Shown one piece after another: positions 1-64,000 of a stretch of DNA of 64,000 bases. Below the pieces are notes generated by a model, which made no database searches, was not told the origin of the DNA, and saw only the letters and a program-made list of their open reading frames with translations. The DNA lies in the NCBI GenBank assembly GCA_015686845.1, contig JADPRS010000017.1, positions 1-64,000 of the forward strand, given 5' to 3'. Source of the stretch: Lutibacter sp. B2 (GTDB lineage: Bacteria; Bacillota; Clostridia; Peptostreptococcales; Thermotaleaceae). Both the position numbers and the translations under genes were made by a program. Numbering within the stretch: the stretch's first letter is position 1; each line of letters begins with the position of its first letter.

Positions 1-5
1 TTATT

Positions 6-57
6 GCGCTTTCGCGCTGGCTTAATTCTTACACTGTTTAATTTTCAAAGTTCAATT
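6..57 (-). other. Leader RNA of an rRNA operon (16S gene outside window)
   Basis: Read on the minus strand, this stretch holds the box AACTTTGAAAATTAAACAG followed by a GCGC-GAAA-GCGC tetraloop hairpin at 6-17. A TTTGAAAA(C/T)TAAACA box of this kind is typical of the DNA just upstream of 16S rRNA in Firmicutes and takes part in leader processing or antitermination. It lies downstream of two strong promoters, so the operon should continue leftward beyond base 1. The 16S gene itself is not visible. Confidence 0.7.
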
Positions 58-85
58 ATTTTCGCCATATCTCGACGACTTACTT

Positions 86-114
86 AGTTTATCACTTATT
101 ATCTGAACTGTCAA
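86..114 (-). promoter_or_regulatory. rRNA operon promoter P2
   Basis: On the minus strand, TTGACA (109-114) and TAAACT (86-91) are separated by exactly 17 bp. TAAACT is a common -10 element of Firmicute rRNA promoters. It is the proximal of two tandem promoters, as usual for rrn operons. Confidence 0.75.
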
Positions 115-179
115 GAGTTTTTATTTTTTCTTTCAATTTTTTTCTTTCAAAACGCTTGTTCATTTCGATAACATAACAT

Positions 180-208
180 ATATTATCACTTTAATTTCAT
201 ATTGTCAA
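180..208 (-). promoter_or_regulatory. rRNA operon promoter P1
   Basis: On the minus strand, TTGACA (203-208) and TAATAT (180-185) are 17 bp apart. It lies between the lysS terminator and promoter P2, so transcription of the rRNA operon restarts here independently of lysS. Confidence 0.75.
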
Positions 209-228
209 CATTTTATTTCAATTTTATT

Positions 229-259
229 AAAAAACATAGGAACAAGTCCTATGTTTTTT
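229..259 (-). terminator. Terminator after lysS
   Basis: A 12-bp stem (229-240 with 248-259), 7-nt loop and poly-T flank ends the greA-lysS transcript just before the rRNA promoters. Confidence 0.85.
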
Positions 260-261
260 TG

Positions 262-1737
262 TTATTTATCAAGTGGTTTCATTGTTGGGAAGAAAATCAC
301 GTCTCTAATAGATGCTGCATCCGTAAGAAGCATAACCAATCTATCTATACCAATTCCGATTCCGCCTGTTGGTGGCAGCCCCACTTCAAGAGCATTTAAG
401 AAATCCTCATCCATCATAGCAACTTCTTCTTCTCCTGACTCTTTTCTTTTTACCTGTGCTTCAAATCGTTCTTTTTGATCAATTGGATCATTTAATTCAG
501 AAAATGCATTTGCAATCTCCCAAGCATTAGCAAAAGCTTCAAATCTATGCGTATATGCTGGATTTTCTGGATCTCTTTTTGCAAAAGGTGAAATTTCAAC
601 TGGGTGATGTGTAACAAAAGTAGGTTGTATCAATGTTTCTTCACAGAATTCTTCAAAGAATAAATTAATGATATCTCCCTTTGTAGTATCCTTTTCTACT
701 TTTACACCCTTTTCTTTTGCAATTTTTCTTGCTTCTTCATCCGTTGCTACTTCTTCAAGATTAATTCCAGTTACCTCAGTAACTAAATCTACCATTTTTA
801 TACGTCTCCATGGAGGTGTTAAATCAATCTCTTTCCCTTGATATGTAAGTTTAGTAGTTCCACCTGCAGCATTTGCCATTTCTGCAACTACTTCTTCACA
901 CATTTGCATCATAACTTCATAATCTGCATAAGCCATATACCACTCAATCGTAGTAAACTCTGGATTATGTTTTACTGACATTCCTTCGTTTCTAAATAGT
1001 CTTCCTATTTCATATACTCGATCTAGTCCACCGACTACTAATCTTTTAAGATGTAGTTCTGTAGCAATTCTCATATACATATCTATATCTAAACTATTAT
1101 GATGCGTAATAAATGGTTTAGCTGTAGCCCCAGAAGCAACTACGTCTAATATTGGCGTTTCAACTTCTAAGAAATCACGATCATCTAAATATCTTCTCAA
1201 TGCTTTAATAGCTTTCGTTCTTTTTATAAACGCTTGCTTAACATCAGGATTTACAATTAAATCTACATATCTTTGTCTATATCTTAATTCTTTATCTTTA
1301 AGACCGTTCCATTTTTCTGGTAAAGGCTGTAACGATTTTGAAAGAAGAATTACGCTACTTGCTCTTACAGATACTTCTTCTTGTTTTGTTTTAAAAACAG
1401 TTCCCTTAATACCTACTATATCCCCAATATCATACGTTACAAATACATTATAATCTTCTTCCCCTATAGCATCCTTACGCACATATGATTGAACTCTTCC
1501 TTCTCTATCTTGAATATCTATAAAAGAAGCTTTACCCATACCACGTTTTGCCATAATTCTTCCAGCAATAGATACTTCTTTTCCTTCAACTTCTTCAAAT
1601 CTATCTTTTAAATTTTGACTAAAATGTGTTTGATCATATTTTTCTACTTTAAAAGGATCTCTTCCCATTTCTATTAAAGTTTTAAGCTTGTCTCTTCTTA
1701 CCTGTAAAACTTCGCTCAATTGCATTTCTTCACTCAT
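262..1737 (-). CDS. lysS: Lysyl-tRNA synthetase, class II
   Basis: Charges tRNA-Lys with lysine in the cytosol. The 491-residue length is normal for bacterial LysS. An N-terminal OB-fold (about 55-140) binds the anticodon. The class II catalytic core follows, with motif 2 visible as [20 protein letters not shown] and motif 3 as [12 protein letters not shown] near the C-terminus. The ATG has a GGAGG ribosome site 9 nt upstream. It starts 21 nt after greA, so the two form an operon, and a terminator plus an rRNA operon follow; greA-lysS before rrn is common in Clostridia. Identification is secure. Confidence 0.98.
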
Positions 1738-1758
1738 CTTTTGTATCCCTCCAGTTTT

Positions 1759-2235
1759 TTATCTTCGAATATTTAAAATCTCATATTTAATTATTCCGTC
1801 TGGTACTTGGACTTCTACAATCTCTCCTACCTGGTGGCCAAGTAACGCCTTTCCAACAGGAGATTCATTCGATATTTTAAGGTCATATGGATCCGCTTCT
1901 GCAGAACCAACAATTGTATACTCTACAATCTCATTAAACTCTTTGTCATCAACTTCTACTTTAGAACCTATATTTACCACATCCAAAGATATGTCTTCTT
2001 CATTTATAATTGTTGCTTTACGTAGGATTTCTTCTAATTTAGCAATTTTTTCTTCTAATTTTGCTTGTTCATTTTTAGCTTCATCGTATTCTGAGTTTTC
2101 ACTAAGATCACCAAATGCAATCGCTTCTTTGATCCTCGCAGAAACCTCTCTTCTTTTCACGGATTTTAAATTATCTAATTCTTCTTCCGTTTTATTATAT
2201 CCCGCTTGCGTTAAAAGCACCTCTTTATTACTCAT
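1759..2235 (-). CDS. greA: Transcription elongation factor GreA
   Basis: Rescues backtracked RNA polymerase by stimulating cleavage of the nascent RNA. At 158 residues it has the family's usual length. The N-terminal coiled coil (about 1-75) carries the acidic tip GDLSENSEY (42-50), whose Asp and Glu coordinate the catalytic Mg2+. The C-terminal half is the FKBP-like polymerase-binding domain. The start chosen is the ATG at 2235, behind AAGGAG with 8 nt spacing; an in-frame GTG 18 nt upstream lies within the ribosome site itself and is rejected. It is first gene of greA-lysS. Confidence 0.97.
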
Positions 2236-2344
2236 CTGTTTTCTCTCCTTCACCTTAAATAATTTGAAACATTTTATTAATCATTATATTCTTTAGTTAC
2301 AGTTTTATTCTTGTTAATAATTTACATTTAATACTACGACAAGA

Positions 2345-2364
2345 AGCACTGCAACAACAGTGCT
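2345..2364. repeat. Small perfect inverted repeat in greA upstream region
   Basis: AGCACTG and CAGTGCT flank a 6-nt loop. There is no T-run on either side, so it is not a classical terminator; role unknown. Confidence 0.35.
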
Positions 2365-2394
2365 CTTATATATGTTATAACTATTTCGACTTAA

Positions 2395-2446
2395 GGCATA
2401 TGAAAAAATAAATCAGCCATTTCACTGGTTGTTTTTTTCATATGCC
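2395..2446 (-). terminator. Long terminator hairpin after dusB
   Basis: Arms 2395-2408 and 2433-2446 are perfect 14-nt complements ending in GGCATATG/CATATGCC. An inner stem (CAGCCA with TGGTTG) closes the loop. On the minus strand the inner stem is followed by ATTTATTTTTT, so it works as a terminator with the outer arms extending it. It separates birA-dusB from greA-lysS. Confidence 0.7.
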
Positions 2447-2524
2447 CAATGTTTGCAGAATATTGCAACTTCCATTTTCTACTACATGCGAACTATTATA
2501 ATGCAGAAAAACTATGTTGTCAAG

Positions 2525-3511
2525 TTATAAAAATTCGTTAGTTTTCATCAAATCTCTTAGTATTTTTTCCATTTCTTCCTTGTTTTTCATTGTATTTGTC
2601 TGAGAACGTACTATGTTTGCATTTGCAATTCCTTTTAAATACCATCCTGCGTGCTTTCTCATTTCTTTAATAGCTACACGTTCCCCTTTGTTTTCAATTA
2701 ATAAGTCCATATGTCTCAATACCATAATGACTCTTTCTTCCAAGTTTGGCTCAGATAAAATTTCTCCTGTCTTTAAATAATGAACTACTCTATTAAAAAT
2801 CCAGGGGTCACCTTGTGCTCCTCTAGCAATCATAATCCCATCACACTTTGTAAATTCCATCATTTTTGCTGCATCCTCTACAGAAAAAATATCTCCATTT
2901 CCAATTACAGGTATAGTCACTGCCGCTTTCACTTTCTTTATGATTTCCCAATCTGCAGATCCTGTGTAAAATTGTTCTCTCGTTCTTCCATGTATTGCAA
3001 TGGCCTTCGCTCCATTTTCTTCTATCACTTTTGCCATTTCTACAGCATTAACGGACGTATCATCCCAGCCTTTTCTTATTTTCACTGTAACAGGTTTATC
3101 CGTTGCATTTACAACTGCTTTTACCACTTCACCTGCTAGTTTTGGATTTTTCATTAAGGCTGACCCGTCTCCATTTTTTGTTACTTTAGGCGTAGGACAT
3201 CCCATATTTATATCTAAGATAGCATTTTCATAATCATTTAGTTTTTCAGCAGCTCTTGCCATAAAATCTGGTTCCGAACCAAAGATCTGAAGTGCTACCG
3301 GTTTTTCTTTCTCATCTATTTTAAGTAAATTACCCGTCTTTTTATCGTCATAACAAAGTCCTTTTGCACTAACCATTTCTGTATAGACAAGACCTACGCC
3401 TTGTTCTTTACATAATAATCTAAATGACAAATCAGTTACTCCAGCCATTGGTCCTAAGAATACATTATTTTCTACATCAATATTACCGATTTTGATGTCA
3501 TTCACCTCCAT
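2525..3511 (-). CDS. dusB: tRNA-dihydrouridine synthase, DusB type
   Basis: FMN- and NADPH-dependent reduction of uridine to dihydrouridine in the tRNA D-loop. The 328-residue TIM-barrel protein opens with [12 protein letters not shown] (20-31), and the catalytic cysteine is C105 in [11 protein letters not shown], the signature of the family. The ATG at 3511 has AAGGG upstream; the strong GGAGGTGA falls just inside the reading frame, so the start is slightly uncertain. It follows birA by 38 nt and is probably cotranscribed. Dus genes next to greA-lysS are a conserved Firmicute arrangement. Confidence 0.95.
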
Positions 3512-3549
3512 AAATCTTACCCTTCAACCTTTATTTATTTCCTATTTTC

Positions 3550-4539
3550 CTACACATATTCATAAAGTCCTCTTACAGATACCTCTCCAGATAATACTTC
3601 CTCAATTTCCCCATTATCGTGGCGAATCAGAAGTTGACCATCTTTTGTTAAATCAATAGCCTCTGCTTCAATCTCCTTTTGCCTACTAATTATTTTCACT
3701 CTTTTCCCTAAAGTAACGGAATATTTTTTACATATATCTATAGTTTTTTTAATATCTCCATTTTTCGCAAAATCACTATACAGCGCTTCAAATTCATGTA
3801 AAATTTGCATTGTTAAATCTTTTCTAGATACAGCCTCCCCAAAATAAGTTTTCATAGAGATTGCCTTATCTTTTACTTCTTCTGGGAAATCCTCAATATC
3901 TACATTTGCATTTACACCCATGCCTACTACAATAAAATTCATAGAATCAAGCTCCGCACTCATTTCTGTTAAAATTCCGCAAACCTTTTTCTTGTGAAGA
4001 ACAATATCATTAGGCCATTTTATACCAATATCCTCATGAAGGATTTTTCTCATTGCCAAAGTTATTGCTGCAGCAGTAACTTGAGTTATAATCATAGCTT
4101 CCGATGGACTAATCTCAGGTCTTAGAATAATTGACATCCAAATTCCATCCCCTTTTGGCGATAACCATTCTCTACCTAGTCTCCCTCTACCTTTCGTTTG
4201 TTCTTCTGCAATAACTACAGTTCCTTCTATTGCACCTTCATGTGCCATCTTCTTTGCAACATTATTCGTTGAATCAACAGATTCAAAATGATAAATTTTC
4301 TTTCCTATATACTCATTCTTAAGATCTACCTCTAAAACATTTGGATCTAATGTATCCCCTTCTTTTACTAAGTGATATCCTTTTCTTGATACAGATTCTA
4401 TCTGATATCCATCCTCTTTAAGTTGTTTCATATGCTTCCACACAGCAGTTCTACTTACACCAATTTTTTTACTTAAGTCTTCCCCTGATACAAAAGTATC
4501 CTTATGTTCTCTAAGAACTTCAAGTATTTGTTTTTTCAT
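3550..4539 (-). CDS. birA: Bifunctional biotin ligase and biotin operon repressor
   Basis: Activates biotin to biotinyl-AMP and transfers it to the lysine of biotin carrier proteins; with an HTH it can also repress biotin genes. Residues 1-60 form a winged helix (KIGVSRTAVWKHMKQL). The ligase core follows with GRGRLGREW (117-125) as the adenylate loop and KWPNDIV as the substrate site; the C-terminal cap ends the protein. The 329-residue length is that of the long HTH-containing class. The ATG follows AGAGG. An obvious client is the biotin carrier protein encoded 1.3 kb away (5812-6195), so the location makes functional sense. Confidence 0.96.
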   Translation of the reverse strand: MKKQILEVLREHKDTFVSGEDLSKKIGVSRTAVWKHMKQLKEDGYQIESVSRKGYHLVKEGDTLDPNVLEVDLKNEYIGKKIYHFESVDSTNNVAKKMAHEGAIEGTVVIAEEQTKGRGRLGREWLSPKGDGIWMSIILRPEISPSEAMIITQVTAAAITLAMRKILHEDIGIKWPNDIVLHKKKVCGILTEMSAELDSMNFIVVGMGVNANVDIEDFPEEVKDKAISMKTYFGEAVSRKDLTMQILHEFEALYSDFAKNGDIKKTIDICKKYSVTLGKRVKIISRQKEIEAEAIDLTKDGQLLIRHDNGEIEEVLSGEVSVRGLYEYV

Positions 4540-4594
4540 CCTCTTAACTCCACATCCTTTTACCTTTAACTTCTAATCTTTTATTTAGTATACC

Positions 4595-4624
4595 AAAAAA
4601 GACAGACATAAGTCTGTCTTTTTT
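4595..4624 (-). terminator. Terminator of the decarboxylase operon
   Basis: AGACAGAC and GTCTGTCT pair, flanked by A-run and T-run on both sides. It lies 3 nt after the beta subunit stop. Confidence 0.85.
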
Positions 4625-4626
4625 GA

Positions 4627-5772
4627 TTATCCAAATAAAGATAACATAACACCTGCCGCAACAGCCGAACCAATAACTCCCGATACATTCGGTCCCATTG
4701 CATGCATTAATAAAAAGTTTGAAGGATTTTCTTTTTGTCCAACGACTTGAGAAACCCTTGCTGCCATTGGTACAGCCGATACTCCTGCTGAACCAATAAG
4801 TGGATTTAATCTTCCACCTGATATCTTATTCATAACCTTAGCAAGAAGCACTCCTGCTGCTGTTCCTACAGCGAATGCAATTACTCCTAAGACTATAATT
4901 TTTATTGTAGTTGGCTTTAAGAATTCTTCAGCCGTTGCACTTGCCCCAACTGAAATTCCTAAAAATATTGTAACCGCATTCATTAAACCATTTGTAGCAG
5001 TCTCTGTAAGTCTTCCTACTACTTGAGATTCTTTGAATAAGTTACCAAGCATAAGCATTCCAACTAGTGTTGCTGCTGGTGGTAATATTAGTGAAACTAC
5101 TACCGTAACCATGATTGGAAATATTATTTTTTCTGTTTTAGTTACCATTCTTAATTGATCCATTTTAATCATACGTTCTTTTTTAGTAGTCAAAGCCATC
5201 ATAATAGGTGGTTGAATGATCGGTACCAATGCCATATATGAATAAGCTGCAACTGCTATAGGTCCTAAAAGATGTGGTGCTAATTTACTAGCTAAGAAAA
5301 TGGCTGTTGGACCATCCGCTCCACCTATAATTCCGATAGCGCCTGCTTCTTGTCCTGTAAATCCAAGTAAGATAGCCCCTAAGAAAGTAGTAAATATACC
5401 AAATTGTGCTGCTGCTCCTAAAAGCAACGCTTTTGGATTTGCAATAAGTGGTCCAAAATCTGTCATAGCGCCTACGCCCATGAATATAACAGGAGGGAAT
5501 ATTCCAAGATGATCTCCTTGGAAGAAGTACCATAATAACCCTCCTGGTTGTCCATGTTCTCCTGCGATCGGTGCGTCAAACATTCCTGCAAGTGGTAAGT
5601 TTGTAAGTAACATACCAAATGCAATCGGTAACAATAGCAAAGGTTCAAACCCTTTTTTAATCGCTAAGTACAATAAAAGAAATGATATTAAAAGCATTAC
5701 TATATATTGTGGTTGATCAAACAATGTACTAAATGCAGTACTTTCTATAAACTTCTTGATAGTTTCTAACAT
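4627..5772 (-). CDS. Na+-translocating decarboxylase, beta subunit (OadB/MmdB/GcdB family)
   Basis: Membrane subunit that decarboxylates the carboxybiotin carrier and uses the energy to pump Na+ out of the cell. 381 residues, with about nine to eleven hydrophobic segments. It has the family's conserved [17 protein letters not shown] stretch (about 150-166), which includes the Asp needed for Na+ transport, and a second conserved GNLFKES-type region. The ribosome site is AAGGAG, 8 nt before ATG. It is last gene of the alpha-gamma-carrier-beta operon and is followed by a terminator. Family assignment is certain; the acyl substrate is decided by the alpha subunit. Confidence 0.95.
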
Positions 5773-5811
5773 TCTTATATCTCCTTTCCGTTGAAGTTTA
5801 GGTACTAGAAA

Positions 5812-6195
5812 CTATCCTAATACTACTAATACATCTCCAGCATTTACTGCAGCACCTTTTGCTACGCTAATAGAAACAACTTTTCCAGCTTGTGGCGCTA
5901 CGATTTCGTTTTCCATTTTCATAGCTTCTAATATTAATAATACTTGTCCATTTTCTACAGTATCTCCTTCTTTAACTTTAAGGTCAAAGATTGTTCCTGG
6001 CATTGGAGAAGTAATAGTACTTGCTCCTGCTGGTGCTGCTACTGCTGCTGCTTTTGGTGCTGCCTTTGGAGCTGCCGCTGGTCTTGCTGCTGGAGCCGCT
6101 GCTCTTGCAACTGGTGCTGCTGTTTGTACTCCACCTACTTCTTCTACTTCTACTTCATATATATTTCCATTTACTGTAACGTTAAATTTTTTCAT
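5812..6195 (-). CDS. Biotin carboxyl carrier subunit of the decarboxylase
   Basis: Carries CO2 as carboxybiotin between the alpha subunit and the membrane beta subunit. 127 residues: a short N-terminal segment, an Ala/Pro-rich flexible linker (about 25-58, repeats of AAPKAAP and RPAAAP), and a C-terminal biotinyl domain with the EAMKMEN motif, the biotinylated lysine being K93. The length and linker match MmdC/GcdC. The ribosome site AAGGAGG precedes the ATG. It is 22 nt from the gamma subunit and 39 nt from beta. The GCT/GCA-rich linker gives this segment visibly higher GC than its neighbours. Confidence 0.95.
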   Translation of the reverse strand: MKKFNVTVNGNIYEVEVEEVGGVQTAAPVARAAAPAARPAAAPKAAPKAAAVAAPAGASTITSPMPGTIFDLKVKEGDTVENGQVLLILEAMKMENEIVAPQAGKVVSISVAKGAAVNAGDVLVVLG

Positions 6196-6217
6196 CTTTA
6201 AAATCCTCCTTCGTAAT

Positions 6218-6613
6218 TTAGAAACGACTATTCATTTGATCTATTCTTCCTACTTTTCCCCATGCTGGTGTTGCATCTTCTACTCTAACAATGTTTGTAA
6301 CGATAAGATTGTGTGTAGAAGTGCTTAAACTTGCTGCAATTGCTGCAGTAATTACTGCTACTAATTCTTCATCGTCTTCTTCTTCAACTGCTTGATCTTG
6401 TACTGCTGGTGTTGTCTCTGTTACAACCGGTTTTACCTTTGGCTTTCTAGTAAGTACCTTTGTCATAATTACGATCAATCCCCACAAAAGCATTAGAACA
6501 ACAAACGTTACTAACATCCCTAGGATTGTTACCTGAAGAGAGGCCATTAACTTATCTCCCATAGGCATCCCCTTAATCAGTTTGGGATCCGCAAACCTGT
6601 CAAGTAAACTCAT
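6218..6613 (-). CDS. Decarboxylase gamma/delta subunit (OadG family)
   Basis: Small membrane anchor that holds the decarboxylase complex together. 131 residues, with one clear transmembrane helix (about 27-52, VTILGMLVTFVVLMLLWGLI). An acidic linker follows (QAVEEEDDEEL), then a C-terminal tail with alternating hydrophobic residues and an Arg-rich end. OadG/MmdD proteins have exactly this one-helix plus charged-tail plan. The position between alpha and the biotin carrier supports the call. Ribosome site GAGGTG is 7 nt before the ATG. Confidence 0.88.
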   Translation of the reverse strand: MSLLDRFADPKLIKGMPMGDKLMASLQVTILGMLVTFVVLMLLWGLIVIMTKVLTRKPKVKPVVTETTPAVQDQAVEEEDDEELVAVITAAIAASLSTSTHNLIVTNIVRVEDATPAWGKVGRIDQMNSRF

Positions 6614-6646
6614 ATTCTCACCTCGTTTTCTAAATATGCACCTTTT

Positions 6647-8194
6647 TTATAGAGGAATATTTCCATGCTTCTTAGCTGGTCTTGATTCTCTCTTAGATGC
6701 TAACATATTTAATGCATCTGCTATTCTTGGTCTTGTTGCATTTGGTTCTATTACGTCATCTACATATCCTCTTGATGCAGCAATATATGGATTTGCAAAC
6801 TCATTTGTATATTCTTCAATTTTCTTAGCTCTTTCTGCAGCTGGATCTTCTGCATTATTAATATCATGCTTAAATACAATATTTGCAGCTCCTTGTGGGC
6901 CCATAACAGCAATTTCTGAATTCGGCCATGCAAAAACCATATCTGCTCCTAATTGCTTATTACACATACCTATATAAGCTCCACCATAAGCTTTTCTTAC
7001 GATCAATGTAAGCTTTGGTACTGTTGCTTCACTATAAGCATATAACATTTTCGCACCATGACGAATGATTCCACCATATTCTTGACTTGATCCCGGTAAG
7101 AATCCTGGTACATCTTCAATTGTAAGTAACGGAATATTAAATGCATCACAAGTTCTAATAAATCTAGCAGCTTTGTCTGAACCATTAATATCTAAACATC
7201 CTGCTAAGAATTTAGGTTGATTTGCAACAATACCAACAGTACTTCCATTTACTCTTGCAAAGCAAGTAATCATATTTTTAGCATAGTGAGGTAGTATTTC
7301 AAAATAGTCTCCATCATCTACAATCTTCGTGATGATATCAAACATATCATAAGGTTTGTTTGGATGATCAGGAAGTAAAGTATCAAGTTCTGGCATTAAT
7401 TTATTTATATCATCTTCAGTTTCATAAACTGGAGCAGTTTCCATGTTGTTTGATGGTAAAAAGCTTAATAATCTTCTAATGTCTGCAATACACTCTGCAT
7501 CCGTTGGTGCCATTTGGTGTGCTACTCCACTTATCGTGTTATGCGTTCTAGCGCCACCTAATGCTTCAGCAGATACTTCTTCACCTGTAACTGTTTTAAT
7601 TACTTCTGGTCCAGTAATAAACATTTTACTAGTGTTTTCTACCATGAATATAAAATCTGTAATAGCTGGAGAATAAACTGCTCCACCAGCACATGGTCCC
7701 ATGATTGCTGATATTTGAGGAATTACGCCAGAAGAAATTGTATTTCTGTAGAATATTTTTCCAAATCCTGCTAGTGCGTCAACACCTTCTTGGATTCTCG
7801 CTCCACCTGAGTCATTCATTCCAACGATTGGTGCTCCTACTTTTAAAGCATTGTCCATAGCTTTACAAATTTTATCAGCGTGCTTTTCTCCTAAAGAACC
7901 ACCTACTACTGTAAAATCTTGTGCATAAGCATAAACTAATCTTCCTTCTACCATACCATAACCAGTAACAACACCTTCACCTGGCGCCTCTACTTTTTCC
8001 ATTCCAAAGTTAGTACATCTATGCTTTACGAATGCATCTAACTCAACAAATGTACTTTCATCAAATAATAAGTTTAATCTTTCTCTCGCTGTTAACTTAC
8101 CTAATGAGTGTTGTTTTTCAATTCTTTTTGCTCCTCCACCCATTTGGATTTGTTCTTTCCTTTTGCGCAGATCTTCTATTTTATTTGCTGCCAT
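6647..8194 (-). CDS. mmdA: Acyl-CoA carboxyltransferase, alpha subunit of methylmalonyl-CoA type decarboxylase
   Basis: Transfers the carboxyl group from an acyl-CoA (methylmalonyl-CoA by family) to the biotin carrier. 515 residues with the crotonase-like N and C carboxyltransferase domains, including [13 protein letters not shown] (about 108-120), [12 protein letters not shown] (about 165-176) and the C-domain [11 protein letters not shown]. The length fits MmdA and propionyl-CoA carboxylase beta; glutaconyl-CoA decarboxylase alpha is longer (around 585). Because the operon also has the Na+-pump beta subunit and a carrier but no biotin carboxylase, decarboxylation is favoured. AGGAGG precedes the ATG. 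Exact substrate specificity cannot be read from the sequence. Confidence 0.9.
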
Positions 8195-8309
8195 TTGCCT
8201 AACCTCCTATGCTTGTATTAATGCTTATATTAAGTCGCCGATAAAACCGACAACATTCGAACCAAACGATTTCCTTCGTGTTTTTAAAACATACAATCAC
8301 ACAACACAA

Positions 8310-8338
8310 ATCATACACTATTCTTTCTACTCTTTCAA
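8310..8338 (-). promoter_or_regulatory. Promoter of the decarboxylase operon
   Basis: On the minus strand, TTGAAA (8333-8338) and TATGAT (8310-8315) are 17 bp apart. The predicted leader is about 110 nt and contains a weak GTCGG/CCGAC hairpin. Confidence 0.6.
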
Positions 8339-8680
8339 TCATTTTTGACGAATTTTATCACATTATTTTTCTGAATTTTCATTCATTTGATATGTTCCAA
8401 TAGAGCTTCTGCAGGAGACTCTAAATCAGTACTTATTAAAACAACTTTTTAGCATAAAAGAACTTTTATAGTCAATAATTCAAATCATGATCACTAAAAT
8501 CATATCTGTATTTTTGTATCTGTTCTACCTATTAACGCGCCTCCCTCACAATCACAACAAATACAAAATTCATGGTACATATTCAAACTTTCACCTTATT
8601 AGCTTCTTTTCCAAGCTATAAACTCAAACATAGTATTCTCATCATTCATTTATTCTATTTATTTTCTTAAACAAAAAACA
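8339..8680. other. Gene-free stretch between malic enzyme and decarboxylase operons
   Basis: I see no open frame with a ribosome site on either strand. It contains the imperfect palindrome GAGCTTCTGCAGGAGACTC (about 8403-8421) and a GC-rich island around 8535-8550 in an otherwise AT-rich background. Neither matches a riboswitch class I know. Confidence 0.4.
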
Positions 8681-8706
8681 AAAGTCAACATATACATATT
8701 GACTTT
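8681..8706. terminator. Bidirectional hairpin with T-runs
   Basis: AAAGTCAA (8681-8688) pairs with TTGACTTT (8699-8706). T-rich tracts follow on both strands, so it can stop transcription either way. It is a second barrier downstream of the malic enzyme terminator. Confidence 0.6.
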
Positions 8707-8811
8707 ATAAAATTTTTTTTAATTTTTGTAATATACTTATGGCACTTTTTCAACTTGCAATATTCGAAATTTTTTGACTTTGAATAGGTTTATTTGTTCT
8801 ATTTTTTCTCT

Positions 8812-8850
8812 ACTCTAAAAAAAGAACCTTTAAGGTTCCTTTTTTAGAGT
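8812..8850 (-). terminator. Terminator of fumarase-malic enzyme operon
   Basis: ACTCTAAAAAAAGAACC pairs almost perfectly with GGTTCCTTTTTTAGAGT. One arm overlaps the last codons and stop of the malic enzyme gene. The loop is very short. Confidence 0.85.
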
Positions 8851-10019
8851 CTTGCTACACCACTTTTTATAGCTGCTTTCCTTACGGCATCCGCAACAAC
8901 CTGAGCCACTTTTTTATTAAATGGATTTGGAATTATATTCTCTTGTGATAACTCTTCGTCTCCTAATACATTGGCAATACCATACGCTGCTTCAATCTTC
9001 ATTTCTTCTGTAATTTGTCTTGCTCTAACATCTAAAGCCCCTCTAAATATACCTGGAAAAGCCAATACATTATTAATTTGATTTGGAAAATCTGATCTTC
9101 CCGTACCAACAATATATGCCCCTGCCTCTTTTGCAATATTAGGCATGATTTCAGGAACTGGATTTGCCATAGCAAATACGATGGCCTTGTCATTCATTAA
9201 CTGAATCATTTCTTTCGTAACTATATTAGGGGCTGAAACGCCTATAAATACATCTTTTCCTTTCATAGCATCTGATAGAGTTCCACTTATATTTTCTTTG
9301 TTTGTACATGTAGCAATTTCTGCTTTAGCAACATCTAAATCCTTCATATCCCTCGTTAATATTCCCACCTTATCACACATTACAATATCCTTTACGCCAA
9401 CCTTTAGTAAAAGCTTTGCAATTGCAATCCCTGCAGAACCAGCTCCATTAATAACAATACAAACATCCTTTAGCTCTTTTTTCGCTACTTTCAAGGAATT
9501 AATAACGGCTGCTAAAACCACAATAGCTGTTCCATGCTGATCATCGTGAAACACTGGAATATCCAATTCTTCTTTTAATCTTCTTTCTATTTCAAAACAT
9601 CTAGGTGCCGCTATATCCTCAAGATTTATTCCTCCAAATACAGGCTCTAAGTATTTGATTGTCTTTATAATTTCTTCTGTATCTGTGGTATTTAAGCAAA
9701 TAGGAAAAGCATCTACATCTGCAAATTCTTTAAACAATGCTGCTTTTCCCTCCATTACAGGAATTGCTGCATGTGGCCCTATATCTCCTAAACCTAAAAC
9801 AGCTGTTCCATCACTCACTACTGCAACCATATTTCCTTTAGATGTATACGTATATACTGCATCTTTGTCCTTATGTATTTCTCTACAAGGCTCTGCCACT
9901 CCAGGTGTATAAGCAATAGAAAGATCATCTTTATTTTCTATAGGCACCTTGCTATTTACAGAAATTTTACCTTTATTCTTTTTATGCATTTCTAATGCTA
10001 GCTTATTATAATCAGTCAT
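8844..10019 (-). CDS. NAD(P)-dependent malic enzyme
   Basis: Oxidatively decarboxylates malate to pyruvate and CO2 in the cytosol. The 391-residue length is the short bacterial form. Visible features are the substrate region SIAYTPGVAEPCREI (about 35-49), the DDQHGTAIVVLAA metal and substrate motif (about 158-170), and the Rossmann loop INGAGSAGIAIAKLL (about 190-204) followed by an aspartate in CDKVG, suggesting NAD preference. It lies 11 nt after the fumarase beta subunit, so fumarate to malate to pyruvate is one operon. GGGAG precedes the ATG. Confidence 0.95.
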   Translation of the reverse strand: MTDYNKLALEMHKKNKGKISVNSKVPIENKDDLSIAYTPGVAEPCREIHKDKDAVYTYTSKGNMVAVVSDGTAVLGLGDIGPHAAIPVMEGKAALFKEFADVDAFPICLNTTDTEEIIKTIKYLEPVFGGINLEDIAAPRCFEIERRLKEELDIPVFHDDQHGTAIVVLAAVINSLKVAKKELKDVCIVINGAGSAGIAIAKLLLKVGVKDIVMCDKVGILTRDMKDLDVAKAEIATCTNKENISGTLSDAMKGKDVFIGVSAPNIVTKEMIQLMNDKAIVFAMANPVPEIMPNIAKEAGAYIVGTGRSDFPNQINNVLAFPGIFRGALDVRARQITEEMKIEAAYGIANVLGDEELSQENIIPNPFNKKVAQVVADAVRKAAIKSGVARL

Positions 10020-10030
10020 CTTATTCTCCC

Positions 10031-10582
10031 TTACTTTCTATATTTTTCTCTTTCTGTTTCATATAAATTATTTCCTTCACAATCAATCACAACAATGGCA
10101 GGAAATCTATATACTTTAAGTTTTCTAACGGCTTCTGCTCCAAGGTCTTCGTAGGCAATAATCTCTGATTCTTTTATCGAACTTGCGATTAAAGCTCCTG
10201 CGCCTCCTGTTGCTGCAAAGTATACCCCTTTATTTTTTTTCATACTTTCTATTACAATCGTATTTCTTTTTCCTTTTCCAATCATTCCGGTCAGTCCACT
10301 TTCTAATAAAGGAACGGTCAAATCATCCATTCGATAGCTTGTGGTTGGACCCGCAGAACCTATCACCTTTCCAGGCTTCGCTGGTGCTGGTCCTACATAA
10401 TAAATAATTGAATCCTTTAAGTCAAAAGGTAACGATTCTCCATTATTCATACTTTCTACCAATCTTAAGTGAGCTGCATCTCTAGCCGTATAGATTGTTC
10501 CAGATATATAAACGGTATCTCCAGCTTTAAGATTTTCTACCTTTTCTTTTGTGAGCGGTGTGGATATTTCATAACTCCCCAT
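10031..10582 (-). CDS. Fumarate hydratase class I, beta subunit
   Basis: C-terminal half of the [4Fe-4S] fumarase (or L(+)-tartrate dehydratase), here as a separate 183-residue polypeptide. It carries the conserved VGPAPAKPGKVIGSAGPTTSYRMD stretch and GKGKRNT substrate region. The partner alpha subunit lies 22 nt upstream and malic enzyme 11 nt downstream. The ribosome site AGAGGTG precedes the ATG. Fumarase is preferred over tartrate dehydratase because of the malic enzyme neighbour; sequence alone does not exclude the latter. Confidence 0.92.
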   Translation of the reverse strand: MGSYEISTPLTKEKVENLKAGDTVYISGTIYTARDAAHLRLVESMNNGESLPFDLKDSIIYYVGPAPAKPGKVIGSAGPTTSYRMDDLTVPLLESGLTGMIGKGKRNTIVIESMKKNKGVYFAATGGAGALIASSIKESEIIAYEDLGAEAVRKLKVYRFPAIVVIDCEGNNLYETEREKYRK

Positions 10583-10604
10583 GTTTTCACCTCTTTCTAG
10601 ACTA

Positions 10605-11447
10605 TTACAAAATCACTTCTTCATGCCTTGCAGCATGGCAATTAATATTTACAGCAACAGGAAGTCCTGCAATATGTGTAGCAAAAGCTTCAACATGAAC
10701 AGATAATGCAGTGGTATTTCCACCTAAACCCTGTGGTCCAATTCCTAAATTATTTATTTTTTCAAGCAAAGTTTTTTCTAACTCCCTCAAATGATCTTTT
10801 TCATTTTTACTTCCTATCGATCTCGTAAGTGCTTTTTTAGCAAGCACTGCTGATTTATCCATAGTTCCACCAATTCCTACCCCTACAACAATGGGTGGAC
10901 AAGGATTTGGTCCTGCTTGAGATACTGTATCAACCACAAAATCTATGACCCCATCGATTCCATCTGATGGCTTTAACATTTTTATCTTGCTCATATTTTC
11001 ACTACCAAACCCTTTGGGTGCAATAGTGATTTTCACTTTGTCTCCAGGTACAATATCATAATAGATAATCGCAGGCGTATTGTCTTTCGTATTTTCTCTA
11101 ATTAAAGGATCTGCTACAACAGATTTTCTAAGATAGGCTTCTTTATACGCATCACGAACTCCTTGATTAATAGCTTCAGAAATAGGGCCTCCTGCTAAAC
11201 TTACTTTTTGTCCTAATTCAACAAATACAACCACCATGCCTGTATCCTGACAAATAGGCATTTGTTCCTCTTTTGCAATTTTTGCATTCTCAATAAGTTG
11301 ACTTATAACTTCTCTTCCTATGGGCGATTCTTCTCGGCCTATTGATTCATTAAAAGCATTCATTACATCCTCAGATAAATAATAATTTGCTCTTACACAT
11401 AATTCTTTTACTGAAGATTGTATCTTTTCCACATCCAAAATACGCAT
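10605..11447 (-). CDS. Fumarate hydratase class I, alpha subunit
   Basis: N-terminal half of the oxygen-labile [4Fe-4S] fumarase. 280 residues, with cluster-ligand cysteines likely in MPICQDTGMVVVF (about 61-73), GPNPCPPIVVGVGIGG (about 182-197) and near the C-terminus in INCHAARHEE. The ATG at 11447 is chosen because GGGAAG sits 8 nt upstream. The longer frame opening with TTG at 11486 would start inside the ftsH terminator. It is probably first gene of the fumarase-malic enzyme operon. Confidence 0.93.
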   Translation of the reverse strand: MRILDVEKIQSSVKELCVRANYYLSEDVMNAFNESIGREESPIGREVISQLIENAKIAKEEQMPICQDTGMVVVFVELGQKVSLAGGPISEAINQGVRDAYKEAYLRKSVVADPLIRENTKDNTPAIIYYDIVPGDKVKITIAPKGFGSENMSKIKMLKPSDGIDGVIDFVVDTVSQAGPNPCPPIVVGVGIGGTMDKSAVLAKKALTRSIGSKNEKDHLRELEKTLLEKINNLGIGPQGLGGNTTALSVHVEAFATHIAGLPVAVNINCHAARHEEVIL

Positions 11448-11480
11448 ATTAAATTCTTCCCTTTTTTTATATTTTTTATA

Positions 11481-11514
11481 AAGCAACCCCTTTGAAAATT
11501 TCCAAAGGGGCTTT
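11481..11514 (-). terminator. Terminator after ftsH
   Basis: CCCCTTTG pairs with CAAAGGGG around an 8-nt loop, extended by AAGC/GCTT, then an AT-rich tail. It lies 4 nt after the ftsH stop and just before the fumarase ribosome site. Confidence 0.75.
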
Positions 11515-11517
11515 ATA

Positions 11518-13401
11518 CTATTCTTTATCTAAGTCGATCTTCTTTTCATCAGCATCTTCTTTTTCTAAATTAATTGCAACATCTTCTTTTTCTTCCGTAA
11601 AAAGTTGTTCAAATTGTTCAGCATTTATTGTTTCTACTTCTAGCAATTTTTGTGCAACTAAATGTAATTTATCCATATTCTCTTTTAATAGTCTTTCAGC
11701 AGTTTCATATCCTGCTTCTATAAACGCTCTAATTTCTTTATCGATCTTAGAAGCAACCTCTTCTGAATAATTTTTCTTAGATGAAAAATCTCTTCCTAGG
11801 AACACTTCTTCTTCTGTACTATAAGCAATTGGTCCTAAATTATCACTCATACCATATTTTGTTACCATTGCCTTTGCAATAGCAGTGGCACGTTCTAAAT
11901 CATTACTTGCCCCTGTACTAATATCATGTAATACTAATTTTTCAGCGATTCTACCACCTAATAATTGTATGATTCTATCTTCCATCTCACTCTTAGTAGT
12001 ATACGACTTTTCCTCTTTCGGTAGATACATGGTAAATCCACCTGTTCTACCTCTAGGTATGATCGTAACTTGATGTACTGGATCTGCATTAGGAAGCATT
12101 TTAGCTACAACTGCATGACCTGCTTCATGATAAGCAGTTAACTTTCGATCCTTCTCCGTAATGACACGACTTTTCTTTTCTGGTCCTGCTATTACCTTCG
12201 TGATCGCTTCTTCTATCGTAGGCATTGCAATTTTTTTATCATTTTTTCTAGCAGATAATAAAGCTGCTTCATTCATAAGATTTTCAATATCCGCAGGCGT
12301 AAATCCTGGTGTTCTTTTTGCCAGTACTTTTAAATCTACACCCTCTTCTAAAGGTTTGTTTTTTGAATGTACTTTTAAAATTTCTTCTCTACCCTTAATA
12401 TCTGGTGCTCCTACCATTACTTGACGGTCAAATCTACCCGGACGAAGTAATGCAGGGTCTAAGATATCTGGTCTATTGGTAGCGGCAATGATAATAATTC
12501 CTTCATTTACACCAAATCCGTCCATCTCAACAAGCAATTGATTTAGAGTTTGCTCTCTTTCATCATGACCTCCGCCAAGACCCGCTCCTCTTTTTCGTCC
12601 TACTGCATCGATCTCATCTATAAATACGATACACGGTGCAGTCTTCTTTGCCTGTTCAAAAAGATCTCTTACACGAGATGCTCCAACACCTACAAACATC
12701 TCAACAAATTCAGAACCACTGATACTGTAAAATGGTACCCCAGCTTCTCCTGCTGTTGCACGAGATAAATAGGTCTTACCTGTTCCTGGAGGCCCTACCA
12801 TTAAAATTCCCGTTGGAATTCTTGCACCTAATTCAATATATTTTTTAGGATTTTTAAGGAAATCTACAACCTCTTGTAATTCCTCTTTTTCTTCATCAAG
12901 TCCTGCCACATCATCAAACAAAACCTTTTTTCTTTCATCTTCCTTGTGTAATTTCGCTTTGCTTTTACCAAAAGACATAACACGACTGCCTCCACCTTGG
13001 CCTTGTTGCATAAATACAAACCAAAATACGACAAATACTAAAATCATAAAGATCGTAGGAAGTATTTCAAAGAACCACGGTGTTTTTGCTGGCGCTTTTC
13101 CAGTTACTTTTAAAACACCACTTTCAATTTGTGGCAATATATATTTCTCACTTAAAACTTCTGATTTCAAAATAGTTGGTATATAGGTTTCAAAGGCTTG
13201 ATTCCCTTGTTTTAATACACCTACTACTTTATTTTCAACAATATCAATTTCTGTCACATTTTGCTTTTGTAATTCAATGATTAATTCGGAAACACCCATA
13301 GATTTTATATCTTTATCTGGCTGCCCATAAAATTGTACAATCGCAATAATAATAGCAAATATTATTATGTAAAAACTAGCTCCCCTAAGAAACTTCTTCA
13401 A
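11518..13401 (-). CDS. ftsH: Membrane AAA+ zinc metalloprotease FtsH
   Basis: Degrades misassembled membrane proteins and short-lived regulators, including regulators of sporulation in Bacillus. From N-terminus: a transmembrane helix, an extracytoplasmic domain (about 25-110), a second helix, then the AAA+ domain with Walker A GPPGTGKT (203-210), [12 protein letters not shown] and the SRH region [19 protein letters not shown]. The protease domain follows with the zinc motif HEAGH. The acidic C-terminal tail is usual. The TTG at 13401 is preferred as start because GGGAGG lies 7 nt upstream; the earlier TTG at 13419 precedes that site. tilS lies upstream but hprT, normally between them, is absent. 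Confidence 0.97.
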
Positions 13402-13449
13402 CAGAAGCCCTCCCTTCAATCCATTTATTAAGATGATTTACATTTTTTA

Positions 13450-13478
13450 ATTCTATCATATATTCCCATGTAAAACAA
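13450..13478 (-). promoter_or_regulatory. Promoter of ftsH
   Basis: On the minus strand TTGTTT (13473-13478) and TAGAAT (13450-13455) are 17 bp apart in the only sizeable gap between tilS and ftsH. Confidence 0.5.
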
Positions 13479-13514
13479 TTATATATAATGATTACAACAA
13501 TGAAAACATGGTTC

Positions 13515-14906
13515 CTATAATTTTTTTTCTTTATATGTTAGTACTACTATATTTTTAGTATTTTTATCTATTTTATATTTATTACTTCTCCTAACCCCAG
13601 TAATCCATAAAATATTTTCATCATCACACACAAGACCCACCTGATCTCTTTGGTCCTTAGGAATTTTTTGATCAATAAAGTAGTCTTTTAATTTCTTACT
13701 TCCATCAAGCCCAAATGGATTGAATCGATCTCCTGTTTTTCTATTTCTAATAAATAGATTTCCAATTAATTGTTTTGCATCAAAATACATATCATATTTG
13801 CTCTTTACACTCGCCTTATACTCCTCTAGATCTATCATTTTAGAGGAAATGTATCCATTCATTTCTTCAATATAAATTTCATCACCAATATTTATATCAT
13901 ACCTGAAAAAATCTTGTCCTGTTTTATCTTTTCCCTTTTTTAAAATAACATCCCCATATTGTAAAATAGCAATAACTTCCTTAGGTAAATCTATTTGTGC
14001 ACCTGTACTTGAATTCTTCATGAATTCTATCAAATTTTGTACATGTTTTTTTTGTATATCTTTTAAATCTCCACAAAGATTTAATAGTACTTTTCTAATA
14101 ATTCTCTTTTGTATAGCTATATGTTGCTTTTCAAATTGTCCTATATTGATTTTTATTTGTTCTTTTTCTTCTATCACTAAATTACTATATACCGTCTTTA
14201 CAAAACCATCAAAAAAATCTTTATCTTCTCTGGCAAGTTCTGCCGTTCTACAAAGAGCCTCTTTTATATTTCTATTAAAATTTTTCTCTATATAAGGAAT
14301 TAATTCTAATCTAATACGATTTCTAGTATAGATGGACTCCAAATTGGTTTTATCAATTCTCGCCATTAAATTATGCTCACTACAATAGTTCTCAATCTCC
14401 TTTCTTGTGATATTGAGTATGGGTCTAATAATTTTTCCTCTTACATACTCCATTGCACCTATACCTTCAAGCCCTGTTCCCCTCATTAATCTCATTAGTA
14501 CCGTTTCTGCCTGATCATCCATATTTTGAGCTACTGCAATCTTGTTGGCATTTACTTTTTCTAGTACTTCATAAAAGCAGGCATATCTAATTTCTCTTCC
14601 CGCCTCCTCAAAAGTAATGCCCTTCTCCTTACTATATGAAGAAATATTCTTACTATATAAAAAGCAAGGAATATTTCTATCATGGCAAAATTGTTTTACA
14701 AACGCTGCATCCTGATCAGCATCTTCTCCTCTGAATTGATGATTCAAATGAACAACATAAATATTCAAATCATACGCATCCCTGATCCTATATAAAAGAT
14801 GCAACAAAGAAATAGAATCAGGTCCTCCTGATACACCAACTACAATTCCTTCTCCTTTTTTAAATATATTATTTTCTTCTACTGTTTTCAAGATTTTTTT
14901 TAACAT
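13515..14906 (-). CDS. tilS: tRNA(Ile)-lysidine synthase
   Basis: Converts C34 of the tRNA-Ile CAU anticodon to lysidine so that AUA is read as isoleucine. 463 residues: N-terminal PP-loop ATPase with SGGPDS (26-31) and HLNHQFRGEDAD, a middle TilS substrate domain, and the C-terminal domain (about 380-455) with FNPFGLDGSKKLKDYFID and the WITGVRRS signature. AGGAGAG lies upstream of the ATG. The yabT-tilS-ftsH order matches Bacillus. Confidence 0.97.
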   Translation of the reverse strand: MLKKILKTVEENNIFKKGEGIVVGVSGGPDSISLLHLLYRIRDAYDLNIYVVHLNHQFRGEDADQDAAFVKQFCHDRNIPCFLYSKNISSYSKEKGITFEEAGREIRYACFYEVLEKVNANKIAVAQNMDDQAETVLMRLMRGTGLEGIGAMEYVRGKIIRPILNITRKEIENYCSEHNLMARIDKTNLESIYTRNRIRLELIPYIEKNFNRNIKEALCRTAELAREDKDFFDGFVKTVYSNLVIEEKEQIKINIGQFEKQHIAIQKRIIRKVLLNLCGDLKDIQKKHVQNLIEFMKNSSTGAQIDLPKEVIAILQYGDVILKKGKDKTGQDFFRYDINIGDEIYIEEMNGYISSKMIDLEEYKASVKSKYDMYFDAKQLIGNLFIRNRKTGDRFNPFGLDGSKKLKDYFIDQKIPKDQRDQVGLVCDDENILWITGVRRSNKYKIDKNTKNIVVLTYKEKKL

Positions 14907-15029
14907 ATCTCTCTCCTAAATCTTCATATTCATAATTAAAACTTTACATTTTTCTATATCTATACATTTAACATACCTACTTTAAATTTCTACAACGCAT
15001 ACAAAAAGTCCTTTAAAAATTAGCTTTTT

Positions 15030-15926
15030 TTAGAAAAAATACTTATACAATACGCCACAAAATAACATTGCACTTCCTACTAATAACCCATTTATAGCTA
15101 ACTCTAACTTATCAAAATACCCTTTACTATACTTATAATGATCATTTTGATATATTTTCTCCAGCTTATCTAAAAAAGAAGCAAAAGATTTTTCCTTCTG
15201 CATAAGTCCTTTGTGGATTACTTTAATAAATTCATCAGATATGTTAATATCTTTTAAAATTTGAACTAACTTATCCACATTATATACAACATTTATATTC
15301 TTTTTTCTTAAGATTAACACAATAATCAACATGCTCAAACTAAATAAATCATACTTTTCATCCGCTCTTCTAAGTCCCATATTAAAGCTTGCTCTATCAT
15401 AAAGTGGTGTGAATTCTTTAATGCTCACACCCATCTGAGTAACCCCGCCTAAATCAATCATTTTTATTTTTGAATTTCTTTTATCTACCATAATATTTTC
15501 TAACTTAAGATCACCAAATACCAATCCCTCTTCATGCAACGTATTAAAACATTTTCCAATAATAACGGCTACTCCAACGATACACTTAATGCTAATTGTA
15601 TTCTTATCAACATACTCTTTTAAATTAACGCCATCAATATACTCCATAACAATAAAGTGCACTTTACCATTTCCCCGTATATAATCATCTAACTCCTTTA
15701 CGAAAGGCGACCATCCACTACTTTTAAACTTTTCTAATTTCTGATACTCCTTCGTAATACTATGAATATCTTCACTTACTTTTAAAGCCCAAATATCTCC
15801 ACCCTGATCTCTAACTTTATATACCCTAGCAATTCCACCTGTCCCTAATAAATCGGTCACTTCATATATGTTTTTATTCCATCTACCAACAACTTTCTCC
15901 CCACAATATAACCTATCTATTCCCAT
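15030..15926 (-). CDS. yabT: Membrane-anchored Ser/Thr protein kinase, YabT (PrkD) type
   Basis: Hanks-type kinase. The glycine loop is GTGGIARVY (28-36), the ATP lysine is in ALKVSE (K49), the catalytic loop is FGDLKLENIM with D139, and DLG replaces DFG (158-160). The usual His-Arg before the catalytic Asp is Phe-Gly, so it is an RD-lacking kinase. The C-terminus is a single hydrophobic helix (about 276-298) with no extracellular domain, as in Bacillus YabT, a DNA-activated kinase of sporulating cells. The neighbours yabS and tilS support orthology. GGGGAG precedes the ATG. Confidence 0.9.
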   Translation of the reverse strand: MGIDRLYCGEKVVGRWNKNIYEVTDLLGTGGIARVYKVRDQGGDIWALKVSEDIHSITKEYQKLEKFKSSGWSPFVKELDDYIRGNGKVHFIVMEYIDGVNLKEYVDKNTISIKCIVGVAVIIGKCFNTLHEEGLVFGDLKLENIMVDKRNSKIKMIDLGGVTQMGVSIKEFTPLYDRASFNMGLRRADEKYDLFSLSMLIIVLILRKKNINVVYNVDKLVQILKDINISDEFIKVIHKGLMQKEKSFASFLDKLEKIYQNDHYKYSKGYFDKLELAINGLLVGSAMLFCGVLYKYFF

Positions 15927-15944
15927 TTTAATCTCCCCAAATTT

Positions 15945-15970
15945 AAAAACGGCTGTTATTAGCCGTTTTA
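15945..15970 (-). terminator. Hairpin between yabS and yabT
   Basis: AAAACGGCT (15946-15954) pairs with AGCCGTTTT (15961-15969) around a 6-nt loop, with only a short T-run. It overlaps the yabS stop, so it probably attenuates rather than blocks read-through into yabT. Confidence 0.6.
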
Positions 15971-16708
15971 AACTATACTCTTTTTCAACAACCCTTCATC
16001 CTCACGCACGATTTCATCTAAGGTCAATTCATGTTCTCCTTTTATTAATGACATAGAATCATTAATTGCCGCAGCTGTAGGTGTCATGCCTCCCGCCTTA
16101 AGGGTTAATATTTTATCTTTAATCATATCAAGCTCTTGTGTAAAATCACTAACAATCCTTGTCGGTTCTCCATTTTGACCTGGATATGCAATAACTGCCA
16201 CTTCACTTTTACCCACTCTTCCTTTAAGGGAATTCATAAGTTCAATAACACTTTGCTTTGCACTGCTCATCTTATTATTCATACTAGAACTACAATCCAT
16301 TGCAATACAACATCTAATCTCAGCTTCTTCTGATAATAGATCAATATATTCAATGATTTTATTTCTAGCCTGAGGTACGATATCTTCTAATTCCGTATCC
16401 ATAATCTCTTTTAACTTTTTTCCCACCATGGTTTCTATGGTCTTATTTACAGTCTTTTGAGTAACAGCATACATGGTATGTCCCAAATTTTTGATGATCG
16501 TATTTTCCCAAATACCGCCACCAGCCTCTGCTATTTTTTGTACCTCATAAAGGGAATCATCCTCCCCATGATCATTATTCATAATTCCGATTGCATTTAC
16601 GATTACGCCCTTACTTGCCGCTTCCTTTGCAGCAGTCATAGGACTTCCTCCTACATTTGACCTTCCATCAGTAACCACAATGAGTTGTTCAATAAGCACT
16701 TTCTCCAT
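15968..16708 (-). CDS. yabS: von Willebrand factor A domain protein, YabS type
   Basis: 246 residues, the size of Bacillus YabS, a protein of unknown function encoded between spoIIE and yabT and expressed in sporulation. A vWA fold starts at about 130; its metal site motif DxSxS is DCSSS (138-142), followed by the conserved GGMTPTAAAINDSM. The N-terminal third has a VTDGRSNVGGSPMT segment that looks like part of a second vWA-like fold. GGGGGTG precedes the ATG. Its usual upstream neighbour spoIIE is 18 kb away here. Confidence 0.88.
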   Translation of the reverse strand: MEKVLIEQLIVVTDGRSNVGGSPMTAAKEAASKGVIVNAIGIMNNDHGEDDSLYEVQKIAEAGGGIWENTIIKNLGHTMYAVTQKTVNKTIETMVGKKLKEIMDTELEDIVPQARNKIIEYIDLLSEEAEIRCCIAMDCSSSMNNKMSSAKQSVIELMNSLKGRVGKSEVAVIAYPGQNGEPTRIVSDFTQELDMIKDKILTLKAGGMTPTAAAINDSMSLIKGEHELTLDEIVREDEGLLKKSIV

Positions 16709-16803
16709 TAACTACACCCCCATTTTTATCTACAAGTATTGTCGTAAGTAGCTTCTTCTATACCTACTTTTACAAATATATGCTTGTACATTTCCATATA
16801 TAC

Positions 16804-16834
16804 CAAAAAAAGTAGTGACCAAATTAGTCACTAC
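16804..16834 (-). terminator. Terminator after MATE transporter gene
   Basis: GTAGTGAC (16812-16819) pairs with GTCACTAC (16827-16834). Seven T follow on the minus strand. The stem overlaps the MATE stop codon. Confidence 0.88.
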
Positions 16835-18186
16835 TTCTCTACTTCTAAACTTATCTTTTTCATCTCTTTTCGTAATAATACCACCGTCACAATAACAGAC
16901 AATAAATCAGCAATCGGAAATGAAATCCATATCCCGAAAAGACCAAGACCAAAAAAACTTGGTAATATGAGTATCAAAGGAATCAAGAACAATACTTGTC
17001 TAAGGATTGATAGTACTAGGGAAGGTACGGCTCTTCCTAAAGATTGAAATAAGGTAGCTCCTACTACTTGTATTCCAATAAAAGGTATTGCCGACATTAT
17101 TATTCTTAGTACATTTGCACTATCATTTATAAAAGCAACATCATTCGTAAATACACTCATAATGGTTGTAGGAAATATTTCTCCTATTAAAACACTTACA
17201 CTTGCTAAAATCGTAGTAATGATTATAGATAATTTAACGACTTCCTTGACTCTAGCAATCTTTTTAGCCCCATAATTAAAACCAACTATAGGCTGCATTC
17301 CTTGAACAACGCCAAATAAAGGCATAAACAAGAACATAAGCACTTTATTTACTGTACCATATATAGATATCGCCATATCGCCCCCATAAAACTTCAATGA
17401 GTTATTTAAAACAATAGCTACAACACTACCTGCTGACTGTCTTGCGAAAGATGAAAACCCAACTGAAAAAATTTCTTTTAAAATATCTTTTTTTAATTTT
17501 AAGTGGTGAAGCTTCACCTTTAATGAACTACTTCCACCATACATATATCTTAAAATATAAAGAAAAGAAATAAATTGAGAAATAATCGTTGCAAGAGCAG
17601 CTCCTCTGATTCCAAGCTTAAATACAAATATAAATATTGGGTCTAGAATAATATTTACACCAGTACCTATAATCATAATAAACATAGAAGCCTTTGCATT
17701 TCCTTCTGCTCTAACTAAATTATTAGAACTAACCGTAAAAGAAAAGAAAATACTTCCCATAAATATTACGGATAAATATTCTTTCGCATAAGGCAATAAC
17801 GTATCCGTAGCACCAAAAATTTTTAATATAGGATCTATAAAAGTAAGTCCAAATACGACTGTTATTGAACTTAATATGAAAACAGATATAAATGCATTCC
17901 CTGCTACATAATCAGCCCTTTCAATATTCTTTTCCCCTAAGCTTCTCGACACAGCAGAAGCCGCACCAATTCCAACCATCTGAGCCAAGGCCATTATGAT
18001 CATTTGAATTGGAAATGCGATAGCTAATCCACCAATGGCATCCGTTCCAACCCCTCTACCAATAAATATAGTATCCACTATATTATATAAAGCATTAACC
18101 ATCATACCAATGGTAGCTGGTAATGATAGTTTCATTAACAACTTACTGATCTTTTCATTTTCAAGACTAAAATTTCTTTCATTCAC
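16831..18186 (-). CDS. MATE family efflux transporter
   Basis: Exports drugs or other cations in exchange for Na+ or H+ across the cell membrane. 451 residues with about twelve hydrophobic helices in two similar halves. Family marks include the early PATIGMMVNALYNIVDTIFIG and AIAFPIQMII, and FNYGAKKIARVKEV at mid-protein. The start codon overlaps the stop of the upstream MarR gene by 4 nt (ATGA), indicating translational coupling. It is therefore probably derepressed when the MarR protein binds its ligand. Substrate unknown. Confidence 0.93.
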   Translation of the reverse strand: MNERNFSLENEKISKLLMKLSLPATIGMMVNALYNIVDTIFIGRGVGTDAIGGLAIAFPIQMIIMALAQMVGIGAASAVSRSLGEKNIERADYVAGNAFISVFILSSITVVFGLTFIDPILKIFGATDTLLPYAKEYLSVIFMGSIFFSFTVSSNNLVRAEGNAKASMFIMIIGTGVNIILDPIFIFVFKLGIRGAALATIISQFISFLYILRYMYGGSSSLKVKLHHLKLKKDILKEIFSVGFSSFARQSAGSVVAIVLNNSLKFYGGDMAISIYGTVNKVLMFLFMPLFGVVQGMQPIVGFNYGAKKIARVKEVVKLSIIITTILASVSVLIGEIFPTTIMSVFTNDVAFINDSANVLRIIMSAIPFIGIQVVGATLFQSLGRAVPSLVLSILRQVLFLIPLILILPSFFGLGLFGIWISFPIADLLSVIVTVVLLRKEMKKISLEVEK

Positions 18187-18662
18187 GAATGATCACTCCT
18201 ATTTCTGTCAATATCATTTATTTTCGTAATTTTAGTTGCATTTTGAGCCATTTTTTTTAATAATTTTAATGTGATTTCTTTCTCTTCTTCCGTAAAACCA
18301 TCCGATAAAATATCTGTCCAACTTGATAATACCTCAATAAACTTAGGCTTGATCTCTAAGGCTTTTTCGGTAACATATAACTTATAAGCTCTCTTATCCG
18401 CTGGATCTATTTCCCTTACTACGTATCCTTCTTCTTCTAATTTTTTTATAGCTCTTGCCGTAGTTCCCTTATCAATTTTGATATTATTTGATAATTCTTC
18501 TTGATTTATTCCATTATTCTTAAACAAAGCTACTAAAAAAATATGTTGACCACGACTAATATTATATGGTTTCATCTCTCTTCCCACATAGATTTGACCA
18601 TATCTATATAGAACAGATATCCATTTGCCAATAGAATCCTTACCGACAATACAATCTTTCAA
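18183..18662 (-). CDS. MarR family transcriptional regulator of the MATE pump
   Basis: 159 residues with a winged helix centred on IDKGTTARAIKKLEEEGYVVREIDPADKRAYKLYVTEKA, the classic MarR recognition helix and wing with DxRxxxLxLT-like spacing. It starts with TTG behind AGGAGGAG. Promoter and two palindromic operator candidates lie immediately upstream (18683-18741), so it probably represses itself and the overlapping MATE gene. This is a self-contained ligand-sensing efflux unit. Confidence 0.93.
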   Translation of the reverse strand: MKDCIVGKDSIGKWISVLYRYGQIYVGREMKPYNISRGQHIFLVALFKNNGINQEELSNNIKIDKGTTARAIKKLEEEGYVVREIDPADKRAYKLYVTEKALEIKPKFIEVLSSWTDILSDGFTEEEKEITLKLLKKMAQNATKITKINDIDRNRSDHS

Positions 18663-18682
18663 CGTCTACTCCTCCTAAACAT

Positions 18683-18741
18683 AATATAGTTGCATACACA
18701 ACCATATTATATATGGAATTAGTTGTGCATGCAACTATATT
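18683..18741 (-). promoter_or_regulatory. MarR-MATE promoter with paired operators
   Basis: Two 20-bp arms, 18683-18702 and 18722-18741, are inverted copies differing at one position. Each contains AGTTG-N6-CAAC(T/C), itself a MarR-type palindrome. The promoter lies between: on the minus strand the -35 TTGCAT (18729-18734) is inside one operator, and TATAAT (18706-18711) follows after 17 bp. The second operator covers the start-site region. Occupancy would block RNA polymerase. Confidence 0.82.
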
Positions 18742-18756
18742 GTACGATTGTAAATT

Positions 18757-18793
18757 AAAAAAGTAGCAAGTATGATTAACTTGCTACTTTTTT
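18757..18793 (-). terminator. Terminator after the DUF3298-type gene
   Basis: AAAAAAGTAGCAAG and CTTGCTACTTTTTT form a 14-bp stem around a 9-nt loop, usable on both strands. Confidence 0.88.
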
Positions 18794-18806
18794 AATCAAA
18801 GAATTA

Positions 18807-20192
18807 TTATTTTAAATCTTCCTCGAACTCTGAAAGAGGTATTTCAAAGACTGGCATTCCTTCTGCATAACATCCTATTTCATATGACCCAAAACATATA
18901 TATAATCTATCCTCTTTTAAATAAAAAGTCTGATTATCACTAATTCCTGTAAAGCCCTTGTAAGGAGTGTACATTGCTTCTTCCTTTTGACCTTCAGCTA
19001 CACCCTTCGCTATTATTTCTTGCCCATTAGAATCAATTTGAGCTTTTACTTTTTCATCTATTGCCTTCTTGTAATCATATCCATCTCTAAATAAATCCTT
19101 AAGATTCATAAGCTCTCCAGTTTTTAAATCAATGTTATAACCCACACCATTGCTTGCTCCATGAGCGCCTCCTGTATAGGTATAATAAAGCATATATATA
19201 CTTAAAATATCTCCTTCATTCTTATACTCCTCAACATAGATATCTGCACCATAGGGTCTTTGTGTATATCCATATTTTTTAGCATCCTTAAGACCCTCTT
19301 TTCCTTCCTTTTCCATTTCTGTTTTAAAGTCCATTGCTTCTTTCTCAAACCTCTTATTAATTTTTTCTTCTATTTTTTTATCTTCTAATCCTTTAATTGA
19401 AGGTATATTGATATTGCCTGTAATATAGTCTGTATCTAATTTTATATTTTTTATATTTACATCTACTGCATATGGGCTTAACTCCGTTTTTGTATTTATA
19501 CCATATTTGAAATTACTAAATGGAATCTCAAATTCAGAATCTATCTTATCTGACTCACCAATAATATATCCATCAATATATATAACCACACTACCTTCTT
19601 TTATATAATAATTATCATCAAGAATCTCTCTATTGATTAGTTCTTTTCCTTTGTCTTTAGCAAAGGATTTAATAATATTTTTATACTCTTCTCTTGAATC
19701 AAATAAATGATAAAGATTAACTTGCTTTCCACTCTTTAGGTCAATGGTATATCCTTTTCTTATTGTAAAAGTATTATTTTTTCCTTGCTTTGCTTTTTTA
19801 TCAATCACAATGCTTACTAAATTTTCATTTTGATAAGCTACTTTATAAGTAACATTCACTTCCTCTTTTTGATCATCTTTGTTCTCTTCTTTATAATCTC
19901 TTTTCGCCATAGTTACTTTTTCATCCACAAACTCATTGATATCTTTTTCAAAAATCTCGTTAACCTTTTTTTCTACATTCTTATCTTGGAGTTTTGAAAT
20001 CACAGGAATATTTATATCCCCTGTAATATAATTTTCATCTATACTCATTTGTTTTGCTGTAATTTCTGCACTTTGATTTTTAACCATTTGACTATCTGCT
20101 TTTGCTGTTGGTATGCACGCAGTAGAAAAAATACAAAGACTCCCAAGTATGATTGACCCTGCTACTTTATAAAACATTTTTTTATTCATCAT
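18807..20192 (-). CDS. Exported protein with two tandem DUF4163/DUF3298 (PdaC/RsiV-like) units
   Basis: 461 residues. An N-terminal signal (MFYKVAGSIILGSLCIFSTAC) ends in a cysteine but lacks a strict lipobox, so it may be secreted or lipid-anchored. Two units follow, each opening with YITG(D/N)INIP and a charged helix (EKKVNEIFEK and EEKINKRFEK). Each unit ends in a domain with repeated Phe/Tyr and the LKSGKQVNLYHLF / LKTGELMNLKDLF motif typical of DUF3298. The family includes the anti-sigma factor RsiV and the N-terminal part of deacetylase PdaC; no catalytic domain is present. It may sense or bind cell-wall components. It is a single-gene unit closed by a terminator. Confidence 0.75.
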   Translation of the reverse strand: MMNKKMFYKVAGSIILGSLCIFSTACIPTAKADSQMVKNQSAEITAKQMSIDENYITGDINIPVISKLQDKNVEKKVNEIFEKDINEFVDEKVTMAKRDYKEENKDDQKEEVNVTYKVAYQNENLVSIVIDKKAKQGKNNTFTIRKGYTIDLKSGKQVNLYHLFDSREEYKNIIKSFAKDKGKELINREILDDNYYIKEGSVVIYIDGYIIGESDKIDSEFEIPFSNFKYGINTKTELSPYAVDVNIKNIKLDTDYITGNINIPSIKGLEDKKIEEKINKRFEKEAMDFKTEMEKEGKEGLKDAKKYGYTQRPYGADIYVEEYKNEGDILSIYMLYYTYTGGAHGASNGVGYNIDLKTGELMNLKDLFRDGYDYKKAIDEKVKAQIDSNGQEIIAKGVAEGQKEEAMYTPYKGFTGISDNQTFYLKEDRLYICFGSYEIGCYAEGMPVFEIPLSEFEEDLK

Positions 20193-20275
20193 AACATCTC
20201 CCTATATTGTTAGATTCCATACACTTATTCTAACTCTTTTCATATAAAGAATCGTTAAGGAAAAGTTACAGTTTT

Positions 20276-21121
20276 CTATACCACAGGTCTTTCAAAACCT
20301 TGTCCCTGAATCTCATAGGTGCGCGTAATGGATATAAAGGCGGTTTCATCAAAATCATTTACGATATTTTTCAATATGACAAGTTGCCTATTATTCACTA
20401 TGCAATATATTATATTTTTTTCTTCTTTCGTATATGCTCCTACTCCTTTTAAAAAGGTCACTCCACGACCCATACCTTTCATTATTTTATCGGCTATTCC
20501 ATCGGGATTATTACAAACAACCAAAACCAAATTATTCTGAGTGAGTCCTACAATTACCTTATTTAAAACCAAAGATGATATTATGATTGTGATCACAGTA
20601 TATATAGCTATTTTAAAATCACTAATCATACCTCCAGCTATTACAATAGCACCATTTATAGCCATATTTGTAGTTGCCATATTTATACCGAGTTCTTTCT
20701 TTGCTATTATATTGACAATATCAAATCCCCCTGTAGAATATCCATATCGTATTACAAGTCCTATTCCTAAACCATTAAGTGCGCCTGCTACTAAACAATT
20801 TGCTAATAAATCATCCACTCTTATATGGTTTGATAACGGCTTAGTAATAGATATCATAAAGGATAGTAGTACCATTCCTATTAAACTCTTAATCATAAAT
20901 TTCTTATTTGTATACTTTATCCCTATTACAAAAATAGGTACGTTTATCAATAAAATGAGTGTGCCGACAGGAATATGTGTTACATAATAAAGAATAAGTG
21001 CAACACCTGTTGCTCCTCCTATCATGAGTTTACTAGGAACTGTAAAACAGTTTACTGCTACGGACATTATAAATACACCCAGTATTGCTAATAGTACTTT
21101 TTTGATTTCTGATTTTTTCAT
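20276..21121 (-). CDS. YitT family membrane protein (copy 1)
   Basis: 281 residues: an N-terminal half with about five transmembrane helices (DUF161/YitT) and a soluble C-terminal DUF2179 domain (about 205-281) ending in GQGFERPVV. Conserved marks include GGATGVALILYYVT and YGYSTGGFDIVN. Function is unknown; family members are widespread in Firmicutes in multiple copies. A second copy of identical length lies at 31146-31991 and aligns without gaps. AAGGAGG precedes the ATG. Confidence 0.9.
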   Translation of the reverse strand: MKKSEIKKVLLAILGVFIMSVAVNCFTVPSKLMIGGATGVALILYYVTHIPVGTLILLINVPIFVIGIKYTNKKFMIKSLIGMVLLSFMISITKPLSNHIRVDDLLANCLVAGALNGLGIGLVIRYGYSTGGFDIVNIIAKKELGINMATTNMAINGAIVIAGGMISDFKIAIYTVITIIISSLVLNKVIVGLTQNNLVLVVCNNPDGIADKIMKGMGRGVTFLKGVGAYTKEEKNIIYCIVNNRQLVILKNIVNDFDETAFISITRTYEIQGQGFERPVV

Positions 21122-21211
21122 GGTGTCCTCCTTTTATTCCTACTTTGGAATATGTTTCCATGTATATATTAACACAATTTAGTAATTTGTAAATATATTC
21201 AAATCTAATAT

Positions 21212-21239
21212 AAAAACCCCACGATTTTTTAATCGTGGG
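21212..21239 (-). terminator. Terminator after lipoprotein gene
   Basis: CCCACGATT pairs with AATCGTGGG. GTTTTTATATT follows on the minus strand. Confidence 0.82.
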
Positions 21240-21268
21240 ATCTTCATATTCTTACATTCTTCAGAATT

Positions 21269-22276
21269 TTAAAAATTATAAAGTTCTTCATAAGTCATAT
21301 TATATTCTTTCATAAAATCAGTTTCTACTTTTTTTCTAAAATTATTAATTTCATCTGTTAGGGTATACTTATCCTTTTCTAGTAAAGGCATGTAAGATTT
21401 AAATGTTTTTGATAAATAACTATTTGCATCATTTAAGTCAATTTTTCTGTAGCTTTCTAAAATTTCATCCTTTAATTTATTTGTATCATAATCAAAGGCA
21501 GGAATATGATTATCTCCATATAGGTAAAAACTTAAATAATTTACATATTCCATAGCAGCTTCTCTTACTCTTTTGGAATCTCCATATTTTGATAAGAACT
21601 GATCACCAATCACTAATCTTTGTCTTAATTCTTCATAAGGAATCGCTACACCACCATCTTCAGCATAGTATTCATCTGAATTTAATGATTTTAACTTAAA
21701 GTACTCACTAATATCTTCTGTCAAATATGGACTATATTTTACTAAAGATCTATAATCAATATATACTTGATACATACCTTCATTCATACCAAAGATATAA
21801 TTGCTATCTTTAAATTCCTGAAGAAATTTTTTCAATTCTTGCTCTTTTACCTTATCAATATCCTTTAAAACCTCTTTATAATCGTAATCATATAATTTCT
21901 GTTCGTAATTTGGTAGCTCACCATATACTTTTTCTATATTTTTTTTCAAATTCTCTTCTAAAGCAAGTACCATTTTTGTTCCATTTTCCTTAGACAATCC
22001 TTTAATATTTTTATCTACGAATTGCGAAAAAGCTAAACTAGATGGATTTTGATTTAATAAATCATCCAATTCCTTCATTATTTCCGACTGTTCTTCTTGG
22101 CTTTTTTCTTGTACTACCTCTATATACCTAAAACCATCATTTTCTTTAACTTCTTCCTTCTTATCAACATCCGTTTTAACATCCTTATCAATAACCACTA
22201 CTTCTGATGGATTATTGCCACAAGCACCTAACATAAGTACGAAACTCAATATTAATAATAATTTACATTTTTTCAT
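21269..22276 (-). CDS. Lipoprotein of unknown function
   Basis: 335 residues. The signal peptide ends in a clear lipobox LGAC with the acylated cysteine at C19, so the protein is anchored outside the membrane. The mature part is highly charged and mostly helical, with coiled-coil-like stretches such as KSQEEQSEIMKELDDLLNQN; I recognise no domain. A promoter (TATAAT about 40 nt before the start) lies behind the same 19-nt motif (22349-22367) that precedes the TolB-like gene. It probably belongs to the regulon of the neighbouring two-component system. GGAGGG precedes the ATG. Confidence 0.8.
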   Translation of the reverse strand: MKKCKLLLILSFVLMLGACGNNPSEVVVIDKDVKTDVDKKEEVKENDGFRYIEVVQEKSQEEQSEIMKELDDLLNQNPSSLAFSQFVDKNIKGLSKENGTKMVLALEENLKKNIEKVYGELPNYEQKLYDYDYKEVLKDIDKVKEQELKKFLQEFKDSNYIFGMNEGMYQVYIDYRSLVKYSPYLTEDISEYFKLKSLNSDEYYAEDGGVAIPYEELRQRLVIGDQFLSKYGDSKRVREAAMEYVNYLSFYLYGDNHIPAFDYDTNKLKDEILESYRKIDLNDANSYLSKTFKSYMPLLEKDKYTLTDEINNFRKKVETDFMKEYNMTYEELYNF

Positions 22277-22348
22277 ATGATCCCTCCGCTTTTATATCTT
22301 TTTTCAGTTATTATATTACAGGATGATTGTTTCAAAATTATATAAATA

Positions 22349-22367
22349 TGTTTCTAAAATGTAAACA
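22349..22367 (-). promoter_or_regulatory. Candidate response-regulator site, lipoprotein promoter
   Basis: On the minus strand TGTTTACATTTTAGAAACA, an imperfect dyad TGTTT-N9-AAACA. It sits upstream of a promoter with a good TATAAT and a poor -35, the layout of an activator-dependent promoter. One mismatch from the site at 23513-23531. Confidence 0.5.
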
Positions 22368-22374
22368 TTTTTTA

Positions 22375-23448
22375 TTATTTAAAAATAATTAAATAACTAG
22401 TATAAACAAGTTTTTTTATATCATAATTATAATCTTGTGTGGCTACAATGATTTTTTCCCCCGAAGAACTCCATTTTATAGGTTGTTGACCTATATATGA
22501 AAAGTCCCCTGTCACAAAATTTATCTTTTGTGTTTTTAAATCCGTACTATAAATTCCATTTATATTTCCATTGACATTAACAGCATAGGCTACCTTTCTT
22601 CCATCAGGAGACCAACTCACCCCGCTTATTTGATTTCCTTTTGACAAAGAACTTATTATATTCCCTTTTAAATCTGTAATCATAATCTCTTCATCTGAAT
22701 CTTCTACATGTTTTACTATGGCTAGATTTTCAGAATCTGGTGATAGTACCACTGACCCTACATCTTTCATCATAAGTTGTTTTTGTCTTGTATCTAAATG
22801 ATACATATACAATTCTCCATATTTCGTAGTGTAATATAGTTTATTTTCTATTTTTATTACATCATAAACTCTATCTTTTACGTCTAAAAGTAAAGATTTT
22901 TTACCCTCTGTATTTACAATAGATACTTTCCCATCTTCAGTAGTTAGCAATAGCTCTTTATTATTAAGCCAATATCCTTCCCTATATACAAGATCATTTT
23001 CTTTTGTAATCTGTATATTTTTATTATTTTTCATATCATAAATGAAACCAGTATATAAATATTCATCGGATCTTTTGTAAAATATATGGTTCTTATCCGG
23101 AGATAAAATGGCCATTTCTTCATTATAGCTTTGGGCATTTATTATTTTCTCTTCCTTTGTTTTCAAATCATGGCTATAAATATTAAGGGGACTATACTCT
23201 TCATTGTACTCATCTACTAAATGAATATCTTTATTTTCTTTAGCAATAATGATTTCATTTTCATTCATCCAATCCATAAATATTACATCTTCATACTTTT
23301 CAATTTTTGCTATAATATTTTCTTCCATTTTATATTCTTCTTCATCTAATACAACAATTTTTTCTTCCTTCTTTAAATCACTGCAACCCATGATACTAAA
23401 TGAAATACATATAAAAATACAACTTAAAATCATTCTCTTAAAATACAT
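22375..23448 (-). CDS. Lipoprotein with TolB-like beta-propeller repeats
   Basis: 357 residues from the ATG at 23448, chosen because GGAGG lies 7 nt upstream; a GTG two codons earlier is too close to it. The lipobox is IMGC with C22 acylated. The mature part has repeated PD40/WD40-type blades, seen in VVLSPDSENLAIVKH, VSWSPDGRKVAYAVN and IKWSSSGEKIIVATQ, so it likely folds as a propeller. Such proteins often bind peptides or partner proteins outside the cell. It lies directly after the histidine kinase gene with its own promoter and the shared 19-nt motif. It could be a target or an accessory sensor of that kinase. Confidence 0.82.
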   Translation of the reverse strand: MYFKRMILSCIFICISFSIMGCSDLKKEEKIVVLDEEEYKMEENIIAKIEKYEDVIFMDWMNENEIIIAKENKDIHLVDEYNEEYSPLNIYSHDLKTKEEKIINAQSYNEEMAILSPDKNHIFYKRSDEYLYTGFIYDMKNNKNIQITKENDLVYREGYWLNNKELLLTTEDGKVSIVNTEGKKSLLLDVKDRVYDVIKIENKLYYTTKYGELYMYHLDTRQKQLMMKDVGSVVLSPDSENLAIVKHVEDSDEEIMITDLKGNIISSLSKGNQISGVSWSPDGRKVAYAVNVNGNINGIYSTDLKTQKINFVTGDFSYIGQQPIKWSSSGEKIIVATQDYNYDIKKLVYTSYLIIFK

Positions 23449-23459
23449 ATTCACACCTC

Positions 23460-23480
23460 CTATAGTTTCTAAAACTATAG
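23460..23480 (-). promoter_or_regulatory. Perfect hairpin abutting the ribosome site of the TolB-like gene
   Basis: CTATAGTTT and AAACTATAG form a 9-bp perfect stem with a 3-nt loop. The AGGAGG ribosome site begins at the last base of the stem. It also contains TTTTAGAAAC, the right half of the 19-nt regulator motif, so it may be a second binding site rather than an RNA element. Confidence 0.45.
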
Positions 23481-23512
23481 TATACTATTTACTTTTCCAA
23501 ACTATATATTTA

Positions 23513-23531
23513 TGTTTCTAAATTGTAAACA
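23513..23531 (-). promoter_or_regulatory. Candidate response-regulator site, TolB-like gene promoter
   Basis: On the minus strand TGTTTACAATTTAGAAACA, matching the lipoprotein site at 18 of 19 positions. It starts 10 nt after the kinase stop codon and lies upstream of a TATACT -10 box with no recognisable -35. Confidence 0.5.
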
Positions 23532-23540
23532 TTTTATATT

Positions 23541-24998
23541 TTATTTTTCAACAGGAAGTTCAACACGAAAAATTGAACCCTTATTGCTTGTTTCCAGCAA
23601 ATAGATTTTCCCATTTTGTTTTTCAACAAATTCTTTTACTAATGTCAAACCAAGTCCTGTACCAGAAATTTTTCTTGAGCGATCATCATTTACTGTAAAA
23701 AATGGCTCAAAAACTTTATCCCTTAAATCTTCTGGAATACCAATACCCGTATCCTCTACATCAATTATTACTTTATCTTCATGTTTGTATGCCTTTACAT
23801 GAATTTGTCCATCTGCATCTGTATATTTAATGGCATTGTCTATTAAATTCATAAATATTTGTATAAAATTCTTTTTATCTACATAAACCATTATATTTTG
23901 TAAATCCGTATAAATTTTTATGCCATATATTTTTGCTTTTCCTTTTAATCGTTTACATACATCCTCTAAAATTTCACCTACTTGAATCCATTCTGCACGC
24001 AATTCAAAATCATATTTTTCCATTGACGAAAGCTTTAAAATCTTTTTAACCATCTCAAATAATCTTTTGCTCTCTTTTCCAATATTCATCCTTGCCTCTT
24101 CTATTAAGTTAGGATCATCTGAATACATCTCCAATAGATCTACATACGCTTTTATAGCCGTTAATGGGGTTTTGAATTCATGTGTTATATTGCCTATAAA
24201 CTGCTTTTGTTGATCTTTCATCTCTTTTAACTTTTTGATAGCAAATTTTAATTTTTCGTGTTCAATCTCCATATCTATCATCTGATTTTTTATTTTACCA
24301 TTCATAAAATAAATACCTTCACTTAATTCACCGATTTCATCCTTTCTTTTTATAATAGAAACATCATTATACTTGCCTTCTTTTATTTTTTGAACAGTTC
24401 CTTTTAATGATAGTATATCTTTACTAAAGCTTCTAAAATATAAAAGTCCACCAATGAAACTAATGGTAAATACAATCACACCTACATTTATAAACAGTTT
24501 TTTAATCGCATTATAAAAATCTATAAATTCCTTGATGGAATAATTAATTTCTAAAATCCCTATTTGTTCATCTGCAACTCTAATAGGAGAAGAATAATAG
24601 ATCACCTCTCCAATAATCTGATATGCTCTTTTCCCATCAAGGGAATGTTCTACTATTTTTTCTAAGTCGGGTCTATTCCTTAAAACGAACGAACTTCCTA
24701 TCTGCTTCCCCTTAAAATCATACATAATCATATTTAAACCTGTCATTGTATTTAGTCTCATAACAAATTCTTGACCATTTTTAGATAAATAGCTTTTACT
24801 ATTTACAACATTATTTGATCCAATCTCTTGTTGAATAAATAAATTTGCGTTTTTTGCAGTATTATTTAAGTAATTTTCATATTGCCTTTGTTGGTATTTT
24901 TCTAAACCATTTAAAACCATAAAATTTAATAGCACTACAGTAAATAACAGTAGCAGAGCTATAAATATAGTAGACTTAAATTTTATGCTAAATTTCAT
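23541..24998 (-). CDS. Sensor histidine kinase
   Basis: Membrane sensor that phosphorylates the adjacent regulator. 485 residues. Two transmembrane helices (about 8-28 and 165-187) flank an extracellular sensing domain of roughly 135 residues. A HAMP region, the HisKA dimerisation helix with the phospho-acceptor His in ITHEFKTPLTAIKAYV, and the HATPase_c domain follow, with N-box LIDNAIKYT, G1 DVEDTGIGIPED and G2 GTGLGLTLV. The ATG at 24998 is preferred, with GGTG 6 nt upstream; a GTG four codons earlier is possible. It overlaps the regulator gene by 11 nt. The ligand is unknown; the two nearby lipoproteins are candidates for its output. Confidence 0.94.
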   Translation of the reverse strand: MKFSIKFKSTIFIALLLLFTVVLLNFMVLNGLEKYQQRQYENYLNNTAKNANLFIQQEIGSNNVVNSKSYLSKNGQEFVMRLNTMTGLNMIMYDFKGKQIGSSFVLRNRPDLEKIVEHSLDGKRAYQIIGEVIYYSSPIRVADEQIGILEINYSIKEFIDFYNAIKKLFINVGVIVFTISFIGGLLYFRSFSKDILSLKGTVQKIKEGKYNDVSIIKRKDEIGELSEGIYFMNGKIKNQMIDMEIEHEKLKFAIKKLKEMKDQQKQFIGNITHEFKTPLTAIKAYVDLLEMYSDDPNLIEEARMNIGKESKRLFEMVKKILKLSSMEKYDFELRAEWIQVGEILEDVCKRLKGKAKIYGIKIYTDLQNIMVYVDKKNFIQIFMNLIDNAIKYTDADGQIHVKAYKHEDKVIIDVEDTGIGIPEDLRDKVFEPFFTVNDDRSRKISGTGLGLTLVKEFVEKQNGKIYLLETSNKGSIFRVELPVEK

Positions 24999-25680
24999 GT
25001 ATTTCACCAATACCTTTATATCCTACGCCATGTACAGTCATAATTAGATGCTCATAAGGATGCCCTATTTTTTTTCTGATTCTTTGAATATGGATATCTA
25101 TTGTTCTAGTACCTCCTACATATTCCATACTCCAAACACTGTCAAGAAGTTGATCCCTTGTAAAAACAATATTGGTATTTGATAAAAGTTTATAAAGTAA
25201 GTCAAATTCTTTTGGCTTAAAATCAATTAATTGATCCTTTATATACACTTTCCTTTGATCATAAATGACTTTTAAATCTTTCACTTTTATATTTCCAGCT
25301 TGTTTTACTTCCTTTTCATTGGTTATTCTTCTCAATACAGATTTTACTCTAGCCATTAACTCTCTCATATCAAAAGGCTTAGTCATATAATCATCGGCTC
25401 CTAGTTCAAGACCTAAAACCTTATCTACTATGTCATCTTTCGCTGTTAGAAGAAGAATGCCAATATTTTTACCCTCTAATTTTTTACATACATCATATCC
25501 ATTTAACTTAGGCATCATAACATCTAAAATAATAACATGAGGCTGAAATTCTCTAGCTTTTTCTAAAACTTCCTGTCCATCATGAGCAATTTCTGTAAAA
25601 AAACCTTCTCTACCCAGTGCATATACAATGGGTGCTGTTATACTTGTTTCATCATCTGCTACCAAAATTCTTTCGTTCAT
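24988..25680 (-). CDS. Response regulator, OmpR/PhoB family
   Basis: 230 residues. Receiver domain with acidic pair D9-D10, phospho-acceptor D53 (ILDVMMPKLNG), T79 and K101 (KPFDMREL). A C-terminal winged helix (about 130-225) has the typical PKEFDLLYKLLSN and RTIDIHIQRIRKKIG. OmpR-type proteins usually activate sigma-A promoters from sites upstream of -35, which fits the repeated motifs before the two lipoprotein genes. The GAGGTG ribosome site precedes the ATG. A promoter TTGTAA-18-TAAGAT (minus) may drive it; a TGTTTACAAT sequence overlaps that -35 on the plus strand. Confidence 0.95.
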   Translation of the reverse strand: MNERILVADDETSITAPIVYALGREGFFTEIAHDGQEVLEKAREFQPHVIILDVMMPKLNGYDVCKKLEGKNIGILLLTAKDDIVDKVLGLELGADDYMTKPFDMRELMARVKSVLRRITNEKEVKQAGNIKVKDLKVIYDQRKVYIKDQLIDFKPKEFDLLYKLLSNTNIVFTRDQLLDSVWSMEYVGGTRTIDIHIQRIRKKIGHPYEHLIMTVHGVGYKGIGEIHEI

Positions 25681-25828
25681 TTCTTCACCTCATTTATTAT
25701 ATAATTTCCTTTTTTATTCTATCTTATCTCATTTTTATTCCTGTTTACAATGCTATATTTTTATACATGATCCTTTATCACATAATAAAAACTTTCTTCA
25801 TATTATATATAAAAACAATGTAAAGGAA

Positions 25829-25945
25829 ATGATGACAATGTTATCTATTTTCAATCTTGAGAATATCTTATTGACTTTATATTATATTCCCGCTGAAATC
25901 ATGGTTGTTATATTGTATAAAATAGTAGAAAGTAACCCGCTATGA
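25829..25945 (+). CDS. Possible 38-residue hydrophobic peptide
   Basis: An ATG-ATG-ACA-ATG cluster follows AAAGGA with workable spacing to the third ATG. The peptide has one hydrophobic segment (about residues 12-31, ILLTLYYIPAEIMVVILYKI) and a short polar tail ending in ESNPL. It is the only plus-strand frame between two minus-strand operons and is followed 25 nt later by a strong hairpin with T-run on this strand. The layout resembles small membrane peptides or type I toxins, but I recognise no family and the promoter is not clear. It may be chance. Confidence 0.3.
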   Translation: MMTMLSIFNLENILLTLYYIPAEIMVVILYKIVESNPL

Positions 25946-25969
25946 GTCTATTTAAATATTTTAATCATA

Positions 25970-26006
25970 AAAAGCATCTACTAGAAAATATCTTGTAGAT
26001 GCTTTT
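25970..26006. terminator. Bidirectional terminator between the two-component and efflux operons
   Basis: AAAAGCATCTAC (25970-25981) pairs with GTAGATGCTTTT (25995-26006), with T-runs on both sides. It ends the MFS gene on the minus strand and would also end the small plus-strand ORF. Confidence 0.85.
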
Positions 26007-26043
26007 TATTATTTAAAATCATGTAATTATTTCAGTCCTTCTT

Positions 26044-27630
26044 TTAATGGATCGCTGCAGCATCTGGAATTTCCACTGAATTATTTTCATCATCCGATAA
26101 ACCAACTTGCTTTTTGCTACGCATCATGAGTACCAAAATCCCTCCAACAATAACTGCAAAAACGGATACTGAAACAGCACTCTTCATAGCATCCACATAT
26201 GCCTGTTTGTAAATCAAACCATTTATAACCGATAATGACGCACCCTTTGCCTCTCCCTGAGATAGTCCGCTTTGCATAAAGTATCCCTGAAATTGTGTTA
26301 TACGATCCATGGCTGTTGGATTAAACTGGGTTATCTGCTCCGCAGAACGAGAATAATTCACATCTAGATTGCTTTGAATTATGGTGGTCATAATCGTTAC
26401 ACTAAGAGATCCTGCAATTTGGCGAATGGTATTTGATAATGCAGACGCCTTTCCAATCAAATGACTCGGAACTGCATTCATGCCCGATGTACTAACAGGC
26501 ATCATTGCAAGTCCAAGGCCAATTCCTCTTACTAACAAAACCCATATAATAGCTTCTTTGCTAGCATCCATATCAATAAGATAGGCCAACTTGTAGGAAG
26601 TAATTGCTAATATTATAAGACCAGGTAATACTACGGGCTTAGCACCGATTCTATCAAACAAGCCACCACTAATTGGCATCATGATTCCTACTGCAATGGC
26701 CGATGGAAACAAAATCATTCCTGTTTGCATAGCCGTGTATCCTCTCATGTTTTGCAAGAATAGGGGCAACACATAAGTACCTCCCATTAATGCAAAGGTT
26801 AAAATACAAGTAATTATCTGACTAATGGTGAAATCAAATATCTTTAATACACGCAACTCAAGAAGAGGGTTTTCATGCGTCAACTCATTTACCACAAATA
26901 GAATAAGGCTCAAACACCCTACCGTCATTAATATTGGATTTTTTATATCATTCCAATCAATAGAAGATCCTTCCCCTAAAACATATAATATACTTACAAT
27001 CCCTACAGAAGATGATAAAAAACCGATAAAATCAAAATTTTTCGCAGGCTTTCTAGGGGAATCTTTCAATAAAAGTCCTGCTAAAATAACACCAATAACG
27101 CCAATAGGAACATTTACATTAAAAATAAGTCGCCAATCCATATGCTCTATAATATACCCTCCTAAGGTTGGTCCAATAGCAGGAGCGGCCATTGCTGATA
27201 TACCCCAAAACCCTAGAGCTAAACCTCGTTCTTCTGGTGGAATGATTTGATAAATAATAGACATCCCCACAGGCATAATCATACCACCACCCAACGCTTG
27301 AACAATACGGAATAAAATCATAGTTGTATTACTCCATGCAAATCCGCACAACAAAGATCCTAAAGTAAACATTCCCAATGCAAACATATACACCTTCTTT
27401 GTTCCGAATACCTCTCCTAAAAAACCTGTTAATGGAATGATTGCACCTAAAGCTAATGTATATGCAGTCAATATCCATTTTACTTCATCTAAAGAAACGC
27501 CAAACACAGCCATCATCTTAGGTATAGCGATATTTACAATACTACTGTCTAAAATAGCCATGAATGTCCCTATGATCACTACAAATAACGCCAACCATTT
27601 ATCTATGTTGTTCTGCTTGTTTTCTTGCAT
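26044..27630 (-). CDS. DHA2 family drug:H+ antiporter (EmrB/QacA type MFS)
   Basis: 528 residues with about fourteen transmembrane helices. Motif C is visible as GPTLGGYI (about 150-157), and the early DSSIVNIAIPKMM and WILTAYTLALGAIIPLTGFLGE are diagnostic of DHA2/EmrB. It exports hydrophobic compounds using the proton gradient. It is last gene of a four-gene operon (MarR, lipoprotein adaptor, EmrA-like adaptor, EmrB), lying 15 nt after the EmrA-like gene. GAGGTG precedes the ATG. Confidence 0.95.
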   Translation of the reverse strand: MQENKQNNIDKWLALFVVIIGTFMAILDSSIVNIAIPKMMAVFGVSLDEVKWILTAYTLALGAIIPLTGFLGEVFGTKKVYMFALGMFTLGSLLCGFAWSNTTMILFRIVQALGGGMIMPVGMSIIYQIIPPEERGLALGFWGISAMAAPAIGPTLGGYIIEHMDWRLIFNVNVPIGVIGVILAGLLLKDSPRKPAKNFDFIGFLSSSVGIVSILYVLGEGSSIDWNDIKNPILMTVGCLSLILFVVNELTHENPLLELRVLKIFDFTISQIITCILTFALMGGTYVLPLFLQNMRGYTAMQTGMILFPSAIAVGIMMPISGGLFDRIGAKPVVLPGLIILAITSYKLAYLIDMDASKEAIIWVLLVRGIGLGLAMMPVSTSGMNAVPSHLIGKASALSNTIRQIAGSLSVTIMTTIIQSNLDVNYSRSAEQITQFNPTAMDRITQFQGYFMQSGLSQGEAKGASLSVINGLIYKQAYVDAMKSAVSVSVFAVIVGGILVLMMRSKKQVGLSDDENNSVEIPDAAAIH

Positions 27631-27645
27631 TCCTGTAACACCTCG

Positions 27646-28299
27646 TTAATTTATATGAATTTTGACAACTGCATTGGTACCCGGCAATAAATCACATTCA
27701 TTTTTATCAAATTCAATTTTGACTGGTATTCTTTGTACCGTTTTTGTAAATGTTCCTCCTGTAGAATTTGGAAGCAGAGAAAAAGTAGAATTAGAAGCAA
27801 GTCCTATTAGTTTCACTTTCCCCGTAAACTTTACCCCTTCATATTGATCAATGGTTATATCTACTAACTGTCCTTGTTTTATCTTTCGCAGCTTTGTTTC
27901 TTCAATATTTGCGTTGATATATAGTTTATCAGGATCTACCAATACAGCAAGAGCTTGCCCTGGTGACACCATCTCACCAACTGTACCCTGTTTCTTAATT
28001 ACAATACCGTTAATAGGTGCTCGAATAACAGATAAATCTATGCTGCTGTCCGGAATATTGATCATCTCCTGTCGACCAATAATTTGATCCTTGATCAAAT
28101 TATCTCCCTCCTCTGCATCAAACTCCATTAGCTTTCCGGATATTTGAGGGCTTACCCTTACAATATCCCCTGCAACTCGTGCATCATCTGTTGACACATA
28201 ATACGTATTGTTATACCAGTAATATATACCAATCCCAACCATTGAAATTACGATTATACTTGTTATAGCAACAAGCAATAATTTTCGTTTATCTTTCAT
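27646..28299 (-). CDS. HlyD/EmrA-type efflux adaptor
   Basis: 217 residues: an N-terminal membrane anchor (about 7-27), a biotinyl-lipoyl-like half-motif around SPQISGKLMEFDAEEGDNLIKDQII, and a beta-barrel region. It is short for EmrA (around 390): the long coiled-coil hairpin is almost absent, the two lipoyl halves being joined directly (GRQEMINIPDSSIDLSVIRAPINGIV). Adaptors of this short type occur with EmrB in Gram-positives that have no outer membrane to reach. It is paired with the EmrB gene. Confidence 0.88.
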   Translation of the reverse strand: MKDKRKLLLVAITSIIVISMVGIGIYYWYNNTYYVSTDDARVAGDIVRVSPQISGKLMEFDAEEGDNLIKDQIIGRQEMINIPDSSIDLSVIRAPINGIVIKKQGTVGEMVSPGQALAVLVDPDKLYINANIEETKLRKIKQGQLVDITIDQYEGVKFTGKVKLIGLASNSTFSLLPNSTGGTFTKTVQRIPVKIEFDKNECDLLPGTNAVVKIHIN

Positions 28300-28317
28300 T
28301 ATCGATCACACCCACCT

Positions 28318-29292
28318 TTACATTTTAAGACCTATTTCTGCAAACATCCCCTGTTTTAGAGCTACATCCTTATTCTTTATAGATACTTTCACCAAAATAG
28401 TTTTCGAATTTACATCTATAACAGGATTGATTACAGAAATGTGCCCTTGGAATGTCTTTTCCGGAATTTCTGAAACCTTTATGACAACTTCCTGACCAAC
28501 CTTTACCTTGTCTACCAATCTCCCTGGGAGATACGCATTCACAATCAATAAATCCGTACCTACAACACTAATCAATGTATTATTTGTAGAAGCCATTTCA
28601 CCCTTATTTATGTTTTTTTCACTAACAACACCAGATACCGGAGATAAGATCATCCCGTTGCTCAGATGGGTTTGTGCCAGATTCAAGGCAGCTTTTGCCT
28701 GATTTACCTGCGCTTTTACAATATTAATCGTTTCCTTTGTCTCGCCATTGTTTAACATATTCATCTGCTCTTTTGTTGATTTATACTGGCCTTGTGCTGT
28801 CGCTAATTGTCCTTCAATCGTTTCAAGCTGCTGTTTTGAAGCTACACCATTCTGAACCAACTGGTTTATACGATCATAATTATTTTTAACGTTTTCATAA
28901 TTTTTACTTGCACTATCTAGCGCTGCTTGGGCCTGTACCTTCTGCTCAGGTCTTGCTCCACTCAAAACTTTTGCTAAATTAGCTTCAGCTATACTAACAC
29001 CTGCCTCAGCCTGCCTTACTTGATCTTCTAAATCTTGCGTATCCAGCTTTATAATAGGATCGCCTTCACTTACTTTAGACCCTACATCCACCATAATCTC
29101 CGAAACCTTTGCCTGAACTTTTGAAGTAATATCTACTTTCTCATTGGCTTCTATCCTTCCAGCCATAATATAAATAGGTTTTATTGTTTTCGTCTCTACA
29201 TGTGCTTCTTTTTTTGCTTGTTCATTTTTCTGTGAGCTACAGCCACTCAACAGTAAAACTGTTACTAAAAATATTGGAACAATTCTTTTCAT
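28318..29292 (-). CDS. Lipoprotein efflux adaptor, RND/MacA periplasmic type
   Basis: 324 residues from the ATG at 29292, which has GAGGGG 7 nt upstream; the GTG at 29310 lies before that site. The lipobox is LSGC with C18. Domains: lipoyl half (VSEIMVDVGSKVSEGDPIIKLD), a long coiled coil (about 85-195) rich in Ala, Gln and Lys, the second lipoyl half (LSNGMILSPVSGVVSEKNINKGEM) and a beta-barrel. It is a second adaptor in an operon with a single pump, which is unusual. Confidence 0.9.
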   Translation of the reverse strand: MKRIVPIFLVTVLLLSGCSSQKNEQAKKEAHVETKTIKPIYIMAGRIEANEKVDITSKVQAKVSEIMVDVGSKVSEGDPIIKLDTQDLEDQVRQAEAGVSIAEANLAKVLSGARPEQKVQAQAALDSASKNYENVKNNYDRINQLVQNGVASKQQLETIEGQLATAQGQYKSTKEQMNMLNNGETKETINIVKAQVNQAKAALNLAQTHLSNGMILSPVSGVVSEKNINKGEMASTNNTLISVVGTDLLIVNAYLPGRLVDKVKVGQEVVIKVSEIPEKTFQGHISVINPVIDVNSKTILVKVSIKNKDVALKQGMFAEIGLKM

Positions 29293-29313
29293 ACCTATTC
29301 CCCTCACCATTTC

Positions 29314-29775
29314 CTATTTTAATGTTTCATCCACTTCATCTAATACTTTTTCGAACTTGCTAAGTTCCTCTCCTATTTGAATCCACCATTCCTTTGGAAG
29401 ATCAGTTTCCACCATTTCTGCTAATTTCTCAATTTTTTCATTGAGTTGATCAATTTTTCCCTGTACCTGCGGACCTAATCCCACCATTACAACTCTTCTA
29501 TCTTCTTTGCTCCTATATCTTTGTACATAGCCCTTATCAATCAAACGATCAATAAGACCTGTCACTGTACTAGATGGAATGCCCATTTCCTTCGCTATAT
29601 TTGTAGTTTTATATTCTTTCTTTCTCAACAAAAAAAGGATCATTATTTCTGTTCTTGACAGTTCATCACTTTTAGATATGGTTAAGAACACATCAACGAT
29701 CTTTCTATGCAGTATAAACAGTTGCTTAATTACTGATATACGTAACTCCATTTTGTTCTCATTAGACTCGTTCAT
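29314..29775 (-). CDS. MarR family repressor of the multidrug efflux operon
   Basis: 153 residues with recognition helix and wing MGIPSSTVTGLIDRLIDKGYVQRYRSKEDRRVVMVGL, including the canonical DRR of the wing. The ATG at 29775 has AAGGAG 8 nt upstream; the frame could open 30 nt earlier with TTG but without a ribosome site. It is first gene of the efflux operon and probably controls all four genes from the promoter at 29830-29858. Confidence 0.93.
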   Translation of the reverse strand: MNESNENKMELRISVIKQLFILHRKIVDVFLTISKSDELSRTEIMILFLLRKKEYKTTNIAKEMGIPSSTVTGLIDRLIDKGYVQRYRSKEDRRVVMVGLGPQVQGKIDQLNEKIEKLAEMVETDLPKEWWIQIGEELSKFEKVLDEVDETLK

Positions 29776-29829
29776 TGATTCAGCTCCTTTTATTTCTATT
29801 TTCAAATATTTCGATTTCGTACTTTTTTT

Positions 29830-29858
29830 ATGATACTCTATTATGAATACATTGTCAA
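29830..29858 (-). promoter_or_regulatory. Promoter of the multidrug efflux operon
   Basis: On the minus strand TTGACA (29853-29858) and TATCAT (29830-29835) are 17 bp apart. An imperfect dyad TCGAAATATTTGA lies downstream, near the gene start, and is a weak operator candidate. Confidence 0.7.
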
Positions 29859-29902
29859 TATATCCATATTTTTATAAACAAATGTCGTTTTTAAAATACA
29901 TA

Positions 29903-29944
29903 AAAAAGATGACTGTCTCACTACTTGCGAGACAGCCATCTTTT
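29903..29944 (-). terminator. Terminator after SPFH gene
   Basis: AAAGATGACTGTCTC pairs with GAGACAGCCATCTTT with one mismatch. A run of T follows. Confidence 0.85.
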
Positions 29945-29958
29945 CATATTACTTCCTC

Positions 29959-30834
29959 TTATTTCTCCCTCAAATCCATTATCGTACTTCCACCTGTAAC
30001 CTTAGGCATTTCTCCATTCCATTTTTTAACCTTCTCGTATTCTACTAATTCTTTGGTCAATGATAGTTGTAATGCATCATTTGCCTTGGCTTCACCTTGG
30101 GCTCTAATCACTTTAGCATCCGCTTCCCCTTGGGCTTCAATTCGTAGCTTATCTGCTACAATGCTTGCTTTCTGCTTCTCTATTTTTGATTTTTCCAAAT
30201 CCTGAATAGCATCTACTTTTTCTTGAATTGCACCCATTGTGTTAGGATCTGGATTTACTTCGGTAATTGAAAATCCTTCAATTATAATTCCTAACGGTTC
30301 TAATTTCTCACTAAATAGAGTATATGTTTTACTTCCAACTTCGGATCTTTTCGTTCCATAGATATCAAATACACCATATTGTGTAGTCACCTTATTGAGT
30401 GCATCTTTTAATTCTCTTCTAATAAAAGTATTCTCTATAATACTTGGGCTTTGACCTTTAAATTTAGTAAATACTTGTGCTAATTTAGAAGGATCATAGT
30501 GATATGTATAAGACACATCCATATTTACAACTTTTCCATCAGCCGTTCCAATGTTTAAAGAAGTGTCTTTATTTTGACCTTCATCAGCGTTCTTAGAGAA
30601 ATAAATAGTTTCAGTAGCTACTGGATATTCAGTTACACTTTTCCACGGTGCTACGATATGCCAACCTTGACTTAATACTTCTTCTTGAACCCCACCATTC
30701 GCGCTATAAACCACACCTGCATATCCTGGTGCAATTGTTTCTACTGACATTAATCCCAAAACAGCAACCACGAAAATTGCAACCCCCGTAATAATCATCC
30801 CTTTTTTAAATTCCTTCACCTTTATCATCGTCAT
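29959..30834 (-). CDS. SPFH/Band 7 (prohibitin-like) membrane protein
   Basis: About 290 residues. One N-terminal transmembrane helix (about 13-33), then the Band 7 domain opening with APGYAGVVYSANGGV, and a C-terminal coiled coil with Ala-Glu-Gly repeats (IEAQGEADAKVIRAQGEAKA). Such proteins form large membrane assemblies that organise membrane microdomains or proteases. The start is one of three ATGs behind GGCGGGG; the third, at 30834, has the best spacing. The first 35 nt or so overlap the preceding small gene in another frame, so the two are coupled. Confidence 0.9.
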   Translation of the reverse strand: MTMIKVKEFKKGMIITGVAIFVVAVLGLMSVETIAPGYAGVVYSANGGVQEEVLSQGWHIVAPWKSVTEYPVATETIYFSKNADEGQNKDTSLNIGTADGKVVNMDVSYTYHYDPSKLAQVFTKFKGQSPSIIENTFIRRELKDALNKVTTQYGVFDIYGTKRSEVGSKTYTLFSEKLEPLGIIIEGFSITEVNPDPNTMGAIQEKVDAIQDLEKSKIEKQKASIVADKLRIEAQGEADAKVIRAQGEAKANDALQLSLTKELVEYEKVKKWNGEMPKVTGGSTIMDLREK

Positions 30835-30973
30835 CATCATCCCCGCCTAATCCTTTTTTAAATGGTTTTTCAATCTTTTCTTGAAACATGCTTCCTATAC
30901 GTTCATAAAATTTATAAGAGCCAATCCATAATAATATGATTGCTATAAGTCCTATTATGAATAATACTGGCAC
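30806..30973 (-). CDS. Small single-helix membrane protein with acidic tail, paired with SPFH protein
   Basis: 55 residues from GTG at 30973 (AGGTGA ribosome site), or 62 from GTG at 30994. One hydrophobic helix (VLFIIGLIAIILLWIGSY) is followed by a basic stretch (EKIEKPFKKGLGG) and a run of six Asp. The Asp run is read from GATGATGATGACGATGAT, whose shifted frame supplies the initiator Met codons of the SPFH gene. Family unknown; the arrangement suggests a partner subunit of the SPFH complex. Confidence 0.65.
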   Translation of the reverse strand: MPVLFIIGLIAIILLWIGSYKFYERIGSMFQEKIEKPFKKGLGGDDDDDDKGEGI

Positions 30974-31095
30974 TTTATCACCTACTTTCTCCACGCTCTT
31001 AGTTTACAACATTCTGCAACTTTTTACAATTATAACCAATCGTCATTGTCATTAATTATTATTTATGATGATTCTACTTTAAATATTCCTTTATC

Positions 31096-31137
31096 AAAAA
31101 GGACTGCCTCACTTTTTATTGTGAGACAGCCCTTTTT
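31096..31137 (-). terminator. Terminator after YitT copy 2
   Basis: AAAAAGGACTGCCTCAC pairs with GTGAGACAGCCCTTTTT with two mismatches. Confidence 0.8.
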
Positions 31138-31145
31138 AACTTTTT

Positions 31146-31991
31146 TTAAATTACTGGTTTCTCAAATCCTTGTCCATGTATTTCGGAAGTTTGTGTAATA
31201 GAAAGAAATGCTTTTTTATCAATATTATTTACAATATCTTTAAGTGTAACAAGCTGTCTATTACTCACGATACAGTATATTATATTTCTCTGTTTCTTAG
31301 TATAAGCTCCCTCTCCTTTTAAGAAGGTAACCCCTCGTCCAATGTTATTGATGATCTCGTCAGATATTTCACTAGATTTTTCACTAACAATCAAAACTAA
31401 ATTATTTTGACTCAATCCTACAATTACTTTATCTAAAACGATAGATGATATTGTTATTGTGATAATCGTATATACAGCTAGTTTTACATCGTTAATCATA
31501 CCCCCAATGGATACGATGATCCCATTTGCCATCATATTGGTAGCAGCTATATTCATGCCCAATTTTTTCTTCGCTACTATATTTACTATATCAAAACCGC
31601 CTGTAGAATATCCATTCTTTATTACAAGTCCTAATCCTATACCATTAAATAGTCCTGCTAGTATAGCATTTGCTAATAGATCATTTACTTTTATATAGTT
31701 TGTTAAAGGTTGTGTAAGTGATATTGTAAAGGACAGTAGTACCATTCCTATTAAACTTTTGATTATAAATGTCTTGTTCGTATGCTTTATTCCTAGTAAG
31801 AAAATAGGTATATTTAATATTAACATTGATATGCCTACAGGAAAATGTGTTAAATAGTAGATTATAAGTGCAATTCCTGTTACTCCTCCTGATAGTAGAT
31901 TGGATGGTACAATAAAGCAATTTATTCCTATTGACACTATTATTATTCCTAATAATACTAATACCACTTTTTTAATATTTAATTTTTTCAT
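31146..31991 (-). CDS. YitT family membrane protein (copy 2)
   Basis: 281 residues, the same length as the copy at 20276-21121. It aligns end to end without gaps and well over half the residues are identical by eye, including NGYSTGGFDIVNIVAKKKLG and RGVTFLKGEGAYTKKQRNIIYCIV. Architecture is five or so membrane helices plus a C-terminal DUF2179 domain. Function unknown. GGAGG precedes the ATG. Divergence is spread over the whole protein, so the duplication is not recent. Confidence 0.9.
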   Translation of the reverse strand: MKKLNIKKVVLVLLGIIIVSIGINCFIVPSNLLSGGVTGIALIIYYLTHFPVGISMLILNIPIFLLGIKHTNKTFIIKSLIGMVLLSFTISLTQPLTNYIKVNDLLANAILAGLFNGIGLGLVIKNGYSTGGFDIVNIVAKKKLGMNIAATNMMANGIIVSIGGMINDVKLAVYTIITITISSIVLDKVIVGLSQNNLVLIVSEKSSEISDEIINNIGRGVTFLKGEGAYTKKQRNIIYCIVSNRQLVTLKDIVNNIDKKAFLSITQTSEIHGQGFEKPVI

Positions 31992-32146
31992 TGCTTCCTC
32001 CTTTAGGATTACATACTAAATACTCTTTTGTTTTCAAAAATTTCAAATATTAATTCTAATTATACTCTTTTAACATTGGATTTGCATTAAATTTATCCGA
32101 TATTAATACTATTCTCTACAGGATCATTTCTATTATACAAACCATA

Positions 32147-32311
32147 TCAAAAAGTAGGGAAAGTTTTTCTTCCTGCTATAGAGCTGATGTTTATAATGGT
32201 TCCTTCATTTCTAGCTACTAATAGCAAAGGATAACCTTCTTTAGATAATTTGATGGCAGTCGCTCTGCCAATACCAGAACTTTCGCCTGTAATAACAATT
32301 ACTTTTTTCAT
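32147..32311 (-). pseudogene. Remnant of a short-chain dehydrogenase/reductase
   Basis: Only 54 codons remain. The first 35 residues are an intact SDR N-terminus with the cofactor loop TGESSGIGRAT and LLLVARN. They run directly into EGTIINISSIAGRKTFP, which in the family lies about 90 residues later, around the catalytic Ser. The frame then stops, so the YxxxK active site and C-terminal half are missing. An internal deletion plus a 3-prime truncation explains this. The ribosome site GGAGGG and start are still intact. Confidence 0.8.
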
Positions 32312-32350
32312 ATGATGCCCTCCCGTTTTATCTTTATATTCAAACTTTGT

Positions 32351-32369
32351 GATTTGATTATAACAAATC
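32351..32369 (-). promoter_or_regulatory. Palindrome around a -10 box upstream of the SDR remnant
   Basis: GATTTG-N7-CAAATC is perfectly symmetric and encloses TATAAT on the minus strand. It is probably the old operator-promoter of the decayed gene. Confidence 0.4.
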
Positions 32370-32527
32370 GAAAAGGTATTATTAAGTATGCACTTTTTTA
32401 GAATATAGTTTAACTGAAAAGGGAAAAACACTTTTGCCTATTTTATCTGTAATGTGTGAATAGAGAGAAAAAAATATGGACGAAAGATACAAGCTTATTA
32501 ATCCTCTTTGTGAGTAAATATTGTTTC

Positions 32528-32556
32528 AAAAAAAGAATCCCATGAAAGGGATTCTT
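32528..32556 (-). terminator. Terminator after the small transporter subunit gene
   Basis: AAGAATCCC pairs with GGGATTCTT around a 6-nt loop. T-rich on the minus strand; it overlaps the stop codon at 32555-32557. Confidence 0.85.
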
Positions 32557-32662
32557 ATTTTATGGCTTTTTCTTTTCTTATTGAAATCATTAGGGTAAGT
32601 AAGAATCCTCCCCAAAGCACCGTTGCTCCTATACTAAAAAATATCATTGCACTTCTTGTCAT
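32555..32662 (-). CDS. metS: Small subunit of NSS transporter (MetS family)
   Basis: A 35-residue protein starting MTRSAMIFFSIGATVLWGG, then one hydrophobic stretch ending in the basic tail ISIRKEKAIK. The N-terminal Thr/Ser-Ala-Ile, the IG..VLWGG core and the basic C-terminus match MetS, the single-helix subunit of the MetPS-type methionine/alanine importer. AGGTGA lies 6 nt before the ATG. It begins 16 nt after the NSS transporter stop, which is the usual MetP-MetS order. Too short for most gene callers. Confidence 0.82.
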   Translation of the reverse strand: MTRSAMIFFSIGATVLWGGFLLTLMISIRKEKAIK

Positions 32663-32678
32663 TTTTATCACCTACCTT

Positions 32679-34172
32679 CTATCCATTATTAGATTTTATA
32701 TTCTGTTTCCATGTTTTTTTACTGATTACGATGGAACCTACAATTCCTATTAGGATAATGCCCCATCCATAGACCATCAATGCTGGTAAATTGTATCCTC
32801 CATATGGCTTATGAACTTCTGTAATAAAGCTTTTTACTAGCATGAACGTTAAAATAATCGGCGTTACATATTGAACAATTATATCCCACCACTTTCCGAT
32901 TTTATAATAAGAAACGGAGTTTGTGTGTTCACGAATTGTTTTAGGTTTTATAATCCAACCTACTAAGATGGCTTCTAGCAATCCTATTACAACGATTCCA
33001 TAATTATTAATGAAATTATCCATAATATCTAATAAGTATAATCCTGCCTGTGTTGCAAAGGCGATGCTCATAATAAATCCACCTATACAAATTGCTGATA
33101 CTACTTTTTTACGTTCCCACTGTGTTTTATCTATGATGGCTGAAGATATGGCTTCAACCAGGGACACCGCTGATGTTAATCCTGCAAATACTAAACAAGA
33201 AAAGAATAATACAGATAATACATTTCCCCATGATCCCATAATTGAAAACACTTTCGGGAATGCTATAAACGCAAGTCCAATCCCACCAGATACAACCTCA
33301 TCAATGGGTACACCTTGATTTGTTGCCATAAAACCAAGTATTGCAAATACACCGATTGCAGATAAGAATTCAAATCCACAGTTTGCAAAAGCAGTCATGA
33401 ATGCACTATTGTTTATATCTGTTTTCTCAGGTAAGTAACTTGAATACGTCATCATAATCCCTGTGGCTATACTTAATGAAAAAAACACTTGTCCATATGC
33501 GGCAATCCAAACTTTAGGCTCTTTAACCTGTTGCCAATTTGGTGTAAATAATGTATTTAAACCTAATGAAGCACCTTTTAAAGTCAATCCTTTTATCACG
33601 ATTATGATCATTATTATTAATAAGGTTGGTAGTAATACCTTGCTTAATTTTTCAATTCCACCTTTGATTCCTTTATAACATATAATCCAGTTAACAATCC
33701 AAATTAAAGTTATTCCTATTAATATCGGTACAATGATGCTTCCAAATTGAAAGGGAGATGATGATAATTTCAATAAATCATTATAAAAATATTTATTGGT
33801 GTCACTTCCCCATCCTTTGTTAAAACTTAATGTTAAGTATTTTATAGCCCAACTTAAAATCATTGAATAATAGGTTAAGATGATTCCTGCATTAATTATA
33901 GGCCACCATCCAAGCCATTCCCATCTTTTGTTTGCTTTTGCTATTGCTAAAGGGGTTGAGCCTCTAAATTTATGACCCATTCCATATTCAAGAATTAATA
34001 ACGGTATTCCTGCTGTGAATATAGCAAAAAAGTATGGTATTAAAAAAGCGCCTCCTCCATTTGAATAAACTACATAAGGAAATCTCCATATATTTCCTAA
34101 TCCAACAGCAGAACCAATAGCTGCAAGTATAAACCCTAGCTTAGAACCCCATTCTTCTCTTGATTTTTCCAT
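32679..34172 (-). CDS. Sodium-dependent amino-acid transporter, NSS family
   Basis: 497 residues with about eleven to twelve transmembrane helices. The helix 1 signature GFILAAIGSAVGLGNIWRFP (13-32) holds the unwound Na+ and substrate site, and GGGAFLIPYF follows. NSS proteins import amino acids with Na+; LeuT takes leucine, MetP methionine and alanine. The adjacent MetS-like subunit puts it near MetP. The leader upstream encodes a Leu-run peptide, which suggests leucine or branched-chain amino acids as the controlling signal. AGGAGG precedes the ATG. Confidence 0.93.
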   Translation of the reverse strand: MEKSREEWGSKLGFILAAIGSAVGLGNIWRFPYVVYSNGGGAFLIPYFFAIFTAGIPLLILEYGMGHKFRGSTPLAIAKANKRWEWLGWWPIINAGIILTYYSMILSWAIKYLTLSFNKGWGSDTNKYFYNDLLKLSSSPFQFGSIIVPILIGITLIWIVNWIICYKGIKGGIEKLSKVLLPTLLIIMIIIVIKGLTLKGASLGLNTLFTPNWQQVKEPKVWIAAYGQVFFSLSIATGIMMTYSSYLPEKTDINNSAFMTAFANCGFEFLSAIGVFAILGFMATNQGVPIDEVVSGGIGLAFIAFPKVFSIMGSWGNVLSVLFFSCLVFAGLTSAVSLVEAISSAIIDKTQWERKKVVSAICIGGFIMSIAFATQAGLYLLDIMDNFINNYGIVVIGLLEAILVGWIIKPKTIREHTNSVSYYKIGKWWDIIVQYVTPIILTFMLVKSFITEVHKPYGGYNLPALMVYGWGIILIGIVGSIVISKKTWKQNIKSNNG

Positions 34173-34223
34173 GTTTAATCCTCCTAATAATATATCTGAT
34201 TTATTTTATTCTTATATATAAAT

Positions 34224-34259
34224 AAAAAAGTCCCATAGTTTATACTACGAGACTTTTTT
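34224..34259 (-). terminator. Leader terminator 2 before NSS gene
   Basis: AAAAAAGTCCCATAGT pairs with ACTACGAGACTTTTTT (G-U and one mismatch tolerated), followed by T-run on the minus strand. It lies 52 nt before the NSS start codon, so it must be read through or prevented for expression. Confidence 0.75.
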
Positions 34260-34273
34260 ACCTAGGATATAAC

Positions 34274-34303
34274 AAAAAGTCTCACAGTTCACCTATGAGA
34301 CTT
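34274..34303 (-). terminator. Leader terminator 1 before NSS gene
   Basis: AAGTCTCA (34277-34284) pairs with TGAGACTT (34296-34303), with TTTTTG after it on the minus strand. Its apical segment CATAGGTG can alternatively pair with the upstream RNA segment at 34365-34375. Confidence 0.75.
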
Positions 34304-34344
34304 AATATATTTACGCATAAATACGTAGCCCCCATAGATACAAA

Positions 34345-34405
34345 ACACCAATTCTGGCGATTGCATATATGGTGGTTATTCACACATCTATATCTGCAAT
34401 CGCTA
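34345..34405 (-). promoter_or_regulatory. Alternative RNA structures of the NSS leader
   Basis: Immediately after the leader peptide stop, TGCAATCGC (34395-34403) and GCGATTGCA (34358-34366) form a perfect 9-bp stem. CACCA (34347-34351) and TGGTG (34371-34375) form a second stem that crosses the first, so they are alternative or form a pseudoknot. Together with the two downstream terminators this looks like an attenuator. It matches no riboswitch class I know. Confidence 0.6.
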
Positions 34406-34471
34406 TTATAAGTTAGCTAATAAGAGCAAGTTATTTAATTGTGAGATAAATGTATTTGTTTTAATATTCAT
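34406..34471 (-). CDS. Leu-rich leader peptide (21 residues)
   Basis: ATG behind GAGGAG with 8 nt spacing. The peptide begins MNIKTNTF and residues 13-21 are NNLLLLANL, four consecutive Leu codons (TTG, CTC, TTA, TTA) near the end. LeuL of enteric bacteria also has four Leu codons in a row. The stop is 2 nt before a 9-bp stem and about 100 nt before tandem terminators. A ribosome stalled at the Leu codons would control which stem forms and hence expression of the downstream transporter. Confidence 0.72.
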   Translation of the reverse strand: MNIKTNTFISQLNNLLLLANL

Positions 34472-34502
34472 AATTTTTTCTCCTCTTTGATGATTTTTAA
34501 TA

Positions 34503-34531
34503 ATTTTAACACTCTTCTCTTAGTATGTCAA
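34503..34531 (-). promoter_or_regulatory. Promoter of the leader-NSS-metS operon
   Basis: On the minus strand TTGACA (34526-34531) and TAAAAT (34503-34508) are 17 bp apart, just after the spoIIE terminator. The leader to the NSS start is about 320 nt. Confidence 0.78.
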
Positions 34532-34543
34532 TAAAAAAATAAT

Positions 34544-34566
34544 AAAAAAGAGCCATCAGGCTCTTT
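34544..34566 (-). terminator. Terminator after spoIIE
   Basis: AAAGAGCC pairs with GGCTCTTT around ATCA, followed by T-run. It abuts the spoIIE stop. Confidence 0.88.
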
Positions 34567-36957
34567 CTATGATTTCCATAGTTTTGACACTAATACGGTC
34601 ATGTCATCTGCAACCTTATTTCCATATCTCTCTATAGCCTCATCCATAAGAGTATCTGCAATAGTTTGAGGATTTCTGCTTTTGATCTCTCTTAGGGTGT
34701 CTATTACCCAGTTTTCTTTTTCCTCTATCCCTGCATCGGATACACCATCAGACATCATGATTGCAAAATCTCCATCTTCAAGCTTATATCCAAAGCTTTC
34801 TATATCTACATTGTTTAAAATACCAATTGGCAGTGTTGTTGATTTAATCACTTCTACCTGTCCATTTGCTCTTCTTACAAAACTAGCTGCTGCCCCTATT
34901 TTTACAAATTCTATTTTACCTGTATATAGATCAAGTATTGATAAATCCATGGTAGAAAATATTTCATCTGATGATTTTAAAACCAATATGGAATTTATGG
35001 TCTTAATGGCTAAATCCTTTTCAAATCCTGCTTCCATAAGCTGTTCAAGGACGGTCATAGTAGCCATACTCTCTTTCGCTGCCTTTTCTCCTGAACCCAT
35101 TCCGTCACTTATGGCCATCATACGCTTTCCATCTTCTAAATCTATAAATGAATAGTTATCTCCAGAAATCCATGTATTATCCTTCGCAACCCTTGCAACG
35201 CCTGTTGCTATACGGTATTTTTGTGCCTCGACTAATTTAAATGTACAGGTGTCTCTTCCTTGGTCTGCTTTGCAGTATTGGCTCTTTCTTGTTACTTTTC
35301 TTCCGATCACCTTTGATACGATAGGGACAATTCTTTCATCACATTGATTTCTATCAAAGCATGCTCTTTTCTCTATTTCTATCTCAAATTTGTCATCTTT
35401 CTTTTCTAAGACAGTTATATTTTTAACGGCTATTCCCTCTTTATCAAATGCAATATATAATGCATCCTCTACTTCTGTAAGAAAGTGCATCGTGTTGTCC
35501 ATTTCATCGGCTAAATTGGTGAAAATAGATGATATTCCTTCAAATTGCTCTGCTATAAGTTGTCTACTTTCAAACATTTTCTTCTGCCATTGATAATCTA
35601 TTTTATCAATCTCAAAACGATCTCTAATTCCTTGTACAAGTAAATCTAATCTTATACATCTCTTTTTTAATATGTGAGGAACTTGGTCAGATTTTAATGT
35701 ACCATATTCCTCAAGTATAGAAACAGCCTCCACAACTCCATTATACATATTATAGAAGTTATGATTCCAACAGCTTCTATACATACCGCAGTCATGACAC
35801 TGTTTTCCTGCAATTTCATTGACCATGCGAGAAACTTCTTCTTGGTCAAGCTTTTTACTTTTCTCTGCCATATTTCCGTATGTAGCAGATAATTCTGAAA
35901 AGGCTGTAGAATATTCATCTAATCTTTTTACTGTAAGTTTTTTAATCCGATCCGTATAAGATTGTTCTATGTTTATATTTTGAACTCCGACAAACTTTTC
36001 CATGTATTTCGTAATTGATTTTGGCATAAATAGAAATGCTAGAAATGCAATAATCATCTCTTCATGTTGAATTAATATTTCAGTAGCTCCGTTTATGTAA
36101 AATGTTAGTATTATATTTCCAAGGATTATACCTACTACAGATGCCCATTTTCCTAAGTCCTTAAATATACCTGCTAAAAGTCCGCAGAATCCATAAATCC
36201 CTACTAGATAGGGTGCATCTATGGTAGACATACTTGTAATCATTCCTATCGTAATTCCTACGCTTGCTCCTACACTTGCTCCTCCATTGTATGCAAATAC
36301 CAGTGTTAATAATATTCCACAAATATTTTTTATCTGATACGGTCCTACAAATATGTCAGATAAACCTGAAATCACGATGGATATTAGAATTGCAATACAG
36401 ATTAGTTCTTCATTAGACAATACTTTTCTGTTGGTTCTTTGGAGTAGTACTGGCATTGCATTGGCAAGAATATATACAAATACAAATGCTACAATAGACT
36501 CAAATCCAATCATGAGTGCATCATATATATAAAAATCCGTACTGCTTGTGACGATGAGTCCTGATACAAGCAAATTTATTCCTGCAATTCCTGCAATATA
36601 GTATGTTGTATACCTTAATCTCTTTTTAGAGTAAGCGAGTATTGTAAATGAGCTAATCATCGCCAAACCATATTTTATTAGGTCCATTTCAAGTCCTTTT
36701 GTAAATACACCCAGTAAAACACCGACGCCTAAATATGCGTATTTATTTTCTCTAGAAACTAAATATGCAAAAAATGCAACGCCAAAAGGAGCTAGTCCAT
36801 CCAAAATGTTTGCTCGTCCTAATAAAATGGATATGGCTATTAACACGACTATGTTTTTAGATATATAAAAATTTAATGTACTACTCTTTTCTTTTAAGTC
36901 CATTTCCGCGTCTGAAATGCATTCTTTGTTATACAGAACGATATCTACCTTTTGCAT
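34567..36957 (-). CDS. spoIIE: Stage II sporulation protein E (PP2C phosphatase)
   Basis: Dephosphorylates SpoIIAA to release sigma-F in the forespore and takes part in polar septation. 796 residues: about ten N-terminal transmembrane helices (about 25-320), a central FtsZ-interacting region, and a C-terminal PP2C domain (about 580-796) with metal-binding ISDGMGSGEKAAKES and MMSDGVSDAGIEEKENW. The length is close to Bacillus SpoIIE (827). The ATG has GGTGGTG upstream. The promoter at 36992-37024 has a 21-bp spacer like Bacillus spoIIE. Usual downstream neighbours yabS and yabT are displaced by the accessory block. Confidence 0.97.
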   Translation of the reverse strand: MQKVDIVLYNKECISDAEMDLKEKSSTLNFYISKNIVVLIAISILLGRANILDGLAPFGVAFFAYLVSRENKYAYLGVGVLLGVFTKGLEMDLIKYGLAMISSFTILAYSKKRLRYTTYYIAGIAGINLLVSGLIVTSSTDFYIYDALMIGFESIVAFVFVYILANAMPVLLQRTNRKVLSNEELICIAILISIVISGLSDIFVGPYQIKNICGILLTLVFAYNGGASVGASVGITIGMITSMSTIDAPYLVGIYGFCGLLAGIFKDLGKWASVVGIILGNIILTFYINGATEILIQHEEMIIAFLAFLFMPKSITKYMEKFVGVQNINIEQSYTDRIKKLTVKRLDEYSTAFSELSATYGNMAEKSKKLDQEEVSRMVNEIAGKQCHDCGMYRSCWNHNFYNMYNGVVEAVSILEEYGTLKSDQVPHILKKRCIRLDLLVQGIRDRFEIDKIDYQWQKKMFESRQLIAEQFEGISSIFTNLADEMDNTMHFLTEVEDALYIAFDKEGIAVKNITVLEKKDDKFEIEIEKRACFDRNQCDERIVPIVSKVIGRKVTRKSQYCKADQGRDTCTFKLVEAQKYRIATGVARVAKDNTWISGDNYSFIDLEDGKRMMAISDGMGSGEKAAKESMATMTVLEQLMEAGFEKDLAIKTINSILVLKSSDEIFSTMDLSILDLYTGKIEFVKIGAAASFVRRANGQVEVIKSTTLPIGILNNVDIESFGYKLEDGDFAIMMSDGVSDAGIEEKENWVIDTLREIKSRNPQTIADTLMDEAIERYGNKVADDMTVLVSKLWKS

Positions 36958-36991
36958 TTTTTAACACCACCTATTTCTTATTATTAAAGAA

Positions 36992-37024
36992 ATTATATCA
37001 ATAATAATAAGAAATTTTTGTCAA
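36992..37024 (-). promoter_or_regulatory. spoIIE promoter, Spo0A-dependent type
   Basis: On the minus strand TTGACA (37019-37024) and TATAAT (36992-36997) both match consensus but are 21 bp apart, too far for unaided sigma-A polymerase. The -35 overlaps TTTGTCAAG (plus strand), a Spo0A-box-like sequence. This spacing is the known hallmark of Spo0A-activated spoIIE and spoIIG promoters in Bacillus. Confidence 0.78.
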
Positions 37025-37113
37025 GTTGAGTTGTAGTATTTTAGAAAATTCAGACAACTATTTATAGCATTTTACAAATTTATTTTAATCTATATTTAAT
37101 TATCTACAAAATT

Positions 37114-37141
37114 AGGCAATGCACCAAAAAGTGCATTGCCT
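37114..37141 (-). terminator. Terminator after the phosphodiester glycosidase gene
   Basis: AGGCAATGCAC pairs perfectly with GTGCATTGCCT. The T-tail on the minus strand is weak (TAATTTTG). Confidence 0.7.
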
Positions 37142-37202
37142 ATGCTGTTATAGTTTGCCGATAGTTATATTTCTATGCGATAAATAATTGGTATATTTTT
37201 TA

Positions 37203-38282
37203 TTATTCCATTTTTTCTATAAATACTAGACCATTATTTATATTTCTTCCAGGATTTGTTACATATTTTCCTTCATAATATAATGCAGAAGATGCTCCAC
37301 CATCCATGCACATTGCATTGTGAAGACCCAGTTCTGTACAAATTTGAGCGAGTTCCTTTAAATTTGCATTAGACACAGTTCCCATAAATATTTTATTTTC
37401 CTTAGTAAACCCTATAAAGCTTCTTTGTGCTCTATTTGTATTGATTTTAGCTTCGAAAAAACCTTCGGCAAGACCATCCGCTGTAATCTTTCCATCTATA
37501 ATAAGGCTTGGACCTGCACCTATTGCAGATTCTACATCTGTCCATTTTAAAGATGCTTCTTTTTTCTGTTCTATATTCTTTGATATAATATTGCACTTAT
37601 ACATTACTTTATCTCCAATTTTAAATCTGTCAACCAGATAAGATACATCTTGATTAAATACTATGATACACTGATTTTCTTCCACACGAATATTTGTCTG
37701 CCCCTGAATAATTGATTTTACGAATCCATCCTCTACTATTACAGCCTTTCCAGAAGGAAAATTAATATCTTCTTTAAATTCTTTTGTATATATTACTATA
37801 GCATCTTTTTCTTCTCTCGGATGGTTAATTCCCCAAGCATAATAATCTATTTGATCATTGATATATCCATCTATACTTATATTTAAGTTGTCCATAATCA
37901 TTTTATTATCTTTTGTAAATCCTATGACAGAACCATAATTTCCTATATGTAGCACCTTTCCCTCCTCTATAATAGTTCCATAAGGTAGTGGAGGCCCTTC
38001 ATAAGCACTGAAATAGGTTCCATTGATTGCAGCTATAGATTTTATACTCTCATTATTTTTCGAATTCACTATATCTTTCAAAGGCTGTGCTGAATCCATT
38101 TTATTATAAGCTCTTCCTACCACAGATTTTATATTTTTATTGTTCATATCTATTACTATAATTCTTGCCTTTTTGTTTACACTTGGAAAGTTCTGAACAT
38201 AGGTTACATGAGAAGATATAGCAAAACTACTTGAAAAACTAATCATAAAAATTAAAGTTATTATTACTATTAATTTTTTCAT
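37203..38282 (-). CDS. Exported phosphodiester glycosidase family (NAGPA/DUF2233) protein
   Basis: 359 residues with a signal peptide (about 1-23, MKKLIVIITLIFMISFSSSFA). The C-terminal two thirds is the NAGPA domain, recognised by AINGTYFSAYEGPPLPYGT, the GAGPSLIIDGKI segment and the C-terminal CMDGGASSALYYEGKYVTNPGR. The family hydrolyses phosphodiester-linked sugars and is common among sporulation and cell-wall proteins of Firmicutes. The ATG immediately follows the asparaginase stop, with AAAGG 10 nt upstream, so it is translationally coupled. Confidence 0.88.
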   Translation of the reverse strand: MKKLIVIITLIFMISFSSSFAISSHVTYVQNFPSVNKKARIIVIDMNNKNIKSVVGRAYNKMDSAQPLKDIVNSKNNESIKSIAAINGTYFSAYEGPPLPYGTIIEEGKVLHIGNYGSVIGFTKDNKMIMDNLNISIDGYINDQIDYYAWGINHPREEKDAIVIYTKEFKEDINFPSGKAVIVEDGFVKSIIQGQTNIRVEENQCIIVFNQDVSYLVDRFKIGDKVMYKCNIISKNIEQKKEASLKWTDVESAIGAGPSLIIDGKITADGLAEGFFEAKINTNRAQRSFIGFTKENKIFMGTVSNANLKELAQICTELGLHNAMCMDGGASSALYYEGKYVTNPGRNINNGLVFIEKME

Positions 38283-39287
38283 TTAAAACCATCCTTTATA
38301 AAAATCTTTTTCAAATGTTTCTTTTATGTCTTCTTTTTTATTTGTTCTGCTCAAGGCTAACATGAGTTTGATCCTTGCCTTTTGACCTGGCAAGCTCCCA
38401 CCTAAAATCACCCCAAGGTTTCTTAAATTTCTTCCTGCACCCTCATACCCATAGGTATCCAATACTCTTCCCATAGGACAACGTGATACCATAACAATCA
38501 CCACATTATGATCTAGTGCATGTTTTATTCCTTCCATCATTTCAGGGGGAACATTACCTCTTCCCATGGCTTCAATTACAATTCCTTTTGCACCTGAATC
38601 TACACAAAACTTTATGAGTCTTGAATCCATCCCAGCAACACTTTTAATTAAGTCTACTTTTACTTCTATTATTTCAGTATCTATGTGAGTATGCTTCATA
38701 ATATCTCTGTAAAAAATAACTTCATCATTATCTACAATCCCTAAAGGTCCAAATTCCATGGATTTAAAGGTATCAAGTGCCAATGTATGGGTTTTTGTAA
38801 CTTCACTAGCCGCATTTACTTCATTATTCATTACCACTAAAACGCCTTTGTTTTTTGCCTGCTCTGAAATAGCAGTACATATTGCAGCAGCTAAGTTACT
38901 TGGTCCATCATATCCTAGCTCTGAACCACTTCTCATTGCCCCTGCTACAATAATTGGTTTTACACTATTGATTGTTAAATCCAATAGATATGCTGTCTCT
39001 TCTAATGAATCTGTACCATGGGTTATGACAACCCCTGTGATATCATCTCTATCCACTAATTTTTTTGCTAGTTTAGCTAATTCCATCATTCTAGTTGGTG
39101 TCATATGTGGTCCAGGAATTCTATCAAAATTCACGATTTCTATATCAGAATATTTATCTATATTCGTTACCATAGACATAATCTCTTCACTAGATAGTGC
39201 AGGAATTGCTGCTGATATTCTAGGATCTATTTTCATTGAAATCGTTCCCCCAGTAAACACAACTGCAACTTTATTCTTATTTCTCAT
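38283..39287 (-). CDS. L-asparaginase
   Basis: Hydrolyses asparagine to aspartate and ammonia. 334 residues with the first nucleophile motif FTGGTIS near the N-terminus and the second motif VITHGTDSLEETAYLLD (about 84-100). No signal peptide, so cytosolic. The ATG at 39287 is chosen because GGAG and AGGAAG lie upstream; a frame opening 36 nt earlier has no ribosome site. It lies between a Ppx/GppA gene and a secreted glycosidase gene in one minus-strand group. Confidence 0.93.
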   Translation of the reverse strand: MRNKNKVAVVFTGGTISMKIDPRISAAIPALSSEEIMSMVTNIDKYSDIEIVNFDRIPGPHMTPTRMMELAKLAKKLVDRDDITGVVITHGTDSLEETAYLLDLTINSVKPIIVAGAMRSGSELGYDGPSNLAAAICTAISEQAKNKGVLVVMNNEVNAASEVTKTHTLALDTFKSMEFGPLGIVDNDEVIFYRDIMKHTHIDTEIIEVKVDLIKSVAGMDSRLIKFCVDSGAKGIVIEAMGRGNVPPEMMEGIKHALDHNVVIVMVSRCPMGRVLDTYGYEGAGRNLRNLGVILGGSLPGQKARIKLMLALSRTNKKEDIKETFEKDFYKGWF

Positions 39288-39309
39288 TCTTCCTATCTCC
39301 TTTTGATAT

Positions 39310-40224
39310 TTAAATTTGTTCAAATATTATTCCTTCCAAATTATCATATTCACTAATTTGAATATAGTCTTTATTAAGTACAGTTAATATTCTATCTAAA
39401 ATAATGGCACCTGCCGGTATAATATCTGCTCTTTTTGGTTGTAACCCCTGAATTTTTCGTCTTTCTTCTAAAGGTTTAGTGATTAGCATAGTAACCATAT
39501 CCTTAATTTGCTTATGAGATAATACAGTATCATGCACCTTCTCACTATCATATACTTTTAATTCTTTATGAATAGCAGCTAGGGTTGTAGCTGTTCCCCC
39601 TATACCAATTACTTTGTCTATAGAAAATGATTTTGCTATTTCTATGATTGAAATAAGCATATGATCAACAAACGACCTTATTTCTTGTACGGCTTTGTCA
39701 TCAAGAACATCCTTTTTTACAAATTTTTCTGTCATCCTAACAGCACCTATATTTAAGCTTTCTAAATGTTTGATTCCCTTTTGATCCCCAAAAATAAGTT
39801 CTGTACTTCCTCCACCGATATCTACTACAAGTATATTCTTATGATCATTCTTCGTTCCCATACATACGCCTAGAAATCCAAGTTGTGCTTCTCTTTCTCC
39901 ACTGATTACTTCTATATTTACCCCTACTTCTTTTTTTGCTCTTTGGATAAAGTCTTCCCTGTTTGTAGCATCTCTTACTGCACTGGTTGCAATAATAGAT
40001 AACTGCTGTACCTCTGATTCTTTAGAAAAAGCTACAAATTCTTTTAGTGCTTGTATATTTCTGTTTATTGCTTCTTCAGATATTTGTTTTGTCTGATCTA
40101 CATTTTGTCCAATTCTTGTTGTATTCATATCTTTCGTTCTCTTTACCATTTGTCCATTCTTCATTTGTGCAATTAAAATTCTCATGGAATTTGTGCCAAT
40201 ATCAATAGCTGCCAATTTTTTCAC
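39310..40224 (-). CDS. Ppx/GppA family phosphatase
   Basis: 304 residues with the ASKHA-fold phosphate loops AAIDIGTNSMRILIA at the N-terminus and VVDIGGGSTELIFG near 140. Members cleave polyphosphate or the 5-prime phosphate of pppGpp. This is the short form without the C-terminal HD domain. The GTG at 40224 has AAGGTG 6 nt upstream; an earlier in-frame GTG lies inside that site. Which substrate is used cannot be told. Confidence 0.92.
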   Translation of the reverse strand: MKKLAAIDIGTNSMRILIAQMKNGQMVKRTKDMNTTRIGQNVDQTKQISEEAINRNIQALKEFVAFSKESEVQQLSIIATSAVRDATNREDFIQRAKKEVGVNIEVISGEREAQLGFLGVCMGTKNDHKNILVVDIGGGSTELIFGDQKGIKHLESLNIGAVRMTEKFVKKDVLDDKAVQEIRSFVDHMLISIIEIAKSFSIDKVIGIGGTATTLAAIHKELKVYDSEKVHDTVLSHKQIKDMVTMLITKPLEERRKIQGLQPKRADIIPAGAIILDRILTVLNKDYIQISEYDNLEGIIFEQI

Positions 40225-40256
40225 GATTAACACCTTCTTTTAATTTTGAATATTAT

Positions 40257-40281
40257 AAAACCGAGACATTGTCTCGGTTTT
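40257..40281 (-). terminator. Terminator after yabR
   Basis: AAAACCGAGAC pairs with GTCTCGGTTTT around a 3-nt loop. It separates yabR from the Ppx/GppA gene. Confidence 0.85.
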
Positions 40282-40283
40282 AA

Positions 40284-40877
40284 TTATCTATTTGAGCTGA
40301 ATCCATTTCCTTTTCTTGAATCTTTCTTTTTTATTTGTTGCTGTTTTTCATCACTATCTTTTAAAAACTGAGATAGTTTATCTTCAAAAGATGCTGCACC
40401 TCTTGGTGCCTCTTTTTTGAAGCCACCTCTTCCTGCATTTCTATCTGAACCTTTATTAAAGCTTCTTCCTGTACTTCCTGTTCCTGAACTTCTATTAAAG
40501 CTGCTTCCTGTGCCTGGACTTCTATTAAAGCTGCTTCCTGTACTTCCTGTTCCTGGACTTCTATTAAAACTTCTGTCTGAACTTCCTGGTCCTGCACTTC
40601 TTCTATCCATTTGAGCAGGTCTGCTACTCTCTGCAGGTGGCGTTGGATCCGCTTTTCTTATTGAAAGGCTTATTTTACCTTTTTCATCAATTGCAAGCAC
40701 CATTACCTTTACTACTTGATCTTCTTTTAAGTATGTTTTCACATCCTTAACATAATCATTCGCTACTTCTGAAATGTGGCATAAACCTGTTTTTCCTTCT
40801 GGAAGCTGAATAAAAGCACCAAAGTTTGTAATACCTGTTACGGTGCCCTCTACAACTTTTCCTATTTCAACGGGCAT
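40284..40877 (-). CDS. yabR: S1 domain RNA-binding protein (YabR type) with repeat-rich tail
   Basis: 197 residues. Residues 1-75 form one S1 domain (VEGTVTGITNFGAFIQLPEGKTGLCHISEVA). The rest is low complexity: a 13-residue unit SFNRSPGTGSTGx is repeated about four times (about 93-145), one copy lacking three residues, followed by a basic, Gly/Arg/Lys-rich tail. Bacillus YabR (about 128 residues) has a shorter tail. The position between divIC and the spoIIE region is conserved. The protein probably binds RNA or ribosomes. Confidence 0.9.
   Translation of the reverse strand: MPVEIGKVVEGTVTGITNFGAFIQLPEGKTGLCHISEVANDYVKDVKTYLKEDQVVKVMVLAIDEKGKISLSIRKADPTPPAESSRPAQMDRRSAGPGSSDRSFNRSPGTGSTGSSFNRSPGTGSSFNRSSGTGSTGRSFNKGSDRNAGRGGFKKEAPRGAASFEDKLSQFLKDSDEKQQQIKKKDSRKGNGFSSNR
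40453..40600. repeat. In-gene tandem repeat within yabR
   Basis: Four copies of a unit of about 39 nt sharing TTCTATTAAAGCTGCTTCCTG (plus strand, first 20 nt conserved); the second copy is 30 nt, an in-frame loss of 9 nt. The repeat keeps other frames open, which creates false ORFs on both strands. Confidence 0.85.
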
Positions 40878-40981
40878 AAACTTAACTTCCTCCTTTTAAA
40901 TAAATACGATATTGCTGATACAATTATAATGGATATTTAATCTAGTGTCAATACTATTAATCCTCAGCGATAAGTTTCATT

Positions 40982-41287
40982 TTATTGTTTTTTATTCGTC
41001 TTGTTTGAATCAATATATATAATCTCATTTGACTTAACCATTTTTAATTCTTCTCGTGCAACTTTTTCAATATATTTTATACTTCCAGCACTTTTTTGTT
41101 CTTCTACTAAACTTTTTTCTGTTTTTTTAAGTTCTGTGATTTTTTTGTTTAGTTCTATTTCTTGTTTTTCAAGCCTACTGATATCAATTTGAGTCCTTAT
41201 AAAGATCCAACTTACATATAATACTGCGCACGCTAAAAAAATATGTACTATTTTTATTTTTTTTTTATTTTTTTTTCCTTCATTCAT
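40982..41287 (-). CDS. divIC: Septum formation initiator, DivIC/FtsB type
   Basis: 101 residues: a basic cytoplasmic N-terminus (GKKNKKKIK), one transmembrane helix (about 16-36), and an external coiled coil with heptads (ISRLEKQEIELNKKITELKK). A conserved C-terminal region VAREELKMVKSNEIIYI completes it. It is part of the FtsL-DivIB-DivIC division complex. The ATG at 41287 is favoured by AAGGA 9 nt upstream; two earlier ATGs sit too close to it. The yabQ-divIC-yabR order matches Bacillus. Confidence 0.92.
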   Translation of the reverse strand: MNEGKKNKKKIKIVHIFLACAVLYVSWIFIRTQIDISRLEKQEIELNKKITELKKTEKSLVEEQKSAGSIKYIEKVAREELKMVKSNEIIYIDSNKTNKKQ

Positions 41288-41369
41288 ATCCATCATTCCT
41301 TATTTCTTATTACCCATCCCTATTTAATAATACAATTCTATATGAAAGTATAAATTCCTTTTATTCCTT

Positions 41370-41879
41370 TTATTTTTTTTCTCTAATTAACTTTAGGTAT
41401 TTTTTTATGTCATTGTACATTCTTTTTGGCAGTAGCAAAAACCTTTTGATTCTTATATATACTGGTTTGTATTTCTTTTTTATTTTTCTCACAGGTTTTT
41501 TTAATACGCTTATTAAAACTTTAACAGGGTATATTAAAATATAAACTATTTTCATTAGTATTTTTTTAATTGTAATTAAGATCATTACAATGCTTTTAAT
41601 TACAATTCGGCTTAATAAACGATTATATAAAAGCGCACCAAGTACAAACCCTAAAAAAGTATAAAATCTCAATTCACCTTCATTGCCAAATATTAAAATA
41701 GATGCTGATGCCACGGATATAACCATCCAGAAGATAAAATCTTCAATCATTGTGGCTATTTTCTTAGGGTTAAAAATTCCTCTAAATATTCTATATAGGT
41801 CATATATGAATCCTATTATAATTCCCCCATATAGCGTGACTAGAAATACATAAATTTGTTCTGATACATAAGTTATCAT
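41370..41879 (-). CDS. yabQ: Spore cortex biosynthesis protein YabQ
   Basis: 169 residues: about four N-terminal hydrophobic segments (1-110) beginning TYVSEQIYVFLVTLYGGII, the conserved GFIYDLYRIFRG and a very basic C-terminal tail (KKPVRKIKKKYKPVYIRIKRF). Bacillus YabQ is a sigma-E dependent outer forespore membrane protein needed for cortex. It follows yabP across a hairpin. GAGGTG precedes the ATG. Confidence 0.9.
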   Translation of the reverse strand: MITYVSEQIYVFLVTLYGGIIIGFIYDLYRIFRGIFNPKKIATMIEDFIFWMVISVASASILIFGNEGELRFYTFLGFVLGALLYNRLLSRIVIKSIVMILITIKKILMKIVYILIYPVKVLISVLKKPVRKIKKKYKPVYIRIKRFLLLPKRMYNDIKKYLKLIREKK

Positions 41880-41908
41880 AAAGTCACCTCAACTACTTGT
41901 CTTTTTTA

Positions 41909-41936
41909 TAAAAAAATAACCGCACGGCGGTTATTT
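41909..41936 (-). terminator. Terminator between yabP and yabQ
   Basis: AAATAACCGC pairs with GCGGTTATTT around ACG. TTTTTTT follows on the minus strand. It may reduce yabQ relative to yabP, since no separate yabQ promoter is evident. Confidence 0.82.
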
Positions 41937-42221
41937 GAACATTTTTCCTAAAAATCCCATTCCTTTTGAAGACATGGCGTCCCGATCAGTATATGTCATT
42001 GAATCTATCGTTCCTTGTACAATAACGTTTCCATCCTCTAAATTGAGCTTACTTACATCTAGTCCATTGCCTTTTATGGTTAAGAGCCCTTGGATCGTTT
42101 CTAATACAATACTATCTTCATTAAAGCTATGTACATGTTCTACTCCTGACATGCTAATTTTTTCTCTATTTTCAAGAATAATATTTTGACTTTTCCCCTT
42201 AACTACTCTTCTTTCATCCAT
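41931..42221 (-). CDS. yabP: Sporulation protein YabP
   Basis: 96 residues, full family length. The central region with MSGVEHVHSFNEDSIVLETIQG and GLLTIKGNGLDVSKLNLEDGNVIVQG is characteristic. In Bacillus YabP is made in the mother cell under sigma-E and is needed, with YabQ, for spore coat and cortex assembly. Here it is isolated from rqcP by a terminator and preceded by a sigma-E type promoter. GAGGGTG precedes the ATG. Confidence 0.95.
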   Translation of the reverse strand: MDERRVVKGKSQNIILENREKISMSGVEHVHSFNEDSIVLETIQGLLTIKGNGLDVSKLNLEDGNVIVQGTIDSMTYTDRDAMSSKGMGFLGKMFK

Positions 42222-42259
42222 ATATATTCACCCTCTTTCAGGATCCTATTCTCATTCTA

Positions 42260-42288
42260 AAGATATGCTCGTATATATGGTTTTATTC
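42260..42288 (-). promoter_or_regulatory. Candidate sigma-E promoter of yabP
   Basis: On the minus strand GAATAAA (42282-42288) and CATATCTT (42260-42267) are spaced so that ATA and CATA are 16 bp apart, as in sigma-E promoters (ATA-N16-18-CATA). It lies just after the rqcP terminator. Confidence 0.6.
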
Positions 42289-42292
42289 TTAC

Positions 42293-42321
42293 AAAAAAAA
42301 TAGCACCTCCAATAAGGTACT
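42293..42321 (-). terminator. Terminator after rqcP
   Basis: AGCACCT (42302-42308) pairs with AGGTACT (42315-42321) with a G-U pair; eight T follow on the minus strand. Confidence 0.82.
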
Positions 42322-42562
42322 ATTCTATCATGCGATACATTTCTGTAGCCATATCCTTTTGTGCATGTTCTAATAATTGAACAACTTCTACAGCCATAAC
42401 TCTTTGCCCATATGTAATGCGAATCAAATCGCATACCTTGACTTCTGATCCTGGCTTAGCTATTTTATCATTAATAGTTACACGCCCTTGTTCACATGCT
42501 TCCTTAGCGATTGTTCTTCTTTTAATAAGTCTTGCATTTTTTAAAAATTTATCTAATCGCAT
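42320..42562 (-). CDS. rqcP: S4 domain RNA-binding protein RqcP (YabO)
   Basis: 80 residues forming a single S4 domain: MRLDKFLKNARLIKRRTIAKEAC and GRVTINDKIAKPGSEVKVCD. RqcP works with RqcH in ribosome-associated quality control, promoting C-terminal Ala tailing of stalled chains on 50S subunits. The mazG-hup-rqcP-yabP order is conserved in Clostridia. GGAG lies upstream of the ATG. Confidence 0.94.
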   Translation of the reverse strand: MRLDKFLKNARLIKRRTIAKEACEQGRVTINDKIAKPGSEVKVCDLIRITYGQRVMAVEVVQLLEHAQKDMATEMYRMIE

Positions 42563-42586
42563 AATCCTTCAACTCCTAAAAAAATT

Positions 42587-42611
42587 AAAAAAGCAGACTA
42601 GCTGCTTTTTT
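42587..42611 (-). terminator. Terminator after hup
   Basis: AAAAAAGCAG pairs with CTGCTTTTTT around a short loop, with a T-rich tail. The rqcP ribosome site follows closely. Confidence 0.75.
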
Positions 42612-42616
42612 TATTT

Positions 42617-42898
42617 TTATTTAACATTTACAACATCTTTTAAAGCTTTTCCTGCTTTGAATACAGGTGCTTTTGAAGCTGGAATGTCAATTATTTGCTC
42701 AGGATTTCTTGGATTTCTTCCTTGTCTAGCTTTTCTTTCTCTAACATCAAAAGTTCCAAATCCAACTAATTGAACTTTATCCCCCTGTACAAGAGCTTCC
42801 TCTACACTTTTCATAAATGAATTTAATGCAGCTTCTGCATCCTTTTTAGTAAGACCTGCTTTTTCTGCCATGTTAGCTACTAATTCTGATTTATTCAC
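42617..42898 (-). CDS. hup: HU family DNA-binding protein
   Basis: Histone-like nucleoid protein that bends DNA. 93 residues from the GTG at 42898, which has AAGGAGG 9 nt upstream and yields the canonical start NKSELVANMAEKAGLTK. The beta-arm is FGTFDVRERKARQGRNPRNPEQ with the Pro that intercalates in DNA. A frame extending 39 nt further upstream has no ribosome site. A sigma-H type promoter lies at 42937-42965. Confidence 0.97.
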   Translation of the reverse strand: MNKSELVANMAEKAGLTKKDAEAALNSFMKSVEEALVQGDKVQLVGFGTFDVRERKARQGRNPRNPEQIIDIPASKAPVFKAGKALKDVVNVK

Positions 42899-42936
42899 AA
42901 TAACATACCTCCTTATATATTTAGAATACATATGCA

Positions 42937-42965
42937 TATTCTATCTTTTATTAAAAAATCCTTCT
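42937..42965 (-). promoter_or_regulatory. Candidate sigma-H promoter of hup
   Basis: On the minus strand GAAGGATTT (42957-42965) and ATAGAATAT (42937-42945) with an 11-bp spacer fit the sigma-H consensus RnAGGAwWW-N11/12-RnnGAATww at every conserved position. Confidence 0.68.
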
Positions 42966-42991
42966 TTTTACTAGTATTTTTTATCTTTTTT

Positions 42992-44455
42992 TTACTTTTT
43001 ATGTATCTTTGCCTTATTCCACAGCTCGTCCATTTCTTCCAATGTCATTTCTTTCATGTCTTTTCCATCTTTTATAGCTGTACTTTCAATGAAAGAAAAT
43101 CTATTTATGAACTTATTGATGGTCTTATTAAGGGCTATTTCTGGATCTACTTTTAGAAATCTAGTAACATTTACTACTGCAAACAAAAGATCGCCTAATT
43201 CCTCTGTAATCTTTTCCTTTTGATCCGTTTTATAAACCTCTAAAACTTCATAAAATTCTTCTCGTACTTTTGCGATGGCTTCCTCAACCTGGTCCCAATC
43301 AAATCCAACATCAGCAGCTTTTTCTTGTACTTTATAACTTTTCATAAGTGCAGGTAAATGTTTTGGAATCCTTCTTAGTCCATCTGTATAAGTAGATTCT
43401 TTTTTTTCTTGTCTTTTCATGTCTTCCCAACTACTTACTGCCTCATCAGCAGTATCTGCTGTTTTGTTCTTAAATACGTGTGGATGTCTATAGACTAATT
43501 TTTTGCAAATACCTTTAATTACATCCCTTAACTCAAATTCTCCTGATTCAGAAGCAATCTGTGCGTGAAATACTACCTGTAGAAGTAAATCTCCAAGTTC
43601 TTCTTCTAAAAGGATATAATCGTTCTCATCAATGGCCTCTAATACTTCATAAGATTCTTCGATCAAATAGGTCTTTAAGCTTTCATGGGTTTGTTCTATA
43701 TCCCATGGGCAACCATCCGTCTCCCTTAGTCTTTTCATAATACTAACTAAATCATTCATATTTGTAGGATTTTCAATAGTATTTTCAACTTTTGGGATAT
43801 ATATACTCGTTAAATAGTCAAACCATAAAATATGATCTAATTCATAAAGCTTAACAGTTTCTATTTTCTCTTCTCCTGGTATTGCAGCTGCTCTTATAAT
43901 TGTTACCATATATTCATCTGAATAATACTCCATTAGCTTTAATTTAACCTCTGAAGCAATCATCTTATTATATACTTGTGTAACAATTACATCGCTTTTT
44001 ACATTGATTATTTGCTCATCTAATCTTAATCCATCTACGATATTTAGTCCCTTAATAGGATCTTTCCTTAATGTATGCAGTATTGCCTCAATAAAACTTG
44101 CTGCTGGAATAAATTCTAATTCAAAACCGTCCTTTTTTTGTGCTTCAATCAATAATTGTACTGTATGCTCTGCGACAAAAGGACTTCCTGGTACTGCATA
44201 TACTATACATTGTTTTTGCAACATGTTCAATAGTTTTTCTACAATTTTTTTATAGACACCATCAAAATCATCTATTTCATCATATAAATAATCAAAACTT
44301 TCGTACTCAATTCCTTGTGATTTTACATACTCGACTACAGGGTGTTTCTCTGTTCTAAGCATGACCTTCGTGCCTATTTTCATCTGTTCAAATGCACCCA
44401 TTGTCAAATACTCTTTACTTCCAGGCCCCAATCCGATGACTGTTAATTTGTTCAT
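42992..44455 (-). CDS. mazG: Tetrapyrrole methylase-like and MazG pyrophosphohydrolase fusion (YabN type)
   Basis: 487 residues. The N-terminal half (about 1-220) is a SAM-dependent methylase fold (LTVIGLGPGSKEYLTMGA, YAVPGSPFVAEHTVQLL). The C-terminal half is MazG, with CPWDIEQTHESLKTYLIEE and two EELGDLL motifs (EELGDLLLQVVFHA and EELGDLLFAVVNV) that hold the Mg2+ ligands. MazG hydrolyses nucleoside triphosphates. The fusion and the spoVB-mazG-hup order are as in Bacillus. GAAGGTG precedes the ATG. Confidence 0.95.
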   Translation of the reverse strand: MNKLTVIGLGPGSKEYLTMGAFEQMKIGTKVMLRTEKHPVVEYVKSQGIEYESFDYLYDEIDDFDGVYKKIVEKLLNMLQKQCIVYAVPGSPFVAEHTVQLLIEAQKKDGFELEFIPAASFIEAILHTLRKDPIKGLNIVDGLRLDEQIINVKSDVIVTQVYNKMIASEVKLKLMEYYSDEYMVTIIRAAAIPGEEKIETVKLYELDHILWFDYLTSIYIPKVENTIENPTNMNDLVSIMKRLRETDGCPWDIEQTHESLKTYLIEESYEVLEAIDENDYILLEEELGDLLLQVVFHAQIASESGEFELRDVIKGICKKLVYRHPHVFKNKTADTADEAVSSWEDMKRQEKKESTYTDGLRRIPKHLPALMKSYKVQEKAADVGFDWDQVEEAIAKVREEFYEVLEVYKTDQKEKITEELGDLLFAVVNVTRFLKVDPEIALNKTINKFINRFSFIESTAIKDGKDMKEMTLEEMDELWNKAKIHKK

Positions 44456-44496
44456 AAATACACCTTCTTCTTGAAATATATACTCATTTTAACATA

Positions 44497-46104
44497 TTAT
44501 TTCCTTAATAATCCCATCATACTCAATATTTTAACCAGTTTCTTGCCTCCTGGAAGCATATCAAAATCATCTTTTGTAATTGCACCTGTAGCAAGAAGCA
44601 TCAATCCATAAATGGTTCCTCCTACGGCTACAGCTATTACTGTAGACATTTTATTTCCTAGTCTCATACTAATACTGCTATATATATATAATACAGATAT
44701 AGCCATTGCGCCAACTGCAATGAATGGCTTTATAACGAAGTTTACTATACTAAATTCAGTCTTTGTAATTCTTTTTACTTCTATAAAGTTTAAAATAGCT
44801 GCTACTGCATAAGTAGTAACTGTTCCTAGTGCCGCTCCCTTAACATTGATTGAAGGAATAGATGTTAGAAAATAGGTCATAGCGATTTTAAATAAGGCCC
44901 CTATAAAAAGATTTCTTACTGGAATGATCGGTTTTCCTAATCCTTGAAGGATGGCTGTAAATGTTTGCACTAACGTTAAGAATATAACCCCAACTCCAAG
45001 TATAGATAATATACTAGCTGCACTTATAGCTTCTTCTAGTCTATTAGAATATAGTAACAGCATAATTGGTTTTGCTAAGGTAACCAATCCTACTGCTGCA
45101 GGAAGTCCTATTAACATGGTGATCCTAGTTCCTGTTTGAATTGTAGTTTTCATGCCATTTATATCTTTTCTTTGATTTGCATCTGAAATGGCAGGTACTA
45201 AGCTCATAGCTAATGCCACCGTTATCACTTGAGGTAAGTTAATAAGCGGTGCAGCCATTCCTGTGAGCTGACCATATAATTGATTAGATTCTTTAATGGT
45301 GTATCCAATGATTTGAAGTCTTCTCATTACTAAAGCTGCATCAATCATATTCATAATGGGTAAAATTGCAGCACCTATCGTAATGGGTATGGCAATTGCT
45401 AGAATCTTATAAACGATGGTAGATGATGATTCTTGTTTAAATTTACCACAATTATTTATTTGTAATAAAATATTTTTTCTTTTTTTGTAGTATATATAAA
45501 TAATCATCATAGCTCCAGTAATAGCTCCTGCTGCTGCCCCAAATGAAGCCCCTGCTGCTGCATATTCTGTGCTCTGTTTAAAGAGAATCATGGCTAATAC
45601 TAATCCAACTACCGTTCGCCCAAATTGTTCTAAAATCTGAGAGATGGCTGTAGGCACCATATCTTGAAGCCCTTGAAAATAGCCTCTATAAGCTGCCATG
45701 ATTGGAACAAATAATAACGCAGGTGCAATGGCAAGTATTGAGTAATAGGCCCCTGGATTTTTAATGATTCTCGTTAAAACACCTGCCCCAAAGAACATCA
45801 TTGAAGAGGTTACAATTCCCACTACTAACAATAGTGAAAAAGAAACCTTGAATACTCGATGGGCTCCGTATCGATCTCCCATAGCATTTCTTTCTGCTAC
45901 AAGCTTAGATATAGCTGTAGGGATTCCTGCTGTTGAAATAACAAGTAACAGTACATATATAGGGTAAGAGGATTGATAATACCCTAATCCTTCACTACCA
46001 ATTATAATGCCTAATGGTATTCTAAAAAATGCCCCCATTATTTTTACTAAAATTCCTGCTGCACCAAGGATCGCAGCACCTTTTAAAAACGATTTACTAC
46101 TCAT
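44497..46104 (-). CDS. spoVB: Stage V sporulation protein B, MOP-family polysaccharide exporter
   Basis: 535 residues with about fourteen transmembrane helices, beginning KSFLKGAAILGAAGILVKIMGAFFRIPLG, typical of SpoVB/MurJ-like flippases. In Bacillus SpoVB is needed for cortex peptidoglycan synthesis, probably by flipping lipid-linked precursors. It lies between spoVT and mazG as in Bacillus. GGGAGG precedes the ATG. A 9-bp inverted repeat ATATAACTA...TAGTTATAT (46151-46180) lies in its upstream region. Confidence 0.94.
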   Translation of the reverse strand: MSSKSFLKGAAILGAAGILVKIMGAFFRIPLGIIIGSEGLGYYQSSYPIYVLLLVISTAGIPTAISKLVAERNAMGDRYGAHRVFKVSFSLLLVVGIVTSSMMFFGAGVLTRIIKNPGAYYSILAIAPALLFVPIMAAYRGYFQGLQDMVPTAISQILEQFGRTVVGLVLAMILFKQSTEYAAAGASFGAAAGAITGAMMIIYIYYKKRKNILLQINNCGKFKQESSSTIVYKILAIAIPITIGAAILPIMNMIDAALVMRRLQIIGYTIKESNQLYGQLTGMAAPLINLPQVITVALAMSLVPAISDANQRKDINGMKTTIQTGTRITMLIGLPAAVGLVTLAKPIMLLLYSNRLEEAISAASILSILGVGVIFLTLVQTFTAILQGLGKPIIPVRNLFIGALFKIAMTYFLTSIPSINVKGAALGTVTTYAVAAILNFIEVKRITKTEFSIVNFVIKPFIAVGAMAISVLYIYSSISMRLGNKMSTVIAVAVGGTIYGLMLLATGAITKDDFDMLPGGKKLVKILSMMGLLRK

Positions 46105-46198
46105 TTATTTTCCTCCCGAATTTTTACTGAATGAGTCTATTATATCAGAAATATAACTATATAGGGCTATTTAGTTATATAATTCCTACTTCATAATA

Positions 46199-46226
46199 AA
46201 AAGTAGTAGCCCATAGCTACTACTTT
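46199..46226 (-). terminator. Terminator after spoVT
   Basis: AAAGTAGTAGC pairs with GCTACTACTTT around a 5-nt loop. Confidence 0.78.
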
Positions 46227-46235
46227 ATGTACAAC

Positions 46236-46787
46236 TTATTGTTCCATTTGTTTTCCCAAGAAACTTGCAGCAGTTTGTGCTACTTTTTGTTCTAATTCAC
46301 CTAATGGTTTGCTTTCATCTTTTGACAGTACAACCACGGCTCCAATAGCATCTCCTTGCATAGTAATAGGTACTATTATTTGAGAATTATACTGAGTTCC
46401 ATCTCCTTGTTCTGATGTTACTGGATATATTTTTTCACTTTCCATTATCAAAAGTGTTTTTCTTTCTTCTAGGGCTTTCTCAAAAGATTTGCTTAACCTT
46501 TGTTCTAAAAATTCCTTTTTAGACCCTCCAGCTACAGCAACTACAATATCTCTGTCCGTAATAATAATCATTTGTCCTAGGGATTCATTTAATGCTTCTA
46601 CATATTCTGTTGCAAATTCGTTTAGTTCTCCTATTGGTGAATATTTTTTAAGAATGACTTCTCCATTTCTATCTGTAAAGATCTCTAATGGATCGCCTTC
46701 TCGAATTCTAAGTGTACGTCTAATTTCTTTTGGTATTACCACTCTTCCTAAATCGTCAATTCTTCTAACTATGCCTGTAGCTTTCAC
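46236..46787 (-). CDS. spoVT: Stage V sporulation regulator SpoVT
   Basis: 183 residues. The N-terminal AbrB-type swapped-hairpin DNA-binding domain is KATGIVRRIDDLGRVVIPKEIRRTLRI; the C-terminal part (about 55-183) is a GAF-like ligand-sensing domain (GQMIIITDRDIVVAVAGGSKKEFL). SpoVT modulates sigma-G dependent genes in the forespore. It starts with GTG behind GGAGGG. Confidence 0.96.
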   Translation of the reverse strand: MKATGIVRRIDDLGRVVIPKEIRRTLRIREGDPLEIFTDRNGEVILKKYSPIGELNEFATEYVEALNESLGQMIIITDRDIVVAVAGGSKKEFLEQRLSKSFEKALEERKTLLIMESEKIYPVTSEQGDGTQYNSQIIVPITMQGDAIGAVVVLSKDESKPLGELEQKVAQTAASFLGKQMEQ

Positions 46788-46903
46788 TTGTTTTTCCCTC
46801 CTAGTATGCTAATTACCTTCGTAATATTCCAACACCATTATTTCGTTACAATCTTATTATTTAATGTTAGTACTTTTTTTATGCATCTTTGGTAATTTTT
46901 CAT

Positions 46904-46940
46904 AAAAAAATCCAACAATCTATTTAGATTGTTGGATTTT
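46904..46940 (-). terminator. Terminator after prsA
   Basis: AAAATCCAACAATC pairs perfectly with GATTGTTGGATTTT; T-run follows. Confidence 0.9.
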
Positions 46941-46941
46941 C

Positions 46942-47910
46942 TTATTTTATGTTCTCAATAAATTTTTCTATTTTGAACGTAGCTTTTGTTTCTTCTATTT
47001 TTTTCATCATTGTTTCTTGCATGATTGTTTCCTTTATTTGATCTTTTACTTCTTCAAATTCTTTTACTTCAACTTTTTTATCAATCACTTTGATGATATG
47101 ATATCCAAACTGTGATTTTACTAAATCACTAATTTGTCCGTTTTCTAATGAAAAAGCAACTTCTTCAAACTCTGGTACCATCATTCCTCTTTGGAAATAC
47201 CCTAAATCTCCACCTTGCTGTCCTGAACCTTTATCTTCTGAAAATTCCTTTGCAAGTTTAGCAAAATCTTCTCCAGCTTTTACTTTTGTAAGTATATCTT
47301 TTGCTTTTTCTTCTTCTTTTAATAAGATATGACTTGCTTTCACTTGTTCAATATTATAATCACTAATATGTTCGTCATAGTATTTTTTTATTTTTTCATC
47401 TGTTAAATCTAATTCCTTAATTACTTCATCTTGGAACTTTTTCACATACAATTCCGTTCTAATTTGCTCTTTGATCGAAGCTTCATCAATTTTATTTTCT
47501 TCTAAGAATTTTTTAAATTCTTCTTGATTTTTTATGTTTTCTTGATAAACCGTGTATTGCTTTTCAACTTCTTTTTCGTCGATTGTTACTTTTTTATTTT
47601 GTAAATAAGATATAATCACTTCATCCGTAATCAATTTTTCTAAAACATTTTCTTTTACAGCACTAAGGAAAGTTTTTCCTCCTACATCAACGCTCCAAAT
47701 CTTATCTCCATATTGACTTTCATAATTTTTCTTAAATATTGCTAATTGTTTGTTATAGTTTTCTACCGTAATTACCTTTTTATCAATCTTTGCAACCATA
47801 TCAGCTTTCGCAACTTGGACCTCTTGACCTTGGCATCCCGTTGTAAATACTGCAAGTACCAATAGTAGCATTATAAAAATGTTTTTTGTTCTTTTCTTTA
47901 GAAAATTCAC
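46942..47910 (-). CDS. prsA: Foldase lipoprotein PrsA (parvulin peptidyl-prolyl isomerase)
   Basis: 322 residues from the GTG at 47910, which follows GAGGAGAGG; the ATG 30 nt earlier has no ribosome site. The lipobox TTGC puts the acylated cysteine at C26. A chaperone-like helical domain is followed by the PpiC domain (about 190-285): VKASHILLKEEE, GGDLGYFQRGMMVPEFEEVAFSLENG (first 20 shown conserved) and FGYHIIKV. It assists folding of secreted proteins outside the membrane. It lies between mfd and spoVT, as in several Clostridia. Confidence 0.93.
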   Translation of the reverse strand: MNFLKKRTKNIFIMLLLVLAVFTTGCQGQEVQVAKADMVAKIDKKVITVENYNKQLAIFKKNYESQYGDKIWSVDVGGKTFLSAVKENVLEKLITDEVIISYLQNKKVTIDEKEVEKQYTVYQENIKNQEEFKKFLEENKIDEASIKEQIRTELYVKKFQDEVIKELDLTDEKIKKYYDEHISDYNIEQVKASHILLKEEEKAKDILTKVKAGEDFAKLAKEFSEDKGSGQQGGDLGYFQRGMMVPEFEEVAFSLENGQISDLVKSQFGYHIIKVIDKKVEVKEFEEVKDQIKETIMQETMMKKIEETKATFKIEKFIENIK

Positions 47911-47967
47911 ATGATCCTCTCCTCGTCTGTAGATTTGCATAACTCATTATATCATTATATTATGAAT

Positions 47968-50900
47968 TTATTGGTTATGCAAACTGCTAATTTTTTCTAA
48001 TAACTGTTTTAAATCTTTATACTTTCGTTGTTCGTTATAATAACTTAATTTTATATATGGAGGGGTTCCTCCATTAATTTCTATTCTGTTTCCATAAAAT
48101 TTAACTGCCTCTGTGATCATCATAGGTTTCATATAACTTGCATTTTCAAATTGAAGTTTTACATGTGTTTTCGTTTCAGAAATATTACTAATTCCAATTC
48201 TTTGTGCGACAGACTTTATAAAAGAAATATGGATTAAATTTCTTACAGGTTCTGGAATATTTCCAAATCTGTCTTCAATTTCTTCTTCTATTTCATCTGC
48301 ATCTTGCTGACTACGAATTCCTGCAATCTTTTTATAAATTTCTAACTTATGATTTTCGTTTGGAATATATTTTTCTGGTATAAAGGCATTTATATTTATT
48401 TCTATACTCGTTTCAATATTCTCTTCTATTTCTTCTCCTTTCATTTCTCTTACTGTCTCTTCTAATAGCTTACAATAAAGATCATATCCAATGGTAGCCA
48501 TCTGTCCATGTTGCTCTCCACCTAATAGGTTTCCTGCGCCTCTAATTTCTAAATCCCTCATTGCAATTTTAAATCCTGAACCAAATTCAGTAAATTCTTT
48601 AATTGCCTGCAACCTCTTCTCTGCCACTTCTGTAAGTACTTTATCCTTCTCATAGGTCAAATAAGCATAGGCTAACTGATTTGATCTTCCCACTCGTCCT
48701 CTTAATTGATACAACTGTGAAAGCCCCATATGGTCTGCATCATATATAATCATCGTATTTGCACTAGAAATATCAAGCCCTGTTTCAATAATGGTTGTAC
48801 AAATTAATATATCGTATTCATCATTCATAAAGTCAAGCATAATGTTTTCTAGCTGTCTTTCACTCATCTGCCCATGGGCCACTGCAATTCTTGCATCTGG
48901 TACTAACTCGCTGATACGTATGGCCATTTTATCGATCCCCTGCACCCGATTAAATACAAAATATACTTGTCCGCCTCTATCCATTTCCCTGATGATTGCT
49001 TCTTTAATCATTTCTTCATGATATTCTACTACATAGGTTTGTACAGGATATCTTTCTTCTGGTGGCTCTTCAATTGTACTCATATCTCTAAGTCCAATCA
49101 AAGACATGTGAAGGGTTCTTGGAATGGGTGTGGCTGTTAATGTAAGTATATCTACATTTTTTCTTAATTGTTTTAGTGATTCTTTGTGCTTTACCCCAAA
49201 TCGTTGCTCTTCATCTATAATTAATAGTCCTAAATCTTTAAATTTTATATCCTTAGATAAGATCCGATGGGTTCCTATGATGATATCAATATTTCCCAAT
49301 TCAACCTCTTCGATAATCTTTTTTTGCTGTTTAGCCGTTCTAAATCTACTCAGCATTTCTATGGTTACTGGAAACTCTTTAAATCTTTCTACCATGGTAT
49401 TATAATGTTGTTGTGCAAGTATGGTTGTAGGAACTAATATACTTGCTTGTTTTCCCTCCATAATACATTTGAATATTCCTCTTATGGCAACTTCTGTTTT
49501 TCCATATCCAACATCCCCACAAAGTAATCGATCCATAGGAATATCTTTTTCCATATCCTCTTTTAATTCTTTAATACTTCTTAGCTGATCTGGTGTTTCT
49601 TCATATGGAAACATATCTTCAAATTGTCTTTGCCAAAGGGTATCTTCTGAAAATGCATATCCTTTAGAGTTTTGTCTTATGGCACTCAATTTTAATAATT
49701 CTTCAGCCATATCAACGATGGCACCTTTTACTTTTGCTTTCGCTTTTTTCCATTCTATGCCGCCTAATTTACTTAGTTTGGCTTTAATATCTGGTCCTAT
49801 ATATTTCTGAATCAAATCCATCTGTTCTATAGGCACATATAAAAGATCTTCTCCTGAATACTTAAGCTTTAAATAATCTTTTTTAGCACCTTGTACATTT
49901 AATTGTTCTATTCCTACATATTTTCCAATTCCATGGTTTTCATGGACCACATAGTCTCCAACTTTTAAATCTATAAAAGATTTTATAGGTCGTGCATCGT
50001 CTCTTCTTTTCGTGGTTCTCTTTTTCTTTGCACTACCAAAGATTTCATCTTCCGTTATAACCAAAAATTTATTTGCATGATATTCAAAGCCTTTTCTAAG
50101 TTGTCCATCAATGATTACAATTTGTCCCGGCTTAATATCTCTATCTAGTTCCTTTAGATAACTACACTCTATTCCATCTTCTCTAAGTGCCTCTTCAAGG
50201 CGGATCGCCCTTTCTTTCGTAGAAGATAAAATCACACTCTTATATCCTTTATATTTTAAATTCTTAATCTCTTTCGTAAATAAATCTATTTTCCCATGAA
50301 AAGTGGGGGCTGTTCGTGAAGAAAAATTCACGATGTTTTTAGATTCAAAAAATGGATTGTTTTTAGGCAAATTACTTAATACAAATACCTGTTTCTTCTT
50401 CATAGTAGCGACAAACTCATCATAATGACAAATTAAATCAATTTGTCCTGGTAGCACTTCTCCTTTTTCTAATAACATCTTAAAGGATTCTTCTATCTCG
50501 TGTTGTATATGATCTGCCTTTTCCATAACTCTAGAAGGTTCATCTACAAATACGAAGGCTTTTTCATCCATATAATCTATTAAGGATGCTGTGTCTTCAT
50601 AAAAATAATTTAAATAGTTTTCAAATCCTTGAGGGATCATATTATTTTGTAATTGTTCTATGGTATTATTGATTTTATCTTGTAATCTTTCATTCGCTTT
50701 ACCTATTAATGTTCTAGAGAGCTTTAATTTATCTTTCTCTATTTTTTCTATTCCTTCTATTTTTGATGCATCATTTTGAAGCACTTCTTTTACTGGATAA
50801 AGAATCACTTCATCCTTTTTTTCTAAAGATAGTTGTGTTCTACTATCAAATTGTCTAATAGAATCAATTTCATCATCGAATAATTCTATTCTATAAGGTG

Positions 50901-51471
50901 ATTTTTCATGAATAGGATAAAAATCAATAATTCCGCCTCTACTACTAAATTGACCCTTTGCTTCTACCATGTCACATCTTTCATATCTTAGAGAAATCAA
51001 TCCATTTATAATTTCTTCTCTTTGAATAACTTGACCATATTTCAAACTAAAAGACCTTTGAAAAAATGTATCTTTCGCCATTAATCTATACAATAAGCTA
51101 TCAATAGAAGCAACCACAATCGTATTATTTTTTTGATTAACCTCTGTAAGCACCCTTACTCGTTCTTCCATATTTTGTCGACTATATGCATCATAATTGT
51201 AAAACAGCAATTCTTTATTGGGAAATAAATACACATTTTCTTTAGAAAAGAAACAAAGATCTTCATAAATTTTCTTTGCTTGTTGATGATTGTAAGTAAT
51301 CACTAAGCACTGCTTACGATTAGAACTTCCTAAGGAAGAAATGATATGGGCAATTTGGGAATCTATTAATCCATGAACAACGATAGGACTTTGCTCTTTG
51401 TTAATCCCCTCCTGCAATTGTTCATATTCCCTTAAACTACGAATACCTTCTATAAATATGTCCTTTTTCAA
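47968..51471 (-). CDS. mfd: Transcription-repair coupling factor Mfd
   Basis: Removes RNA polymerase stalled at DNA damage and recruits UvrA. About 1167 residues, the full family length. Domains in order: UvrB-like region (about 1-350), RNA polymerase-interacting domain (about 485-560, VHENHGIGKYVGIEQL), translocase domains with Walker A GDVGYGKTEVA, DEEQ box and SATPIPRTLHMS-like TATPIPRTLHMS, the TRG motif region and the C-terminal domain. The TTG at 51471 has AGGTGA 8 nt upstream and is preferred to the GTG at 51483, which lies inside that site. A 20-bp perfect hairpin lies just upstream. Confidence 0.96.
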   Translation of the reverse strand: MKKDIFIEGIRSLREYEQLQEGINKEQSPIVVHGLIDSQIAHIISSLGSSNRKQCLVITYNHQQAKKIYEDLCFFSKENVYLFPNKELLFYNYDAYSRQNMEERVRVLTEVNQKNNTIVVASIDSLLYRLMAKDTFFQRSFSLKYGQVIQREEIINGLISLRYERCDMVEAKGQFSSRGGIIDFYPIHEKSPYRIELFDDEIDSIRQFDSRTQLSLEKKDEVILYPVKEVLQNDASKIEGIEKIEKDKLKLSRTLIGKANERLQDKINNTIEQLQNNMIPQGFENYLNYFYEDTASLIDYMDEKAFVFVDEPSRVMEKADHIQHEIEESFKMLLEKGEVLPGQIDLICHYDEFVATMKKKQVFVLSNLPKNNPFFESKNIVNFSSRTAPTFHGKIDLFTKEIKNLKYKGYKSVILSSTKERAIRLEEALREDGIECSYLKELDRDIKPGQIVIIDGQLRKGFEYHANKFLVITEDEIFGSAKKKRTTKRRDDARPIKSFIDLKVGDYVVHENHGIGKYVGIEQLNVQGAKKDYLKLKYSGEDLLYVPIEQMDLIQKYIGPDIKAKLSKLGGIEWKKAKAKVKGAIVDMAEELLKLSAIRQNSKGYAFSEDTLWQRQFEDMFPYEETPDQLRSIKELKEDMEKDIPMDRLLCGDVGYGKTEVAIRGIFKCIMEGKQASILVPTTILAQQHYNTMVERFKEFPVTIEMLSRFRTAKQQKKIIEEVELGNIDIIIGTHRILSKDIKFKDLGLLIIDEEQRFGVKHKESLKQLRKNVDILTLTATPIPRTLHMSLIGLRDMSTIEEPPEERYPVQTYVVEYHEEMIKEAIIREMDRGGQVYFVFNRVQGIDKMAIRISELVPDARIAVAHGQMSERQLENIMLDFMNDEYDILICTTIIETGLDISSANTMIIYDADHMGLSQLYQLRGRVGRSNQLAYAYLTYEKDKVLTEVAEKRLQAIKEFTEFGSGFKIAMRDLEIRGAGNLLGGEQHGQMATIGYDLYCKLLEETVREMKGEEIEENIETSIEININAFIPEKYIPNENHKLEIYKKIAGIRSQQDADEIEEEIEDRFGNIPEPVRNLIHISFIKSVAQRIGISNISETKTHVKLQFENASYMKPMMITEAVKFYGNRIEINGGTPPYIKLSYYNEQRKYKDLKQLLEKISSLHNQ

Positions 51472-51497
51472 AAAACTTCTCACCTCTCACTCTATAC

Positions 51498-51540
51498 AAT
51501 ATCATTAGCCCAGATTTTAGAAATCTGGGCTAATGATATT
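51498..51540. repeat. Perfect 20-bp inverted repeat between pth and mfd
   Basis: Arms 51498-51517 and 51521-51540 are perfectly complementary around TAG. It lies 13 nt after the pth stop and ends about 20 nt before the mfd ribosome site. There is no T-run on the minus strand, so it is not a standard terminator; it may be a processing or pausing structure. Confidence 0.8.
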
Positions 51541-51553
51541 TTAACTTTTCCTA

Positions 51554-52111
51554 TTATCCATTATATCTATTCATGGCAATGTCTATACCCTCTTTTATGA
51601 TGGCTTCCACAGCTTTTGTAGCTCTTTCTATTGATTCATCTACAAAAGGTCTGTCTTCTTTTGTGAATTTACCTAACACAAAATCGGCTAAATTTCCATG
51701 TTGTGGCTTTCCCACACCGATTCGAACTCGTGGAAACTGATCAACCTGCATTTCATATATAATGGATTTCATTCCATTATGGGTTCCTGCACTACCTTTT
51801 TGTCTAATTCTTAATTTTCCTACTTCTGTATCTATATCATCATAAATAACGATTAATTTTTCTATGTCCACTTTATAAAAATTTACTATGTCTCTTACAC
51901 TTCTACCACTTAGATTCATATATGTAGTGGGTTTTACTAATAATGCCTTTTGATTATTAATTCTTCCTTCTCCAATAACAGCTTGATGCTTTACTTTATT
52001 CATAGAAATATTATTTGCCTTCGCTAATAGATCTATTGCATCAAATCCAACATTATGCCTAGTGAATGCATATTGCTTTCCTGGATTTCCTAATCCTACT
52101 ATTACATACAT
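51554..52111 (-). CDS. pth: Peptidyl-tRNA hydrolase
   Basis: Recycles tRNA by hydrolysing peptidyl-tRNA released from stalled ribosomes. 185 residues, normal length. [19 protein letters not shown] (4-22) contains the catalytic His and the Asn; [12 protein letters not shown] and [24 protein letters not shown] complete the active site. Known as spoVC in Bacillus, where it is also upstream of mfd; the small gene fin that lies between them in Bacillus is absent. GAAGGTGAG precedes the ATG. Confidence 0.97.
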
Positions 52112-52176
52112 CTTAACTCACCTTCCTATTAAAACTACTTCATCATTATATCATAAGATTACTACTTAAAGGATAT

Positions 52177-52203
52177 AAAAAAGGCGGAGAAAAAATCTCC
52201 ACC
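52177..52203 (-). terminator. Terminator after prs
   Basis: GGTGGAGA pairs with TCTCCGCC (one G-U), followed by six T on the minus strand. Confidence 0.85.
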
Positions 52204-52206
52204 CTT

Positions 52207-53154
52207 CTATTCAAATAATTTACTTACAGATGTATTTTCATAAATGCTTTGAATCGCTTTTCCTAAAATCGGTGCTACTGATAAAACTTCAATATTATCT
52301 AATTGCTTCTTCTCAGGTAGTGGAATCGTATCTAATACTACCAATTCTTTAATTACAGAGTTTTGAATTCTCTCCATTGCAGGACCTGATAATACTGGAT
52401 GTGTACAACAAGCATATACTTCTTTCGCGCCAAATTCTTTTAAAGCATTTGCTCCATTTGTAATGGTTCCTGCAGTATCAATCATATCATCTACTAATAT
52501 TACTGTTTTTCCTTCTATATCTCCAATAATATTCATAATCTCAGAAACATTTGCTTTTGGTCTTCTCTTATCAATAATAGCAATCGGTGCATCTAAGAAT
52601 CTTGCAAAGTTTCTAGCTCTTGTCACACTACCAAGGTCAGGTGAAACCACAACTACATCTTCAAGATTCATATCTGCAAAGTGTTGTGCTAAAATAGGTC
52701 CCCCTAAAAGGTGATCTAGCGGAATATTAAAATATCCTTGAATTTGAGAAGCATGTAAGTCCATAGTAAGTACACGATCTGCACCTGCTGTTGTAATAAT
52801 ATCTGCTACAAGTTTCGCTGTAATTGGATCTCTTGCTTTTGCTTTTCTATCTTGACGTGCATATCCATAATAAGGAATTACAGCAGTAATTCGTCCAGCT
52901 GAAGCTCTTTTTAGGGCATCTATCATAATTAGAAGTTCCATTAAATTATTATTAACGGGTGCACAAGTCGATTGTACAATAAATACATCTGCACCTCTAA
53001 CAGTTTCATTAATATTTACTGCAATTTCTCCATCACTAAAAGTAGTTACATCAGCATCTCCTAATTTCACACCTATTTGTTTACAAATATTCATCGCTAA
53101 ATCTTTAGATGCATTACCAGCAAAAACTTTTATTTGCTTTCCATTAATATTCAT
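52207..53154 (-). CDS. prs: Ribose-phosphate pyrophosphokinase
   Basis: Makes PRPP from ribose 5-phosphate and ATP for nucleotide, His and Trp synthesis. 315 residues. Signatures: [15 protein letters not shown], the flexible loop [10 protein letters not shown], metal site [11 protein letters not shown], regulatory loop [13 protein letters not shown] and the PRPP-binding [14 protein letters not shown]. It follows glmU by 17 nt, so glmU-prs is an operon, as in Bacillus. GAGGAG precedes the ATG. The ctc gene that often follows is absent. Confidence 0.97.
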
Positions 53155-53171
53155 TTGTTCTCCTCCTCAAA

Positions 53172-54548
53172 TTAATCTTTTTTTAACACGCCTTTTCGTT
53201 CTACCCATCCTGCTATATTTTTTTGTTTCCCTCTTGCCACAGACAATGATCCTTCTGGCACGTCTTTTGTAATGGTAGAACCTGTTGCAATGTATCCATA
53301 TTCTTCAACTGTTATAGGTGCTACTAAATTTGTATTGCTTCCTACAAAAGCATGATCTTTTACAACTGTTTTATGCTTATTCTTTCCATCATAGTTAACA
53401 AACACTACGCCACAACCTATATTCACTTCTTTACCAATCTCTGCATCTCCTATATAGGATAAATGAGATGCTTTAGATCTATCGCCAATTGTTGCATTCT
53501 TAACTTCAACAAAATCGCCTATTTTTACAGCCTTACCTAATTTGCTATTTGGTCTTAGATAAGCATATGGCCCTATGGTACAATCATCATCAACAATACT
53601 ATCAACAATGGTAGAACTTTGAATTTTTACATTGTTTTTTATCATAGAATTTTCAATTCTACAATTATGACCGATGATACAATCCTCACCTATTTGCGTA
53701 TTTCCTTTAATAATTACACCTGGATATATAATTGTGTCTTCACCTATTTTTACTTCTTTATCTATATAAGTATTGTTAGGGTCTATAATTGTAACACCCT
53801 CTTGCATCAAATTATTTAATATTCTTCTTCTCATGACTTCTTCTGCTTTCGCAAGTTGAATTCTTGAATTAACGCCCATGATTTCTGTTTCATCTTCTAT
53901 TTTGTATGCGCCTACCTTATAGCTTTCTTTGTTTAATATTTCCACTACATCTGTAATATAATACTCATTTTGCGTATTATTATTATCTAGTTTGCTCAAA
54001 GATTGCTTAAGTAATTTTGCATCGTAACAATATATTCCAGAATTTATTTCTGTAATCTCTTTTTCTTCTTCATTTGCATCTTTATGTTCCACGATCTTTA
54101 CTACACGATCACTATGATCTCGCGCAATTCTTCCATATCCCGTAGGATCATTTACGTGTGCAGTTAAAATTGTAGCCGCAAAATCACCTTCTTCATGATA
54201 TGAGATTAGTTCTTTGATTGTTTCTGAAGTAATCAAAGGCGTGTCACCATATAAAAGAAGAACGTGTCCCTCATCTGGCAAATCATGTTGCGTCTGAATG
54301 ACTGCATGGCCTGTTCCTAATTGTTCTTTTTGTAGTATAAATTCTACATTGTCAGAAATAGCCTCTTTTACTTTTTCACAGCCATGACCAATTACTACAA
54401 TGGTTTTTTCAGCTAATAATTCTTGAGCTACATCAATCACATGTTGAACCATTGGTTTTTCACAAACTTGGTGGATTACCTTAGGAATTTTTGATTTCAT
54501 TCGCGTTCCTGCACCTGCTGCTAATATAACCGCCGTAATATTCTTCAT
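53172..54548 (-). CDS. glmU: Bifunctional GlcN-1-P acetyltransferase / GlcNAc-1-P uridyltransferase
   Basis: Produces UDP-GlcNAc for cell wall synthesis. 458 residues. The N-terminal pyrophosphorylase opens with ITAVILAAGAGTRMKSKIPK and continues with LYGDTPLI. The C-terminal half (about 250-458) is a left-handed beta-helix with hexapeptide repeats and the acetyltransferase site SHLSYIGDAEIG. The ATG at 54548 has AGGAG 8 nt upstream; a frame opening 39 nt earlier has no ribosome site. Confidence 0.97.
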   Translation of the reverse strand: MKNITAVILAAGAGTRMKSKIPKVIHQVCEKPMVQHVIDVAQELLAEKTIVVIGHGCEKVKEAISDNVEFILQKEQLGTGHAVIQTQHDLPDEGHVLLLYGDTPLITSETIKELISYHEEGDFAATILTAHVNDPTGYGRIARDHSDRVVKIVEHKDANEEEKEITEINSGIYCYDAKLLKQSLSKLDNNNTQNEYYITDVVEILNKESYKVGAYKIEDETEIMGVNSRIQLAKAEEVMRRRILNNLMQEGVTIIDPNNTYIDKEVKIGEDTIIYPGVIIKGNTQIGEDCIIGHNCRIENSMIKNNVKIQSSTIVDSIVDDDCTIGPYAYLRPNSKLGKAVKIGDFVEVKNATIGDRSKASHLSYIGDAEIGKEVNIGCGVVFVNYDGKNKHKTVVKDHAFVGSNTNLVAPITVEEYGYIATGSTITKDVPEGSLSVARGKQKNIAGWVERKGVLKKD

Positions 54549-54712
54549 ATACATCACTCCTATTATACATGATTTATACGCTTTCATGTTTACAAAAAAC
54601 TTTTATTCCCGACCATTTGTTACATATTTTATTACCTTTGACTCACAAAATTCGTTCCTTTTCGTTAATTAGTATAACACTTTTTTATATATAATTCACT
54701 AATTCTCCCAAT

Positions 54713-54747
54713 AAAAAAACAAAACCTCTTTTCCTATAGAGGTTTTG
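54713..54747 (-). terminator. Terminator after spoVG
   Basis: CAAAACCTC (54720-54728) pairs with GAGGTTTTG (54739-54747); T-run follows on the minus strand. Confidence 0.87.
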
Positions 54748-54757
54748 CTATCCGATT

Positions 54758-55027
54758 TTATGCTTCTCTTTCTTCTTTTACTTTTTCATATGCAGCAAAA
54801 ATTTCATCTTGTAGTTTTGTTCTGGTTTCAGAGTTAATAGGGTGTGCTATATCTCTGAAGTCTCCTTCTCCTACTTTTCTACTAGGCATTGCTATGAATA
54901 GTCCATTTAAGCCTTCTATAATTTTTATATCATGTACTACAAATTCATTATCCAATGTAACTGAAACGATTCCTTTCATCTTGCCTTCATCACTAATTTT
55001 TCGCACACGTACATCTGTAATATTCAT
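54758..55027 (-). CDS. spoVG: Septation and sporulation regulator SpoVG
   Basis: 89 residues starting [19 protein letters not shown], the invariant family N-terminus, with [12 protein letters not shown] and DIAHPI as further marks. It is a small nucleic-acid-binding global regulator that affects septation and sporulation. The ATG at 55027 follows AAGGTGGTG. It has its own sigma-H type promoter (55073-55101), as in Bacillus where spoVG is the classic sigma-H target, and is closed by a terminator. Confidence 0.97.
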
Positions 55028-55072
55028 ACGAATCACCACCTTTTTATGTTTTAACTTGAATTGCTAAATAAT

Positions 55073-55101
55073 ATATTCTCTATATTTTATGAATTTCCTT
55101 C
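55073..55101 (-). promoter_or_regulatory. Candidate sigma-H promoter of spoVG
   Basis: On the minus strand GAAGGAAAT (55093-55101) and AGAGAATAT (55073-55081) with an 11-bp spacer fit RnAGGAwWW-N11/12-RnnGAATww. Known sigma-H dependence of spoVG in Bacillus supports it. Confidence 0.75.
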
Positions 55102-55128
55102 TTATTATTCAATATTTGGAAAATTTTT

Positions 55129-55944
55129 TTATATTAAGTCTTTATTTGGATATATATTGATACTACCCTTAGCCTCATTTACCTCGTCTAAAATTAATAG
55201 TGGAATATAATCTTTCACAATTTTATCTTTTGGTTCTTTCGTAGCAATCACAACCCCAATTCCTTTTACATCTGCCTCAAATTCCCTCATCATATCGATC
55301 ATTCCCTTAGCAGTTCCTCCTGCTTTCATAAAATCATCAATAACAATTACTTTTGATCCATGTTTTATTGCCCTTTTCGAAATAGACATTGCCTGAATTT
55401 TTCCTGTAGAACCAGATACATAGTTAATACTTACGGTAGAACCTTCTGTTACCTTACTATCTCTTCTTAAAATAATTAAAGGTACATTTAAAACATTGGC
55501 TGTCATAAGTGCAATGGGAATCCCCTTCGTTTCAACGGTTATAACATAGTCAATCTTTTCATCTACAAACTTGGTTGCAAAAATATTTCCAAGTTTTCTA
55601 ACGATTGACGGATTATATATGATATCTGCCATATATAAAAATGAACCTGGGATAATACGATTCGTATCTTTTAACTTTTCACAAATCTCTTCTAAAACTA
55701 TTTTCGTATCTTCTGCACTAATGAAAGGAATATATTTTACGCCTCCTGCTGCACCTGATATTGTCTCAATTTTGCCCAACTCTAAATCTTCCATTATTTT
55801 TTTAGCTACTACAATATCTTCACTAATACTAGACTTAGCTGCATTGAATTTATTTGTAAAATAACTTAATGTAAAAATTTGATTTGGATTATCACATAAT
55901 ATTTTAATTAAGGCACCAATTCTTCCACTTCTTTTTAGCTTCAT
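55129..55944 (-). CDS. purR: Purine operon repressor PurR
   Basis: 271 residues. An N-terminal winged helix (1-75) precedes a phosphoribosyltransferase-like domain with the PRPP motif VIVIDDFMKAGGTAKGM (about 200-216). PRPP binding releases Bacillus-type PurR from PurBox DNA, inducing purine genes. It lies upstream of spoVG as in Bacillus, but the intervening ridA/yabJ is missing. GGAG precedes the ATG by about 10 nt. Confidence 0.95.
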   Translation of the reverse strand: MKLKRSGRIGALIKILCDNPNQIFTLSYFTNKFNAAKSSISEDIVVAKKIMEDLELGKIETISGAAGGVKYIPFISAEDTKIVLEEICEKLKDTNRIIPGSFLYMADIIYNPSIVRKLGNIFATKFVDEKIDYVITVETKGIPIALMTANVLNVPLIILRRDSKVTEGSTVSINYVSGSTGKIQAMSISKRAIKHGSKVIVIDDFMKAGGTAKGMIDMMREFEADVKGIGVVIATKEPKDKIVKDYIPLLILDEVNEAKGSINIYPNKDLI

Positions 55945-56220
55945 ATTTACTATTCTCCATTCCGAATATTTTATATTGTTATATATGATTTTATTCGTTT
56001 TTCAACATTTATTCAACTATTTTATAAATATCAAAATTTAATCTTTAAACTATACAAAATTTTCATATAAACCATTCCTGTTTCATTTTTATGATATAAT
56101 CTTACTAGGTTTTTTATAGTATACTTTACATTTTTGTAAATATACATATACAGATATATTAATTTGGCAATAATACCATAGTAAATACTATTTTAAATAT
56201 ATAAAATTGGAGGAAAATTT

Positions 56221-57612
56221 ATGATTGATTTTGACTTAGACAAACATGATATTCATCATGTACACTTTATAGGCATTGGTGGAATCAGTATGAGTGCAAT
56301 CGGTGAAATTCTTCTTGACCTTGGATATAAAGTATCTGGTTCGGATATGAAAGCTTCAACTACTACACAAAGACTTTCAGACAAAGGTGCATTCATTCAT
56401 ATTGGTCATCATAAAACCAATATATCTTCTTGTGATTTAGTGGTATATACGGCTGCCGTAAAAGAAGATAATCCCGAGTTTATTGCTGCAAAAGAACTGA
56501 AAATTCCTATCATCTCAAGAGCTGAAATACTAGGTCTAATAATGAAAAAATTTAATACTAGTATAGCGGTTGCTGGCACCCATGGAAAAACCACGACTAC
56601 TTCTATGCTCTCTGTTATTCTTCAGTATAATAATTTTGACCCAACCATTCTAGTTGGTGGTCAATTAGATGCCATTGGTGGGAATGTTAGAATTGGAAGC
56701 CGTGATTATTTTCTTACAGAAGCTTGTGAATATGTTGGAAGCTTTTTAAAGTTTTTCCCCAAAATAGGGATTATTCTTAACATAGAGGAAGATCATTTAG
56801 ATTATTTTAAAGATATTCACCATATCAATCAAACCTTTACAGAGTTTGCTAATTTAATACCTAACGATGGATTGTTATTTGTATACAATGATGATATGAA
56901 TATAAAGAAAATACTACCAAATATATCTTGTCCTATTATTACTTATGGAGAGCAAGATCATAACGATTATAATGCTACGAATATACACTATGATAAAAAT
57001 GGATTCCCTTCCTTTGACGTATTCTTTAAAAAGAACTACTTAGGAAATATACATCTTCAGGTTCCTGGAAAGCACAATGTATCTAATGCTTTAGCAGCTG
57101 TATCTTGCGCTCATTCATTAGGGATTGATATAGAAAATATATCTAAAGCTTTATATTCTTTTACAGGTACCCATAGAAGATTTGATGTATTAGGCGTAGT
57201 GAATGATATAAAAATTATAGATGATTATGCTCATCATCCTACAGAAATCAAAGCTACACTACAAGCAACCTCAAACGTTCCTCATAACAAGCTTTGGTGT
57301 ATTTTTCAACCCCATACCTATACTAGAACGAAATCATTACTAAATGATTTTGCATCTTCTTTTAATGGCATTGATCATTTGATCATTACTGACATTTATG
57401 CTGCAAGAGAAAAAGATACAGGTGAAATTCATTCAAATGATTTAGTAAGAGAAATAGAAAACAATAATCAAAATGTGAAATACATAAAAGCCTTTGAAGA
57501 TATTGTTGATTATATCCTAAAGCACGCACAACCAAATGACTTAGTTATTACTATGGGTGCTGGAGATATTAATAGTGTTGGTAAAATGCTACTAGAAAAA
57601 TTAAAAGGTTAA
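56221..57612 (+). CDS. murC: UDP-N-acetylmuramate--L-alanine ligase
   Basis: Adds L-Ala to UDP-MurNAc, the first amino acid of the peptidoglycan stem peptide. 463 residues. The N-terminal Rossmann domain has VHFIGIGGISMSAIGEILL (13-31); the ATP site is GTHGKTTTTSM (about 119-129); the C-terminal domain has THRRFDVLG and DDYAHHPTEIKATL. It is the first plus-strand gene and is divergent from purR across 276 nt. GGAGG lies 7 nt before the ATG. Its 3-prime end shares a bidirectional terminator with the convergent gene. Confidence 0.97.
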   Translation: MIDFDLDKHDIHHVHFIGIGGISMSAIGEILLDLGYKVSGSDMKASTTTQRLSDKGAFIHIGHHKTNISSCDLVVYTAAVKEDNPEFIAAKELKIPIISRAEILGLIMKKFNTSIAVAGTHGKTTTTSMLSVILQYNNFDPTILVGGQLDAIGGNVRIGSRDYFLTEACEYVGSFLKFFPKIGIILNIEEDHLDYFKDIHHINQTFTEFANLIPNDGLLFVYNDDMNIKKILPNISCPIITYGEQDHNDYNATNIHYDKNGFPSFDVFFKKNYLGNIHLQVPGKHNVSNALAAVSCAHSLGIDIENISKALYSFTGTHRRFDVLGVVNDIKIIDDYAHHPTEIKATLQATSNVPHNKLWCIFQPHTYTRTKSLLNDFASSFNGIDHLIITDIYAAREKDTGEIHSNDLVREIENNNQNVKYIKAFEDIVDYILKHAQPNDLVITMGAGDINSVGKMLLEKLKG

Positions 57613-57632
57613 GGGAAACCCCTTAACCTTTT
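57603..57632. terminator. Bidirectional terminator between murC and the convergent gene
   Basis: AAAAGGTTAAGGG (57603-57615) pairs with CCCTTAACCTTTT (57620-57632) around a 4-nt loop. Both gene ends overlap the hairpin, so it must serve both. Confidence 0.8.
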
Positions 57633-58776
57633 ATACACTTATAACGCTTTTAATCAGTTCCCCTATATTTTCACTATAATAAATCTTCTCTTCATATTCT
57701 ATATAATTGTGATAAACTTTAACTTTTCTTTTATTATCATCTACGCTAAATTCCAATAAATACATCAAGTTCTCTGTACTAGGTACCCCTGCTACTTCAG
57801 ATTTAGATGCATGGGTTAATACTCTTGTTAGCTCCCTAGGGAAAAATTTATCATCCTCTAAATCAAATACATTTTCCATATCATCTACTACAACGTTCTT
57901 TGATTTAACTAAATACTCTAATTGATTTATTTCTGCATCAAAAGGTACTGGGTATTTCTCTACTATATACGCCCATAATTTTTTATCATATCTATAATAT
58001 ACTTGATTATCTAATGCTTCCATACTCATAAGGTTATCATTTATTAGTTTCATCATGTATGTTTGTTTTTGGAACTCAATTTTCAACTGATAGTCTGGAT
58101 ATTTACTACAAATCCCTATTTTTTCTTGAGGTGAAACAGGTGTAGTAAGATCTATATATGATAATAATTCTTTTAATTGATCATCTTTAATGCTCCATTC
58201 CTTATTTTGATCTCCTGCTGTGATAGTAACTTCCTTCGCATTCTCAAATCTAAAATTTTTATTACACTCACTCATATAAAGAGACTCAACTTTTTTATTT
58301 AATGTTTTTAGCACATGATCATCTACCTCATAAATACGTGTTCCACCTTGTCCTTCCTCCACAATAATATAACTATTATTTAACTTAATTTTTATATTTT
58401 TACTTTTTATATGTATTATATATGAACAATCATTATATTTCATAGAATCCTCTACAGATTTCATTACAAGATTTACATCTAATTTCTCCATCATTTGAAT
58501 AATTTCACTGGCATTCCCCTCTCCTAATTCAATAATATTACTTACTGAAAAAGCACTCTCAATGTATACATCCTTGACATCACTTAAAATATCCTTTATT
58601 GAATCTTTTGTAGCAAGTGTCTCCTGTACAGGCGTCTCCTTTTGTATCTTCATTGAAAGATCTTCCGTCTTCGTTTCATTATGACTTAACATGAAAAAAG
58701 CAATTGTTCCACTCATTACACCTATCACTATAAACCCTATAAGTAGACCTCCTGTACCCCTATATCTTTTTTTCAC
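57631..58776 (-). CDS. Membrane-anchored protein of unknown function
   Basis: 381 residues with one N-terminal transmembrane helix (about 10-30, LLIGFIVIGVMSGTIAFFML) and a large extracytoplasmic part. That part has several beta-rich segments with repeated Tyr and Lys, such as CSYIIHIKSKNIKIKLNN and DYQLKIEFQKQTYMMKLIND, and two YxxE-type ends (YHNYIEYEEKIYYSENIGEL). I recognise no domain. It starts with GTG behind AGGGGTG. It lies between murC and an LCP ligase, so a cell-envelope role is plausible but unproven. Confidence 0.8.
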   Translation of the reverse strand: MKKRYRGTGGLLIGFIVIGVMSGTIAFFMLSHNETKTEDLSMKIQKETPVQETLATKDSIKDILSDVKDVYIESAFSVSNIIELGEGNASEIIQMMEKLDVNLVMKSVEDSMKYNDCSYIIHIKSKNIKIKLNNSYIIVEEGQGGTRIYEVDDHVLKTLNKKVESLYMSECNKNFRFENAKEVTITAGDQNKEWSIKDDQLKELLSYIDLTTPVSPQEKIGICSKYPDYQLKIEFQKQTYMMKLINDNLMSMEALDNQVYYRYDKKLWAYIVEKYPVPFDAEINQLEYLVKSKNVVVDDMENVFDLEDDKFFPRELTRVLTHASKSEVAGVPSTENLMYLLEFSVDDNKRKVKVYHNYIEYEEKIYYSENIGELIKSVISV

Positions 58777-58891
58777 AATATCACCCCTAAGTGTTATTAT
58801 TACCTTTAGTTTTTTTCATTTCATTACTTTTTATACATTTAGTATATCATTCTCCATTTTATACCAACTTCCTCTTTTTTTAGTACTATAA

Positions 58892-58933
58892 ATATGAAAA
58901 GAGTGGTAGAATTACTCCCCACTCTTTTCATAT
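58892..58933 (-). terminator. Terminator after LCP gene
   Basis: ATATGAAAAGAGTGG pairs with CCACTCTTTTCATAT, a 15-bp stem around 12 nt. The T-tail is weak, and the stem overlaps the stop codon. Confidence 0.7.
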
Positions 58934-59877
58934 TTTCCTCCGCTATAAATTTCTTTCGTCAACTCTTCAATCTGATCTTTATCATGCATGAAATAAGATA
59001 ATCTATTTTGCATTACCGCTTTTCCTGGAATAGAATAGGTCTTTACATTTTCCCTTTTCATTCCAACTGCATCTTTTGCAATGCTTGCAATTTTAGATAA
59101 GGGAATGTCTGTTTTTACATATTTTACCACAGTGTTTGCTACTACAGGTAATCTAAATCCAAGGGCTTTTCCTAAAGCTGACTTTATAAACTCTTGTTGT
59201 GCTTTATTACGACCTAGATCTCCATCAGGATATCCCCCGCCATTATTTCCTTTTCTAAATCTTAAAAACTGAATTGCCGTTTTACCATTCAAAACTTTAG
59301 GTCCTTTTTTAAAATCTATATGCAAAGGAGGTTTGTCATATGGATCATCATATTTCATATTCATAGGAATATTTACCTCAACGCCACCTAAGGAGTCTAC
59401 TATTCTTTCTACACCCTTATAAGTAACGCTGGCATAATAATGAATCGGAACATCTCCTAATACTTTTCTTACCGCTTTCGTTATGCCTTCTACTCCATCA
59501 TCTCCATATACAGCATTAATCTTTTGCTCAGCAGGATCTCTATATTGCCGTCTTTCATAATAAGTATCTCTTGGTATAGATACTAAATCTACATTTTTAC
59601 TTTCAGGATCAAAACTTGCAAATATAATTGTATCTGTTCTAGGACCTTCCATGCCTAATAGTAAAACATTGATCCTTTTACTTTCGTCCATCATTTTCTT
59701 TAATTCACTTCTATTATCAAATTCCTCATATTTTATATCCTCTTTATTTTCTTCACTGTCTATACTAGCATCTGAGTCAGATTCACTGTAATATTTACTA
59801 AAACCCCATACACCAGCACTCATCGCCACCATAAAACATATAAATGCAATACAAAAAACTTTTAAAAATGTCTTCAT
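58912..59877 (-). CDS. LytR-CpsA-Psr (LCP) family cell-wall polymer ligase
   Basis: 321 residues. An N-terminal transmembrane helix (about 5-27) leads to the extracellular LCP domain: INVLLLGMEGPRTDTIIFASF, VSIPRDTYYE with the conserved Arg-Asp, and FLRFRKGNNGGGYPDGDLGRNKAQQEFI (its RxxxxxGDxxRxxRQQ-like region). LCP proteins attach teichoic acids or other polymers to peptidoglycan from lipid-linked precursors. GAGGAG precedes the ATG. Confidence 0.93.
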   Translation of the reverse strand: MKTFLKVFCIAFICFMVAMSAGVWGFSKYYSESDSDASIDSEENKEDIKYEEFDNRSELKKMMDESKRINVLLLGMEGPRTDTIIFASFDPESKNVDLVSIPRDTYYERRQYRDPAEQKINAVYGDDGVEGITKAVRKVLGDVPIHYYASVTYKGVERIVDSLGGVEVNIPMNMKYDDPYDKPPLHIDFKKGPKVLNGKTAIQFLRFRKGNNGGGYPDGDLGRNKAQQEFIKSALGKALGFRLPVVANTVVKYVKTDIPLSKIASIAKDAVGMKRENVKTYSIPGKAVMQNRLSYFMHDKDQIEELTKEIYSGGKYEKSGE

Positions 59878-60072
59878 GCTCTTCTCCTCTCAAGCTACGG
59901 TCTTTGTACATTGTACCATAGTTACAATCTATCCATAGTTAAGATTATATTACAAAAACCCCTATATATCAAAATTTTTATACAAATATTTGCAATCTAT
60001 TTTTAACTATTTTGCATGAAGTCAATTTATAGTAAAATAGTTGATTTATTTTTGAATATGTTTTAATAGAAT

Positions 60073-60107
60073 AAAAAAACTATATTGCACACGCAATATA
60101 GTTTTTT
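60073..60107 (-). terminator. Terminator after hbd
   Basis: AAAAAACTATATTGC pairs perfectly with GCAATATAGTTTTTT around 4 nt. Confidence 0.9.
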
Positions 60108-60111
60108 ATAA

Positions 60112-60960
60112 TTACTTACTGTAATCAAAGAATCCTTTTGAAGTTTTTCTTCCTAATTGGTTTGCTCTAACCATTTTTCTTAGGAATGGATGAGCTCTGT
60201 ATTTAGAATCACCAAATTCATTGTATAATACGTCCATGATTGCTAAGCATACATCAAGTCCAATTAAATCTCCTAAAGCTAACGGTCCGATTGGATGGTT
60301 TGCACCAAGCTTCATCGCTTCATCAATATCAGCAGCTGTTGCTACTCCGTCTGCTAATATTCCTACTGCTTCGTTAACCATAGGAATTAAAATTCTATTT
60401 ACAACAAATCCTGGCGCTTCTTCAACTTCAACTGCTGTTTTTCCAATTTCTTTTGTTAACGCAACGATTGTAGCTTTTGTTTCTTCAGAAGTTGCAATTC
60501 CTTTAATAATTTCAACAAGCTTCATTACTGGCACTGGATTGAAGAAATGCATACCTATAACATTTTGCGGTCTCTTTGTAGCTGCTGCAATCTCAGTGAT
60601 TGAAAGTGAAGATGTATTTGTAGCTAAAATTGTTTCCGGCTTACAAATTGCATCGATTTCAGCAAATAAAGCTTTCTTAGCTTCCATGTTTTCTGTAGCT
60701 GCCTCTACGATTAAATCACAATCTTTCATGATCTCAAGTTCTGTAGAACCTGAAATTCTTCCTAAGATTGTTGCTTTTTCTTCTTCTGTCATTTTACCTT
60801 TTTTAACGCTTCTATCTAAATTTTTAGCTACGGTAGCAATCCCTTTTTCAATAGATGCTTCTCTTCTAGCTCTTATACAAACTTCGTATCCTGTTTGAGC
60901 AAATGTTTGAATAATTCCTGCACCCATAGTTCCTGTTCCTAAAACGCCTATTTTTTTCAT
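60112..60960 (-). CDS. hbd: 3-hydroxybutyryl-CoA dehydrogenase
   Basis: Reduces acetoacetyl-CoA to 3-hydroxybutyryl-CoA in the butyrate pathway, or the reverse. 282 residues from the ATG at 60960, which follows AGGGGG; a frame opening 30 nt earlier lacks a ribosome site. The NAD loop is [15 protein letters not shown] at the N-terminus. The catalytic region [18 protein letters not shown] and [17 protein letters not shown] follow. It lies 45 nt after crt. Thiolase and butyryl-CoA dehydrogenase genes are not in the window. Confidence 0.95.
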
Positions 60961-61005
60961 TTTAAATTTCCCCCTATGTAATTTATTCATAGCTATATAG
61001 CTATA

Positions 61006-61785
61006 TTACTCACCAATAAACGCTGCTTTTCTTTTTTCTACAAAAGCAGTCATACCTTCTTCTTGATCTTTCGTAGCAAAGCATAATCCAAATAGATTTG
61101 CTTCTATTTCTATGCCTGTTTCAATATCCGTTTCCATTCCTCTATTAATAGCAATTTTTGAATAACTTACTGCCTTTGGAGCATTTTTAGCAATTGCTTT
61201 TGCTAATTCCATAGTAGCATCCATTAAATCTTCAGGTGCTACTACTTTATTTACAAGGCCTATTCTTTCAGCCTCTGTAGCATTGATAATTCCACCTGTA
61301 TAAATTAACTCTTTTGCTTTAGCAGCGCCTACTAATCTAGGTAATCTTTGTGTTCCTGAAAATCCTGGTACAATCCCTAAACCAACCTCAGGTTGACCAA
61401 ATTTTGCTTTTTCACTAGCTACTCTTATATCACAACACATAGCTAACTCACATCCACCACCTAATGCGAAACCATTTACAGCTGCTATTACAGGTTTCTC
61501 CATCTTTTCAATTTTTCTAAATACGTTCTGTCCTAAATTACCAAATACTCTTCCTTCTTCTGCATTTAGTTCTTTCATTTCTGTGATGTCTGCTCCTGCT
61601 ACAAATGCTTTTCCTTCTCCACTAATAACTAAAACATTAACCTCTTTGTCAGCATTGATTTGGTCTATAGCCACATCTAATTCTTTTAACACTGCTGAGT
61701 TTAATGCATTTAATGCTTTTGGTCTATTTAGCTTTAGTATTGCAATGTTCTCTGTTTTTTCAATATTTAGCATTTCAAATGTCAT
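61006..61785 (-). CDS. crt: 3-hydroxybutyryl-CoA dehydratase (crotonase)
   Basis: Interconverts 3-hydroxybutyryl-CoA and crotonyl-CoA. 259 residues with the crotonase oxyanion segments AFVAGADITEMKEL (about 61-74) and NGFALGGGCELAMCCDIRVASE (about 104-125, first 20 diagnostic) and the catalytic Glu in QPEVGLGIVPGFSGTQRL. It is the first gene of crt-hbd. AAGGAGG precedes the ATG. The promoter at 61881-61909 would drive both. Confidence 0.94.
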   Translation of the reverse strand: MTFEMLNIEKTENIAILKLNRPKALNALNSAVLKELDVAIDQINADKEVNVLVISGEGKAFVAGADITEMKELNAEEGRVFGNLGQNVFRKIEKMEKPVIAAVNGFALGGGCELAMCCDIRVASEKAKFGQPEVGLGIVPGFSGTQRLPRLVGAAKAKELIYTGGIINATEAERIGLVNKVVAPEDLMDATMELAKAIAKNAPKAVSYSKIAINRGMETDIETGIEIEANLFGLCFATKDQEEGMTAFVEKRKAAFIGE

Positions 61786-61880
61786 TGGTACTCCTCCTTA
61801 TACATTTAGAATATGTTAATTTTATATCCTAATATTTAAAAGCACATATAGATTTATAAATATAGTTTATCTCCATTAAA

Positions 61881-61909
61881 ATTATACACCTTCTAGAGAA
61901 ATTTACCAA
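61881..61909 (-). promoter_or_regulatory. Promoter of crt-hbd
   Basis: On the minus strand TTGGTA (61904-61909) and TATAAT (61881-61886) are 17 bp apart. The predicted leader is about 90 nt and shows no clear structure. Confidence 0.6.
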
Positions 61910-62014
61910 CCCTTTCAAACACTTATTTATGCTATTTTTTTTACAAAATACCTTATTTATTGGCCATTATTGCTTTTTTTCGTGAAATATATAACAACAT
62001 CTATATTATATGTA

Positions 62015-62064
62015 AAAGGTAACGGGTCATAGGTATTAAATACCCCATGATACCTGTTACCTTT
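62015..62064 (-). terminator. Terminator after lysC
   Basis: AAAGGTAACGGGTCATAGGTATT folds on AATACCCCATGATACCTGTTACCTTT (first 20 nt paired with few mismatches), giving a long imperfect stem. TTTTAC follows on the minus strand. Confidence 0.7.
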
Positions 62065-62088
62065 CACCTAACTTACCTTATACAATTA

Positions 62089-63294
62089 TTATAAATCAAA
62101 TTCTGTAGCAACAACTTCTACTGCCTTATTTCTATCCTTTGTAGAAATTGTATAAGAAATTCTAATTTCAGATGTAGTTACTTGCTTAAAAGAAATATCA
62201 TTTTCAGCAAAAATATCAAACATTTTTGCAGCTACTCCTGATTGGCTTCTCATCCCTATTCCTACAACTGAAAGCTTTGTTATATCTCTTTCAATTTCAA
62301 CTTCTATATCATTAAGCTTACCTTTTAAATCTTTCATTATATTTAATATGGTATTTTCATCTAATTTAGGTGCTGTAAATGATAAGTTAACAAAACCATT
62401 CACAGGTGCAGTTTGACTAATCATATCTACATTCACATCCATTTTTGCTAATGTATTAAAGATATATGCAATATTCTTAGTATCATATTTTATATGATTA
62501 ACCGTAACCATTAAGTCTTTATCACTAATAGATAATCCAGTAATCGCTCTTTTTTCCATTGTCATATCCATCCCCTTTATATAAGTTCCAGGCCAATCCT
62601 CCATGCTTAGTGCAACATAAATAGGTACATTAAATTTCTGCCCCATTTCAACAGCTCTAGTTTCCATCACGCCTGCCCCTAAGCTTGCCATTTCTAACAT
62701 CTCTTCATATGAAATATAATCTAATTTTCTAGCCGTTGAAAATACTCTAGGATCTACCGTATAAATACCATCTACATCTGTATAAATTTCACAGCTACAG
62801 CCTAATTTTGCTGCTAATGCCACTGCTGTAGTATCTGATCCGCCTCTACCAAGAGTCGTTATATCTCCATTTTCGTTCATTCCCTGAAATCCAGCAACCA
62901 CTACTATTTTTCCTTCTTTTAAATGTGAATTAACTTTTTCAATATCTATATCATGGATTCTTGCCTTTGTATGATATCCTTGCGTTTGTATTCCAGCTTG
63001 AAATCCAGTAAGAGAAATGCAGTCATGCCCTCTTTCATGTAATGCCATTGCAACAAGTGTAATCGTCACTTGTTCTCCCGTAGACATAAGCATATCTAAT
63101 TCTCTCTTGTGAGGATTTTTTGTAATGCCCTTTGACATCTCCAATAACAGATCCGTAGTTTTGCCCATTGCAGATACCACTACTACTACACCATCGCCTT
63201 TTTCTTTTCTGCTTATTATTTTTTCAGCTATATTCTTTATCTTCTCTGGCGTACCTACGGATGTTCCTCCATATTTTTGTACTACAATTGACAT
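62089..63294 (-). CDS. lysC: Aspartate kinase
   Basis: Phosphorylates aspartate, the first step to lysine, threonine, methionine and diaminopimelate. 401 residues. The kinase domain opens with VVQKYGGTSVGTPEKI and has VSAMGKTTDLLL and GRGGSDTTAVALAAKLGC. Two C-terminal ACT domains (about 265-401) bind effectors, e.g. SVVGIGMRSQSGVAAKMFDIF. It is preceded by a lysine riboswitch, which makes it the lysine-repressed isoenzyme. AAGGAGG lies 7 nt before the ATG. Confidence 0.96.
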   Translation of the reverse strand: MSIVVQKYGGTSVGTPEKIKNIAEKIISRKEKGDGVVVVVSAMGKTTDLLLEMSKGITKNPHKRELDMLMSTGEQVTITLVAMALHERGHDCISLTGFQAGIQTQGYHTKARIHDIDIEKVNSHLKEGKIVVVAGFQGMNENGDITTLGRGGSDTTAVALAAKLGCSCEIYTDVDGIYTVDPRVFSTARKLDYISYEEMLEMASLGAGVMETRAVEMGQKFNVPIYVALSMEDWPGTYIKGMDMTMEKRAITGLSISDKDLMVTVNHIKYDTKNIAYIFNTLAKMDVNVDMISQTAPVNGFVNLSFTAPKLDENTILNIMKDLKGKLNDIEVEIERDITKLSVVGIGMRSQSGVAAKMFDIFAENDISFKQVTTSEIRISYTISTKDRNKAVEVVATEFDL

Positions 63295-63324
63295 TATATT
63301 TCCTCCTTTTTTCTATATAAAAAC

Positions 63325-63399
63325 AAAAAAAACACTCAAAGAATAAAAGGTCCCCTTGACTGTTATTGAAATTTTTCAATATACCTTTTACCCTTTGTG
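63325..63399 (-). terminator. Riboswitch-controlled terminator of lysC
   Basis: The left arm (63383-63399) pairs with the right arm (63333-63351), sharing ACCTTTTA/TAAAAGGT and CTTTG/CAAAG, followed by eight T. The loop contains the antiterminator partner 63358-63369. Confidence 0.85.
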
Positions 63400-63585
63400 T
63401 AATAGCTCTTTATTGATAAATTGGGTTATTTATCAATAACAGTCTTATGTTTATTCAACATAAACCCAATATATAAACCCAGGAAAATTTATATATTTCG
63501 GCGACGATTCCTTTCTTATAAGCTCAACGAATTCCTTATCCTCACTTATAATACTCTTAATCTATCGCATCCTCTAGAACACAAA
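63394..63585 (-). promoter_or_regulatory. Lysine riboswitch aptamer (L box) of lysC
   Basis: On the minus strand, conserved lysine-riboswitch segments occur in order: CTAGAGGATGCGA, AAGAGTA, GAAAGGAATCGTCGCCGAA, CCTGGGTTTATATATTGGG and GACTGTTATTGA. P1 is formed by TTTGTGTTCTAG (63574-63585) with the segment at 63394-63407. A hairpin TTATTGATAAAT/ATTTATCAATAA lies at 63410-63439. Lysine binding should stabilise P1 and allow the downstream terminator to form, switching lysC off. Confidence 0.93.
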
Positions 63586-63614
63586 TTATAGGCTACTATA
63601 TTATGTTTTACGGT

Positions 63615-63643
63615 ATCTTAACATTTATTCATGTGATTGTCAA
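63615..63643 (-). promoter_or_regulatory. Promoter of lysC
   Basis: On the minus strand TTGACA (63638-63643) and TAAGAT (63615-63620) are 17 bp apart, about 25 nt upstream of the riboswitch P1 stem. Confidence 0.78.
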
Positions 63644-63735
63644 TGTAAAAAATATATTCTATTCCTATAATTTTATGCATAATATCTTATTAAAATAATA
63701 TTAATTAATAAATGAAATTAAAAGGAGGACTATGA

Positions 63736-64000
63736 ATGAATTTTTTAGACAAAGTAAAACAAGGAATGATTGATAGCACCAAGGTAATAAAAGATCTTTC
63801 TTCAGACGTTACAGAGATTACAAAATCAAAAAAGACTTTAGCAAAAAATATGGACTTGATGGATCAACTTTATTACGATTTAGGTAAAAAAACATATCAA
63901 TGCTATGAAGAAAAACCTTTCATTGAAGGACTTTCTGATGAAATATCTTCTTTGCTATTAGAAATGATCTCTCTCTCAGAAAAAATTAATATCTCCATTT
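63736..64000 (+). CDS. Protein of unknown function, 3-prime end outside window
   Basis: The ATG at 63736 has AAAGGAGG 7 nt upstream; a second ATG at 63732 is out of frame and soon stops. At least 88 residues are open to the window edge, starting MNFLDKVKQGMIDSTKVIKD. The sequence is charged and helical, probably a coiled coil, with a conserved-looking MDQLYYDLGKKTYQCYEE. I recognise no domain so far; similar N-termini occur in small Clostridial proteins with a C-terminal zinc ribbon, which would lie outside the window. It is divergent from lysC. Confidence 0.75.
   Translation, partial: MNFLDKVKQGMIDSTKVIKDLSSDVTEITKSKKTLAKNMDLMDQLYYDLGKKTYQCYEEKPFIEGLSDEISSLLLEMISLSEKINISI

Follow-up and report, generated by a model that had tools for sequence, protein, structure and literature searches.

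How the expression of a sodium:neurotransmitter symporter (NSS) family transporter is controlled is the question raised by the long leader that precedes its gene in a 64,000-nucleotide stretch of DNA from Lutibacter sp. B2, the whole of which was analysed and is referred to here as the window. The gene (32679–34172, minus strand) encodes a protein of 497 amino acids that matches Pfam PF00209 (E 1.3e-116), and is accompanied by a small MetS-like NSS subunit of 38 amino acids (32555–32671, minus strand; NCBIfam NF033493, 31.1 bits against a cut-off of 25). The upstream neighbour of the leader is spoIIE, which has a terminator of its own at 34568–34545. An Rfam scan returned no family at cut-off in the leader (34173–34531), known riboswitch families included. 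The leader is likely to be a leader-peptide transcription attenuator that reads Leu codons and governs the NSS transporter, the substrate of which is probably leucine or other branched-chain amino acids, a reading for which there are no experimental data.

The anatomy of the leader, which is shown here, spans 34531–34226 on the minus strand, to which all features described below belong. A sigma-70 type promoter, TTGACA-17-TAAAAT (34503–34531), has 11 of 12 matches and a TG ahead of the −10 element, and in the leader comparison a TTGAC-type −35 was also found 5' of homologous upstream ORFs (uORFs). The ribosome binding site AGAGGAG (34480–34486) was assigned by its sequence, and a purine-rich Shine–Dalgarno (SD) type site precedes every homologous uORF in the same comparison. 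The leader ORF itself (34406–34471; MNIKTNTFISQLNNLLLLANL) has 21 codons, among them the control codons TTG CTC TTA TTA (34418–34429), of which the CTC at 34426–34424 is invariant in homologs; homolog indels inside the ORF are all multiples of 3. The end of the Leu run forms strand 0 (TAGCT, 34415–34419), which is assigned to strand 3' (GGCTA, 34326–34330) on the basis of covariation and a swap test in Cetobacterium; the base of terminator 1 competes with strand 0 for strand 3'. Strand 1 (GCGATTGCA, 34395–34403) begins 2 nt past the ORF stop. Strand 2 (CCATATATGCAATCGC, 34357–34372) pairs either with strand 1 or with strand 3 (TTGTATCTATGG, 34332–34343), and strand 3 in turn has two possible partners, strand 2 in the OFF state and the left arm of terminator 1 in the ON state. 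Stem 1:2, which is supported by covariation among the leaders, joins 34403–34395 with TGCAATCGC at 34365–34357 in the window, and the crossing stem joins 34372–34360 with 34343–34332. Terminator 1 (34277–34303; left arm 34303–34293, right arm 34287–34277) and terminator 2 (34226–34257; left arm 34257–34244, right arm 34239–34226) flank the nearly invariant TATCCTAGG (34261–34269), the apical loop of a proposed relay hairpin. The region contains five terminator-like sites on both strands, against 0.3 expected from shuffles; terminator 2 was missed by the first terminator scan and was detected with a separate script.

That the leader ORF is conserved as a coding sequence is also shown. NSS transporter homologs were collected from 80 genome loci for the leader comparison, and the same leader was found at 16 other loci, ahead of orthologous NSS transporters, in Clostridium tetanomorphum, C. 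brassicae, C. aestuarii, C. acetireducens, C. senegalense, Romboutsia, Faecalimicrobium, Tissierella, and others. The Cetobacterium (Fusobacteria) NSS gene is also preceded by this leader, and, as a point against the attenuator reading, most Clostridium orthologs among the listed loci are without it. Each homologous uORF has an SD site and an ATG, changes its length in threes, and ends with a stop codon adjoining strand 1, the SD site, the frame, and the Leu run being kept in the 17 aligned leaders as well as in L181/L239 and L238. The 5' half of the uORF drifts (2.1–2.6 bits of entropy over codons −14 to −7 relative to CTC); entropy is lower beside the Leu run, and the Asn at −3 and the Leu run itself are invariant. 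The CTC codon accounts for only 23 of 1339 Leu codons (1.7%) in the long ORFs of the window, and it is kept in 17 of 17 aligned leaders and in both Cetobacterium leaders; we infer that this rare codon has been retained as would be expected of a sensor of Leu-tRNA. Variants of the run differ by whole codons or synonymously (CTC TTA TTA; CTC TTA TTA TTA; CTC TTG TTA GTA; CTC TTA TTG TTA), and the Cetobacterium runs read CTC CTA TTA CTG or CTC CTA CTA CTG. Conservation also extends to the residues 3' of the run (A-[NDE]-L), a feature that the counting of codons alone would not call for and that RNA pairing explains in part. Insertions between the leader and the NSS gene were also observed, namely a Clostridiales-2 RNA (RF02937) at 3154–3234 in L002 and repeated palindromic units in L064.

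The alternative pairings are shown to be conserved and to covary. Stem 1:2 is paired in 153 of 153 cells (100%) with 2 compensatory columns, compared with 24–50% of cells for slid versions of the stem, and its covariation score was matched by none of 500 shuffles. Strand 2:3 together with strand 0:3' is 95% paired, also with two compensatory columns. In the conserved antiterminator (34339–34330 with 34300–34291), strand 3 and GGCT bind the left arm of terminator 1, with 120 of 120 cells paired and one compensatory column. Strand 0 (UUAGCY) and strand 3' (GGCUAAU) are nearly invariant across Clostridia; in Cetobacterium, TTA is replaced synonymously by CTG or CTA, and strand 3' changes from GGCTAAT to GCCAGTAG. 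When these Cetobacterium strands were swapped, the 0:3' pair weakened to about −4 to −8 kcal/mol from the −13.7 to −16.0 kcal/mol of the own pairs. The same pair is weak in the window (−5.6 kcal/mol), where the alternative states have near-equal energies (in kcal/mol: H1 −16.6 and H2 −17.1; antiterminator −12.1 and terminator 1 −15.0; relay −13.2 and terminator 2 −15.8). In an equilibrium partition-function scan, terminator 1 persisted at every assumed ribosome front, a result that is neither for nor against switching. Since equilibrium folding always retains terminator 1, any switching must be kinetic, as in textbook attenuators, and the kinetics were not modelled.

These results bear on an original prediction made from the sequence alone, in which the locus had been read as a leucine attenuator. 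The promoter, ribosome binding site, 21-codon ORF, four Leu codons, crossing stems, and tandem terminators that it described were all confirmed at their positions on the minus strand. The attenuator reading is supported by conservation and covariation, the response to leucine itself being inferred and not measured; moreover, its expectation that an alignment of homologous leaders would show the Leu run kept while the peptide drifts, with covarying stems, was borne out. The antiterminator that it guessed, 34365–34375 with 34290–34297, failed, as it amounts only to CACC:GGTG in the window and is absent from homologs, and the partner is corrected here to strand 3.

An attenuator of this kind is recognized by a short, translated-looking ORF with clustered control codons just 5' of the switch and by mutually exclusive stems, including a terminator and an antiterminator, that are backed by covariation, and the leader satisfies both criteria. 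In the course of events set out below, the positions of the ribosome, the order of the kinetic steps, the role of leucine as signal, and the relay are all inferred. With ample Leu-tRNA, the ribosome would reach the stop codon and cover the adjoining strand 1, whereupon strands 2:3 would pair, both terminators would form, and transcription would halt (OFF). With scarce Leu-tRNA, the ribosome would stall at CTC/TTA, about 17–23 nt upstream of strand 1, masking strand 0 and leaving strand 1 free; strands 1:2 would form first, and strands 3 and 3' would become available to the left arm of terminator 1 (ON). The right arm of terminator 1, now free, could in turn bind the left arm of terminator 2, so that both terminators would be disarmed and the transporter would be made. 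In the window, the stop codon is no more than 2 nt from strand 1 and CTC lies about 23 nt upstream of it. A ribosome footprint extends about 12–15 nt beyond the A site, and it follows from this footprint and the spacing that a ribosome at the stop codon would cover strand 1 and that a Leu-stalled ribosome would cover strand 0 instead.

The identity of the amino acid is also addressed by orthologs that lack the uORF. Two NSS orthologs from the family to which the window belongs (L003 and L004, 65–67% identical) carry T-boxes, the specifier of which is AUC, isoleucine, according to the RF00230 alignment, as it is in L101. With one more pair added to the stem, the T-box loop of another ortholog (L092), GAA-CUC-G-UUCUC, would present CUC (leucine), which is our own reading. 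The NSS gene in lineages without the uORF thus appears tied to Ile or Leu tRNA. T-box leaders of other Clostridia control the same transporter family, likewise through the charging of Ile or Leu tRNA; however, they bind the tRNA directly and have no uORF, whereas the leader of the window has one, and no RF00230 match at cut-off was found in the window. In a comparison with PDB chains, the NSS protein of the window was closest to eukaryotic-type NSS chains, which leaves its substrate unsettled. Taken with the matching between codons and genes in the sister leaders described below, the T-box specifiers point to a transporter of leucine or branched-chain amino acids, a substrate that is inferred and lacks direct proof.

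The original prediction had treated the leader as an isolated case, and this view needs to be changed, as the scaffold is a wider one of which the leader is a single version. To retrieve sister leaders, a covariance model derived from Leu leaders only was used alongside RF04312, the trpB motif, and both retrieve leaders that have the same layout and other codons. All strong matches to the Leu-leader model precede this NSS clade. Phe/Tyr leaders (...LNNSFFFSFFR and ...NTYYYGYYR) precede a second NSS clade, the closest solved relative of which is 4us3, which we take to be MhsT, and ...NIYYFSYFG and ...FYFSYYS precede BrnQ-family genes (TIGR00796 over cut-off). Leaders ending in ...HHHHHR precede hisZ, hisS and, in Fusobacteria, a gene for an amino-acid ABC binding protein; ...RQPIPPR precedes putP, aromatic codons precede DAHP synthase, and Trp codons precede trpX. 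In a hand-compiled table, the last ten codons contain on average 5.0 Leu and 0.06 Phe/Tyr/Trp in NSS-A leaders, 0.07 and 4.9, respectively, in NSS-B leaders, and 3.6 His in his leaders. Across the Leu, NSS-B, and BrnQ leaders, UUAGCU or an RNA sequence close to it appears in differing reading frames (TTA GCT; TTT AGC TAT; TGG CTA), from which we infer that the RNA is the fixed part of the scaffold and the codons are the replaceable part. Leader codons would allow the specificity of transporters that are still poorly characterised to be predicted: for this NSS clade, for the second NSS clade, for the BrnQ members with Phe/Tyr leaders, and for the Fusobacterial ABC transporter with His leaders.

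Several individual loci may be recorded beside these classes. BrnQ-family transporters annotated as branched-chain (L145, L146, L148–L151, L153, L202) have Tyr/Phe/Trp-rich leaders, suggesting aromatic substrates. In Fusobacteriales (L208–L236), His leaders occur at the ABC binding protein, Pro leaders at putP (L224, L232, L236), and an aromatic leader at DAHP synthase (L214). The genome of the window contains a second leader on this scaffold (G000:C18:96752–96934, L032/L152; MKNLLSKSAQIIFISQFR), before an ABC permease/ATPase pair; its relatives share ...F.SQFR and give no clear codon signal. Five loci with weak RF04312 or R1 matches (L054, L160, L164, L165, L170) have no leader-like uORF and are probably due to chance.

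The relation to the trpB motif deserves separate attention. RF04312 gave the best sub-threshold match in the leader (34373–34268, model positions 1–107), with 38.0 bits against a cut-off of 59 and E values of 0.00085 on 501 bases and 0.0013 on the genome; since the cut-off is unmet, the leader is not filed as a member of this family. The window nonetheless contains features of the RF04312 type, namely a P1 hairpin with GGCU and then an intrinsic terminator after it. Both share the order of a hairpin with an AGAU/AUCU stem, GGCU past the right shoulder as a possible antiterminator, and a terminator, and both types are found in Firmicutes and Fusobacteria at amino-acid genes. They differ in that the RF04312 model leaves out the uORF and strand 1, and in that the loci above cut-off read Trp codons, whereas the window reads Leu codons. 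RF04312 is above cut-off in 50 of 276 genomes of one order of Bacillota, and the motif is preceded by an SD-led, Trp-containing uORF ending just before it in all 30 of the loci that were fetched (L237, L251–L279; 61.6–86.6 bits), 27 of which have at least two Trp codons (...WQNWRR). Elsewhere in these loci, at least one Trp codon occurs in 22% of cases and at least two in 5.6%, and for shuffled sequences the figures are 11% and 0.7%; the 30 loci are related and, hence, are not 30 independent events. The genes behind the motif are mostly trpX, with trpB in L256, L263, and L267, and an HMM check of four N-termini identified trpB in L256 and L263 and trpX in the other two. Only modest support comes from the pairing between the Trp-codon segment and the distal strand, at −8.3 kcal/mol for own pairs, −7.4 kcal/mol for swapped pairs, and −5.9 kcal/mol for shuffled ones. 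A bolder reading, which we favour by a narrow margin as a whole, is that a single scaffold, present in Clostridia, other Bacillota, and Fusobacteria, was repeatedly recoded among Trp, His, Leu, Phe/Tyr, and Pro, that the trpB motif is its Trp version, and that the tandem terminators of many members are disarmed by a domino of arm exchanges. Retargeting would, in this bolder reading, proceed by codon change in or before strand 0 and by frame shift through fixed RNA such as UUAGCU. It would provide a concrete and testable answer for an orphan riboswitch candidate, and would indicate that, outside Proteobacteria too, attenuation mediated by ribosomes is a common mechanism and one that is easy to retarget.

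One rival is a small-molecule riboswitch that binds an amino acid, with an incidental uORF, as proposed for the trpB motif, which has been published as a strong riboswitch candidate by authors who did not rule out a classic attenuator (PMC11109978). The conserved hairpins, the tandem terminators, the position in a transporter 5' UTR, and that publication speak for it. Nevertheless, the uORF has the appearance of a translated ORF and its end adjoins strand 1, specificity tracks the codons (Leu, Phe/Tyr, His, Pro, Trp) and not the RNA, before genes of the matching amino acid, and Trp-codon uORFs occur at every trpB-motif locus fetched as opposed to about a fifth of other positions, which makes this rival very improbable. 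A nascent-peptide arrest like that of TnaC, in which the peptide and free leucine, rather than starvation, would stall the ribosome, could account for the conserved end LLLxA[NDE]L and for the invariant Asn ahead of the run. However, unrelated peptides occur on the same scaffold, Leu codons are gained or lost whole and change synonymously, and stalling in excess leucine would switch uptake on amid plenty; thus, this explanation also appears highly unlikely.

A third alternative touches only the relay step and is compatible with leucine attenuation: the tandem terminators could be a plain strong double terminator, of which only terminator 1 is regulated, and the complementarity between the right arm of terminator 1 (T1R) and the left arm of terminator 2 (T2L) could be a by-product of duplication. 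Together with the U run and the A run, the complementary arms give a single hairpin that encloses the conserved UCCUAGG. The arms of both terminators are near copies, so that duplication or gene conversion would yield cross-pairing, few independent events underlie the covariation, and the control pairing of the left arm of terminator 1 with the right arm of terminator 2 (T1L:T2R) scores as well as T1R:T2L among the Phe/Tyr leaders. Against this, among 15 Leu-class leaders T1R:T2L has 0 mismatches, compared with 5 in T1L:T2R and 4 in terminator 1 itself; in three Clostridium leaders (L065, L066, L116), T1R, T2L, and T2R changed in concert and T1L, which is constrained by strand 3, remained unchanged, leaving a mismatch inside terminator 1; and antitermination at terminator 1 would be futile were terminator 2 left armed. 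On balance, the evidence tilts slightly away from the plain double terminator. Selection for a relay, in which the opening of terminator 1 also opens terminator 2, is suggested by the covariation of the arms and remains a possibility, less certain than the rest of the proposal, its support being limited by the few independent events and by arm duplication, which might explain part of it. If true, the relay would be a new way of controlling tandem terminators. In all of the structures considered, the almost invariant AUAUCCUAGG (34261–34270) is confined to a loop; most Phe/Tyr leaders also contain its UCCUAGG core.

Leucine attenuation by this leader would have precedents. In E. coli, leuL is a leucine leader-peptide attenuator, and the ilv-leu operon of S. 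aureus has a Leu-rich attenuator peptide (PMC5794164). By analogy, the leader of the window would operate through attenuation of the leuL type, for which Firmicute precedents exist, as it has in common with these systems a short uORF with consecutive Leu codons, stalling of the ribosome (inferred for the window), exclusive stems, and an intrinsic terminator. However, leuL and ilv-leu govern biosynthesis operons and the window leader precedes an NSS transporter; it differs from them, moreover, in its RNA scaffold, in the tandem terminators with complementary arms, and in control codons that pair distally. His leader-peptide attenuators of Firmicutes have been described for his genes in separate lineages (PMC2965389, PMC9413887) and are similar in their His-codon uORFs before hisZ/hisS or his operons and in their alternative hairpins, although the relevant passages of these papers make no link to Leu, Phe/Tyr, Trp, or Pro leaders or to the trpB motif. 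The original prediction knew of no attenuator of this type described for an NSS/MetS pair, and the open-access literature searched describes no NSS gene under such control; nor does it give an account of a link between the codon classes, of what the trpB motif is, or of the relay.

Two further features of the window were observed outside the leader. A short fragment on the minus strand (32147–32431) resembles the start of a short-chain dehydrogenase (MKKVIVITGESSGIGRATAIKLS...) and ends early, in a manner that resembles gene decay, and a lysine riboswitch (RF00168, 111.5 bits) is located at 63395–63584 on the same strand.
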